Shown here one piece after another: positions 1 to 64,000 of a stretch of 64,000 bases of DNA; positions within the stretch are counted from its first letter, which is position 1, and the number at the start of each line of letters is the position of its first letter. The DNA is taken from assembly GCA_963930775.1 (NCBI GenBank), contig OZ005698.1:9475406-9539405 (forward strand). Direction: 5' to 3'. The notes under the pieces are model-generated. The model ran no database searches and had not been told where the DNA came from. It worked only from the letters and a program-made list of their open reading frames with translations. The translations under genes were made by a program, and so were the position numbers. The DNA comes from Cliona cf. orientalis. Lineage: Eukaryota > Porifera > Demospongiae > Clionaida > Clionaidae.

Positions 1-106
1 GGGGGTTTGTTTGAGGCAGTGATGGTTTTATTTGTGTGCACCAGGAAGACATCAACTATTGTTGTTATCATGGGGAGGGATAATATTATTATGATTTGTA
101 GCTTAC

Positions 107-2054
107 CCGACAGCCCAGCATGATGGGACGGGAGAAATCTTCGTGACATATGGCACACGTATTGTTGGCTTGATCCAAATCATCTTTCGAAGGTGAGGTA
201 CCGTATACCTGTGAAAAGTAAAAGTGGAGGGGATGCGGGGAGTGATCATATCTCTCTCTCTCTCTCCCTCTCCCTCCCTTCCTACACAGATATCACTTAC
301 TGGATCTTTCAGAAAATTGATAAAAGCTCCATACAGTTCCCTGACGCTGCTAAAGATGACTCCGCCCTTGATCATGAGGTACGTGGCGGTGATGAGCACA
401 GCAAAGACAGCTCCGGAGAGGTGCTGGTTGGAGAGGTAGCGTACCCACAGCGGGGTCGGGGCAAGAGTCCGATAAAACTGTGAGACATACTCAAGCAACA
501 TATACCATTTGCCCTTCTTACGACTGGGCAGAATCGAGAATAACATGGCGGCTATGAGAGACTTTAGGGCCATTGTAATGAAACGAATGATGTAGTCTGA
601 AGAAGAAAGGGGGGGGGGGGGAGGGAGAGAGAGAAAGAAAGAGAGAAAAGACGTGAGGGAGAGAGAGGTATAGAGTATCTAACTAGATACACCTAAAGGT
701 TCTCCTCTTACCTGTTACCCACACTGACCAGATGAGATTCCACAAGTCCACCGTGAAGTGGGGCGCTTGAAAGATCAGACTACAGCAAACAAAGGAGACA
801 ATGGATAGCTATCACAAGCAGCCACACATAATGTAAGGAGTGATGATGGAGGGGATAAGACAAGCCACTGCATGCACAGCTAGCTACAGCTGCTCACCAA
901 TTGTGCAATCTTTGTTCCCAGAACACATAGTACACGAAGACCATGTTGCCAAGTAGAAATAAAGTGATGAAAAGTAAGACCTTCTTCTCTCTTCTGTTCT
1001 GCTCAAGAAGGAGGGGGGCAGTGTAGAGAGAAAGAGAAAGAGAGAGGATAGTGGATAAACATAGATATATGTTTGTGTACGTCATAGCTACACAGGTGTG
1101 TATTCACTGTTAGAACACAAATTCATATTTCTCACTTTAATCCTCAATTCATAGGATCTAGAATTTTTTACATTGCTTTGCCCCTCCCTCCTCCCTCCCT
1201 CCCCTCCCACTCACCCATCCCAAGACTGTATCATAAACAAACCTTGAGAGCAATTTGTTTTCTGATGGTCTGATCGCAATGAAGATACGTACCAAACATT
1301 CCAAGTAATACCATTAGACCTGTGTCATATGTGTGTGAAGAGAGAGAGAGAGAGAGAGGAGAGAGAGGAGAGAGGGAGGGGGGGGGGGGGGAAGGGAGGG
1401 AGAGAAAGGAGTTTGTATACAGATAGTGAACTAATAACAATCTATAACCTCCGTGACAATAATCAGTCACACATGATAATAATTAACATATTCCCCCTAA
1501 TTAGCAGCACTAGCAAATAACCTTTTACAAGTGGAAAAGAAGGTACTAACTAGAGCCATGTAGCTGTGTCAATCGGAAAATCTAGGACACTAGACGAATC
1601 ATGCAGATCAGGTGACATCTAGTAGAGCAGCCTCACATTCTCATGCTGACGACAGAGAGGCTTCACAATCGAGATAATGAGTGGCAGCATCACCTCAAGC
1701 GCAAGGGCTACCCAATGACAATATTAACATTATCTGAACTGATGAGTGCTGGGCCACAGGCTCTCCTGTGTGTGCTATCTGATGCAACCTCTGATTACAA
1801 ATCACATTCCTTGACAAAAATTTGCATCATAGTAGTATTATAATATTATTCAATGTATTTCTGCTCTAACTTGCCAGAAACGTACAATTCGGGTATATAT
1901 AGGGCAAAGAGCCAGGCTTAGAAAGAGAGACTGTGCCACGCATTGAGAGCAAACTTTAGTGGTGTGGGAAAATATGATCGAGGTTCCACAAAACCATTGA
2001 TCATGTATCAATGACAAGGGGGGGAAACTGCCACCAACACAATGGATGGATCAA

Positions 2055-2091
<37 letters not shown>

Positions 2092-3230
2092 GATTATCGG
2101 TATGTGACAAGTACGGGATATCGGTGTACACACAAGGTGATCGTTAGCAAGTTCTCAGTCCAGTCCCTCGCATATGCTATCAAATACTAATGCCATAATA
2201 ATATTATTGTTTTGTTTTTTTTTGCTGGACAAAAAATTTCGTCAAACTCAGCACTACAGAAATGCTAGTGGAATAAATTTTTGCCAATGCAGCACAAAGG
2301 TCAGCATAATAGTACTATTATTATTATAATCATTAACACAGAATAAAAGTAAATTGACAAGATTGATTTTCTGGATAAATATTATTATATGGAGTAATAT
2401 TATGGGCCAGGATAGTGTACACAGACACAGGGTAATGCCCTCTCAAACGACTAAAAACACTATTGATTTTGCATACCTGAGCGGTGATACCAACCGAATT
2501 TGACAAACACCAGGATGATGAATATGGCGTTCCTCTCCAGCCACCGTACACCGTCACCAACTTCAATTCCTGTATTCTGTTCCTCATTCCCATTCTGGTG
2601 CCCATTATTATTGGTCCCAGCTGCGGAGGGAGTGCGATTATGCCCCCGTGGAACGTGAACGCTAACATTTGCGCTCGGATCACCAAGAGTTCTACTCGTG
2701 CCATTACTGCCACTGCCGCCGTTCGATTCCCCCCAGTCTTCGAGGGGGTCATCATCTTCATGAAAAATGGCCCCCTCTCTCCTTCCGTCACGATCTCCCG
2801 TCTCTCTCTCTCCTCCTCCGCTCCCCTCGCTGGTAGTCGAGCTACTTCCACTGCCTCTCAGCAACGATTCTCTCGATGAAGTTCGACTTGGTCGAGGGCT
2901 TTCGGGAATACGAATAGTTCCTGTGGATGTCGCATTTCTGGTCGACCTCGATAACTGACTGAGAGAAGGTACAATTTCTCTGATAACTGATGTGATGGGG
3001 GCCATAGGGTTGAGCACTTGACCCCGCGTGAAGGACCACGAGGCACTCCGCGAATGTGATCTCTGCTGCTGCTCGAGCTCCGAAGGGTTGACGACGGCCG
3101 CGGTGGCGCCGGCGCCGGCGACGCTCCTTCCAATCCCGTGAGGCCGTCCTCTCGTAGTTGGCGGCGACTCTAGTTCAATTCCAACATCCAGGCCTCCCGT
3201 AGCCATAGCTAGCAGTCTGGCTGTCTTCAT
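107..3230 (-). CDS. RNFT1/RNFT2-like RING finger transmembrane E3 ubiquitin ligase, C-terminus off window
   Basis: Polytopic membrane protein of the RNFT family, which are ER-associated RING E3 ligases. Exons on the minus strand are 2477-3230, 1243-1319, 898-998, 712-779, 301-~592 and 107-208, and the phases connect throughout. Exon 1 encodes a long low-complexity Ser/Gly/Arg N-terminus and then the family's first membrane segment (WLERNAIFIILVFVKFGWY). Later exons hold further hydrophobic segments and the hallmark KGKWYMLLEYVSQFYRTL. The last visible exon starts the RING finger (CAICHEDFSRPIMLGC) and ends at a good GT donor, so the rest of the RING lies before base 1. This is not a truncated gene. 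The start is the first in-frame ATG (3228-3230); a second ATG lies 8 codons in. Whether it is closer to RNFT1 or RNFT2 cannot be told from here. Confidence 0.88.
1320..2476 (-). other. First intron of the RNFT-like gene
   Basis: A 1.16-kb intron, long for this window. It holds a (GA)n/G-run tract at about 1338-1400, an (AC)n tract at about 2056-2087 and AT-rich sequence. I see no coding potential beyond chance ORFs. Confidence 0.7.
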
Positions 3231-3618
3231 AGCAGGCCTACACGAACAAGAGCGGTATACAGTATTACTAAAAATAGTACTGCGCTGACAGGTTTGGCCG
3301 CTTCGACTACTGCTTCATAACGCGCGTGGACTTCCTTCTTACCTAACGGACGAGCTTCAAAGAGCGGTGAGTGAGCGAGGCGTTTAAAAGCTACGCATTC
3401 GAGGGCAGAAGCGTCTTCTTCTCTCTTCTCATTCTCATGTCATGTTCTGGCCGATCTGCATCATAAAATCTCGCCTTGTCACAAGACGAATTACCAATCA
3501 ACCACGTGACAGGTGGGCGGCGCGGGTCCAAATTAATGACGTAATATCTACAGCCGATCGATATTTGCTGACTCGGCACAATTTCGGTCGCACCGATGAT
3601 CAGAACTGAGGCAGAAGG
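3231..3618. promoter_or_regulatory. Shared upstream region of divergent RNFT-like and SPRING1 genes
   Basis: A 388-bp interval between two start codons on opposite strands. It is relatively CG-containing and probably acts as a bidirectional promoter. No TATA box is obvious. The promoter role is inferred from layout only. Confidence 0.5.
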
Positions 3619-5180
3619 ATGCCATTTCCAAAGCCTCTTACAAAAATCAAGTTATGGATCGGAGTTCTGTTTCTGCTGCTGTTCTCCGCCTTCTATTTTT
3701 ACTTAACTTTCAACAAGGTAAGTAATCTTTGATCATTTGTCAACCATCAGTCTATATTAAAATTTTTGACACTTGACAGTCCCAGGATGAGGAGCAGACG
3801 ACCATTAGCGTGCCACTGTTTCGCTGGATCGCTGTCCACAACCTCACGTCACTCGATCACTGCAGAAATTCCAAGCAAGGGCACACGCTCATTGCAGATG
3901 AACTAGGTACAGTCTCTGCACCTACTCCGAGGCTGTGCATGGAGATGCGTTAACCAGTAAAAAAAAAAATAGTGCCTAGTACTGTTTTTTAGTGATTTTA
4001 TGACCTTCATGGAGTGGAATATTGACAAATTTTCTTGCATTTAAAACATTGACCAGAATGGGCTAGAATGAATACCAGGCATAAATTTAATATAATATTA
4101 TAGACTCGATACCACCATACATTAAATTAAAGACCCTATCCCTCTTTTTTTTTGTCTATGATACCACTCAGCTTGCGATACAAGACACAGTCAATGCTAT
4201 TTTTTTCGCTGTGATATTTTTTTGGTATTTTTCCCCAGGGTACGTGTGTCCCCTGTCTGCAGTGCTTCCCTCTGCTTGCTGTAACCATGCGGATCCCTCC
4301 ACCCATCGCTACGAGTGCAGCGGCTGTCGTGAGGGCGGCTGCTGTGCCGTCTATGAGCACTGCGTCTCATGCTGTCTGCATCCTGATAAAGTATGTATGA
4401 TATATTATACTACCGGGGGGTAATTTGCTATTGTTGCTTAGGGTATTATAATAAATTATAGTGGTAAATATTATTTGATATTTTCGCCAATTTTATCACT
4501 TGCTGACACTAGTGAAAATTTATGTTAATACCATGAATCAGTAATTATTTTATCTTGTGTTAATGATCACATATAGAAGATAATAATATTATGGTGACAG
4601 TTATACTGTATGGATAAAAATGTAGTCCACTGAATATGATTTTATCTGTTTCTATAGCAACCATTGCTAAGAAGCATTCTCTCTCGAAGCACAGAAACTT
4701 TTAATCCCCTCTACTCCTCCCTGAGAGACCAGTTTGAACTATGCCTCACCAAATGCCGCACTTCCTCGCAGGTATGAGAATATCAACAGCTTTATTTATT
4801 AACGACCTTTACCGAAGTGATCTCGAGTTTTCGGAAAGGGTCGTCACACACATATGCTATAAACGTAATAATAGCAGTGATAGTATTCATTGGCTGGCAC
4901 AGGCTGGCTATGGTAATATTGCATAATTATTGCTCATTCAGTGAGCTTGATTGAGGCATTTGAGCAGTCCCATCCCATTACAGAGTGTTCAGCACGAGAA
5001 TACCTACCGCAACCCCCGGACTAAGTTTTGCTACGGCACAGGTGCTCCCACGCTCGTTCCGGAGATGAATAACATCATCAGGTGGGTCACGATGGGTCAT
5101 ATGACTTGCAGTATAATAATTATTATTATGAGTGGAATTTTTTCTTTAAATAAACTTGCAGAGACAAGGAACAGAGATAG
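3619..5180 (+). CDS. SPRING1: SPRING1 (C12orf49-like) SREBP pathway regulator
   Basis: Golgi membrane glycoprotein needed in vertebrates for site-1 protease function and SREBP activation. Exons: 3619-3717, 3780-3906, 4239-4390, 4658-4771, 4984-5081, 5162-5180, all phase-consistent. Exon 1 encodes a short N-terminus plus one transmembrane anchor ([20 protein letters not shown]). The luminal part carries the family's cysteine-rich signatures: [45 protein letters not shown] and KFCYG. The last exon adds only DKEQR before TAG. Reading through that last intron would add an unrelated tail, so I prefer the spliced form. It converges with the next gene, 246 bp away. Confidence 0.92.
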
Positions 5181-5426
5181 CAGACGCTCTTTCTTCATCA
5201 CAGGTTAACTAACCACTATACATTGTAACTAATAGCTCTCTTTCACGCAATCCATTCAAATTTTCAGCTCTCAATTTTGTAATATAAAGTTTTTTTTCAG
5301 CTAAATAACATAAACTACTACAGTGTAAGTTTCAGCTGGGGTTATAGTGGTACTGTATTATATATAACAATACTACACAAGTTACATTCTATCTATAGCG
5401 TCAAAACTAAAGCTTTTTCAAAGAGT

Positions 5427-6785
5427 TTAATTCCTTCTCGGAGGAGGAGGAGTGCGGCAGGAGGAAGGTACCTCAAACACAGTGGATGGTGGCGCTTCGG
5501 GCATGAAGGTGATGAAACGGGTCTCCTCTTTTCCCCCACGGCCGTCACGGATCTCCATCACTGGTCGAGAGGGGTTGGCAGCTGTCACACTCAGAATTAT
5601 AGTCTCATCACGCTCCTATAATATCAAAGAAAAGATCATTAAATTTGTCCCAAAAAAAAATTGGATGGAGCATGTTAATTATTTAATCCACTTCCCATGT
5701 GACGTAAATGAACCAAAGCAACTATCCTGATCATAAGAACTTGTGGTTACTGAATATTACAACTTACATGTCCAGTGTAGAAAATATACTCAGTGCCATT
5801 AACAGTCTTCTCCTCTTTAGTTGTGCCAGGTTCACTCAGCCACTCCCAAACCTTGGGGAACTCTGACCCCTCGGGGATCTTCTCCTTTCGGCAGTGCAGT
5901 GTGCCATTGGGACCAGCTCTGCATGTGTTTTTAATAATGATATTTATTACCAAGTATGACTCTCAAGATATGTTTATCCAACAATGTTTGCATAAGTACC
6001 AATAAAATTTTCACACTTGGGCTATGGATCATAGTCATGCTGATAGATCTTGTGATCTATGAATATGATTTGGTGTACTTTTTTTGGCATACTGAGTAAA
6101 ATCTTGTGATCAGTGAATAAACTGATATTGCTATATTATGAGAAATCAGTGAACACCTCATCGTACCACTATGACCACCAGTAAAGGCTATCCAATAAAA
6201 TTTGGCTGCTATCAACACTAGTACTAAAATAAATGAATGTGAAGGCCTCGAGATCCATTTCTACTACACTAATAATAATAATCATAATAATAAACTATCA
6301 TGCATATTTATATCGATAGGATAAATTTCCACACAAATTCAACTGTCTAAAGAGAACCTGGTTTGACTTACGACATGATGGCATAGCGTTCCCCCTGTGC
6401 ATATAGCCCCAGCATTTCGAATGATTCCTCTCGGCCAGCTGGGTCCTTGAAGGTATCCCTGTACATGAAGGCCTTCATTTCCACACTGCGGTCCCATACT
6501 CCCCTTCCTGGACAAAAAAGTGTAATAATTTAATAATTTACCAAGTATATTCTAGTTTGAATAGTAAGTTTAATAGATCAGCTCTGCAGAGATACGTGCC
6601 TGTGGATTTTTGTTCTCCCCTTGTCCTCGTGATCTCAAGCTTTAAGAAAGAAAAGATGTCAGTGCTCATTATTATTGTACTCAGATTGGAGCTCTTACAG
6701 TGGATGAGAAGGTCTCTGGGATCTCAGTAGGGACAGGCTGAGCACAGCACAGAGCCACGAGACAGGCAATCACAACGAGCTTCAT
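5427..6785 (-). CDS. Secreted protein of local six-gene family, copy A
   Basis: Predicted small secreted protein of about 210 residues. The ATG at 6783-6785 opens a signal peptide (MKLVVIACLVALCCAQ). Five exons follow, including 'SAGPNGTLHC', 'FPKVWEWL' and 'TVFEVPSSC', ending in a basic Pro/Arg tail. Neighbours B-F share the plan: a Cys near 'HC', an aromatic 'W-WL' motif and a final 'F-VP-x-C'. Spacing and predicted beta-rich character recall the LolA/ependymin/LVN1.2-like superfamily, but I cannot confirm that. The second intron appears to use a GC donor (CACAG|GCACGT, around 6598-6600). Function unknown. The nearest relative is copy B. Confidence 0.75.
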
Positions 6786-7009
6786 GTTTTGGACGTATAT
6801 ATAAATGAACCTTTCCCTCAAGAGTTTCTAAAAATTTAGTATTGAATGTTCCTATGGAGCCGGGGCTCAGTTTTTATACTGCGCACGCGCACGCGTTGTG
6901 GTGACGACCATTACCTATCAAAAGCGTCAGCACAACTAGTGCTAGACACTACACAACACAATGCAATGTAAAAAAAAAAACAAAAAACATCAGTTCAAAG
7001 TTTAAATGT

Positions 7010-8285
7010 TCAGTTGCGCTTTCTTGGGGGTGTCTTGCAAGACTTGGGTACTTCAAACACAGCGGAATCTGGGGCAGTGGGTTCAAATGTTTCATAGCGA
7101 GTCTCCTCCTTTCCTTCGCGACCATCACGTGTCTCCATGACTGGAACGGTGGGCTCTGTAGTTTTCACTGTCAGAGTAATCGTCTCATCGCCCTCCTAAA
7201 TTGACAACATAAAAATACCCATTTAATTGCAGTAAACCTACTCAGTAGTAACATTTAATACTCATGGCAAACTCACATGACCAGTGTAGACTGTGTAGCT
7301 AGTTCCATTGACGGTTTTCTCTTCCTTTGTGGTTTTTGGACTTTTAAGCCAGTCCCAGACTTTGGGGAAGGTCGAATTCGCGGGAATCTTTTCAGGTCGA
7401 CAATGACTAGTACCATTACCACGCCTGTAGTATAAAAATTAATATGCATAAAATTTATGTAATGTTTACATGCTGACACTGAATTCAGTCTGTGACTGTT
7501 CTAGCCTGTAGGATTCTCGGGGTATAGCGTACAGGGGTATGAAGCTATACCGTTGATCAATTCTCTATAGAGCCATTATTTTTGAGCAGCAGTCATGTGA
7601 TATGTGAATATGCGGCAATGTTACAAAATTCATTAATTTTGTTATAATCTTATGAGCTTGATGAATTGGGCATGGCTACAGTAGGAGCAGCTGGTTGGGC
7701 CAACTTAGCTTGTCTCATGATCGTTGAATAAAATTAGTGTAATGTCACAAGTAATTTTGTATTGATTCATGGCATTGTTGCTATAGTGCCTCACGCAAAA
7801 TTAATAGGCATGTCCCTTAATGCACTATCAGGCTTGGGTTTGCTAGCCAAATAGAAATGATTTTATTGATTTTTCCCCTCACACACGTTGTAATGGAGTA
7901 GCGCATCTTCTTAGCATAGAGTCCCAGCATTTCAAATCTTTCCTCTCCTCCTGTAGCAGACTTGAAGCTGTCCATGAACACGAACTCCATTTCTTCGGCA
8001 TTGCGATCCCAGGCTCCAGTGCCTGAGGAAAATTAATAAAATTTTGCTGTTTGTCATAAAAAAATAATTAACCACAGCGTGTGCACACTTGAATTACCTG
8101 TGGTGGTCTTCTCTCCCTTTGTCCTTGATATGGAGAGCTATAATAAATAATATTTATACAGAATCATGAAATTTTCACTATTTATATTACAATAATACCT
8201 TAGAGGTGAATGTCTCTGAAATCTCAGTGGGAGTAGGCTGTGCATTGCACAGAGCAATGAGGCAGGCAATCACAAGAACCTTCAT
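7010..8285 (-). CDS. Secreted protein of local six-gene family, copy B
   Basis: Closest relative of copy A and arranged head-to-tail with it. The signal peptide MKVLVIACLIALCNAQ is almost the same, followed by PTPTEISETF. Later motifs are FEMLGLYAKKMRYS, NGTSHC, FPKVWDWL and AVFEVPKSC, with a basic tail KTPPRKRN. The exon phases equal those of copy A, but the equivalent donor here is a normal GT (CACAG|GTAATT). Start ATG at 8283-8285, stop at 7010-7012. Its start codon lies 293 bp from that of copy C on the other strand. Biochemical role unknown; a secreted ligand- or lipid-binding beta-cup is one possibility. Confidence 0.75.
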
Positions 8286-8577
8286 GCTGGAAAAACTGTA
8301 GCTGTTTTTTTGCGTCTTTGTTTATTCGTTCGTTTGAGCTATAAAAAGAGTGTGTAGTGAATAAATGTTATTATGACAACGATGTTTAAGTTTATGGGCT
8401 ACATATGCACTGCGCATGCGTGCATTGATTCGGTTTACATTACACGTTACATTACACGCATTACACGTGTCACGTCATTGCACTCATGACCCATATTAAC
8501 AAGGATATAGGCCACAATCAGCACCTTAACCTTTTGCAAAGACAAGAGTACTTACTTTCCAAGGCGGAGACGAGAAG
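8286..8577. promoter_or_regulatory. Divergent promoter region between copies B and C
   Basis: A 292-bp spacer between opposite start codons. It contains TGCGCATGCGTG at 8411-8422, one to two bases off the perfect palindrome found at other promoters here, and several 'ttacacg' direct repeats around 8440-8470. Confidence 0.5.
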
Positions 8578-9606
8578 ATGCTGAAGTGGTGCGTGATTGC
8601 GTGCGTGCTGGCCCTCGCGGCGGCGCAGACCCCTACTCGGCCCGTCTTCTCCGAGACGTTCTACGCTACTGGCGAGGTGGAGCTACATGTGGCCGAAGAG
8701 ACTCGTTTTGGAAAATGTGAGTGTACTCTATAATTTCACGCGATACTATTAAAAAGCATCATTAAATTTTATCATCGCATATTAATAAATAATTTAGTTA
8801 AACTGGCACGCGACCAGGTGAAGCTGATGGGTGTTGAGGAGAACACATTCGAGCGAGGAGAGGTTGAGGAGGTGCTCCAGCGCTATGACCAGAAAAAGAC
8901 CTACTATATCAGGTGAATTTGTTAAAAATAGAGCTGTATATATAGGCTGAATGCATCGAAATCGGGGGTGGACAGATGATCGATTGTGTGACGCTTGTGG
9001 TATTTCTTGTCATTAATTTTAATAATAATTTTGCAGAGGCTTGGGAGAAAATGCACACTGTATTTCAGTGGATAGCAACGGAGTCCTGGCGCCATTCTGG
9101 AGCTGGCTTGAGTATGCCGTCTATGAGGGAGAGAGGACTGTCCATGAACGCCCTGTGGATCTGTGGGGAGCAAGCGTAAGTCTGGCGTGTGCAGTCATAG
9201 CTTATCTGTGGTGCAGTAGATTCGTAGTTGTGGTACACACTTGCATGACTATTAAATATGACCACGTCCATTTGTGAGAGTTGTGTTAACATGTTAAAAT
9301 TGTCTGTTTACCATCAAGGCCAAAGGTTCAACTGTTTATTTTTAAGCATGCGAGTGATTTTTCACTTATTTCTGTCAACGAATGGTGCGACAAACTACTA
9401 CTATCACACTTTTTGTATTGATGTTGTGCTCCGTGTAGGTTGGTGATGTTCGTTTTGAGGTAGGAGTTGACAAGGAGACACCCAGTTCTCCTACTTTCTT
9501 TAACAGGCTCTCTGCTGAGGACTTTGTCAATTTCCGGTTTACGAACTTCAATGGAACCACACCCTCTTCCACCTACTTTGCTGTTCCATCAGCTTGCAAT
9601 GAGTGA
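8578..9606 (+). CDS. Secreted protein of local six-gene family, copy C
   Basis: Exons 8578-8716, 8798-8912, 9037-9175 and 9439-9606 (phases 1, 2, 0) encode about 187 residues. Signal peptide: MLKWCVIACVLALAAAQ. Mature motifs define the plus-strand subfamily: FYATGEVELHVAEETRFGK, RYDQKKTYYIRG, one Cys in NAHCIS, LAPFWSWLEYAVYEGERTV, PVDLWG, DVRFEVGV and a terminal FAVPSAC. The two conserved cysteines probably pair. Similar in size to ependymin/LolA-type secreted carriers, but that resemblance is weak and only by eye. Confidence 0.78.
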
Positions 9607-9732
9607 ACACTAAAATGGACACTATTTATTACCTAACCGATTTTTGCTGAATGTATATATCCATGGCCAGTGTGCATAACATTATGCTATTGTGTAATTT
9701 AATTGGGCGTGGTTAGGAGAGTTAGATCCTAA

Positions 9733-9744
9733 TGCGCATGCGCA
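9733..9744. promoter_or_regulatory. TGCGCATGCGCA palindrome (NRF1-like) upstream of copy D
   Basis: Perfect 12-bp palindrome 29 bp before the start codon. It matches the core of the metazoan NRF1/alpha-PAL site (GCGCATGCGC). Confidence 0.55.
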
Positions 9745-9772
9745 TGGAAGTGCAGCCAGCTCATGTGCCAAG

Positions 9773-10590
9773 ATGAAGTCTCTCCTGGTTGTTGTAGCTC
9801 TGCTCGCGCTCTCCGATGCTCTGTCGCCGCCTAACATCGCGGACACCTTCATCGCAACGGGCGAGGTGGAGATTCATACCGCCGAAGGAACCAACATCGG
9901 TGGAAAATGTAAGCGAAGACATTTATTTTTTACGTAGGCACCCTGTACTGATGGCGCATTCAAAAAAAAAAACCCAGTCACTATAGCTCGTGATCAGAAA
10001 AATAACATGGGCCTTGAAGAGGTCGAATACGGAGGAACTACCCAGATTGCAAAGATGATCCAGCGCTATGATCTGGACCAGAAGAAAACGTACTATGTCC
10101 GAGGGTAAGTTGCAAAAAGTTAATTATAATCAGGTTCAGATTTATGATATTAAAAATAAAAACCCAGAAATGTTGGTCAAGAGCACTGCATTGAAGAAGA
10201 GAGCATGGGGCAATTGTCTCCGTTTTTTGATTGGGTTCCATTGACCACATATGAGGGGAAAAAGACGTACCGTGAGCAGCAGTATGACACGTGGGGATAC
10301 ACTGTAAGTGAAAATTCATCACCTAATTATTATAATATCTCTTCCTCCCTCCCTCCCTCCCCCCCCCTCCCCCCACCTCCTTCTCTCAATAGCTGGCCGA
10401 TATTCGATTTGAAATTTCTGTGAACGGCACCACCCCTGTTCTATTCAATCGCTACACGGCTGAATATTTTGTGCTATTCAGCATTACTGGTGACTTCAAC
10501 ACAACTGCTCCCCCTGCTAGTATGTTTGCACCACCAAAGGAGTGCAGCCCTGGAACCAGACCACTGAAATTCTTCAAACCACAACTTTAA
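9773..10590 (+). CDS. Secreted protein of local six-gene family, copy D
   Basis: Four exons with the same phases as copy C. Signal peptide: MKSLLVVVALLALSDA. Motifs: FIATGEVEIHTAEGTNIGGK, RYDLDQKKTYYVRG, HCIEEE, LSPFFDWVPLTTYEGKK, DTWGY, DIRFEISV and FAPPKEC, then a longer tail ending LKFFKPQL. Intron 3 ends in a C/T-rich tract before its acceptor. A perfect TGCGCATGCGCA palindrome lies 29 bp upstream of the ATG. Function unknown. Confidence 0.75.
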
Positions 10591-10861
10591 TTCAATAATT
10601 ATTGTTCTTCTAATTTACGTTATTTTGCTGCATATTGAAATTTTTATTCTGACCTCGCTGTGTCATCAAAAATATTTGCGTACGTATCTATACGTCTTCT
10701 GGTGAAGCATGAGGTGATCATGCCAAACAGCCGGTGCCTGGTGGTTCGTGTACACAGCCCTTGTTTATTACTTGCGTACCGTCCACGCAGCTGACCTTTG
10801 AGTGGGCGGGGCCACGGCGCATTGCGTGCGCACACTAGTCTTCATCTCTGAATCAAGCACT

Positions 10862-11741
10862 ATGGCCAAGATAATTCTTGCTGTTGTTCTCGCATCTCTG
10901 TTCGCCCTCTCCGCGGCAGCGCCGCCGAAATTGAACATTTCTTCCACTTTTCTAGCTACTGGCGAGGTGGAATGGCACACGGCAGAGGAAACACGTTTTG
11001 GAACAAGTTAGCACTATCAAAAATTATGATGCTGAATAATTTGTCACATACAATTTTACAGTCATGTTTGGACGAGATCACGCGAACAAGTCGGGAATCG
11101 AAGAGGCCAATTTTCAAATTCAGGGTAAAGATGACATTGAGAAGGTGCTGCAATTGTACAAAGCACAAACATCTGTCTACATCAGAGGGTAAGTTGTTTT
11201 TTCCCCGTTGTCTTTTTATGGAACATAAAATTTTAACCTACTACATGTGGTTGTAGAGCACCCAGTGATCCGAGCTGTATCAATCAGACCAGGAACGGAA
11301 CTTTATCTCCCTTTTGGGAATGGACCGATAAAGCAATTCATGAGGGAGTCATAACAATCCATTCGAGAGATTATGACTTGTGGAGCTATGTAGTGAGTCG
11401 GGATACATTGAAATATTTCCAGCTAGTATAATAATATTATAGAGTGTACGTGATCTTGAACAATTATTGCGCATGGTATTATATTATCAAGACTGCTAAA
11501 CTAAAATGTTTAATTGTCTGAACTGCCTGGCATTCATCTAGCTTTTCCAAAACTGTCACTTATACAGACAGCAGATGTGAGGTTTGAGGTGATTCTGGAA
11601 CAGGGTGACACGTCCACTCCTCTCTACTACAACCGGAAATCTGCCGAGGAGTTTGTCTTGATCAATATACAGAACTTCTCTCCAAAGGCACCTGACCCCA
11701 AGGTGTTTGCTGTCCCACCTGCATGTTTACCAAAGGACTAA
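10862..11741 (+). CDS. Secreted protein of local six-gene family, copy E
   Basis: ATG at 10862 with signal peptide MAKIILAVVLASLFALSAAA. Four exons with donors at ACAA|GTTAGC, AGAGG|GTAAGT and TATGTA|GTGAGT. Motifs: FLATGEVEWHTAEETRFGT, VYIRG, PSCINQTRNGTLSPFWEW, HEGVITIHSRDYDLWSY, DVRFEVIL, SAEEFVLINI and FAVPPAC. Exons 3 and 4 are nearly identical in nucleotides to those of copy F, showing a recent tandem duplication. Confidence 0.78.
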
Positions 11742-11865
11742 GATACTCTAATGATTGTTCATAATTTTTTTTTTTTTTTTTTGATGCTGCTCTATTATTG
11801 TAAATAAGTCTTCCAAAATTGCTCGCGATGAACTTTACACCTACAACTACAAGCGAAGGTGATAC

Positions 11866-11877
11866 TGCGCATGCGCA
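11866..11877. promoter_or_regulatory. TGCGCATGCGCA palindrome (NRF1-like) at copy F
   Basis: Perfect 12-bp palindrome only six bases before the ATG of copy F. It may therefore sit in or near the transcription start rather than in a classical upstream promoter. Confidence 0.5.
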
Positions 11878-11883
11878 CTGGTA

Positions 11884-12709
11884 ATGATTCTTGCTGTTGC
11901 TTTCGCATCTCTGTTCGCCCTCTCCGCGGCAGCGCCGAAGAAATTATTGAATATTTCTGATACTTTTCAAGCTAGCGGCGAGGTAGAATTGATCACGGCA
12001 GGGGTTCACGCTTTGGAACAAGTTAGCACTATTTTTAATATGACTATAATAATAGTTCTTTCTGTAGCTATAGTCTGTTATAATATTATTATTTGCTATT
12101 TTAAATCACAGTCATAATTGGACGAGATCACGAGAAAAAGTCGGGAATTGAAGAGGCCAATTTTCACTTTCAGGGGAAAGATGATATTGAGAAGGTACTG
12201 CAGCTTTATAGAATACAATACTCCATCTACATCAGAGGGTAAGTTTTTTGTGCATGGGACGGACATAAAATTGAAAAGACTAAGTGAAAATGTGGATGGC
12301 TGCAGACCACCCAGTGATCTGAGGTGTATCAACCAGACCAGGAACGGAACTTTATCTCCCTTTTGGGAATGGACCATGCTAGCAAATTATGAGGGCACTG
12401 TGAATATCCATGAGAGAGACTGTGACTTATGGAGTTATGCGGTGAGATTCTTAACAAATTGCATGTGCTAACTGTATTGCACAAAGTGCTGGCAATGCTT
12501 TTGGGGGGTGTTAATCTTTTGATTTCCGCTTTACTCAGGTAGGAGATGTGAGGCTTGAGGTGATTCTGGAACAGGGTGACACGTCCACTCCTCTCTACTA
12601 CAACCGGAAATCTGCCGACGAGTTTGTCTTGATCCACATAAAAAGCTTCTCTACCGAAGCACCTGACCCCAAGCTATTCGCTGTTCCATCTGCATGTATA
12701 CTAGGATGA
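11884..12709 (+). pseudogene. Copy F of the secreted family, frameshifted in exon 1
   Basis: Recent duplicate of copy E. It keeps a signal peptide (MILAVAFASLFALSAAAPKK), the FQASGEVEL motif, exon 2 (FHFQGKDDIEKVLQ), exon 3 (LSPFWEWTMLANYEGT) and exon 4 ending FAVPSACILG. Near the end of exon 1 (about 12001-12015), alignment with copy E shows one missing base. Exon 1 therefore ends at phase 0 instead of phase 1, and splicing to the conserved exon-2 acceptor gives an immediate TAA. The start also lacks the MAKI- codons of copy E. It is either a young pseudogene, a base-calling error, or a gene using a different exon 1/2 junction. Exons 2-4 remain open in the family frame. Confidence 0.65.
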
Positions 12710-13111
12710 TAATTATTATAGTATTCCTTTTTGATCAAACACTCTCAGAAACTATTGTCACGATAATTACTAAACAGATCGAGGCCTGACAGCAGCATAT
12801 CAAAGAAACACACATGTTCAATGCATGCACATCTGCTGCCGTGAGTGGGTGATCAAGTGAGTGGCAGTTTTGTGATGCTCTTAGATGCACACCACAAAAT
12901 TCCTACACAGGGTCACGGAGTCCACATGCGCCATAATTAGATTAAACGAGGTTAGCAGCTGTGCATGTGGAGTTAGCTTATAAGGAGATTGGCATTTGCA
13001 GCAAAAAAATTAATTTTAATACTTAATTATCAGATAGTAATAATATTATAATACATGATGCGGCACAACAAAAATCTTGTCACAGGGGTATATAGCTAGC
13101 TATAGAAAGAG
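12710..13111. other. Intergenic spacer between copy F and the Ig-7TM gene
   Basis: 402 bp between two convergent 3' ends. AT-rich with no ORF or repeat of note; it presumably contains both polyadenylation regions. Confidence 0.6.
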
Positions 13112-13699
13112 TCAGCAGTCGCTTTGGTGCTCTGGAATTGGGTCCAGGCTAGCTATCTTGAAGTGAACAGGATAGCTTTGCACACTCTCTACTCCTGGAC
13201 TGGCGGGGCAGCCAGCACTTCCAGTGGACATCTTACGATGGGGAATAAACACGGTCTCACTGTTGATGGACGAATCCAAATTCGTAAAGTTACTGCCAGG
13301 AGTAAGCCCCTCTTCAGCTTTGCCAGATGATTCCTTCTCTTGGTCCAATGACTTTGAGCGCCAGCAGAACAGCTTCTCACGGACCTTCTTTGAGAGGACA
13401 CAAAAGAAAGATACGATCAGTAGCCCGAGGACTGCGCTGGCAATGATGAAGACATTCTGGAAGGTCATCTGGGTTGAAGATTCCTGGGGGACTATGAACG
13501 AGCTAAGACCTACTCCCCAAATCAGATCAAACAGGATCAGAGTGACACCGATACCTAGCATTTCACGTTGCTTGACGTTATTTTGGACTTTCTTCGACAA
13601 AAAGGTGAGGATAAGAAGCATGATGAGCGTCACTAGGTGGACAACTATCACGGGAAAGGCCACACCCAAGTAGAGCGCCCAACTCACTGGTCCACAGCT

Positions 13700-13730
<31 letters not shown>

Positions 13731-16700
13731 GTATGTGTGTTATGTAGTTGCAATGCAATATTAATTTTGGAGTAGTAGCAGTATTGCAGATCTAGACTCA
13801 CAATGTTGTTAGTCCGCTGCTGTAGTTTGAGACGTCTGAAGCGGCAGATATACTCACAATGATAACTGGCAGCCCTATGATTATAAAGCAAATGTACCAT
13901 AATGACACCTAATACAATATAGTAAAATTATTATTTTTACCCCAGTTGGCCACAAATGTGATGACATAGAAGATTATCGTTGCTTTTCTGCTCCATTTCT
14001 TCCATTTGGTGAGGACAAAGGTCACCATCACCACAAACGCGAAACTCCCGACAAGGAGCAGGTAGTGAAACAGGGCGGCTAGGAAGCCACACCCACTTCC
14101 TCCCGTCCCGGAACGGTTGGCCGACACGAGAGAGGCGATGTAAGAGAAATTGAGGGCGATGAGGGAGGAGCAGAGGTTGATTAGGGGAACCCCCGTCGAT
14201 GACACACGAAGCTCTCTGTATAAACAAGAAGATATGCATTGTTAAATGGATGGATAATGGCTACTCTTTATGGTCTTTTGTTTATGGAGGTATATATTAT
14301 ATATAAGATCACGTGATGTTAATATGCAAAGATTGGGAGGGTGGATCTACGGCTCCGAGTCTGGCTATTAATCTTTATCACTAGCATGACAATAATACGC
14401 ATCATATTATCACTGCACATTATGAGTACAATTCACAGTCATGACCAAAAATGCATGTAGTGGAACAAACGAAAAAATGTCCATAAAGTTAATATATAGC
14501 AGCAACTAGATTCACCAAACACAAGATATAATATTATGAGTTGAAATAGTCTCACCTAAAGACCAAATAGATGGTAATTACAGTAAGTAAGAGAATGTTG
14601 GTGGTGAGGGAGCCAATGTACCCAGCATGGTTTAGCTGGGGTCCATCACCTGCATGGAGGAAGAAAGCCAGCATGCATAATAATAATGATACATTGTAAT
14701 AGCGAAGGTGTAGCTGGTAATGTACTAGCAGCTCTTTAACTTACCTAACTCACCCTCCTCTGGAGGGTCTGGTACTGTGGAGAATAGATAAAAGAGAGGG
14801 GAGAAAAAAATTATTATTCATGGTCCCTAGATAATATTATTATTAGTAAGTGACTAATATACCTGGGATATCAATCATGAAATTTGCCATTTTTGTGACG
14901 TTAGTGTTTGTTGCATGGCAGCTGTACATTCCTGCATCTTCCTCACTAACACATCCCAGGTAGAGGATTGATCTAATGAGTGTGTACCCATCACTCCTTC
15001 GCTCCTGTCTCTGAAAGATGGCTACTTTTTTGGTCGTATTTTTGAGCTCTTCGATGGAATTTTCTCCTTCCATCACCCGTCTTCTTCTCCACACGACTTT
15101 TGTGCTCTCGTCAGTTTGCTGACTCAGCACCACACATGGAAGGAAGACTCCGTCTCCTTTATCAACTCTTTGATCGCTAGGGGCAACCATCATCTCGATC
15201 TCACCTATGTGCATGATTTTTTTTCATTAATAGAATCAAAATTCACTATCAAAGGTAGCTAAAAGGAGAAAATAGGTACCTATGGTGCAGATCTCAAATC
15301 GTGATGAGATTGAAGCACCGCTGGTCTTATCAACAGTAAGAGCTTTGCAGCTGTAGTTAGTGTTTGGCTGTCTCTCTACTCCACAGAGTTCCAGCCGAGA
15401 GTGAACAAACTCTATCCCTCCATGACTCTTAACCGTTTCATTGACGATAACGTTTTCGGGCTCCCTACCGCTGGTGAGGTTCTTCCACTGGATGGTCGGA
15501 AGTGGCGATCCCAACGCTACACATGTGACAACCAACGTCTGCTGGACAGTTGCATTGGCAACCATGTTTGTCAAATAAGCAGGTTCGACGACGATTTTAG
15601 GAGGGACTATGACATCGATCATAAAAGTGACATTATCTCCGTTGCTTGCTGAGCAGCTGAATGTGCCTTCGATGCTCTCTAGAGCCGTGTGAATATTGAG
15701 CACTGATCTTGTGAATTGATAACCCCCACTGATGACTTGGTGGGTATAGACGGAGAATCGACCTCGAGTGGCGATTGGACTGCTGGAGGTGTTTCTAGTC
15801 CAGGTGATGCTCGGCCAAGGGTAGCCATATACATCACAAGTGAGGCTGCGGCTTTCTCCAACTTTCACGGTATTGCTTAGAGGGGGACCAGATTTGATAG
15901 CAACAGGAGCTGGATGGAGAAAAGTTAGGTAGGGGGTTGAGCTCTTATAATTATATTATTGAAAATCCTGAGATGAGGGCTTAAGAGCATCAGATGTAAA
16001 GGTTACCCCATAATAGTATTACTATCATTAACATACTTGGTGCCGTGACGTTGAATGTGAATCGAGATGTCGCCATGTAGTTTTGAACCACAGCCGTGTA
16101 CTCTCCAATCAGCTCTCGATTTGCCATGACATCACACAGGGCTAGGATCAGCGTCGACCGGATGAACTTTTGACCTCCTAGTGGTATGACATCATTGCGA
16201 ATCTCTGTCATGTGCGGTGGCACACTATTGGATACATCAAGTCCGTTACGTTGCCATGTAACTTCTGGTACTGGTAGACCAAATCCAGCAATGGAGAGGA
16301 ATAGTGTAGCATTGGTGCTCGACTCTTCATTAGTGGCATTTGAAGTCACTAGCACAGTAGCTGCAGTGGAATGGAATATGGGAATGCAATAATACAGAAT
16401 GGGAATGTAAAATCACGTCACCATGGATTTTGGGAATAGAAATCTCCACAGGACAGGTGCACAGATTAATTAACTAAAACAGCACAAATAACTCATCCTT
16501 ATCCTTTTCTCAGTAATACCAACTACACCAGTATCATTATTACCAATACATAGCACAATACGATTACTGCTAATGGGAACCATTAATTTTGGATGCACAG
16601 TAATTTGCTTTAGTTTTAGTATTCACACTCTATAGTTCTGGTTTGTGCAGCAGTGATCGATATAAAGCCAGTGAGTGGGGATGCCATGTGGTCAATTGTC

Positions 16701-17673
16701 CAGTGTTTCATTGGATAGCTGGAATGCGCTCTATGCATATGTGGGATGATATTTTGGAGAACTAAACTAATGAAGACCTGCTGTCCAGTGAGGATCATTA
16801 ATTCTGGAATTGTCCAGTATAAAGCCAATATTTTCAAACACTCCAGTGTATACACATAATTAAAAGTTGACGCATCAATGGGTCGATGGTGATATCAATG
16901 AATCAGCTCAAGATCAGAGGCTGCACCTTTCAGCTAAGAACTATAATATTATAGTCCCAAGGGTGTATAGACTCTCCCCCTTGCATGCAAGTCCTTTTTA
17001 ATGGAAGCTTTTGATCTAAATTTGCCACCTTCTCAAATCTAAGCTGTTTAGTGTTGTGCACCTGCAGTCTCCGATGTGTCACGGAAAGCACTATAATATA
17101 TACTTACCGGGAGCTGTTAGCACATGAAGTTTGAAGCTAGCCATGTCTGTGGGCTCCTCTTGGCCTGCAGTGCCACTTATAGAGCAGCTGTAGACGCCAT
17201 GATCCTCTCTCTCTGCTCCGCAAACCTCTAGGACTGACTTCACAATCACAATCGTTCCTCCATTGCTGCCAGCCAGTGTGGAGACAGCTTCATGATGAAT
17301 GATGATTCTTGAGCTGTTCTCCAACACTTGCTCTCCTCTCTTCCAGAGCAAGCTGGGGTTGGCAGAGGAGGGGTTGTCAGTGTTGGAGACTGTGGTGAAA
17401 GCTACGCAAGGCAAGAACAGCCTGTCGCCAGCATCAGCCACTGTGTCCTCTGGAGACACCAAAACCCTCGAAAGACCTGCAAAAATTGAATAATTTTGCA
17501 TTTATTATAATATTTTTGCAGCTGCTGCACACAATTATTGCAGTAGCTGCCATTATAATAATAATCTGTAGCTAATCACGAGAATTACATCACTGTATGT
17601 AGGTCTCACCTTTGGAGGATGCTGCAAGACAGATCAGTGTAATCACCACTACCACAGTCTTCAATGCCATCAT
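13112..17673 (-). CDS. Five-Ig seven-transmembrane receptor lacking GAIN/GPS
   Basis: Minus-strand gene of about 1,000 residues. The signal peptide exon (17610-17673) reads MMALKTVVVVITLICLAA. Ig domains lie at 17104-17475, 16039-16360 (degenerate, first Cys missing), 15282-15910 (two domains) and 14863-15205. A tiny exon (VPDPPEEG) then leads directly to TM1 (14564-14651, YIGSLTTNILLLTVITIYLVF). TM2, TM3 and part of TM4 are in 13970-14218, the rest of TM4 and loop 2 in about 13800-13914, and TM5-7 plus the tail in 13112-13690. A WG motif in TM6 (DLIWGVGL) and the intron just before the loop-2 Cys (phase 2) match the adhesion GPCR at 18201-34864. No C-x-W...HLT GPS motif is present between Ig5 and TM1. 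The TM4 splice (TTT|GTGGCC) is inferred from phase. Tail ends HQSDC. Confidence 0.8.
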
Positions 17674-18200
17674 CCCACTGGAAGCTGATCGATGGGTTTC
17701 TGCAAAATACAGAATCTAATTTGGCACACTAACTTTTATATGAGAGCACTTTGCATGCTTCATTGGCGATCCATTATTATCCACTTTATCAAAATTCCTT
17801 GAGCCTTTTGTCCAGCCAGGCTGGAGACAGACGTGACCATGCTATATTCGCAATTTCCTGCCTCAGTATATGATATTATTAATTTCACATGCACATGCCC
17901 ACCCCACTCATTCCATCTTGACTTTCTGTCGCCATGGCTTTAATTAATAAAAGCATTCTTTAATCTCGCTGAAACACAATATCTACAACTGTAGGAATAA
18001 TGATTATTAATTTTATGGCCTAAAGAAAATAAAAAAAAATATAGCTAAGCCTAAAAAAATTTTTGAGCCTGAAAAAATTATAAAAATCGGCATAAAAATA
18101 AGACTACTTCTGCTTCAGCAATGGCCTAGTTATATAGCAAAAAAATGTTCACGCAAAGTATAAATTTCGTTGTCCAAATCCGGTGCAAAGGTCAAAAAGT
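17674..18200. other. Spacer between tandem receptor genes
   Basis: 527 bp between the stop of the giant GPCR and the start of the five-Ig receptor. AT-rich with no ORF of interest. It must contain the polyadenylation region of the former and the promoter of the latter. No perfect NRF1-like palindrome seen. Confidence 0.5.
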
Positions 18201-21200
18201 TCAAAGTTGGCTCTGCTTCTGGTCGTCCGAGGGAACAGTGAGGTCCAGTTTTTCGAAGGAGTCAGTGTCCCCATCCCCACCACCACCGACAGCTCCTCCC
18301 TTGTCAGTCGGCCCCCTCTCAGTCGCACTCTCCATCGTAGTCTCCACGGCGACAGGCCTGGAGTCATCGTACTCGGTAGCCAGCGGGTTCTCAATTATGT
18401 TTCCGGTGAATGTAAACGAGACGTCTTTCATAGCCTCCGCCTCTTTGAGGCTCGAGCCAGCTGCCGAGCGATTGGTCAGGTATAAGTTGTCGTCCACGAT
18501 CTGGCGGTCACCGATGTTGTGCTTCTTAGAGTATCCAGGCAGGAAGCGACTCTTCCAAGCGTCGCGAATCTCCGCAGAAAGCAGGCAGAAGAAGAGAATC
18601 ATGAGTACTCCGAGGGCAATGGTAGCTATGATGAAGATGACTTGGAAAATGGCTCGAGCAACGCCGAGGTTTAGAGGGTGGACAGACGGGAGGCCGAATC
18701 CCCACGCTACGTAGAAGAGGGTGAAGACAACAAACAGGCCAAAGAACGAGATCCAGAATGATTTATCTTCTTCCTTTCTGCGTGGCTGCCTCTTTCGATT
18801 GATGGCAGCCGCGATGAAGAGAACAGCTGTAACCAGCATCTCTACACCTCCAACCAACAGAAGACCAAGCCAGTAGGGATAGGATGAGGGGCGGCAGCTG
18901 GGGGGAGAGAGAAAGAGAGAGAGAGAGAGAGGGGGGGGGGGGTAAATTGTACACTAAAAAATGTGAAAATCTGAAACTTACAATTCTTCATTGTAATAGT
19001 TGTCAGGATTTGGAGCAATGGATATTATGGCAACTACCGCAGAGAACACTGCAACCACAACAAAAAAAACACCACCATAAAAAGTTAAATCAATCACCCT
19101 AAAAAACTGCTATTTTTACTTACACAAGTTGGTTGTGATGGCAGCTACAAATGCAATCCTCTTGGCTGTGCTGGTGTAGGGTGAATGGACCATAAAGAGG
19201 GCCATGATGGCAATCGCCCCTGCACTGAGGAGCAGGGTGAAGTGGAGCAGGAACGAGAAGACTTGGCAGGCGGTGGTGTTGGTCGTGGCGTACATGGAGA
19301 CAATGTAGCAGACACAGAGGGCAAAGATGGAGACACAGAGGTTGATCAGGAACACACCAGTCTCGGTGGAACGTTCACTGGGGAGGAGAGAGAGAGGGAG
19401 AGGGAGGGGGGGGGGGAAGGAAAATCATATTTTTGAGCAAATCTATAGAATCCTCTACAATAGAAAGAGTGCCCCTAAATTTAAGTACACACAAGAGATT
19501 TCATACCTTGATATGATGTAGCTGAATATGACGATCAAGACCAGTAGCAGGAGGATGATTGGGCCCAGCGTTGTGATTCGACCGATGCTTGAATCGTTGA
19601 GTGGCTCAGGAGCTGCGATGGGGGAGATGTCTACCAAGAGACCGAAGCTTGTGAGGTGGTTACAGCGACAGAGGACGTTCTCAGCGCTATCACTGATTTT
19701 ACTGCAGCCGCGACTCGACCATCCACCGTAGTTACTGTCAAGGCTCTGGTCCCAGAAGGAGCAGGTGGTGTTGCCACCGGTGCGATATTTCTGCGTGAGA
19801 GAGAGAAGGAAAGAGGGGGAGAGAGAGAGAGAGAGAGACAGAGAGAGGAGGGAGGGAGGGAGGGGGGGGGGGTAAACAGTTATATGAGACTGTCATGCAC
19901 AACTTTTGAGCTAGACAGTACAATTACCGTCTAGTTAGGAGTGGCTAATAAGTCTATCAGTATCAAGTCTCAAGAATGTCATATCAGTGAATTCTTCACA
20001 CACGCACTCTCTCGCAGCAAAAATCAAAAAAAAAATTTTATTCATAAAATTTGCTCACCGGATTGATGGCAAAGGTCATATTGACGGAGTCACGAAGATC
20101 ATTGACCTTTACACCCCCAGCGATGTGGGCGGCCACAGCCAGTCCGCCGAGTTTGTCGTTCTGAAGGTTATTTTCAGTGATGTAGCTATCGCGACGAATG
20201 AAGAACCCATCGTTGAGGAAAACGTTGAAGACGATGCGGTGGTCTCCCGTGCGCCCGTTGAGGAGGGAGCGAGGGAGAGCAATGGAGGCTGTTGGAGAAC
20301 CGTCAGAAGAGTCAACTGAGATATGATTGTCCTGAAAGGCATCGGTGGTGAATTCGGCGTCGATATTGGCAAAAACGGCTTGTCCGTTGAACGTCTGCGG
20401 AGAGAGACGGTCATAGATGATGATGACAAACATGTCCTTGATGATCCGTTGAGGGTTGGTAGGGACAGGGTACACGTCAGAGAGACGATCCAGGGCAGCC
20501 ATCATTCTGGGGGGGGGGGGGGGAGAAAAGGAAATAATTCATTGGCAATAATTTATGGTACTAAGTCTCTTTCATTATAATCATAAAAGTGCCTCATCAC
20601 AAAATTTTACTTTTTTTACCTCGCAGAAGTGTTGAATTCAGTGTGAGCATTCTTGAGCGTCTCATCAGGGTATTGAAGCAAGTTGTCTATCAGATCTAGC
20701 AGCTGATTGGACGCCTGCAGCCAACGACAACACGACGATGTCATTGTGCGGGACAAACATCAGAACAATAAACCAACAGGGCGATTAATTAAGTTATTAA
20801 ACGCATGACTGGCCTTCCCTCGTGCGAACCAGAGTGCGTGACTCTCTCTCTCACATACACATGCATGTACATGTACATGCATGTACATGTGCATGTACCA
20901 CTACGGCATGAAGTTATACACCAAACATGCACTAGTCTATAGAGTGGAGGGGAGTACTTGACAATGTGTATTATTATCATCACAGAGTTAAACTGCCGTG
21001 ACCAGGCCCTAATTTCGCAGACACTGCATTATTGATTTGATTAGCTCGATCTCAAAGGATCAGTGATGTACAATAGCATGCATACTTCAGAGTCACACTG
21101 CCATGACTTATTGAGTTAGTTCGTTAATTTCAGACAATCCCCCCGCATACATACAAACACCATCAGGTAGTGCACGCACAGTGGTTGTAGCAGAGAGAAA

Positions 21201-21942
21201 GTTGTCGTAATTTGCCTAATTAAGCTTGACCGAGACTGCATGGAGTCCCTCGGGCTACCGTAATTAATTAATTAAAGGGGCTAACTCACCGTTTCGTTAC
21301 CCAAGGCCGGTACCATCTGTTGCTCGATGAAGCGAGTGGTGACGGCTATTCCCAAGTGATCATTGTCCGGGGTATCGGTCAGCGAGAGCACGGTAGCAAT
21401 CCCCTCCTACAATGATCAGACATTGGACATAAAGTCTCGTAATTAGCAGGGTCTCTCTCAACTCTCTAGCAGGGGTACAGGTACATGTAAATATGCAAAG
21501 TGAGTCGTGATCTTAGCACACAAAATTATTAAATTATTGTAAATTCTAGAGAAATAGATCATAAATCGTGAATATTTCATGCTAAAAATATTAATTTTGG
21601 AGAATTTCTATTTACATGTAATTTCCCAATCTATAATAATATCATAGTTCCTCATGCAAGATGATAATTGACAGGATGCCCCACCCACCCCGCCCACCTG
21701 TATGCTATCACAGAGTTGCCAGATCTTCTCGGTGAACTGACAGTTGGAGTAGTCTGGCTCTCCCCACTCTCCTCTCGTTGAGAAGTTACCCATGCACATG
21801 CGGCTAGCCTCACGACCAAACTCCAGGTCCCCACAGGGGCAAGGGGACGTTGCCATGGCACCGATAGCAGCCTCCGCCCAGGTCAAAGTACGCTCGTTAG
21901 CGTTGGGAGGATTGAATAGAGTCTGCTCATTGGCACAGCCGT
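18201..21942 (-). other. HRM-GAIN/GPS-7TM signalling module of the giant adhesion GPCR
   Basis: The HRM-like exon has the spaced CPC, R-x-C, W and PDYSNC residues of hormone-receptor domains. The GAIN exon (20057-20503) reads ISVDSSDGSPTASIALP and ends in FAINP. The next exon holds the complete GPS with HLT, where autoproteolysis between L and T is expected, and TM1 (LGPIILLLLVLIVIFSYII). TM2-3 are at 19134-19380, TM4 at about 18980-19060 and TM5-7 at 18201-18897, with AWGFGLP in TM6. This is the family-B2 signature. Confidence 0.85.
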
Positions 21943-21947
21943 CTGAA

Positions 21948-21979
<32 letters not shown>

Positions 21980-22237
21980 AGGGAGAGGGAGGGAGGGAGA
22001 GGGAGGGGGAGGGAGGGATCAAGGGTGGAGAGAGAGAACATAATAATATGATTGTATGAAATAAACGAAGATTGTCTGCGGACAACTTAACTGTTCGATA
22101 AAACTTGCCGACATTTTTACTAGATGCTCTAGGGCAAAAGTCGAAACGTCGGCAAGTTTTATCGAATGGTTAAGTTGTCCGCAGACAATCTTCATTTATT
22201 TCATGCAGATAGCAACTGAGAACGATGTCACTGTACA

Positions 22238-22283
<46 letters not shown>

Positions 22284-22538
22284 CTCACTGTCCATGCACC
22301 TTACCCAGCCTAGCAGGTTGAGTGACGTTTGCCATGAAGCCAAGATCGCTGGTAGTCTCGCTGATTACATCTGTAACCTCGCTGAGTACTTCTGGAGTAA
22401 TGAGAGTCTCTCCCTCAAATATATTTCGTCCAAAAATATTTTCAGGAAGAACCAACACAGTCAGCACCAGAGACAACGTCACAATGTTGGTGTCAGGACT
22501 GCAGTGTTGAAGTATTTGAGGATGAACGCAGCAGCATA

Positions 22539-22622
<84 letters not shown>

Positions 22623-23931
22623 GCTCTTACACCATCAAATCTACTATGGATCAACTTTTATACTACATGCATACTCACTCGTGAGTGACAAACTTGTCTT
22701 CTTCATCAGGAGTCACAGAGAAGATGAGCACATCAGACACCTCTCTCCCAGCTAGCTGCTCGTTCAGCTGTACATTATACAAACATGCGAACAATTAATG
22801 TCACATGACAATCACATGATTATAATATCTGACTACTCACATTGTTGACCAATACTCTTGACGTTGACACCACTTGATCGGAGAAAGTTTGCACTCCGAA
22901 CACTGCCAGCGGAATAAACAGCTCCACTGTGTACTGCTGAATACCAAGGATGTTGATCACTGCCCTACTCGACTCCACCGAGCCTTCGGAGTTCATCGCC
23001 ACACAGTGGTACACGCCCCTGTCGTTAAGCTCGACCGATTGGATGTAGTAGGAGGGGTAAACCTGTCCCTGGAGGGGGGTGTCGTCTTTGTACCACTGGA
23101 TCGAGGGCTGGGGGCTTCCCGATATGATGCAGCTCAGATTCACCGAGCTGTAGATACCGACGAAAGTGGTCTGAGGTCCTTTCTCAATTACTGGCCGAGT
23201 TTTCTGCACGATAGCTGTCAAGAAAAAAAAGGAAGAATTATTTATTAACAAAAGCGTACACAGTGTGTGCTTGATTTGAGAAGTAGTTGAGATTCAGGAT
23301 CTTAGTTGGTCATGTGATAAAGCTATTGACCAATCAGTGTGCAGTACAATGATGTAATGCTTTTCAGAACATCACCACTGACAAACAAACAAGCCAACTA
23401 ATCTTAAAGTTCCTAGATCAATACCTTCATCACAGTTGGTTCCCTTGAAGCCATCGGTACACTTGCAGATATAGGTGAGCGGTCCATTCTCACAGGCGCC
23501 CCCGTTCTGACACGGATTCGGGTCACAGGAGTCGGGCAGAGGGGCAGGGGTCACAGTGAGGTTAAAGGGCGGCTGGACTACATCAATGGTGCCACGGCGG
23601 TTTGAAGCACTGCACTCGTACAGACCAGCATCGCTTTCGGCGACACCAACAACTGATAGAACACTGGTGAAAGTTTTGTTGATATTCTCTCGTATTCCGG
23701 TACTGACAGTGGTCTCGGTAAGTTCAAACTTCTTTCCACTCTCAGCGCTGATGAAGGTGTTGTCCTTGAACCAGGAGAATGACGGGGTTGGCACACCATC
23801 GGCAGAGCAGCTGAAAGTAACACGGCCGCCAGCCACCACTGTCTCATCTCGACCAGTGGAGTTGATATAAGGAGCAGCTGTGGGAGTGAGAGGGAATAAA
23901 TATATTTTCAAGGACAATAATTTCTAGCTGG

Positions 23932-23998
<67 letters not shown>

Positions 23999-25135
23999 GT
24001 CTCCCCCTCCCCCTCTCTCACCATAGACGGTGACTCTGGTGTAGTCCTTGTCGTAACCAGCAGGGTTGCTAGCTCGAACGGCGTAGACTCCGTCGTCAAG
24101 AAGTGAAGCGCTTGTGACAGTCAGTGTTAGCATATCTGATGAAAAATCGAACCTCGGATCTGCCGAGTCGTCAAACTCCGCCTCCAGGCCACTGAGAGAA
24201 GAGGTGAAAGTCCACGTTATGTCGCTAGGCAACACTTGAGGAATGTCGTTAGAGATGGCAAGCACAACTTTGAACCCTTCCTCGAGGAGAGCATCAATTT
24301 GCTGTGCTTCGGCAGATACAATGGGCGGAGCTATGGGAAAATAGGAAAAAAAAAGATTTTAAAGCTACCTTTAATTTTCCACATTAATCTTACTCTGAAC
24401 TGTGAGGGTGGCGCTGGCTGTTTCGTTGAGATGATCATTCTCAGCATAGCAGGTATAAGTCCCAGCATCGCTGGTCATCAATGCGCTCACCGTCAGCATG
24501 GATACGATTACGTCACCACTAGACGACGTCGTCGAAATGGTGTACTTTGAACTCTCCATGATCTCTTGACCACCAAACTGCCACAAGATGGTGGGCGTTG
24601 GCTCACCAGTCACATTGCAGGAGAAGGAAGCTGATTGGTCGATTGGAACGGCAGTGCTACGAGGACCACCAACTATCATAGCACCAGCTACAGAGAAAGA
24701 GATGTAGTCATTATAAGTTAAAAAAATCTGAAGCCAAACTAGAAATCTTTTTTCTCTATTAGAATATCTTTCATTCAACCCGAATCCAATGATTAAATTG
24801 ATGGAAGGGTAGGGGCGATATAGATGGCTCACCTTGTACGTTGACCTGTATGGTGATGGTCTGATTTCCTGTCACATGACCAACAGCGATGGTATAATTT
24901 CCCTCATCAGCGTAACTCAGTTGGTTGACGGTCAGCGACTGCATAGCCCTTGAGAATACATATCGACTGTCAGCGGCAGATGTGAGGGGCGTGGCCAGGT
25001 CTCGCTGGTGGTACCATGTGATCTGCGCTTCCGTGACAACTGGGTAGTCGTTTTCGATTGTAATTCCAATGGTGAGTTCAGTGTTGATCAATCCGATCAC
25101 TTCGGGGCTGATGGCAGCAATGACGGGCAGAGCTG

Positions 25136-25195
<60 letters not shown>

Positions 25196-28100
25196 GAGAG
25201 GGAGAGAGAGAAAGCACAAAAAATGGTACAAGTTCACACTCAGCTTGGCTATATAGCTAGCTATGGATCTCTTCCCTTTCCCACTGAACACAAACTTCAA
25301 ATTGTACTATTCTTTACATTGCACAGTGAGGGTGGCTGAATCCGATTCGTTGGTGAACACTCCGGCATCCGTGAGATTATTCGTTGCCTCGCAGTAGAAC
25401 ATGCCCCCATCGTCAGCTGTCCCAATGCTGGGCAGGGTCAAAGTACTCGTCACGGTGACCTCTGTTGACCCCGTCTGGCTATTACTCACGCCATTATCGA
25501 TACGAGTGGGGGCAGCCCCAGAGTCCACCCTGTACCACGTCAAGGTGATGGGGGCGGTACCGTACGCCAAGCACGTGAAGGTCGCGTTATCATTGACCAA
25601 TAGAGTGGAGTCCGTGGGGTGGGCTGTGATCGTCACTGGAACTGCAGGTGGAGAGAAAGCAAAAATTAATGTGCATCACTGGTGGTTCAAAGGTCAAAGT
25701 CATCTATAACTGATCATACATGTAAAAATTTAATAGTGAATATTTTGTTGTTAAATATATTTTCGGACAGCCTTGGCTTGTGCAAAAATTAAATGCACGA
25801 AAATACGTCCGCAATATTAATGATAATGCGGTACAGGGAAAAATTATCACACGAAATATTTTAGACATGAAATATTCATGATTTATATATGGTACATTTT
25901 CAGTCTCACAAACACGTTTTTTTTCTACATAGATCCACTCACCCTCCACAACCACATTAGCGGCGACAGAAGTGACCATTCCTCCAGAGAGGCCATTGCT
26001 GACGGAGCAGTTGTAGAGAGCCGTCTCCTGGACAGAGCAGACTAGCAGTGTCGACTGAACAAACTGTTCCCCCCTCTCCTCAAGAATCTCCGATTGAATA
26101 TTGTCAGGGTCATTCACTCGTTCCCCCTCGCGGTACCACGTGATCATTGGCAGGGGGTAGCCTACGGCCACGCATGTCAGGAATACACTAGAGTTGAATA
26201 TCGGGTAACTATCAGCTGGACCAATCACAATCGTCGCTGGGGTGCTATTGACGGAGAGGGTAAAGTTCACGGTGGTGGAGATACTGCGACTGGTAAGAGT
26301 GCACTCGTACAGTCCTTCGTCCGACTCCTGGGCGCTGCAAATCTCAAGGATCGACTGGAGGTAGCGATTGTCTCCTTGCATACCAAATTCTTCATAAATT
26401 GTGACTCGGTCGTCGGTGTCGTTGGCGATGGTAGCTCCGCCCGTAGACCAGGAGAGTTCAGGGTCCAACCCAACACCAGCACAAACCATCATGATGGTTT
26501 CACCAGCTCGAACGAAGACATTGTCAGGGGGAGCCACGACAATGGAGGCTGGAATATTGGGAGGGGGGGAGGGAGGGAGGGAGAGAGAGTAAAGGTAGGC
26601 ATAAACTAAGTTTTAATCAACATATTTACCTATGTTGATGACGTTCAGTATGAATGAGGAGCTGTTGCTTCCTCTGGAGTTGTTGGCAGTGCACGAGTAC
26701 TGCCCGGCATTCTCTACCTCCACACTGCACAGCTCAAGGATGGACTGAGTGAACACTTGGCCATTTTCTATCACCTGAGAGTCATAGATGGCGACAAGAG
26801 AGGAGGTGTCATTGCTCAGCAGCTGGTCTCCAAACTCCCAGATGAAGTTGGGAGGTTCATCTTCCCCATATCCCACACAGACATAGGTCACTGTCGTACC
26901 AGCATCAACCGATATGCTGGCATTCGGAGCTATCACTATCTGTGGGTGCTCTGCAGAAATAATATGAGTAATACAGTCTAGTTTGTGCATATCAATTGTC
27001 GTTGTTAGGTGTACATTATGTATGTACTGTACATGTAGCCTTCTCATGCTCATTAATTACAAGTTCTTGTACATGTAATTTATTTTTACATGTACATGTA
27101 CGTACATGGCCAGACGTATACAACTTATGACATCACTAATTCATCGTCATGGAGACAAACTAGATCAACTTTAAAAACTGAAATTGACAGCTCAGTTGGT
27201 AAGAACAGTATCTATGAGTTACTTTTCAAGCAAGGAATATTATTCAACGTTAGGCACTCTTTTATCTTTATTTAGCCCAGAACATAGTTTAGCTCGAGCT
27301 AGTCTGTATCTACGTATGTAGCAGCTGCTTACCTCCAACCATGTTGACTGTGAGAGTGAAGTAAGAACTAGCATTGGCTATCCTATTGGCCACAGTGCAC
27401 TGATAGAGACCAGCATCAGTGAAATCAACACTGCACACCTCCAAGAAGGACTGGACAAAGGTGATACCAGACTCCACCATCACCCCTTCAGTGATAGTTA
27501 TTCGGCTATCATTCTCGAGCAGGTTGCCATTTTGAGACCAGGAGATGGTAGGCTGAGGAAAACCAGTGCCAACACAAACGGCTACAAAGGTGGTCAACTC
27601 ATCAAGAGTGTAATTACTAGGGGCTATGACGACACTTGCTTCTCCTGAAAAATAACAAAAATCAATTAAATCAGATTATGGAGTTAATTAGTGGCAGCCT
27701 TCAAACGTACCAGCTCTGACTTGAACTTCAAACTCCACTGAATCATTTCCAGCCAAGTTGCTGGCCAGACAGCTGTATGTACCAGCGTCACCAGGGCTAA
27801 CACTGCATACCTCCAAGATGGATGAAGTGAAAAGAAGTCCATTGCCTTCGAATTGTTCGTTGTAGATGGATATGAGTGTGCCATTTGTGATCTCTGTGCC
27901 ATCTTTGTACCACTGTATATTGGCAAAAGGACGCCCAGTAGCTGTGCACACCAGAGAGACAGTGTCCCCCTCAGTGAATGGATCAGTCACATTGGGGCTA
28001 ATCACAACTGTAGGAGCAACTGAAAAAAAAATTAAATGATTTGTGAAGTATATTATATCAACTATAGCTGTGCTTAGTCTTACTTCTTGGTCTGACATTG

Positions 28101-31100
28101 AGAGTGAACATGGAGCTGTTGCTTCCTCTGGAGTTGTTGGCAGTGCACGAGTACTGCCCGGCATTCTCTACCTCCACACTGCACAGCTCAAGGATGGACT
28201 GAATGAACACTTGGCCATTTTCTACCACCTGAGAGTCATAGATGGTGACGAGAGAGGAGGTATCATTGCTCAGCAGCTGGTCTCCAAACTCCCAGATGAT
28301 GTTTGGAGGTTCATCTTCCCCATATCCCACACAGACGTAGGTCACCGTCGTACCAGCATCAACCTCCATGCTAGCATTCGGAGCAATAACGATCTGAGCT
28401 GGTTCTAAAGAGAGAAAGGGAGAAATGAAAAGTCAACTCGAGTTATTAAAATTATAACGAAGGGCTCACCTCCAACAGTATTCACAGTGAGTGTGAAGTT
28501 GGAGCTAGCGTTGACAAGTCTATTGGCCACAGTGCACTGATAGAGACCAGCATCCATGAAGCCAACACTGCACACCTCCAAGAAGGACTGGACAAAGGTG
28601 ATCCCAGACTCCACTATCACCTCTTCATAGATGGACACTCGGCTGTCATTTTCAAGAGGGGATCCATTGAAAGACCAAGAGATGCTTGGCACCGGGAAAC
28701 CAGTTCCAACACACACGGCTACCATAGTTGCTGACTCATCAATTGTATAGTCGACTGGAGATATCACAACAGTGGCTTCAGCTGAAACACAAAATAATTA
28801 GTGTCAACAATATTAATTTTTGTTGTGATAGATTCTTTCTAATGTACCAGCTCTGATTTGAACTTCAAAATCCACTGAATCATTTCCAGCCGGGTTGCTG
28901 GCCACACAGCTGTATGCACCAGCGTCACCAGGGCTAATACTGCACACCTCCAAGATGGATGAAGTGAAAAGAAGTCCGTTGCCTTCGAATTGTTCGTTGT
29001 AGATGGATGTGAGTGTGCCATTTGTGATCTCTGTGCCATCTTTGTACCACTGTATATTGGCAAAAGGACGCCCAGTAGCTGTGCACACCAGAGAGATAGT
29101 GTCCCCCTCAGTGAATGCATCAGTCACATTGGGACTAATCACAACCGTAGGAGCAACTGAAAGCAACACAAAAGTTTATTAAGTAAAGAAACGAAAGTGG
29201 ATGATGAAGAATATCGAAGATGATCTGAAAAAGCTCGCTTGCTAATATTTTAACTAGAATATCAAATTTAGTTAAAATATAAGCCAACAAGTTTCTTCAG
29301 CTTATCTCAGAAAATTTAAAGGTTCATATCTAGTAGGTGTACATCTCAGAGAAAGACGATTTCCTAATTTGCCCACAACTGTTACTAGGTCAATAACTTA
29401 CTTCTTGATCTGACGTTGAGAGTGAAAGAAGAGCTGTTGCTTCCTCTGGAGTTGTTGGCAGTGCACGAGTAATTCCCAGCATTCTCTACCTCCACGCTGC
29501 ACAGCTCAAGAATGGACTGAGTGAACACTAGTCTATTTTCCATCAACTGGTTCTCATAGATGGTGACAAGAGAGGAGGTGTCATTGTTCAGCAGCTGGTC
29601 TCCAAACTCCCAGATGATGTTTGGAGGTTCATCTTCCCCATATCCCACACAGACATAGGTCACCGTGGTACCAGCATCAACCGTTATGCTGGCATTTGGA
29701 GTAACTACCAACTGAGGTGGCTCTGTAAAGGTAGACAAAAAAGCTCATTAATAAATGTTGTCTTGGAGCTACAATAAGCTGCACCGCTCACCTCCAACAG
29801 TATTCACAGTGAGTGTGAAGTTGGAGCTAGCGTTGACAAGTCTATTGGCCACAGTGCACTGATAGAGACCAGCATCCATGAAGTCAACACTGCACACCTC
29901 CAAGAAGGACTGGACAAAGGTGATCCCAGACTCCACTATCACCTCTTCATAGATGGACACTCGGGTATTGTTCTCGAGAGGGGATCCATTGAAAGACCAC
30001 GAGATGCTCGGCACAGGGAAACCAGTTCCAACACACACGGCTACCATAGTCGCTGACTCATCAATTGTATAATCCACAGGAGATATCACAACACTGGCGT
30101 CCCCTTCAGAAAAATGATGACAAAGAAACTATTAACTGAAAAAGCTTAAAGAGCTAAATAAATTCCACTAACCTAGCATCACTTGGACATCAAATTCACT
30201 AGTATCATTTCCAGCAGGATTTTCAGCCACACAGCTGTAAGTGCCACGGTCGTCAGCGCCCACGCTGCATAACTCTAAGATGGACGTAGTGAACAGGAGT
30301 CCATTCTGCTCAACCTCTTCGCTGTAGATCGAAGTCAGAGACTCGTTGGTAAGCAGCAGGCCATCTCTGTACCACTGTATGGTGGGGTAGGGGCGGCCAG
30401 TAGCCGTGCAAGCCAAGGCCACTGTGTCTCCCTCGGTGAAAGGACCAGTCACATTCGGACTAACAACAATAGTTGGAGCAACTGGGTGAAGAAATAAGCA
30501 TAATATGATAGCAATGCACTAGACGTAGTGCAGCAGTTTTCATCTTACTTCTTGGTCTGACGTTGAGAGTGAAAGAAGAGCTGTTGCTTCCTCTGGAGTT
30601 GTTGGCAGTGCACGAGTAATTCCCAGCATTCTCTACCTCCACGCTGCACAGTTCAAGGATGGACTGAGTGAACACTAGTCTATTTTCCATCAATTGGTTC
30701 TCATAGATGGTGACGAGAGAGGAGGTGTCATTGCTCAGCAGCTGGTCTCCAAACTCCCAGATGATGTTTGGAGGTTCATCTTCCCCATATCCCACACAGA
30801 CATAGGTCACCGTCGTACCAGCATCAACCTCTATGCTAGCATTCGGAGTAACTACCAACTGAGGTGGCTCTGTGAACAAAAGATCACATAAACAGATATT
30901 GATGCTGGATTCTGACAACTGTATCAAGAATACCTACCCTATATATAGCTCAATTCTTAGCTAAGCTTTCTATGATTCTGAATAAGTGCTCTACCAAGAA
31001 ACGCTAGCAGTGTGCATTTGGATTAATTGTGGCGTACTCCCTGACAGGCTGTAATAATACAAGGAATTGAACATTGACAAGAAAAGCTATCTATCATCAA

Positions 31101-34100
31101 TGCTAGCTTCCCTACAACTGAATCACAACAATAGGCAAAAAAATCCAGATATGAAATAATATTTTTGCGTATAATATGGTAGTGGTATAACACTGCCATA
31201 AGAGATGTGTACAACATTGCAGCTCACCTCCAACCCTGTTGATAGTGAGTGTGAAGTTGGAGCTAGCGTTGACAAGTCTATTGGCCACAGTGCACTGATA
31301 GAGACCAGCATCCATGAAGCCAACACTGCACACCTCCAAGAAGGACTGGACAAAGGTGATCCCAGACTCCACTATCACCTCTTCATAGATGGACACTCGG
31401 GTGTTGTTCTCGAGAGGAGATCCATCAAGAGACCAAGAGATGCTCGGCACAGGGAAACCAGTTCCAACACACACGGCCACCATAGTTGCTGACTCATCAA
31501 TTGTGTAATCCACGGGAGATATCACAATGCTGGCCTCTCCTGCAAAATTCATTAATAAACACAAAGAAAGATAGCTAATATTTAGAATGTTCAATTATGC
31601 GCATTAAAGTATGCATACCTAGCGTAACTTGAACATCAAACTCAAACGTCTCATTTCCAGCAGAATTGCTCGCCACACAGCTGTATGTACCAATGTCATC
31701 AGCGCCCACACTGCACACCTCTAAGATGGACGTAGTGAACAGGAGTCCATTCTGCTCAACCTCTTCGTTGTAGATCGTAGTCAGAGACTCATTGGTAAGC
31801 AGCAGGCCATCTCTGTACCACTGTATGGTGGGGTAGGGGCGGCCAGTAGCCGTGCAAGCCAAGGCCACTGTGTCTCCCTCGGTGAAAGGACCAGTCACAT
31901 TCGGACTAACAACAATAGTTGGAGCAACTGGAAAAATAACATGAAATGTTTGTGAAATTTACGATCCTAGCATAAATAAATGCACATGTAAGCATTATAT
32001 AAACAACGTTTCTATGATAGCCTAGATATAAAGGATATTATGAACAGTTTAGCCACCAAAGTTCTTACTGACTGTCATGTCATGCAAAGATAATAGGTGT
32101 TGATGCTCACTAAGTAACTATTCCGCACACTTTGACAGAGGTACAGTAGCAAACTGGCAGGAGGAATCAATGAGGAAAATGTCACATTTAATTCACAAAA
32201 CCAACAGGGCATTAAAAATATTGGAACTATCCGTCAAAAAATTAACATGCATAGCATTCCGGCTTAAGTTTTATTACTACACTATCCTCCGATCTCTCCC
32301 CCTCAAGAGTTTGGAATTCACTTACTCACTCCTACCCTCACTCACGTACAGGACAAAAGAAAGGCGCTACCGCTCTCACTCAATCCATTAGCCAACAAGC
32401 TTCCAGTACAAAGGTTTACAACAGTGCAACCGAAAGGACATGTGGTGTCACTTTTACACACACACACACACACACACACACTTCCTCAAACATACACAAA
32501 TAATAATGCACACCTCTGCTATCGGTGACAGTGATGGTAGTGGTGTTGGTCTCACTGATAAAACCATTGGTGGCATTGCAGGTATAGTCTCCGCCCTCGT
32601 CCAACTCAATGCTGCAGATCTCCAGTATGGACTGTATAAACATGAGGTCGCCCTGAGTGACCAGCTCATCGTACACAGTGTGCTGCGAAAGAAAAGGAAA
32701 GAGAGTAAACACAGCACATAGCGTCTCCACTACCAGAACCGAAACATCATACCACGCATACTGATAAGGTATTGGATGACACTATTAAATTTTGTTATAG
32801 GATAATCAATCACTAGAAAATTATTGTATTGCTCCGAATAGTATTCAATAATAGGGTACCAGGGGCGTAGCCAGGATTTTCTGAGGGGGTTTCCTAGCAG
32901 TTGCGCGCGAAGCGCGCGCGAAAAATTTAATGACCACGCCCACTTTTCGGCCACGCCCTATAATTAACGATCGCCATTTTCAGCAAGAGTTTGCCAGATT
33001 CTCGAGATTTTGGCAAGGAAAAGCACAAAAGGAGGAGATCTAGGCTAAGTTTCAGGAGATTTTAGTGCCTGCATATTGAATCTGGAAACCAAGGGGGTTT
33101 CCTGATGTCTAAATCATACTAAGATAATACTGAATCTGACTGCCAGGGGGGGTTTCCGGGCAACTAAGAAACAACTAAGCTACGCCCCTGGGTACAGTAT
33201 CAGTATGATTATTGTAATCCAATCCAGGAAACGTGACTTTTACTGCAAAAGAAATCCACTGTACCCTAGCACACTCAGGAATTTTCCTATCCATAGAGAG
33301 AGATCTCCCTTATTCCTACCAACCCTCTGCCATTAACAACTGCTTCCAACAACAAAGAAAACTCTCAAGCTAATTACTATAAACAGCCTATTTTAGCATC
33401 AATTTGCAACCCTATAGCACTGCTATTCACAGTTACTAAAGGGAGGAAATGCTTCAGACTATATAGCAGGTCTTACTCTGTTGGTGGTCTCATTGGTGAT
33501 GGCGGCGCCTTCAAAGTCCCAGCTAATGGAGGGGGTGGGGTTACCCTGGGCCACACACACTAGCAGCACTGTCGAGTCAACTTCAACAGTGTCACTGGAT
33601 GGAGTTATGACCAGAGATATCTCAGTGGAATCTAGAGGTGTGTGTGTGTGCGTATGTGTGTTTGTGTAGGGGTTGTACTACGACATTTAACGGTACTAAG
33701 GAATCAGAGGGAAATGGTCTACGAAAACAACTCAGAGACACCATTCTTTCGTGCATTATACTCCAGCGCACAATCAAAATACTCCCAGTATATGTAGTAG
33801 GAAGGTAGGATAAGTGTAGGTACACAAAATTCTGTACTAATGGTTCGGATCTGTGACCATCTGGACTGTGGTCAGCACAACTTCCTCCAACCGACCACTG
33901 TTTGTTTATTGCAGTACAATACTCCTTACAACACAAACAGAAACACAACAGCACACTACCCCTTGTTTAATACCAATAAATAAATCATTAATTTTATCCT
34001 CATTACACAAGAAAATTATTATCAATTTTTCAACTCACTAGGTAGAATTCCCACTGTGAATGGTGCACTGGTGGCAGTGCCAGCGTCACTGGTTGCTGTG

Positions 34101-34864
34101 CAGGCAAAGGTGCCAACGTCATCCAGACCCACCCCACAGATCTCGAGGATAGACTCGGTGAAGTTGAGTCCCATTTCCGACACTGTTTCGGCATAGATGG
34201 AGATCAAATCGCTCGAGGTGGGGTCTAGTAGGACTCCATTGCGGCTCCAAGTGATCTCGGGCTCTGGGAAGCCGTTAGCCACACAGACCATGAGCACAGT
34301 GTCACCGAGGTTGACGTCTTGGTTGACAGGAGAGACTATCAGCTGAGGGACAGTGATCTCTTCGGTGAAACTAATGTTCCAGCTAAAGGACTCGCTCCCG
34401 ATCGAGTTAGCAGCGCGGCAACTGAACTGCCCCGAGTGCGCCACACCCACGCTGCAGATCTCGACGATCGACTCGAGAAAGACGATTCCATTTTGCGTCT
34501 GCGTCTCGGTGTAGATGGTGACCATGCTGTCGGAGTCGTTACTCAGCTGCTGGCCGGCTGGATCGATCCAGGAGATCGCGGCGCTCGAGTGATCCTCCGT
34601 GTCGGGGCCAAGGTAGGCCACGCACGTCATGAGCACCGTGGAGCCGTAGTCCACGCTGTATGATGTCGGTGTGATGACCAGGGATGGCGCGGCCGAGGGA
34701 GCTGAAATTGGTGCAAAAGAGATCAAACGAATAAGTTTTTTACACGCGAGGATTTAGTTGCGCTATCGCGATCTAGTGTTTATTCACTCACTTGTTCCCT
34801 GTGCGACCACGTAGTGTAGTGATAGTGTGATGAAAACGACCAGCTTCAAGAAATTGCCGGCCAT
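18201..34864 (-). CDS. Giant Ig-repeat adhesion GPCR (23 Ig, EGF, HRM, GAIN/GPS, 7TM)
   Basis: Single minus-strand gene. Signal peptide at 34789-34864 (MAGNFLKLVVFITLSLHYVVA). Ig1-2 share exon 34040-34703; Ig3 is split (33480-33640, 32530-32683); Ig4-15 are one exon each (26632-31927); Ig16-17 25945-26553; Ig18 ~25310-25643; Ig19 ~24830-25133 and Ig21 ~24020-24330 (both without the core Cys pair); Ig20 ~24390-24690; Ig22 plus one EGF (DPNPCQNGGACENG) 23426-23880; Ig23 ~22843-23215. HRM-like domain (CPCGDLEFGREASRMC) 21702-21942, GAIN 20060-21410, GPS (CSFWDQ...GGWSSRGC...CNHLTSFGLL) 19640-19789, 7TM to 18201. Most Ig introns are phase 1. About 3,300-3,400 residues. Tail ends QSQL, a possible class I PDZ ligand. 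Cell-surface adhesion receptor by architecture; ligand unknown. Confidence 0.85.
22056..22204. mobile_element. 149-bp long inverted repeat, MITE-like hairpin
   Basis: Two arms of about 55 bp, nearly perfect reverse complements (ATGAAATAAAC/TGAAG... against its mirror), around a short loop. Lies in an intron of the giant GPCR. No clear target-site duplication and no coding capacity. Confidence 0.6.
22539..22621. repeat. (CT)n microsatellite
   Basis: About 80 bp of almost pure CT dinucleotide, the longest in the window, inside an intron of the giant GPCR. Confidence 0.95.
23936..23998. repeat. (CT)n microsatellite next to a splice donor
   Basis: Pure CT run on the plus strand. On the sense (minus) strand it is (GA)n following the donor GTGAGAGAGG of the Ig21 exon. 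Confidence 0.9.
25139..25215. repeat. (GA)n microsatellite forming an acceptor pyrimidine tract
   Basis: GA run on the plus strand, so (CT)n on the sense strand, ending directly in the acceptor of the Ig19 exon (CTCCCTCCAG). Confidence 0.9.
26632..28020 (-). repeat. Ig exon triplet unit 4
   Basis: Fourth A-B-C set: VAPTVVISPNVTDPFTEG, SVVIAPSNYTLDELTTF (most diverged B) and EHPQIVIAPNASISVDAG. The B-to-C intron is longer here (about 380 bp) and holds alternating TACATG repeats. Confidence 0.85.
28084..29157 (-). repeat. Ig exon triplet unit 3
   Basis: Third A-B-C set: VAPTVVISPNVTDAFTEG, TVVISPVDYTIDESATM and EPAQIVIAPNASMEVDAG. Its A exon is closer to unit 4 than to units 1 and 2. Confidence 0.85.
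29402..30482 (-). repeat. Ig exon triplet unit 2
   Basis: Second A-B-C set. Type A here is nearly identical to unit 1 (NVTGPFTEGDTVALAC), type B has SVVISPVDYTIDESATM, type C has EPPQLVVTPNASITVDAG. Confidence 0.85.
30550..31927 (-). repeat. Ig exon triplet unit 1 (types A-B-C)
   Basis: Three consecutive phase-1 exons encode Ig types A (VAPTIVVSPNVTGPFTEG), B (SIVISPVDYTIDESATM) and C (EPPQLVVTPNASIEVDAG). The same ordered trio recurs three more times downstream, with very similar nucleotides within each type. Confidence 0.85.
32860..33190. mobile_element. 331-bp non-autonomous DNA transposon with 12-bp TIRs
   Basis: Begins CAGGGGCGTAGC and ends GCTACGCCCCTG, exact inverted repeats. Both ends are flanked by GGTAC, a probable 5-bp target-site duplication (32855-32859 and 33191-33195). 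It sits inside the intron that splits Ig3. The interior has repeated 'gggggtttcc' motifs and no ORF. Superfamily not assigned. Confidence 0.75.
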
Positions 34865-35025
34865 TTTACCTTCGTTGTTGAGGGTGTAGCTACGAGAGCT
34901 TCTGATCGCAAATCGGTGGGGTGCACCCTTATGAATATCAAATTGAACATCAATATCAAATTGCGCATGCGCACTTCGGGCGCGCCTTTGGCGCGCGACA
35001 CATACAGTAGCCCACTTCACTCAAA
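34865..35025. promoter_or_regulatory. Compact bidirectional promoter, giant GPCR / RFC2
   Basis: Only 161 bp between opposite start codons. Contains a perfect TGCGCATGCGCA at 34962-34973 and a GCGCGCC...GGCGCGC inverted motif just after it. Confidence 0.65.
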
Positions 35026-36713
35026 ATGGCGGAAGAGGAGGCAATGGAGGTCGTCGTCCCTAGCAGCTCTGCAGAGGTCAAGCCTCCCCCCAAACCACGC
35101 CAGCGTCTGCCATGGTAAGCAGCAGCTACGTGTAGCTAGGGTAGAGGTAGAGATTCCTGTTCGTTTTTTTTGTGTGTTCATATAATTATTATCAGATTCT
35201 GTTTTATAGGATAGAGAAATATCGACCGACTAAGCTGAGTGATGTGGTGGGGAATGAGGAGACTATCAGCAGACTGGAGGTGTGTGGACTATTTTGAAAA
35301 TAAAAATAATCATATAAATTATTCACATATGCACACAGGTGTTTGCAAAGGAGGGCAATGTGCCTAATGTAATCATCGCCGTAAGTTAACACAATTAATT
35401 ATATTATTGTCGTCGTTTTTTTAGGGTTATTACATCACTGTTACATCATAATTATGTGAAATAGGGCCCGCCTGGTACAGGCAAGACTACCAGCATCCTG
35501 TGCTTAGCGCGAGCCTTGCTAGCCGACTCGTTCAAAGATGCAGTGCTAGAGTTAAATGCCTCCAACGACAGGGGCATTGATGTCGTGAGGAACAGAATTA
35601 AGACCTTCGCCCACCAAAAGGTCACTCTGCCAAAAGGTCGTCACAAGATTATCATACTGGATGAAGCTGATAGGTATGGAGAGACAAATTACTTTATTTA
35701 CTTCAGCATCTTTCAGATTTACAATGTCATGAAATTGTACAATTGTACCATGTCATGTTACGTACAAAATAGAATGTTAGAGATGTTTCTTTCTAATACA
35801 CTAATCTGTAGTATGACTGATGGGGCACAACAGGCCTTGCGTAGAACAATGGAGATATACTCAAAAACTACACGATTTGCTCTAGCGTGCAATGCATCAG
35901 ACAAAATAATAGGTAGGGGGTAACTCCTGAACATTTCGTATCCTGGCAAACAATCGTGTTTCGGTCATTATTGTTTTCAGAGCCAATCCAGTCCAGGTGT
36001 GCTGTACTGAGGTACTCCAAGCTATCTGATGCACAGATTCTAGCCAGGCTCTTGGAAGTGTGCAGCAAGGAGAAAGTTAGTGATCATGTGACCGGTCACA
36101 TGATCCACTTCACCTTTGACCTCTCCCTCCCTCTGTATTAGGTGCCCAAGACTGACGATGGTCTGGAAGCGATCGTATTCACAGCCCAGGGTGATATGAG
36201 ACAAGCTCTCAACAATCTTCAATCGACTTTCGATGGATTTGGTTTTGTCAATGCAAATAACGTTTTCAAGGTAATTTAAATTAGGCTACGCTTAATTAAT
36301 TTTCAGTTAATCATGGTATTGTTTTTAGGTATGTGATGAGCCCCACCCCCTGCTAATTAAGGAGATGCTGAGTCATTGTGTGGACAGCGACATAGAGAAG
36401 GCATATCGGATTCTCAAGTCGCTCTGGGACAAGGGGTATTCCCCTCATGACATCATCACTAACATCTTCCGAGTCTGCAAGAACCACCAAATGGCAGAGT
36501 ACCTCAAACTGGAGTACATCAAGGTAAGTAGCTCTTGAAATTTGAAAGCAAAAAATGTGTACATAATATTATATTTAGTGATTTTTAATTACAACATTTC
36601 AGGAGATTGGTTATACTCACATGCGTATAGCTGAGGGTGTGGACTCTCTGCTTCAGCTGTCAGGGCTGCTCGCTAAACTATGCCTCAAGACACACACACA
36701 ACCTGCACAGTGA
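35026..36713 (+). CDS. RFC2: Replication factor C subunit 2 (40-kDa clamp-loader ATPase)
   Basis: AAA+ subunit of the RFC clamp loader that places PCNA on primed DNA. Nine exons: 35026-35114, 35210-35279, 35339-35380, 35465-35673, 35812-35912, 35981-36075, 36142-36270, 36329-36523, 36603-36713. Visible motifs: [16 protein letters not shown] (RFC box II), Walker [23 protein letters not shown], Walker B IIILDEAD, sensor 1 [16 protein letters not shown] with the SRC arginine finger, [11 protein letters not shown] (sensor 2) and a C-terminal [19 protein letters not shown]. Length and order agree with animal RFC2. The acidic N-terminus ([11 protein letters not shown]) is short and poorly conserved, as in relatives. 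Converges with DNAAF11 across 218 bp. Confidence 0.96.
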
Positions 36714-36931
36714 TCGAGGCTTCAATTGATTGAGTCGGTCGGCCACAAAATCTCAACATTCTCAGTCACTCAAAACTCACTGTATTGTATGCTATTGTTG
36801 CATTGACTGCATTCTGATGTCATTCTGTATTATAATTAAATTTTCAATTTCATGACAAAACCATTCCTTTTTCAATATACAATTACATTGTGTGGAATAA
36901 GTGATATGTGGTTGCATGTGTTAACTTGTGT

Positions 36932-38879
36932 TCATATGAGAGGTGGGACGTCAGGGTCATCGATAAAGTCAGGTGAGGGGGGAACAGGCTCCTTTCTCCT
37001 ACTCAATTTTGGACTATCCCCCCTCTTGAGTGGGGCCGATGGCTGTCCCACGATAATATTAGCCAACTCGGCTCTTTTTGAACTCAAATTTGGATCCACT
37101 TCCAACAGGCCTCCTGCTGTCTTTGAAGCAACAGAACTCTCTTCTTTACGGCTACTGGCTCCTCCCACTCCAGTGGTCATGTGACTAGCTCCACCCACTT
37201 TGGACGATGTTATTGCTGACTTGGCAGATTTCACTACCGGCTTAGCCCTTGGCATGGTGATCAGTAGTTTCCCTGTAGTCTGCGATCGTTGTGCTGTGGA
37301 GCTGTCTGGAGACACCTCCTCCATCAGCACCACCTGAAGAATCTGAACATTTAACAGCAAAACAATGTTTTTCTCTCATATAATATTATTCATCCTAAAA
37401 CATTGATGATGTCACTGACCTTTCCCTTGATTGTGACCCTAATGTAGGTGGGCTGGATGTCGCAGTCTATGAGTGAGGTGTCCATGAATCGAGGGCAGTC
37501 CACCTCCAGCTGGTAGCAACCATCCACCTCGTCCTCACTAAGGTGAAATTCATACCTGATACAAGGAAGAAAATTAATATTACATTGAAGTGACATCGTT
37601 CGTTTGTTTCATAATAATATTACATTACCAAACTAAACATTGTCATAGTAATACAGCATGCATCATGATAGTTTTGTTTTCTACCTTCCTTCATTGACGT
37701 TAAGCATTTTCCCATCTCTCTCCAAGCAACGAACTCTCTTGTGCTCCTTGGGTCCACTAGTGGATGGATTGATCGAGAAAGAATGATAATAGCATAATTA
37801 AAGGGATGTCCCCATTACCACTGACGGTTCACTTACTCTGGCTCCTTGCCTTTGGCTCTTCTCTTCTCAGCTATATAATTAGAAGTATCTATTCTGGACT
37901 CCGGAGTATAGGGAACCTTCTCATCTGCAAACTCTTCCTCACTTCCCCCCTCTTCGCTTCCCCCTGGAAAATTCGAATTTTCCACTCCCTCAGACCCCTC
38001 GAGATGTGCATTTGTATCTGTGTACCACCTCTTATTGAAGCCTGGTCTACCAACATCCACCACTCCATCTTTGCTTCTCGTCTTCCTAGCTTTCTTCCTC
38101 TCCTCATACTCTCTCTTCTCCCTCTCTCTCTTCTCCTCGTGAATCTTTTGTTGCTTGGCTATGCCATTTCGTAGCTCAATCAATCGCTGATTTGCCACGA
38201 TTCTTTCCGATTTCGTCACATCTTTTCCATCGAGAGTTTTCAACTGAGGTAGTGAGGCCACTACAAACTCCCTGTACCCCTTGTAGTCCGTGCAGGGGTT
38301 CCCCGTGAGGTACAGCTCCCGGAGGTGACCGTTGACCTTTAGACTCTCTACACTCAAGAGGTCACCAACAAAGTTCACTGTCAAGTCCAGTTTCTGCAAG
38401 AATTCACAACCTGAAAGCATAGTAAAAAGTTGCAAAATGATCTTGTATGGAGTTGGGGTGTGTCTGTGTGTATGTGTGCGCATTTACATGCCTTCAAGAT
38501 TCTCAATGGTCTCTATGTTATTCAGTGCGAGGTTGAGGTACGTCAGTTGCTTGAGACGAGACACATTCTCAATCCGACCAATCAGATTGTTCTGTAGATA
38601 GAGGATCTTCAGATCTTGACACCACCTGTCAAGGTGCTCTATCCTGTCAAAAATGGAGAGAGAGAGAGAGAGAGAGATTCAGTAAAAAAAAAATTTCTAC
38701 CCCCAAGCCACACCTCTCAATGTCTTGCTGATGGAGGGAGAGTTCTTCCAGGCTAGCTATCTCGCAGTTGTTGTGCTCGGCCCGTCGCCGCACTAGCTCC
38801 TCTGTGACTGCGGGGAGGGTGGAGCATCATAAAAGGCAAGTATAAAGGAATGGCAAGCAGCTGACTCACTTCGAGGCAT
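36932..38879 (-). CDS. DNAAF11: Dynein axonemal assembly factor 11 (LRRC6/TILB)
   Basis: Cytoplasmic factor for preassembly of axonemal dynein arms in motile cilia. The first exon is tiny (ATGCCTCGAA). Exon 2 gives [15 protein letters not shown], exon 3 gives the leucine-rich repeats ([38 protein letters not shown]), and exon 4 the LRR cap ([18 protein letters not shown]) and a charged coil. RWYTDTNA and TPESRIDT follow. Later exons form the CS-like domain ([34 protein letters not shown]), and the C-terminus is DDPDVPPLI. All match LRRC6 in order. The intron after exon 3 needs a GC donor (GAAG|GCATGT, around 38490) to keep frame, joining ENLEG to CEFLQ. Confidence 0.94.
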
Positions 38880-39057
38880 CTTCAGTTTGTCGGGTCAAAG
38901 GTCATATTATTTGCTTGATAACACTGCGCACGCGCGCGTATTATGATTATTATCAATAATATTATCAATAAATATTATTGTAATGTTTTTGCACCCAGTG
39001 AAGTAGGATAAAAATTTTGCACACGTGACATTAAATATTTTATATTCCATCTGTGAC

Positions 39058-41742
39058 TTAGTGTATCTCCTCATTGCTATCTGCAGGGGAGAGAGAGTCA
39101 GATCTAGAGCCAGGCGGGGTGAAGTAGGGCGGTGACGAAGAGTCCTCTCGTTTGGCTACAGGACTAGTCGCTTCATTCAGTGAATTAGAGGTGGCTAGGC
39201 ATTGTGTGTCATGTTCTTGAGGCAGAGGGAGAGCTACTCTCTCTTCCTCTGGCGGGATGACTTGCACGGAATAGAACACTTCCGTTGAATGAGTCCACCC
39301 CCGGGAATTGTCAAACTTCAACACATCTGTGAAACATAAACAATAATATCGCTTCATTTAAGCCATCATTCTCATTGCATGTTCATATTATGTATTAAAC
39401 AGGTATAGCTATATATAATTCAGTAGACTCACATATGCCAGCCAGAGTGCATTCATGAAACCCCACTTCTGGGATCTGGTGGCTATTGACCCTCCGAAGT
39501 GGTACCTAAACATTGATCATCACACAAGAGTTTCAATATAAATAACGATTCATAGAAAGGAAAGGGATGCAAGAAATTTACAGAAAGAAATTAGCTCTAG
39601 TTACAGGGGACCCACCACATTATGAGCATTCACTGACTTCTTCTTATCTCCCTGGAGGTACCACCCGAAGCCGATGCTGTGATCGATGGTGATAAACTCC
39701 CACCGCAGTACTGTACGAGGCTGCTCTATCTGGTAGCCTAGCTCACAAGTTTCTCTCCGTCCAACGACAACCTTCTCCATCTGGTCACGGCTGGCCATGG
39801 CCTCTGTCAGGTAGTATTTCTGTGGTATATCACCACCCTGGGTTATCTGCAGGGCACAAAGTAAATTTAACAAGAATAGCAAATCAGTTTCTGTAGCACC
39901 ACTGCATGCTGGCTAACCTAACCTAATAATCATAACTGATGGCCTAAATTTGATGCATAGTGTACTGTACATCCCGGTGATGTGCTGAAATAGCTGTGAA
40001 AGAGGCTGGTTAAGAGAACTCACATAATCTGTGCAGTAAGGGTCTGGTTCGCATCTTGTTCCACCATAAGCCTGTGGCAGCTGGTCTGGACTGATGTACT
40101 TCTGAAGCTCTTCCTTCCAATTGTTAGAATTTTCTACATTTGGTTGAAAAAATGAAATAAAAACATGATATTGTACTGAAATTGAAAGAAACATGAAGTT
40201 ATCAATAGCTTACGGCCAAAAACAATAATCTTTTCTCTCGTGCGCTCGTCCAGGAAGTGTTTCACAAGGCTGTACCCAACAGGGAAAATCTTTGGTGCTT
40301 TGATGAGGAAGACTCTCTTGATTCTCTCGGGGTAGTTGGTTTCGAGAATGGTTATGAGTTCTCTGAAAACCACAATGCCAGGCCAATGGAAATGTCTCTT
40401 ATAACTCAAATTCTCTAGGTCAATTATAGATGTGATTGTTTCAATTCGTCTGCCATACTGAAAAAGCGGATTGTATGATAATATTGCTAGCTAATGTGCT
40501 GTGTTCTGCATTGAAACTTACTTTTTCTGAGGCTTTATCGAGCAAATGGAGATTTGCTTCCAAGTAATAGACGATGTATTTCGTGATATCTTCCTTTCTT
40601 GCTGATTGGCACACTCCTAAAGGAAAACTCGTCGTATAACATCAACATTGCCAGATTTGAACTAAAAAATTAATAATACTATTCCCATGTATTACATTAA
40701 GCTAAAATGAGGCTACTGGTCTATGGACTTGCTACAAACCTTTAATGTCAAGGTTTCCCATGTTGCTGTGCCATATTGGATGTCCCTCTCTGTCCTCTCC
40801 AAAGAATCCAGCCGGGATGTACTGAGATAGTACCTCTGGAGGTGGCCAGTCACTCACTATGGTCCTTACTCCAAAGTGCTGGCGGAACTCCACATGCTAT
40901 AGAACAACGAACAAATTGCATTAATTAGTTCAAAATTAATTATGTAAAAATTTAATATGAGTGTTCTTCTATATTATAATTATAATCAAGAGTGGGTCTT
41001 AATCCACTCTTGTTATAATATACCCATCATATCTCGTCATGGTGACCATCCTGATAGGACTTTCACCGTTTCAAGATTTATTGCAAAAATTAATTAGCGC
41101 TGGATTTACACTATGGGAATAATTATAATAATATCATGCATACACGGCTTCCATGCAAGTAGGTTCCTCATCTATAGCTATAAGCTAGACATGTACGCAT
41201 TCCATGGTATCGGTAATCATTAGTGCTTCACACGTGTATACAGCTGCACTAATCCTGCACAGTGTCATAATATCCAGCTCCAGTGCCAGGGACTGGAGTA
41301 TACAAACTGATTGGTCTTCGCTTGGAGTCAAGGGCAGTACAGAATGATACAATAATATTTACTCATCTGCTACCAAAACTCTATAGCAGTTTACGTATCC
41401 TCTGACATGCATGTCACATTAATTTATCTAGTAAGCTTACATTTCTGATTGATCTTTCCGCTTTTTCGACTTTGAATTTGCGAGCTGCATGCATGTATTC
41501 GTGTGTGTAATCAAGAGTGATAATTTTCATGATCAGGTCTGTTTCTCACCTCTCAGCCATCTTAGATAGAAATAGTCATCATTCTCTGGCAAATCATCCC
41601 TGAGATCCGAGACTGCTTCTCGTAGCTGTAGAGCACGTAACAAACACAATGAACTATGAAATTACAATGCCAATAGGCCTTCAGAAACCTTTCTCAAAGC
41701 TTCTTCTTGGCGCGAGCTGAGATCGCCGACGTGTCCACTCAT
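39058..41742 (-). CDS. SEC14-like CRAL-TRIO/GOLD protein, paralogue 1
   Basis: Cytosolic lipid-binding protein of the SEC14L family (phosphoinositide/tocopherol/squalene handling in animals). Ten exons. Exon 1 encodes [18 protein letters not shown], the conserved N-terminus. DDYFYLRWLR and ARKFKVEKAERSIRN form [22 protein letters not shown] and SIIDLENLSYKRHFHWPG the lipid-binding fold, [20 protein letters not shown] its end, then the GOLD domain (GGDIPQKYYLTEAM, RWEFITIDHSIGFGWY, FDNSRGWTHSTEVFY) and an acidic Ser-rich tail. The CRAL-TRIO core (YGRRIET to IIVFG) is in one exon, unlike in paralogues 3 and 4. Start codon 299 bp from that of ESS2. Confidence 0.9.
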
Positions 41743-42040
41743 CGCGATAATTTCTGATTCCTGCGTCACGGTGCGTCTGCGTCAGTTTTCTCACTGGTAG
41801 TGTAGACTACCTGAAACAACTCTGGGATCTGTTAGACTATCCATAGCTCGTTTGCTTTTTCTAGTCCCAAGGCCACTGACACGCCCCACAGATATTCATG
41901 CTGCACTGTCACGAGCGCATGCTCACATCACACCTCCACCTTCTTGAGTTTGTGCGCATGCGCATACGGGGAATTTTGTGACGTAATAGCACCAGTATTG
42001 ACCTTTGACCCAGCACTGTACTGGTACAGACGTTTTAAAG
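41743..42040. promoter_or_regulatory. Bidirectional promoter, SEC14-like 1 / ESS2
   Basis: 298 bp between divergent start codons, with a perfect TGCGCATGCGCA at 41953-41964, 77 bp before the ESS2 ATG. Confidence 0.6.
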
Positions 42041-43816
42041 ATGTCTTCAGCAGGATCAGGATCGAGTGAGTTGGTGTTAAGGAGCGGGGCAGGCGCCTTG
42101 GTGGCGTCCTCTGAACAAAAATCTATCAAAAAGAAGCCGCCCAAGAAACCGATGGAGGAGGAGCAGTTTACAGAGGTCTGCTTTATTCAATTTACTAAGA
42201 TGACTACATGTGACTACTAGTTTTTGATGGTTTAGTATTCCAAGTATTATTATTTTGTTCCCTTAGGCTTTGACAACCATCATCAGGCGTGATTTCTTTC
42301 CGGACGTGGCCAAGCTAGAGGCTCAACTCGAATTCATTGAGGCTTCCGAGAGCAATGATTACGACAAACTACGTGAGATTTCGGAACGATTTGCCACGAC
42401 AACGCACACACCAGCAGTGGCAACCCCTGCCACTTTCGAGACCCCCTCGGTCAGTGCTACCCCTCGATCTAGGGGGAAACAGCGGGAAAAACAACAAAAC
42501 GAGGGGCCGGGAGAAAATGAAAATTCAGAGGACCAGCCCCCTGAAGCTAAGAAGCCTAAGCCAGAAGAGGCAAAGCTGGACCAATTTTTATCAAAATACC
42601 AAAGTGAGGATGACGCATCGTTTGGTGAGCTGATGGAGAAAGCGGCAGAAGAGCATCAACAAAAGCACGCCTGGCTACGAGCGAAGGAGAAAGAATACGC
42701 AGACCCATTATCCCTAGAGGGACCGGAACAGAGACAAGCCATTACTGATGGAGGGAGTGAGGGGGGAGGAGGAGCAGGAGGAGGGGGTAGTGGGGAGGGA
42801 GGGAAGATGATGATCGAACACAGGCCAGCTGGCGTCAAGACTTGGAACTATACGGCTAAAAACACTCTGATGTACATCCCAGAGGGTGTGGAGGAGAGCA
42901 CGATGGACAGGGTGAGGAAGGCGACCAAAGGGAGAGAGATCGTACACTCAAACACACGACTATCGAGAGATTTCATCAAGAAGAGAGAGGCTGCGGTACG
43001 GGCAATGGCGTCGCCGGGGGAGGAGGGAGAGAAGGGAGGGGGACCGTCAAAGAATAAGTCAGAGAAGATTGGGGTGGACGGAAAGACACTGGCTCCAGGG
43101 GAAACCCCTTCCGTCAATGGATACGACTTCATTTTTACACCCCAGATTCATCCTGGTGAGTGAAAAATAATTTTTTTTATCAACAGTAGAATATAATGTT
43201 GGGTGTATATATGTGCTGTATGACAGTTGCTTTTTGTTCATCAAAATACCGAAGTCACTTTGTATTTTTAGGTGTTGATGCGTCTCCGCTAATGACCTGG
43301 GGCACTATCGATGGTACCCCTTTCCACCTCGAGACGGACCTTACCCCCCACAGTGGCCCAACTTTCAAGATGCCCAAGGCCCCCAGGAGAGAGGAACTAG
43401 CCCATAAGCTGGTGGAGAAGACAGCCAAGGCAAACAAGGAGAGAAAGAAAGCAGCAGCAATGGCGGCTAGGTGAGTTACTAGATGAATCTCTGCCGTTTC
43501 AATAATTTTATAATAGCAATGATTTTCTTTCCCTCTCTCCAGTCCTGCACTCCTAAGGCAAAAGCTAGGTGCCACGCCCACATCGGACAGGTTACAAATG
43601 TTGTCTCCGGCCGCTCGTAAACTTGTAGCTCGTACAGCCACGCCCACTGGGATCGACAAATCCCTTCGTGCTAGCTACACACCCAAGAGAACTCCGGTAT
43701 CTGCCAGTCCACATTCCACTCCACAGTCAAAGTCTGATTCCAATTCCACCCCACGACATCATGCTGAGGGAGGCTCCACCCCCTCTCTAACTGACAATCT
43801 TCTCAATCTAAGATAG
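42041..43816 (+). CDS. ESS2: Splicing factor ESS-2 homologue (DGCR14)
   Basis: Nuclear protein associated with the late spliceosome. Exons: 42041-~42174, ~42267-43154, 43272-43470, 43543-43816. Motifs: MEEEQFTEALTTIIRRDFFP near the N-terminus (family hallmark), VAKLEAQLEFIEA, LDQFLSKYQSEDDASFGELM, WNYTAKNTLMYIPEGV, NTRLSRDFIKKRE, GYDFIFTPQIHPG, LMTWGTIDGTPF, FKMPKAPRREELAHKL, LSPAARKLVARTATP, LRASYTP and a final TDNLLNLR. A glycine-rich stretch encoded around 42750-42800 is an insertion relative to vertebrates. Family assignment is firm. Confidence 0.94.
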
Positions 43817-44967
43817 CTGTAAGTAAATACTGAAAATTTTCAAAATACACTGTCTCTAATTCTCTGTCTAAACATTATGCTTGTTTATCCAATTGATGTA
43901 TGTTCTGTATGTCCGATGAATCATTGTGTCCTATGCTATGTATTGGAGAAGTTCCTTTGTGTCAATGGAGTTCTGTCGGACCACAGCTACTCTAGTTTGT
44001 TATGGGAGTTGCGTACATGAAGTGTTGTCTGGCCTGCCCTTTCAAAGGCCTTGATCATTTCCCATGCTCTCCCCGTACTTTGCACCCTCTATAATATCAT
44101 TATTTATACTGGTGGTCACAGTTGTTGATTGTTGTGGGGACACAAACTGGCTGTAGTCCACAGTGCAGTGCATGAGCTCGAGTGTAAGTGTTCTGAAACA
44201 AGACCAGGATCACTTCCTCCCACCAATAGGCTAGTGTGCCACCGCCAAATGATTGAAGGAAATAAATTATACAAGTGCCCATAACTATAGTTTATATGTT
44301 CCAAGTCTATGAACATAGCATCAATATGAAGCCAAAAATCTAAATTTTCTATGATAGTAGACAGAAAAGTTTCCACATATTTTAGCAATTTCTCTCTCTC
44401 TCTGGTTGAACTGTTAATAGATGATCATGCATACTAGCCACATTATCCCATGATCGTGACTTTAAACATATTTATTAATAATAGCATGCTACAATGAGGG
44501 ATATACATCAATAGTAAAATTTAAAAAAAATAACCCCATCCTCCCGTCGACCTTCCGAGCTCTAGGCTGGAACGTTGGTCAGGGTACACTGCACATTACT
44601 GCAGCCAGTTACGCATATGGTTTTCACGTTGGAATGTACGGACCGTGACGTAATTAATTAAAGCTATGAATATCATTAAATTCACACCGCGGCGCGCGCC
44701 AAAGTGTATCTCGCCAACGGAAAGAGCTATGGAGCTGGAACAAAAACTAAAATGTAGCTCTTGAACAGATGAAAGCAACTACCATGGTCCTAAATATGCT
44801 AGACTATGCCATACATACCAAGTTTCTTCAAAAACCTTTACGTGTCATAGTATAGCAAAAGCATAATATCTTTGCAACAGTAATAGTTATGGAACTGGAA
44901 CAAAGACCAAAATGTAGCTCATAATCAACAAAAAAAAATATATTTTTTTCAGATAATCAGGGGTGGC

Positions 44968-45007
44968 ATTACTGTGAATAACTCATGCATGAGTTATTCA
45001 CAGTAAT
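44968..45007. repeat. Perfect 40-bp palindrome
   Basis: ATTACTGTGAATAACTCATG followed at once by its exact reverse complement. With no loop it could extrude as a cruciform. Confidence 0.85.
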
Positions 45008-45048
45008 GATATTATTTGTAACATCATCCCATGGTTGGTATGTCAAAC

Positions 45049-45125
45049 ATAGCCTCGTACCCAGGCCACTCCGGCATTTTCAATGTTAAACGTTGGGAGC
45101 CAGAATGGCCTGGGTACGAGGCTAT
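45049..45125. mobile_element. 77-bp inverted repeat, MITE-like
   Basis: Arms ATAGCCTCGTACCCAGGCCA (45049-45068) and the exact reverse complement (45106-45125). TCAAAC occurs on both sides, though offset by one base on the right, so a target duplication is only possible. Confidence 0.5.
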
Positions 45126-45246
45126 ATCAAACATATTAAGTCTTGTTGAAGGAAATAAATTATAAAGTGCAGAGTCTCACATAAATAATATTAATATAGG
45201 TGCAAATTCTCAAACGTGTTATGATTCAATGTGAAAGTTTATTTAG

Positions 45247-47843
45247 TCATACTTGTGTAGACACTGATGTGCCAGTGAGTGCTTGTTCGTGTGCGTCAAC
45301 AGTAGTAGTTATTGACTGATTCGGTGATGGCGGAGAACTGTCCTGGACATGTGATATAATTGTCTCTGCTTCTTGAGTGCAAGTAGTGATTTCCACTTCT
45401 TGAACGCAGTCATGAAATTCATCATCCTCACTGCTGGAAGGGGCCGGGCACGTTGACTGGTGTGGGTGTGGTGATCCCGCCTCCTCCTCTTGCTGCTGCA
45501 CCACGGGAAGTGGGTGGGGCTCCCTATGCAGCACACTTGGAGCCGAGACCTTGACAGAATAGAAGATCTCCTTCGAGCGAGCCCAGCTGTACGAGTTGTC
45601 AAACTTTAGAATATCTGCATAATAATTATTATTAAAGGACGATCATAATTATGATGATCACATGACAGTCATGTGACTTACATGTACCAACGAATGCGCA
45701 TTCATGCGCTCCAGCTTCAGGAACTATGTGACTATTGGCTCTTTGCGTTGGAACCTGAAATTAAAAATATTTCGATTATTTACATACAGACGTACGGGGC
45801 TGTTATGATGAGTATTAAAGAGATAAAAAATGCAAAATAGTGTGGGGGTCACTATTATCACTAACTATTTCCTTGAGAATCTTCGAAGACTTGAGTTTTC
45901 TGGTTTTGATTTCCTTGGTGAACCATCCGAAGCTTATGTCGTAGTCGGTGCTGACAAACTCCCAGCTGAGCACCGTGCGGGGGTGACTGATGTGAAACTC
46001 TAGCTCACACGTACTCCCTCGTCCAATGACCACTCTCTCCATCTCCTCTCGGCTGGTCTCCGTCAAGTTCGTCATGTAGTACTTCTCAGGGATATCCCCA
46101 CCAATAGAGATCTATACAAGGAATCGTCAAAATAAATAATAGTGAACTTTGTTGTCTCAAATCAGGCTTTATCCCCCATGCTTCATACATAAATATCTTC
46201 ATGGGAAAGCTATTATTTCTCGTGCAAGCTGTGCCATTGATATTCCTTCATACAAGCCCAAAGATGTGCTGTAACTCACATAATCTGTGCAGTAAGGATC
46301 TGGTTCACATCTTGTTCCACCATAAGCCTGTGGCAGCTGGTCTGGACTGATGTACTTCTGAAGCTCTTCCTTCCAATTGCCTGAAACACGCACAAAAAAA
46401 ACAACAGCAAACAGATCACCAATGCACACACAAACACATCATCCATGGGCATTTTCATTGATATCATAAAGTTTACGATCACAATACATACTTCCTAAAA
46501 TGATGATTTTGTCTCTCGTTACTTCATCCATGAAGGGCTTGATGAGATTGTACGCCACCGGGAAAGCCTTTGGTGCTCTGACAACGATCACCCTCTTTGT
46601 CCTCTCGGGATAGTTGGCCTCGAACATGGAGAGAAGTTCCCTGAAGATGGCGATGCCCGGCCAGTAGTAGTGCCGCTGGTAGCTCAGGTTCTCGAGGTCG
46701 ATAATCGATACAACCGTCTCAATGTGTCTGCCATGCTGAATATCGAATGTGGACATGAATAAAGTACAATGTAATTAAATTAGAGACAGCTGTCAAAGGT
46801 ACAAGTGTTGTAGCGGTGATGAGATAAAATTACAATAGTGGTGTATCCACCTATTGATCTATCTATCTATCTACCTTTGCTGAGCAGTCTTTCAGAACCT
46901 GGACCGTCTTCTCCAAGTGGTAGGCCTTGAACTTGAAGATATCTTCCTTTCTCGCTGAGCGATGAAATCCTATCATGATTGAATGACATTGTGGATAATG
47001 TAGACATTAATTTTATAATCATTATGAACCCTTGACCACATCCCCAGTGGCTGTATAGTTCTAATGGTGCATGTGGTAAAGGTCGTCAATACACACATCG
47101 ATGTCAGGGCCTCAATCGTAAAGATGGAGTCTAAGATCAACTTTCGACTTCGAGTTTCGATGCCTCTATCAAAGGAGATGAACTCGACAGCACAGTACAG
47201 CTTCCGAACTTCAGATCGGTCGTGGCATGACGCGTGCTATAAATAGCGCAAGGCTAGCTTTATTTATCCACAGGATTACGTCAGCCAAGAGAACGCGTGA
47301 AGTTCGGCCGGCATTACTTGTCGGAGAAAGTAGCACTCAGCTTTTAATGTATTCGCTGGATATGTATGTAAGTTAATATATGATTCTGTGGATTTTCAGG
47401 TCTCAGAAGTGTTCTGTAAAGGCTCTGAATTTTAGCACTATGACGACATAGGTTACATCATAATTACATCATAATTACCTAATAACCGCAAAAAAGTAAG
47501 TTTATACTGGGGATGTAATAATCATTATTACGCTCACATAACTGTGGGCTCTTGGAATCTACACACCCCATGGTACTAGTGTACATATATGGCCAAAGAA
47601 TAATCATTATTGTATAACCCTATATGGTAACATTCCCAATTGCCTCTATAAACATAGAAATATTATATTCTAGGGTGGTTTACCTCTGAAGTCGAGGTTT
47701 CCCATGCAGTCAAACCAGACTGGGTGTCCCTCCCTGTCCTCTCCAAAGAACCCTCCCGGAGTGAACTTGGAGAGAACCTCCGGAGGCTGCCAGTCAGTCA
47801 ACACAGTGTCCAGGCCAAAGCATTCACGAAACTCGATATGCTT

Positions 47844-47881
<38 letters not shown>

Positions 47882-49004
47882 CATGTATACAATAACATGT
47901 GAATAGAATGATCCTTCACTGATGTGAGGTAGTGTTTAAAATTAGTAACCTATTAGCGTATGTATGGCTCACTTTTCTGATGCTCTGTTCTGCTTTCTTG
48001 ACATTAAATTTTCGAGCTAAAAATTATGCAATATTGAGATTACTATCATATTTGAGTGTGCTACATGCTAATAATTTATTAAAATGCTGAATAATGAATG
48101 GAGGGCCTGGGGCTAAAATTACAGTAGTGTTATCAGACAATTCGGCTCCATAATTGTGCACGGGCAAGTTGGCTGCAAGATACTGTGTGTTGGGAGATTG
48201 TGTAAGCCATGCTGTACCTCTTAACCATCTAAGGTAGAAATAATCGTCCGTCTCTGGCAGTTTTCTCTCTCGTTCGAGGTCTGACACGGCAGCTTGAAGC
48301 TGTGTAAAGGAATATACTAATATCACAATCAGTGAAACATCTCAGTAAAATACTTCTTGGGACCAGCATGTTTTATCAGGTTTTCATTGAAAGTGTAGCT
48401 TGAAAATTGGGGCAGGAAATGTTGTCCGTAAATACAAAACTCTTTAGGGAGCGGAAGTTTCACACATTTAATATTATACAGTCTAAGGCGAGAAAATGTA
48501 CAATACAATACAAGTAGATGCGTCTTTTACAATGAGTGCCATTGAAAGCATTCAGCACGTGTCGACATTTTCACGTCTATTCATCCACCAACTCACATGT
48601 CTTTTGCATGTGCTGAACATATGCAGAACATTTAATACTACTGTGAAGCCACATCAAAGCTGGACTAAGGGTCCCCCCTTTAATACCTTCCCTTCCCGTG
48701 CAAGCTGGGCTAAGGGTCCCCCCTTACCCTCCCTTCCCATGGGAGCCTGGCAGTAGATCACCACGCTAATGGCCCAGGGCCCATTCTAACATGATTTAAT
48801 TAATACTATCCCAGATATAATTGTCACTGAGAATTTCACGTACCTATGGCCAGATAGCGACTCGCGATGTTTAGCATCGAGGCATCGCTATTGTTTTATG
48901 TCATAATCTGGCCTATTACTTTACATAATATTTAATATCGCGACGTCTACCTTTCTCAGTGCCTCCTCTTGAGCTGAGCTCAGATCTCCAAGGTAGCCAC
49001 TCAT
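45247..49004 (-). CDS. SEC14-like CRAL-TRIO/GOLD protein, paralogue 2
   Basis: Same ten-exon plan and orientation as paralogue 1. Starts MSGYLGDLSSAQEEALRK. CRAL-TRIO-N has DDYFYLRWLR and [15 protein letters not shown]. The core has [36 protein letters not shown] and NYPERTKRVIVVRAPKAFPV in a single exon (about 46490-46736), then [72 protein letters not shown]. Ends in an acidic Ser/Thr-rich tail. A long intron (about 46980-47690) holds nothing I can identify. Divergent from paralogue 3 across 460 bp. Confidence 0.9.
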
Positions 49005-49464
49005 GGTTTCGCTTCTGGTCAGTCCGTGGTCGATTCTGTGTGGCTATGATGGCTGGTCGCTATTGCGTAACGATATTCATCCACCGCAAGCTACACCCCC
49101 TGCCCGCGCCCAACACCCGCCCCTCTAGATCTAGCGCGAGCGCTGCGGTTAGTTATGTAATCCGCTGCAATAATTACTGCACGCATATTTATACGCATGC
49201 AATTATTCTCTCCACATCCGGGCCTGGTGCAGATACCTTCCTTGACTCCGAGAAATTGGCAACTATAAACTGCTGTTTCATTTCATGTTCTCCGACAAGC
49301 CAGCGACCTAGCTGCACAGTGCAGTCGAGGTGAGAATCGTAAACTTGTGCCTTGATCTACTTGTGGTAGAAAAATCGCGGTCAAGTAGCCTAAGTGGTGG
49401 TGTACATTGCGGTTTGTAGAGGCTCATAAACTCTAAAATTTTCACTCTACGTAGCTCCATCAAG
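49005..49464. promoter_or_regulatory. Divergent promoter region, SEC14-like 2 / 3
   Basis: 460 bp between opposite starts of two paralogues. Moderately GC-rich in the first half. No perfect TGCGCATGCGCA; only ATACGCATGC around 49191 resembles it. Confidence 0.45.
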
Positions 49465-50926
49465 ATGAGCGGACACGTCGGTGATTTGAGTGCCACGCAG
49501 GAAGAGGCGCTGCGCCAGTTCAGAGCGGCTGTGGCCGAGATCCCCAACAAACCAGAGGAGGATGACTACTACTATCTCAGGTGGCTCAGGGCCAGGAAAT
49601 TCAACGTCAAAAAAGCTGAAGAAATGTTCAGAAAAGTATGTGCAGAATTAATTATCACACTCAGTTACTATTATTTACTAAAAATTAATGATTCCGAGCT
49701 ATGGAATTATTTACCGGTGCTTCTCTCTGGATTTAGCACATGGAGTTTCGAGAAAAGTATGGTTTGGACACAATATTGACGGATTATGAACCACCTGAAG
49801 TTATAAAGAAGTATTTACCGGGAGGATTCTTCGGAGAAGATCGAGAGGGCCATCCAGTCTGGTACGATGTATCGGGAAATATTGACGCCAGAGGTGAAGA
49901 TTGTGTGTGTGAGCATGCCCGCATATATTATTATAATACGTAGTAGTATGGATTATTATGAAAACTTCCTTACTTTGTGGGTGTTTGGAGAGTGGGAACT
50001 GTCATGATAACTGCTTGCTGCCATAAACAATTTCAAAAGTACTAATCAGTTCTAATCGTGAACAATGCTTTGACAAACCGCAGGTGTGCATCGATCCATT
50101 CAGCTGGATGATTTGCTGAAGAACAAGGGCTACCGATTGGAGCAGTGTCATCAATTACTCAGAGAACAATCCAAAAAAGTACCTATCCTTAAGTTTAGCT
50201 ACCCAGCTGTGTAGCCAAATGACATTGTCAATATTTAATTTAGCCTATAGTATGGTTCCTAAACTGTATCCTTTTTCTTTCCGCTGCAGCATGGGCGGAG
50301 AATTGAAACAGAGACGGTTATTTTGGACTTTGAAAACTTGAGCATTCAGCGGCACTACCACTGGCCAGCTATAGACATGCTGAAAGCTGTGAGTGATAAA
50401 AATTCATCACACTTAAAGTGTAGCCAAGTCCACAGTTTACTAGACCAACTATCAACCATGTAGTGCTTCATACTGAAACAATTTTCATTGCATAAATAGT
50501 TTTTTTTAGGAGTACGAGCAACATAGAGGGTACATTATTTTATTCTTGCATGGATGAAGCTGTTTTGCACAGACTCACTGGCTACAAGGCTATAGTGCAG
50601 TCATGCAACTGAATCTCACTAGTTTTATGTTTACTCTGCTGTGCTATGATAACAATAACCAGGTACTAGCAGCCGGAGAGGCGAACGGACCAGAACTCAC
50701 TCACGCCGTATTTATCATCAAAGGTAAGATTAGATTACCTAACTACCGTACCCATCAGATGCACCACTGCACGACTTGGCATACAATTTCACTCCATAAT
50801 ATTATTATTATTATAGCTCCGTCTGTTTTTCCAATGGGCTTCAACCTCATCAAGCACTTGTTAGATGAAACAACGAGAAAGAAGATACACGTTCTGGGAA
50901 GTAAGTAGACTGACTGTCAATGGCTT

Positions 50927-50963
<37 letters not shown>

Positions 50964-51204
50964 TGGATGTGGGGTTAATGTGGTGTGCATACTTCCTTGA
51001 GATGACACAGGGAAGAATGGGCAATCTATACAAGCGTTAAATAGCTGTTTATTCTGACTGGCTATTGTATTACCGTTCCACTTAATCTGTTCCCATAGGC
51101 AATTGGAAGGAAGAGCTTCAGAAGTACATCAGTCCAGACCAGCTGCCACAGGCTTATGGTGGAACAAGATGCGAACCAGACCCTTACTGCACAGATTATG
51201 TAAA

Positions 51205-51242
<38 letters not shown>

Positions 51243-52658
51243 CACTCATTGATTCCTCAATGCCATTACAAATCTTTCTATGCAGATCAACCAGGGTGGA
51301 GATATACCAGAGAAGTACTATATGACTAATTTGACATCCACAGACCGAGAATCGATGGAGAGAGTTGTGATTGGTCGATGCTCGACCCACAAGGTCACGC
51401 TGGAGGTTGACAAGTGCGGCAGCATCATCCAATGGGAGTTCATGTCATCTCAGCATGACATCGCTTTTGGTATCTTCCAGCAAGCGGAGAAACAAAATGG
51501 AAAGAAGAACAAAAATGAACTGGTAGGCTATATATTATATCACACATCATCCCCAGGCTACCTAGCAACAATTTTCATATTATTAAATTTTTTACCACAT
51601 AATGTTTATTTTTACTTTGGGTATACTAGAGTAGTTTGATGTGATTACTAAGGTGTCGTGTTTTCACTGTCATAGATTGCTATGCAGCGTAAACAATGTC
51701 ATGTTGTTCCCGAGACAGGATCTCATGTTTGTGAAACCATTGGCACATGTAAGTCCTCTATTATTATAATTACCCCGCGCGCATGCGCAAGGGGTAATGT
51801 GATCGGTTTTGTCTGTCGTCTGTCGTCTGTCGTCTGTCGTCTGTCGTCTGTCGTTAGCACAAAAATCGCCAGATCTGGAGATCTAGGCATCTGAGCGAAT
51901 CGTAAATACAACTTACCCGTCGATATCGTCGAAAAACTGGCTTCATTGTGCTTCGAATCGTTTGGCAAGGTCCATGAGCGTCGCAAATACTGCATTTTGT
52001 TGGCCACGCCTATTAACACTACCCACCATATGCTTTCTGCTCATGCGCATAACCTGGCACAATATTATGTAGGTAAAGGTCGGCAACAGCCTACAGGTAC
52101 TATATAGGTGGGATGCATAGCTAGAGAGTTCGAGATCGACGCTGCAGCGCGCGGGGTATGTGCTCTATAGAGCTCTAGTTCAATATCTTCTTTGGAACTG
52201 CAACGGTTCCCTTCTATGTAGGAGGTAGCTTCCTTTGAGCCTCTGTGATTTGTTACTCCACTACCTGAAACTTGGATACCTTATACTTGTACTATAATAA
52301 CATTATAATTATTATACCTTGGCCTAATTATTATTGATCCTTCTCAAATTCCACAGATATCCTAAAATTTGATAATACGTACAGCTGGTCACGTCCCAAG
52401 GAGCTCTATTACTCCGTAAAACTGTTACCTCCCGGAACAGTGATAGCTGAACAATCTAAACTGGTAGTATCAGGAAGCCAATCCGCACACAATCCCTCCC
52501 CCTCCCCCTCCCCCTCCCCCTGCTCGAGCCGCTCTAGCCCATCTCATGACTGCACTGATACGGTTGAGAATGATGATGCAGGTGCTTGCAGTGATACTGT
52601 GGAGAACGGTGTAGAGTCAGACTTAGTGTCAGATCAAACTATGACTGTATCATCTTAG
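49465..52658 (+). CDS. SEC14-like CRAL-TRIO/GOLD protein, paralogue 3
   Basis: Exon 1 (49465-49635) encodes [19 protein letters not shown] through [15 protein letters not shown]. It is almost identical in nucleotides to exon 1 of paralogue 4. Then [36 protein letters not shown] and [11 protein letters not shown]. The CRAL-TRIO core is split over three exons ([54 protein letters not shown]). The NWKEELQKY exon lies at ~51100-51198. [53 protein letters not shown]. The tail holds a (SP)n run. Its ninth intron carries a transposon-like insertion at 51771-52158. Confidence 0.9.
51771..52158. mobile_element. 388-bp non-autonomous element with 12-bp TIRs and heptamer repeats
   Basis: Termini TACCCCGCGCGC and GCGCGCGGGGTA are exact inverted repeats. 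Near the left end a heptamer (GTCTGTC / TGTCGTC register) is repeated about six times. No ORF of substance. Inserted in the last intron of SEC14-like paralogue 3. Flanks give at most a TA duplication. Confidence 0.65.
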
Positions 52659-52728
52659 TATTTGTTATTTTTATCAACCACAACTTTCACTGTATTTATT
52701 GAAGCTTTACATGGTGTCGCTTTCCTTT

Positions 52729-52740
52729 TGCGCATGCGCA
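52729..52740. promoter_or_regulatory. TGCGCATGCGCA palindrome (NRF1-like) upstream of SEC14-like 4
   Basis: Perfect 12-bp palindrome 129 bp before the ATG, in the 210-bp spacer after the stop of paralogue 3. Confidence 0.5.
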
Positions 52741-52868
52741 ATATTGGAGGGCGTGACAGCTGTAGATGGGTGACCCGCCCCCAAGCTGCGTCAGGTAAAT
52801 AAACTGATTTGCTCAATCTTAGCACAGAAGTTTGGGATCCCTAAGAGCAGCTGAGCTGCAGTTTAACG

Positions 52869-53994
52869 ATGAGCGGACACGTCGGTGATTTGAGTGCGAC
52901 GCAGGAGGAGGCGCTGCGCCAGTTCAGAGCGGCTGTGGCCGAGATCCCCAACAAACCAGAGGAGGATGACTACTACTATCTCAGGTGGCTCAGGGCCAGG
53001 AAATTCAACGTCAAAAAAGCTGAAGAAATGTTCAGAAAAGTAAATCCAAATGCCAAGTATCATCTTAGTACAATCAAACAAAAAATCCTAGACCTGTGAA
53101 TAGGTATCTGCACGCATTGAATTTGAGCATCTCCTTGTACATGCACACACATACTCTATCCTAGCACATGGAGTTTCGTAAGAAGTACGGTGCAGACACC
53201 ATTCTGCAGGACTACACTCCTCCTGAGGTGATGAAGAAGTACTTCCCGGGAGGTTTCTTCGGTGAAGACAGAGAGGGCCGACCCGTATGGTACGACAACT
53301 TTGGAAATGTCGATCCCAGAGGTACAGTGCCATTTTTCATAATAATAGTAATAATTACTACATCATAGATATTAATAGACTACGTTCGCTTGTATGCACA
53401 TCTATTGACTGTGGCAACCCCACATTAAGAATGATCTTACATGTATGCTCCATAGTGCCTATAGATCACATGACATTTGTGTATGTATGTGGGGGTGACT
53501 GTGAGTATGTATGTGTGCATGTAGTTATGAATAGCATAAATTTCTGTTTGATAAATGCTATAGAAATCAGTGATTGCTATCTTGATGCTATATCCTCTGC
53601 TCAGTTTATCCCAGGATCAAGGCCTTTGTTTAGAGTGCTACTATAGAAAGAATATTCCCCCTCCTCCCTCTCTCTCTTCCTCCCTCTCTACCCCAAACCT
53701 GAAACCCAAGATGTGTACAGTGCTTCATACCTGGAAGTCCCTACACTCTCAATCATAGTGCAGTGGTTGATGCAATACCACTGCTATACTGCAGAAGCTA
53801 GACACATCATTGCAGTCTCTTCCTCTTTCATATAAAAATATTGTTATGATCGTTCAGACTTAGCCTAATATTGTAATAATTGTTATTACCACTGTTCAGG
53901 AATGCACCGCTCAGCCACCAGGGAGCAGGTGATGAAACACAAATGCCATGATGTGGAGCTGGCGTTTAAGAAACTGCGGGACCAATCTGCAAAG

Positions 53995-54055
<61 letters not shown>

Positions 54056-56075
54056 ATCCAACCATTCTATGAGCACATTATTAAAATTAATTTTGTCGAC
54101 TTTGTTTTCAGCATGGCCGGCGCATCGAGACGATGTGCTGTGTTATTGACTTTGAGAACCTGAGCATCCAGAGACACTACTACTGGCCGGGCATAGAGGC
54201 CCTCAAGGACGTGAGTTGGCCTGCAGGGCTCAAGGATCATATACCTTGAAGATGATTACATGTATTTGTCTTGACACTAGATATTGACTATGGTGGAAGA
54301 TAATGCTCCAGAGATTTCCTTTGGTATATTCATGATCAAAGGTGAGGGAGAGAGAGAGGGAGAGGGAGGGGGGAGGAGGAAGAGAGTGTGTGTGTTCCTC
54401 TATTGTTCTGTTTTCCTGTTACCATCATTCCATGTATGATCAGAAACACATAATTATCACTACACCGCACACACTGACTGACCCAGCTCCTGCCATACTT
54501 CCAATGGGCTACAATCTAGTCAAACACGTACTCGACGAGAAAACAAGAAAAAAGATCCACTTTCTTGGCAGTGAGTTACATAAACTAGAACTGAAGCTGA
54601 GTTGGTAGTGTACATGGCCATGTGCTAATGTAGTCAGTGGAGTTGGTCGTGTCATATGAACGCCTGCTGTAGGCCCTATGTATACAAACCTTTAAATATG
54701 TTTATTCTGATAATAATAATATCTTTTCGTTCCGGTAATTATTCTATTCCCATAGGCAATTGGAAGGAAGAGCTTCAGAAGTACATCAGTCCAGACCAGC
54801 TGCCACAGGCTTATGGTGGAACAAGATGCGAACCAGACCCTTACTGCACAAATTTTGTGAGTTCTTAGTTGCCATGTTATTTGCTAAGTACTATAGTGTA
54901 GCACTTTAGTGCTGGGTGAATATGTGCCAGTGGGACGTGCTAAGTAAAGTGTGAAGTAACGCTATTGTGGATGCTAAATGAACCAAAAATAACTTCAAGT
55001 AGCTTTGAAACGTTTCCAAAAATAGTTTTTCACAACAATTCTGACTTTCATGGCTTCAATTCTTCGATATACAGTATAGTCTTAAAGGTACTGAGGGTGT
55101 TCTCAGTGACTAATTCACTCTCTCTCTCTCTCTCTCTCTCACTCTCTCTCTCTCTCTCTCTCTCACTCTCTCTCTCCTCCTTTTCTATGTTTTCTTGTGC
55201 AGATCAACCATGGTGGGGATATCCCCGAGAAGTACTATCTAACGAACCTGACGGGGACCACCAGAGAGGAGATGGAGAGAGTGGTAATCGGACGAGGCTC
55301 TGCCCATAAGATCACGCTGGAGGTCGACAAGAGTGGTAGCGTCATCCAATGGGAATTCGTGACTTCGGAGTACGACATCGCCTTCGGCATCTACCACCAG
55401 GTCAAGGAGGAGAAGGGAAAGAAGATAAAAAATGAACTGGTAAAGTGGCTTGGAAATTAAGCAAATTTAGAATCTGACCTTTATGAAGTTACACTCCTCT
55501 CTCTCTCTCTAGATTGCCTCTCAGCGGAAACAAAGTCACATTGTACCAGAGACAGGTTTCCATGTCTGTGAAACGAGTGGAACATGTAAGTGCATGTCAA
55601 TCATGATTGTGACAGTTTGGGGAGGGAGGGAGGGAGGGAGGGGGGAGCCGGGGGGCAATAGTAATATCTTGGAATTTGGAAGAAATGGAGAGAAGTACAT
55701 ACTCAAGTAGATATCACAAAAGAAAAGTGCACCTAGATCCAGATGGTCATACACCACATGTTATTTTTTTTTGTTGCAGATATTCTCAAATTTGACAACT
55801 CGTACAGCTGGGCTCGCTCCAAGGAGGTCTTCTACACAGTGAAGCTACTGCTGCCAGGAGAAAAGCCACACCTTCACGTACCCCCGGGGGAAATGGAGAT
55901 GGCAGCTGAATCAGGGGGAGGCCACACCCCTAACTCCTCTCCTGGCTCAACTCGCTCCAGTGAATTTTACGACTGCGACATAAACGAAACTGAACTACAA
56001 GTTAACGAAACGGACAAGGCACAGGTGGACAATGGTGATGAATCAGAAGGAGCTTGCGGTACTTCTTCCACTTAA
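52869..56075 (+). CDS. SEC14-like CRAL-TRIO/GOLD protein, paralogue 4
   Basis: Tandem duplicate of paralogue 3 with the same exon breaks, including the three-exon CRAL-TRIO core ([54 protein letters not shown]). Exon 1 is near-identical to that of paralogue 3, then [20 protein letters not shown] and [16 protein letters not shown]. The NWKEELQKY exon (~54757-54857) is shared almost exactly with all paralogues. [56 protein letters not shown]. Acidic C-terminal tail ends CGTSST. Introns carry long (GA)n and (CT)n tracts (53997-54053, 55119-55173). Confidence 0.9.
53997..54053. repeat. (GA)n microsatellite at a splice donor
   Basis: Starts inside the donor context GCAAAG|GTAGAGAGAGA of SEC14-like 4 exon 3 and runs for over 50 bp. 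Confidence 0.9.
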
Positions 56076-56517
56076 AATTAAATGATTCTCTTATTAGTTG
56101 TGTGTTAGTGTGTGCATGGTTCCAAAATCTTCCAAAGATAACATCTGATCTGTTGCATAAATTGCACCTTGCTTGGGTATATAACAAATGTGCGCGATAT
56201 GGTAAAGGGTCAATAACCACAACTTCAATTTAATTATTATCATGGAATGGAATTAATTTTATGCACAAAACATTCACAAAGAGCACATTAATACAATAAT
56301 TATTTTGCTTGACATAATGGAACGAAATGATACAAAACATGACATCGTCTTCAAAGAGTAATTATTAATAATGACAAGTCACATTGCTAAAAATAGTTTC
56401 AGATAGTGGAGTTAATAATCCTTTTATTAAACATAGAATAATTATTACAATAATTAGTGATACACATCAAAGTAACTAGTATGTCTCTCTCTCTCCACCT
56501 CTCACTTGCTAGTCCAT
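56076..56517. other. Convergent 3' spacer, SEC14-like 4 / kinase gene
   Basis: 442 bp, strongly AT-rich, between two stop codons on opposite strands. Contains only presumed polyadenylation sequence. Confidence 0.6.
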
Positions 56518-58726
56518 CTACACAAACCCTGTTCCTTTCTTTCCCTCCTTCTTGTGATGGTGGAACAGGTTCCCAAACCCCTTGCCCCCGCGGGACTCTC
56601 GAGCCTCGCTGGATGATCCCGTCCTGGCCTTGCTGGACTGAGGGGGTGTGTTGGAAGGGGGAGGGGGGCGGGCGGGGGCCATCGATGTGTGGGTTGCAGA
56701 GAATTTCAACGTTGTAGGCTTAGCTCTGACTCGATAGAAGGACCCGGTTGACTCCTGTAACTCTGCAGCGAGCTCCTTGTGGTCCTGTGAGGGAGAACGT
56801 GAACAGAGAGAAGAGAAACAATAATAACCATGATTAGATTCAACAGATTCCACCCCCCCCCCTTCCAATATTTCTTACCTCGAAGTTCAGCTTTCTTGGC
56901 TTCTCTATGAGTTCACCAAGGAAGAGGTCGGGCCTGGAAGGAGAAATCAATCACGAAATAAAAATATGCAAGATAAAATAAGTACAATACTGTCAGAAAT
57001 TCTGAATTTGTTTTATGTTCGCTTCAGGAGGATTAATAATAATTTTCAATAAGGCTCTCGGATGATTTAAATTTTTTTTTTCTGAGGCAACATTTGTTAA
57101 ATTTTGAGCTTACACTCTTCCCGGTCTGATGCCAAAAGCACTGTGGCTGCTGTCATCCATGAATATGTACGGCCTTGGCTTTTCTAAATGGAGCACAGCA
57201 GGAGACAGAGCACCACTCTTCAGCATACGCACGGGATGGAACAGGACGATGTCATCCTTTTCATACCTGCAGTGATAATCACACTGGTCAACATTGCAGT
57301 ATGGAAGGAGTTAAATTTAAACAGGGAGCTGGAGTAGTATAATATTATTATAGTAGGAGAGGGATTAAATTTTTAACAGTATGGTGGGGTCAAAAAGGTC
57401 AACCAAGGTGTCACATGACTACTCACTCTGCTGGTCTTCCCATCTTGATAAGGGCGTGGTCGCTGGAGATAGTGATCGTTCCTTTGGCGGACTTCATCAC
57501 AAGCGTTTCTAGAGCCGACACGTTCGTCTGGAGCAGCTCCGAAAGCTTCTTAGCCTGGGGAAGGAGAGCCTGAAGGTCCCCACCCCCACCGACGGATGGA
57601 GTGGGCGGGGCCAGCGCCTTGTCCTGCATGGATATGATGGAGTAGCCCATGAGGTCAGGGTACAGCGTTCCGGTCGGTCCTGGAGAAGAGGCGGTGGGAG
57701 TGGACGCCTCCTTCACCTGAGCATGTTGAGGGAGTTCAGCCGTAGCTCCACCCACACCAGGCCTTTGGGGGGAGAAAAGCAAAACAGTGACATTTTTGAA
57801 ACACTTGTAAAGCAATTCTAAAGGGTAAACTCAAGTTATTTAACTATTATAAATCAAAACTGAAGCAGAAATGAGCATGGCTGAGTCAACTACTGACTTA
57901 CAGTTTGTCAGCTGTCTGGCAGAACTGGTTGAGTTTCTCTGTGAGCTCAAGGAGCACCCTTTGGTCAGGAGGAGCCATGCTGAGTCAGCAAAAAGAACAA
58001 AAAATATATATAGTGACCTCACTGTGTGCATAACAAGTGGGAAATATTGTTTAATTAGTTCAGGGGCATACCTGAGTCCCTCGAGAGCTGCACTGGGGCT
58101 GAGTCGTCCATTGCTGCTAGCTCCCGCAGCTGCCCCGGCCACGATGGTCCTCTCCATCTCATCCCCTCCTCCGCTGCTACTGTTACGATGACGGGAGGCC
58201 AGCTGCACACACACACACACATGGGGGGGGGGGGGGGGTAGACTGAAGTTGGCATTTTTACTTTCGTTGTTTGGAATACATATCCCCAAACCACTATACA
58301 TTTCCTAGAATTAATTATTGGTGAATCCCCTCTACATGTATGTACATGTAGATCCCTCCCCAGGAGAGGGGCAATATTAAAACACTTCGGACAATGCTAT
58401 GTCCATGTATGTAACTATGTTGCTGCAGATTTCTTACCTGTCCCTTGAGAGTGCTGAGCTCTGCATTCAACCTCTCCACTTCTTGGTTCCTGTAGTTGAG
58501 TTTGTTGGAAAGATCTTCTTTCTCTCTCTTCAGCGACTCCATCTCAGGCGGCTGGGCACTGCTGTAGTACGCGTTGGAAGGAGGGGGAGGTTGGGGCCAT
58601 CCCATTGGGGGGGATACGATGACGGGGGGACCACCCCCACTGCCGGGGGTACCTGCGGCGGCCCCTGTGGGGGTGCCCCTCTGCTGACGAGCATCATTTA
58701 CAACATTACTCTGTGTGCAGGGAAGA

Positions 58727-58769
<43 letters not shown>

Positions 58770-61700
58770 GAAGAGGGAATGTGAGATACTGATAAAAGGC
58801 TACAAAGCCACTTACTGAAGACAGTGATTTCAGTACCAAACTTCTCTCTTGTGCTATCTGTGTGAGGAGATGGTCGAGCTGCCCGCAGTGTTTCTGAAGT
58901 AAGACCAGCTTCTGGCCCATCCCCCAAACGCTGTTCAGATGATCGAAAAGTGGGCGGAGTTGTTCTCTGACCTTTCCCGTGACCTCGTTGATCTGCTTTT
59001 CGCAGTCTTCTCTGATCCGATCACCAATTCTGATAATCTGATCTCTCTAAAGGAGGATGTGAAAAGGTGTATATTCTAAATAATGCACATCTGTATTGAA
59101 TTTAGTTGCGTACTGTGTGATGTGACAGTTTCTTTGCGTCGTCGGCAAGAGCAGCACTCTTCTTGTCCAAGTCCTCGACCTTGAGGGTGATGGAGACGCT
59201 CGGGGCAGGGGTGGAGCCAAAGCTGCCTCCCTCGGCTACCAGGCGACCAATCTAGAGATGCAAAAATTAAAATGACTACCTGTCACATCAATTGGTACCA
59301 TACAATCCTCTATGCCTGCTCAGGCAAACCTAAATCCCTGCAGAAGACAGCCACACCCTGCCCCCCCCCCCACCACCAAACAAAAACCTTTCACGTAACG
59401 ACACACAATATTATAAAACTGTCTAGCTCACTATAATAATCAGCTGACCTGGTCCCTATGCATGACAACGGTCTCCAGCAGGACCTGGAGCTGACTCCTC
59501 TGGGTGCTGTTCGAGAGGGAATTGAGGTCTTCCTGCAGCCACTGACTGGCGAGGGCGGCCTTGGCAATTGCTTGGTTGCCCTGCTCTGTGAATTGACGAC
59601 CGACGTTGGACGTGAACCGGGATATCTCTCGAGAACAGAAGAGGCTGAACTCGTCGAGACCCTCCAGCTGTCTCCTCTGCTGGGACTGCATCAGCTTGAT
59701 CATTCCAACCACCTCGTCTGAAAACTTGTGCTGTGTACGAGAAGAAGAAATAAAGTGATATGTACATGTACGTTAGTGAAAGAGCGAGAGAGAAAGTGTG
59801 CGTGTGGAGTGTGTGAGTCTCAAGGCACAGGTGAATAATTCTATGAATATTGTACCAAAAATAATGTGACTATGAGAGTTACTCGGTGTGCGTGGACAAC
59901 TGATTACACATGTGTGTGAATGTGGGAGTTCTCAAGTAGCCCAAACCAAACACACCACTTAGTAATATCAAGAGTGTAACACAAACAAACCTGAGAATTA
60001 TACAAACACACTACCATACTCACCTCAAAAATCAATTGGACGAATTGGTTTGTGTCATTCAACTCATTCTCTGCAGAAAATCACAAGTACATGTAATTAC
60101 ATACACCCATGGTGGGGAGGGGGGAGGCTTAAGACTCACTGAGTGGTGCTATGCAGCTGAAGTCGGACATGACCTTATCGGGGCTGAGCTGCGTGATTGG
60201 GAGGAGGTAGAGGAGGGCGTGGCCCTCGGCTCCGCCCGCGTCGTCTAGTAGCTCCTTGAACTGCTGTGGGGTGAGTGTGTTGTGGCCGGCGATGTAGAAA
60301 CGGTTCTTGGTCGAGAACAGCACCACAAATTTCGACGGGAGATGGTACTCTGTGCTAGCAGCACTCACTATGTCCTCAACACTGCATGGAGGGAGGGAGA
60401 GAGAGAGAGAGAGAGAAAAAAATTTTATCAAAAACGGAAAAATCTTGGTAGAATGGACCAAGTGATATCTCAAATACAGTGGAATCTGCCTATAGTGGGT
60501 CACTGTATAAGGTAGCCACATGCTGCATACTACATGCACTTAGTCACTCGTTCAAAAAGAGACTATTTTTCTGCTGAATGGCCGACTCACGTTAGGTTGG
60601 AATCGTTGATGATCTTGTGGGAAGTCCCATGAAGAAGGTTCACGATCTCGATCTTAGATGTGATGATGTCATCCACTGTGTCGAAAAACTGCGGGAATGT
60701 CATTCTCTCAGTCGGGTCCAACTTTAGCATCTCCTTCAGAAGTTCATTCATTTTGAATCGAAACGGCCTGTGGAGAGAAAGTACTACGATCAAATCTCAC
60801 GCGTGGGTGCCTGCACTACTAAACTTACTCTGAAAATCTGTCGTAGACTGAGCGGGGCAGCTCTGTGATGTAGTTGATCTTCCTGGAGTGAGGCACCCTC
60901 TCGAACGCTATGGCGTCACCCTTGTGCTTTAGGATGCGGGGAATGTCTTGCAGTTGCTGGATTTAGGAATAACAAATGTAACGAGATTAATCACCACACA
61001 GAGCCACAGGATATCTCCCCCCCTAGATATTCAAAACTGATTAACTTACAGCGTAGAATCCGCATTGGCCAACCATCACTTTATAGAGTAGTGCTCCAAT
61101 CGACCATATGTCCACCTTGTCATCGTAGTGCTGTATTTGGAGAGATTAAAGAGGAGACAAATTGATATTGCAACTAAATATTTGAAGGTTTCCCAGTTCC
61201 CACAATCACATGAGGTAGCTAATGCATATTTATAATCATTTGTGTGTAATTTGCTGTTTGTGGCTCACCTTTCCAGGATGGAAGACACAGCTAAGAGCTT
61301 CTGGAGCCTTTAAGGGAAAGAGAGAGTGGGAAAGTGAGAGAGAGAGGGGGGGAGGTAGAGAGAGAGAGAGGTCAAATGAAGTACAGTAAATCTGATGCAT
61401 GTGTAGTAAAATTATTATAAAAATACATAGTAGTAGATGTATACATAGAGCTGTTACTGAGTGCAGGCAGTAGAGAAGCCATTGTCAAGGCCACAATGCT
61501 TAAGTATATTTAGAATGACTATATTAGCAATCAGCTGCCAGTAAAAAGGTGAGCACATGTCAGCAGGCTGAGGGGTCCCACCCTGCCTAATTAGATTCAT
61601 TATCATTCGAAATTTCAACATTCACGATCATAGATCTCAACACCCCCCCCCTCCCAGGCCCATTCAAAGCACTTCAATGACACATAAAAAATCAGCATCA

Positions 61701-63421
61701 TGACAAAGCAATGGGAAATAAAAAAAATGGGAATAAGTCTTTTGGGGGGGGGGGGGGGGGAGGGGGGGGGGGGGAGGGGGGGGGATTATAATATAATGTA
61801 GTTGTACCATAAAAACAGGTGTTCCAGCCAGTGACATCATATCAATCGGCTTCATTCCCTCGTCCTTGAAATGTCTGGCAAACCCAAAGTCTGCCAGCTT
61901 GATCTGAACGTGTATATGTGTGCATAACGAGAGGTTAGACACAGCAGTGCAGGCGCAGGTTGACATGATCACACCTGTGGCAGGTCACATGCTCAATGTC
62001 ATGCCCCTACAGTCCACTTACAGCTTCAATTACCTACACGGAACCAACTCCATTATTATGCATAGCTATCAAGTGGGAACTATTATGTAGTGGAACCATA
62101 CTGACTTCCATATAAGGAAGGTGAGTGTTTCATTTCCAAAAAGTCCCAACTGGACTTCCCACCATGTATAAAGGTAATGGAAACAAACTGCTACTTAAAA
62201 CTATGATGTAATGTGACAAAAATAGCCAATACCAGTGGTCACATGACTAGTTTAGGATGACTGGGCCTCACCTGCATCTTATTGGTGTGGGGGTGGTGCT
62301 TGATCAGGATATTCCCTGGCTTTAGGTCTCTGTGGACGATGTTCTGTTCTCTGAGCGCCTTCATACCCTTGGCTGGAGAGAGAGAGAGAGAGAGACACAG
62401 TGTCGTATGAGTTATGTGTACACAGTGATAACCAGAAAATGACCGATTGTGTGTACACATGATGTAGCTAGATAAGGATTACATTAATTAAATCAGGTGC
62501 TGGATTGAAAGGCCTAGCCTGTATAGTATTATACTGTGCTTTGCAAGTCAGTTGTCCAGTGGAAAGGGTAAATAGGCAGTGGCTCTCAAGTGCTTCATAC
62601 AGTTACACTACAAGTCATAAAGACTTTCAGTTTATATAGTGACAGAGACAGGTGCCATTCCCTAACTTTCCTACCTGCAAAGCATAGTAGCATGGCAGCA
62701 TGCTGTGAAGATAGTCCTAGGCTAGTACAGTTGACATTGAAAGGTGATGGGCAGGAGATACACACACACCTCTCTCTCTCTCTCTCTCACTCTCTCTCTT
62801 ACCAAGCTGGTGGAGGAATATGACGATCTCATCTTCCTTGAAAGGCTCCACTTTTACCAGGTGGTCCAGGTCGTATTCGCACAACTCCATCACCAGCACG
62901 ATGTAGTGCTTCATCTCCTGACAGATCAACAGCAAATTAATAAACGGACAGTACACGTAGTCATAAAAATTCACGTGTTGAATACTAAATTTCCCTTACT
63001 TGTACGTGATAGAGCTGGACGACATACTCGCAGCCTCGTAGAAGCTTTAGTATGCGTATTTCCCTATCCAAGTTTTCCCTGACTTTGGGATCCTGCTTGA
63101 AGAACTCTCTCCTTACGACCTTCACTGCCACCTCGGTAGTACCAGCCTGAGGTTGGGGGACAGCATATTAAACCTCCACACACATTAAAAAGAAGATGTA
63201 CAAATTTAGACACATGTTCAGTATAAATATTGAACAGCCCTTGCTACTCGCTAGATCTAGATGCGACTACGCTCTTTTCTCACCGTGTTCCATCCTAGGT
63301 AGACCTCGCCAAATGATCCCTTTCCAATCCGGCTGCCTAAGTGCCACACGAACCCCTCGCAGTGGGAGAGCTCCTGGGGGCATATTCGCTTCAGATCCGC
63401 CAATCGAGGACGCTGCGCCAT
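56518..63421 (-). CDS. Ser/Thr kinase (ULK/TBK1-like) with ubiquitin-like, coiled-coil and FIP200/ATG11 claw-like regions
   Basis: Minus-strand gene of roughly 18 exons. Kinase exons: 63284-63421 (Gly loop GKGSFGEVYLG), 63000-63146 (VAVKVVRRE), ~62802-62920 (LVMELCEYDL), 62266-62373 (IVHRDLKPGNI), 61811-61903 (IKLADFGFAR), 61271-61305 (APEAL), ~61054-61133 (VDIWSIGALLY), ~60832-60957, 60590-60768. The last one also carries the first strands of a ubiquitin-like fold (NLLHGTSHKIINDSNLT), continued at ~60140-60380. Then a predicted helical/coiled-coil part (59440-59730, 58440-59250), a Pro/Gly linker, and a C-terminus with YEKDDIVLFHP, RPYIFMDDSSHSAFGIRPG, LFLGELIEKP and FYRVRAKP, laid out like the FIP200/ATG11 claw. 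All catalytic residues are present. Possibly an autophagy-initiation kinase. Confidence 0.75.
61741..61787. repeat. Poly-G/poly-C run
   Basis: Nearly pure G run of about 45 bp with rare A interruptions, in a kinase-gene intron. Prone to assembly error and able in principle to form G-quadruplexes. Confidence 0.8.
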
Positions 63422-63691
63422 CGGATCCCTACCGATGAACTATAGACTATCGACGACTAGGCGATCACTGAGCCTTTTATATCGGCTTTCTTCAAGCTGA
63501 GATTTCTTCGCGATCCACTACTGGGTGTCAGTTGCAGCAACCGCTTGGCGCAGCGCAGGCCGCGACCTTTATGACGTAATCCCTTTTTTTTTGACAACTG
63601 CAAGTCACATGACTAGGTCTAGGTGTGTACATATTTATGACCTTTGACCTTGGAGTTTTGCATGCACGTGTCGAGTACCACAGCGCTAGCG
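63422..63691. promoter_or_regulatory. Bidirectional promoter, kinase gene / CWC22
   Basis: 270 bp between divergent start codons. No perfect TGCGCATGCGCA; a GCTTGGCGCAGCGCAGGCCGCG stretch around 63543-63562 is the most GC-rich part. Role inferred from layout. Confidence 0.5.
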
Positions 63692-64000
63692 ATGGCTGCT
63701 GCTCCTACATGCCCTAGGTCTGGGTCCCTCTCCAGCGGGGACATCGTTCCCCATCGACGTAGGGCATGGGATCGACGCCCCTCGTCTCCTGAGCACGAAA
63801 TAAAACGAGAGAGAGAGAGAGGAGAAAGGATGATTGAAAGGGAGGAGGAAGAGCCAGCACCTAAAAGGAAGAAGGAAGAGGCTCCTATCCTAACGAGGAC
63901 GGGCGGGGCCTACATTCCTCCGGCTCGACTCAGGATGATGCAACAGAGCGTTACGGATAAGAGTTCTGTCGCCTACCAGCGACTCGCCTGGGAGGCACTC
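63692..64000 (+). CDS. CWC22: Pre-mRNA splicing factor CWC22 homologue, N-terminus only
   Basis: Open for 103 codons to the window edge. A basic/acidic low-complexity N-terminus with an RERERE stretch precedes the conserved block [21 protein letters not shown] and [10 protein letters not shown], which in CWC22 leads into the MIF4G domain that binds eIF4A3 in the spliceosome. The rest lies beyond base 64000. Its start codon faces that of the kinase gene. Confidence 0.88.

Follow-up and report, generated by a model that had tools for sequence, protein, structure and literature searches.

We consider it probable that a gene on the minus strand of the window (the whole 64,000-nucleotide stretch of Cliona cf. 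orientalis DNA analysed here) encodes an IKK/TBK1-type kinase equipped with a FIP200/ATG11-type claw, and that this protein acts through the recruitment mechanism proposed below, the scaffold and the claw being assigned by the fold predicted for an ortholog. The features of the gene are as follows.

56518..63421, minus strand: whole coding gene, 1084 amino acids (21-exon table and GT-AG introns)
60685..63343, minus strand: protein kinase domain, residues 27-310, exons 1-9 (PF00069, 189.2 bits, and alignment)
60591..60767, minus strand: exon 9, spanning the boundary between the kinase and the ubiquitin-like domain (exon table)
60191..60661, minus strand: putative ubiquitin-like domain (ULD), residues ~318-405, exons 9-10 (profile and ortholog fold)
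58818..60176, minus strand: predicted helical scaffold, similar to the SDD of IKK/TBK1, residues ~410-654, exons 10-14 (Amphimedon ortholog fold)
57458..58710, minus strand: proline/glycine-rich linker with short coiled-coil stretches, residues 655-917, exons 15-18 (sequence; low pLDDT in the ortholog)
56712..57455, minus strand: putative FIP200/ATG11-type claw, residues ~918-1021, exons 18-21 (profiles, ortholog Pfam matches and fold)
56423..56428, minus strand: AATAAA polyadenylation signal (motif search 3' of the gene)

Gene model and sponge orthologs

The source assembly comprises 216.8 Mb in 149 contigs. In our exon-by-exon model, the gene runs from 63421 to 56518 in 21 coding exons, with a coding sequence of 3255 nt including the stop, no internal stops, and 20 introns of 61-500 bp that are all GT-AG. 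The initial annotation had placed the kinase-ULD transition in a single exon at 60590-60768, which agrees with our exon 9 (60591-60767). Its further inference that kinase, ULD, coiled coil and claw form one polypeptide is supported by the gene model, in which one open frame runs through all 21 exons.

Using residues 1-420 as the query, we obtained nine proteins that stood well clear of all other matches (E-value 1.4e-74 or better), with 44-65% identity over the matched part, from Demospongiae, Calcarea and Homoscleromorpha. Kinase and claw lie in one protein in Amphimedon queenslandica (P0001, named IKKbeta-like by NCBI), Dysidea avara (P0005), Sycon ciliatum (P0007, likewise IKKbeta-like) and Corticium candelabrum (P0008, TBK1-like). 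P0002, P0004 and P0006 also carry both, each in one uninterrupted frame (998, 918 and 854 residues in contigs of 3843, 2885 and 2837 bases), and these contigs are most simply read as spliced transcripts. The architecture that the initial annotation suggested looking for in other sponges is thus found in orthologs from three classes. The remaining two of the nine, P0003 (Em0015g1136a, presumably Ephydatia muelleri) and P0009, have no claw in their database sequences and are perhaps truncated models. In the database model of P0003, the beginning of the ULD is skipped and no claw closes the protein; this model may be misannotated. The exon junctions of the window gene are aligned gap-free within five residues at 15 of 20 positions in P0002, 16 of 20 in P0001, 15 of 20 in P0004 and 12 of 20 in P0003, including all three claw junctions in P0002, P0001 and P0004.

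Queries from the tail returned nothing, either with residues 318-1040 (none of 7992 scored candidates at E <=1) or with residues 922-1040 (none of 107 at E <=10), because the tail has diverged too rapidly for this kind of search; only the kinase-ULD query recovered the orthologs. Since scoring in the ortholog search was limited to the 7993 candidates with the most shared words, and the best 120 of 2600 matches were listed, we dropped the label "sponge-specific" and make no claim that family members are restricted to sponges.

Several other features of the window were observed. The introns of the kinase-claw gene contain many GA/CT microsatellites, and intron 5 holds a very long G/C-homopolymer run (61740-61790). 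Convergent with the kinase gene, the plus strand holds at 55201-56075 the final exons of a SEC14-like gene, in which a GOLD domain was recognised (PF13897, E 1.7e-6). At 63694-64000 (plus strand) there is a gene start that resembles the splicing factor CWC22 by eye, its 103 residues having no Pfam match; it and the kinase gene are arranged head to head, their start codons about 270 bases apart. Farther away are a long single-exon frame for an ES2/DGCR14 nuclear protein (42267-43163, plus strand; PF09751, E 2.7e-55), four immunoglobulin-domain frames on the minus strand between 15236 and 34753 (15236-15955, 24371-24871, 25704-26612 and 34022-34753), which perhaps belong to a single very large Ig-repeat gene, and a weak, below-cut-off match to the class C GPCR family 7tm_3 (13112-13927, minus strand; E 7.2e-4).

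Kinase, ubiquitin-like domain and helical scaffold

The Pkinase family PF00069 matches residues 27-310 with 189.2 bits, which exceeds chance, and all four kinase motifs were located (GKGSFGEV at 63325, HRDLKPGN at 62334, DFGFAR at 61891 and APE at 61307; plus-strand coordinate of the first codon base), so that the motif set is as complete as initially described. In the alignment of the window protein with its nine orthologs (10 rows), the HRD Asp149, the DFG Asp172, Glu75 and the SLAGTP starting at Ser191 are invariant, and the catalytic Lys55 is present in at least 90% of the rows.

The evidence on the type of this kinase points in two directions. In pairwise comparisons, nine ULK/ATG1-type kinases score 101-127 bits, above TBK1 (79.5) and IKKbeta (67.4), and ULK1/ULK2 are the best PDB matches (among the best 60 of 2600). 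In a 26-row kinase tree, the sponge kinases group with TBK1/IKKepsilon with support 94/90, but the alternative grouping with ULK has a p-AU of 0.343, so that a ULK affinity stands unrejected. A 34-row tree also groups them with TBK1/IKKepsilon, in a fork with support 69/92 that contains IKKbeta and two unnamed rows as well, and unites the window and nine ortholog kinases in one clade of 10 rows (99/98); the window row is placed among the demosponge rows in these trees. The tree rows were a manual selection among the 120 listed of 2600 matches, and the IKK rows are human only. When the activation loops of the sponge protein, TBK1, ULK1 and IKKbeta were compared by eye, the SLxGT of the sponge protein corresponded to SLYGT in TBK1, and ULK1 has TLCGS. 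The ULK C-terminal domains PF12063 and PF21127 are absent among the 12 Pfam families found at E <=10 in the window protein. We provisionally treat the kinase as IKK/TBK1-like. The initial view of a ULK initiation kinase therefore survives only in the unrejected ULK affinity of the kinase domain; the combination of an IKK/TBK1-type kinase with a ULD and a scaffold is now preferred to it.

The ULD follows the kinase directly on its C-terminal side, as in the IKK/TBK1 family. A profile of the sponge ULDs scores above every shuffle against ubiquitin, the FIP200 ULD and the IKKbeta ULD. The TBK1 ULD matches this profile weakly (11.0) and scores 1.6 with a demosponge-only profile, a value reached by 3 of 60 shuffles. 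In the structure model of the Amphimedon ortholog, a ubiquitin-like fold is predicted at this position. For the scaffold, the same model (residues 1-335) has IKK1/IKK2 as its best matches, and an elongated helical scaffold/dimerisation domain of the kind that characterises the IKK/TBK1 family appears to be present. Sequence and profile comparisons of the helical arm with TBK1, IKKbeta and FIP200 detected no relation. In the linker, the pLDDT of the ortholog model is low.

The C-terminal claw

The C-terminus of the window protein contains the motifs DDIVLF (57256), YIFMDDSSHSAF (57169), LGELIEK (56920) and FYRVRA (56739; plus-strand coordinate of the first codon base). Against Pfam, the window protein matches neither PF10377 nor any other family at the claw, while human FIP200 scores 80.7 bits, and a search of PDB sequences with the window claw returned no relative. 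The hhalign probability of the window claw alone against the human FIP200 claw is 1.6, a result reached by 2 of 150 shuffles and 2 of 106 real segments. Pairwise alignment with human FIP200 under three settings is suggestive only, its scores being reached by 34, 8 and 5 of 2000 shuffles, and kinase pieces from the window protein score 34 against 37. A single-sequence structure model of the window claw had a pLDDT of 32.6 and was unusable.

With its relatives included, the claw is recognised. The claws of P0002 (8.1e-36), P0004 (6.9e-25) and Amphimedon (1.5e-18; 40% identity) are homologs of the window claw. In whole-protein scans, PF10377 (gathering cut-off 22 bits, listing limit E 1) matches the C-termini of Sycon (28.5 bits, E 1.8e-6) and Corticium (28.9 bits, 1.3e-6); Dysidea scores 14.9 bits, under the cut-off. 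The family is unlisted at E <=1 in six of the nine orthologs and passes the cut-off in two, and the same two (P0007 and P0008) are those with a precomputed PF10377 among the 120 listed of 2600 matches. When the eight sponge claws were scanned singly, three matched PF10377 and none matched any other Pfam family. P0003 and P0009 were excluded from the claw comparisons, as neither offered an alignable claw region. Compared with the human FIP200 claw, a profile of all eight sponge claws reaches a probability of 96.4, Sycon plus Corticium 91.5, six demosponge claws 90.1, and four close demosponge claws 15.4; the scores of these four profiles are reached by none of 150 shuffles and none of 106 real segments. 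Against 177,635 distinct PDB sequences, the eight-claw profile has nine matches at E <=10, of which eight are FIP200 claws (5.4e-6 to 1.2e-5) and the ninth is a non-FIP200 sequence (E 0.071). A profile of the whole non-kinase tail ranks the FIP200 structure 6gma first (1e-6), and its first 11 PDB rows are eight FIP200 claws and three ubiquitins. The claw and tail profiles contain the window row and no human sequence. A FIP200/ATG11-type claw fold is also predicted by the structure model of the Amphimedon ortholog.

By sequence, then, the window-only signal is within chance, whereas that of the claw with its relatives is beyond it. The relation to the FIP200/ATG11 claw proposed in the initial annotation accordingly holds with orthologs, by profile, by Pfam in two and by predicted fold in a third, but not for the window alone; on the point that the annotation had set against itself, a C-terminal fold or HMM score unrelated to the claw, the outcome is favourable using orthologs and not so for the window sequence by itself.

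Searches of the sponge's own genome for PF10377, PF18394 (TBK1_CCD1), PF10033 (ATG13) and the human FIP200 claw yielded no gene; since neither PF10377 nor the human claw recovered the window's own claw, these results show no absence. One candidate, L001 on contig C1 (PF10377, E 0.289), was rejected, its reading frames (L001:1-3147) being those of a retroelement gag-pol.

According to one study (PMC7946963), the FIP200 claw grips acidic or phosphorylated motifs through K1569, R1573 and a hydrophobic pocket, and the basic pair is absent from yeast ATG11. In our alignment, which is gappy in this loop, K1569 and R1573 correspond to Glu/Glu in the window claw; only Corticium has basic residues at both positions, the pair being absent as such from seven of the eight sponge claws, and the positions of F1574 and F1582 are hydrophobic in all eight. 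FIP200-style binding of phosphorylated motifs may thus be lost in the sponge claw. As yeast ATG11 lacks the pair as well, its loss does not exclude receptor binding, and with the hydrophobic positions kept, some form of receptor binding by the sponge claw is plausible, whereas binding in precisely the manner of FIP200 is implausible.

Proposed function and origin of the protein

In humans, the claw is on a separate protein from the kinase and grips cargo receptors for cellular recycling. FIP200/RB1CC1 begins at its ULD, is free of a kinase and has a far longer coiled coil, whereas the sponge protein of 1084 residues has a kinase at residues 27-310. TBK1/IKKepsilon are clawless, the C-terminus of TBK1 being an adaptor-binding coiled coil; IKKalpha/IKKbeta also have no claw, and the IKK C-terminus is a NEMO-binding segment. 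The sponge protein, by contrast, has a claw after its scaffold. ATG11 of fungi and plants (PF10377), which is not known to carry a kinase, shares a C-terminal claw, although the window itself has no PF10377 match. ULK1/ATG1 resembles the sponge protein in its kinase domain and DFGFAR motif, but its C-terminal domain is missing here; we know of no ULK with a ULD or claw. In a literature search of titles and abstracts, with few subscription journals covered, we found no kinase with a FIP200/ATG11 claw, and a claw is unmentioned in the available portion of a 2026 NF-kappaB review (PMC13042239).

By analogy with IKK and TBK1, the ULD and scaffold would dimerise the protein and position its kinases. 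Where TBK1 has an adaptor-binding C-terminus and IKK a NEMO-binding one, the sponge protein would use its claw, which would recruit it to cargo receptors or adaptors that display short acidic-hydrophobic motifs. Clustering would promote phosphorylation in trans of Ser191, the Ser of SLxGT that aligns with the activation-loop Ser of TBK1, and the kinase would phosphorylate receptors or adaptors at sites of autophagy or immune signalling. Kinase recruitment and substrate recognition would thus lie within a single chain.

A clearly less probable reading keeps this architecture and makes the protein a sponge IKK of NF-kappaB signalling, with the claw a leftover or a dimer/adaptor module that has no role in autophagy. 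The NCBI names of the Amphimedon, Sycon and Corticium orthologs, the predicted match of the scaffold to IKK1/IKK2, the loss of the receptor-contacting basic pair in seven of eight claws, and an Amphimedon IKK recorded in a TLR-pathway survey (PMC3517549) are all in its favour. However, the core of the claw, with its hydrophobic and FYRV-like positions, is conserved across three sponge classes, which argues for a retained function, and the pairless yeast ATG11 leaves receptor binding compatible with the loss.

That a ULK/ATG1-type initiation kinase and a FIP200-like scaffold form a one-chain ULK complex bypassing ATG13 is unlikely: the best tree puts the sponge kinases with TBK1/IKKepsilon, the protein is without PF12063 and PF21127, its SLxGT matches TBK1, and the pairwise scores are depressed by faster-evolving IKKs. 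It is very improbable that two adjacent genes, one for kinase-ULD and one for the claw, were joined in error. The linker exons 15-18 are poorly conserved and, besides the AATAAA, the sole AATAAA/ATTAAA within the gene on the minus strand is an ATTAAA at 58055, as two genes might have it; but a single frame crosses all 21 exons, four independent proteins (P0001, P0005, P0007 and P0008) contain kinase and claw together, and P0002, P0004 and P0006 carry both in an unbroken frame.

For the origin of the kinase with its own claw, we tentatively suggest, as a possibility that we hold to be rather doubtful, that the sponge gene preserves an intermediate stage in the emergence of the IKK/TBK1 family, in which a ULK-like kinase was fused N-terminally to a pre-animal FIP200/ATG11-type scaffold (ULD, helical arm and claw), the whole being kept in sponges and the claw lost in other animals to give TBK1 and the IKKs. 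The fusion may date to an early animal or its ancestor, and an ancestral composite and a sponge fusion are both compatible with the data. The choanoflagellate M. brevicollis reportedly lacks TBK1 (PMC8592570). The link between TBK1/ULK kinases and FIP200 raised in the initial annotation fits the ortholog fold and the kinase tree, and a fusion followed by claw loss would explain the fold common to TBK1 and FIP200. The sponge protein resembles a still undivided version of two human proteins for which a relationship had been suspected from their structural resemblance (Shi et al.), and a living protein with all three parts (kinase, shared arm and claw) in one chain makes that resemblance a testable history. 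It opens the questions of where IKK/TBK1 came from, whether immune and autophagy kinases share an ancestor, and whether a kinase can find cargo via its own claw. What NF-kappaB studies treat as the sponge "IKK" may be another kind of protein than assumed and, if the proposed origin is true, innate-immune IKK signalling would be an offshoot of selective autophagy.
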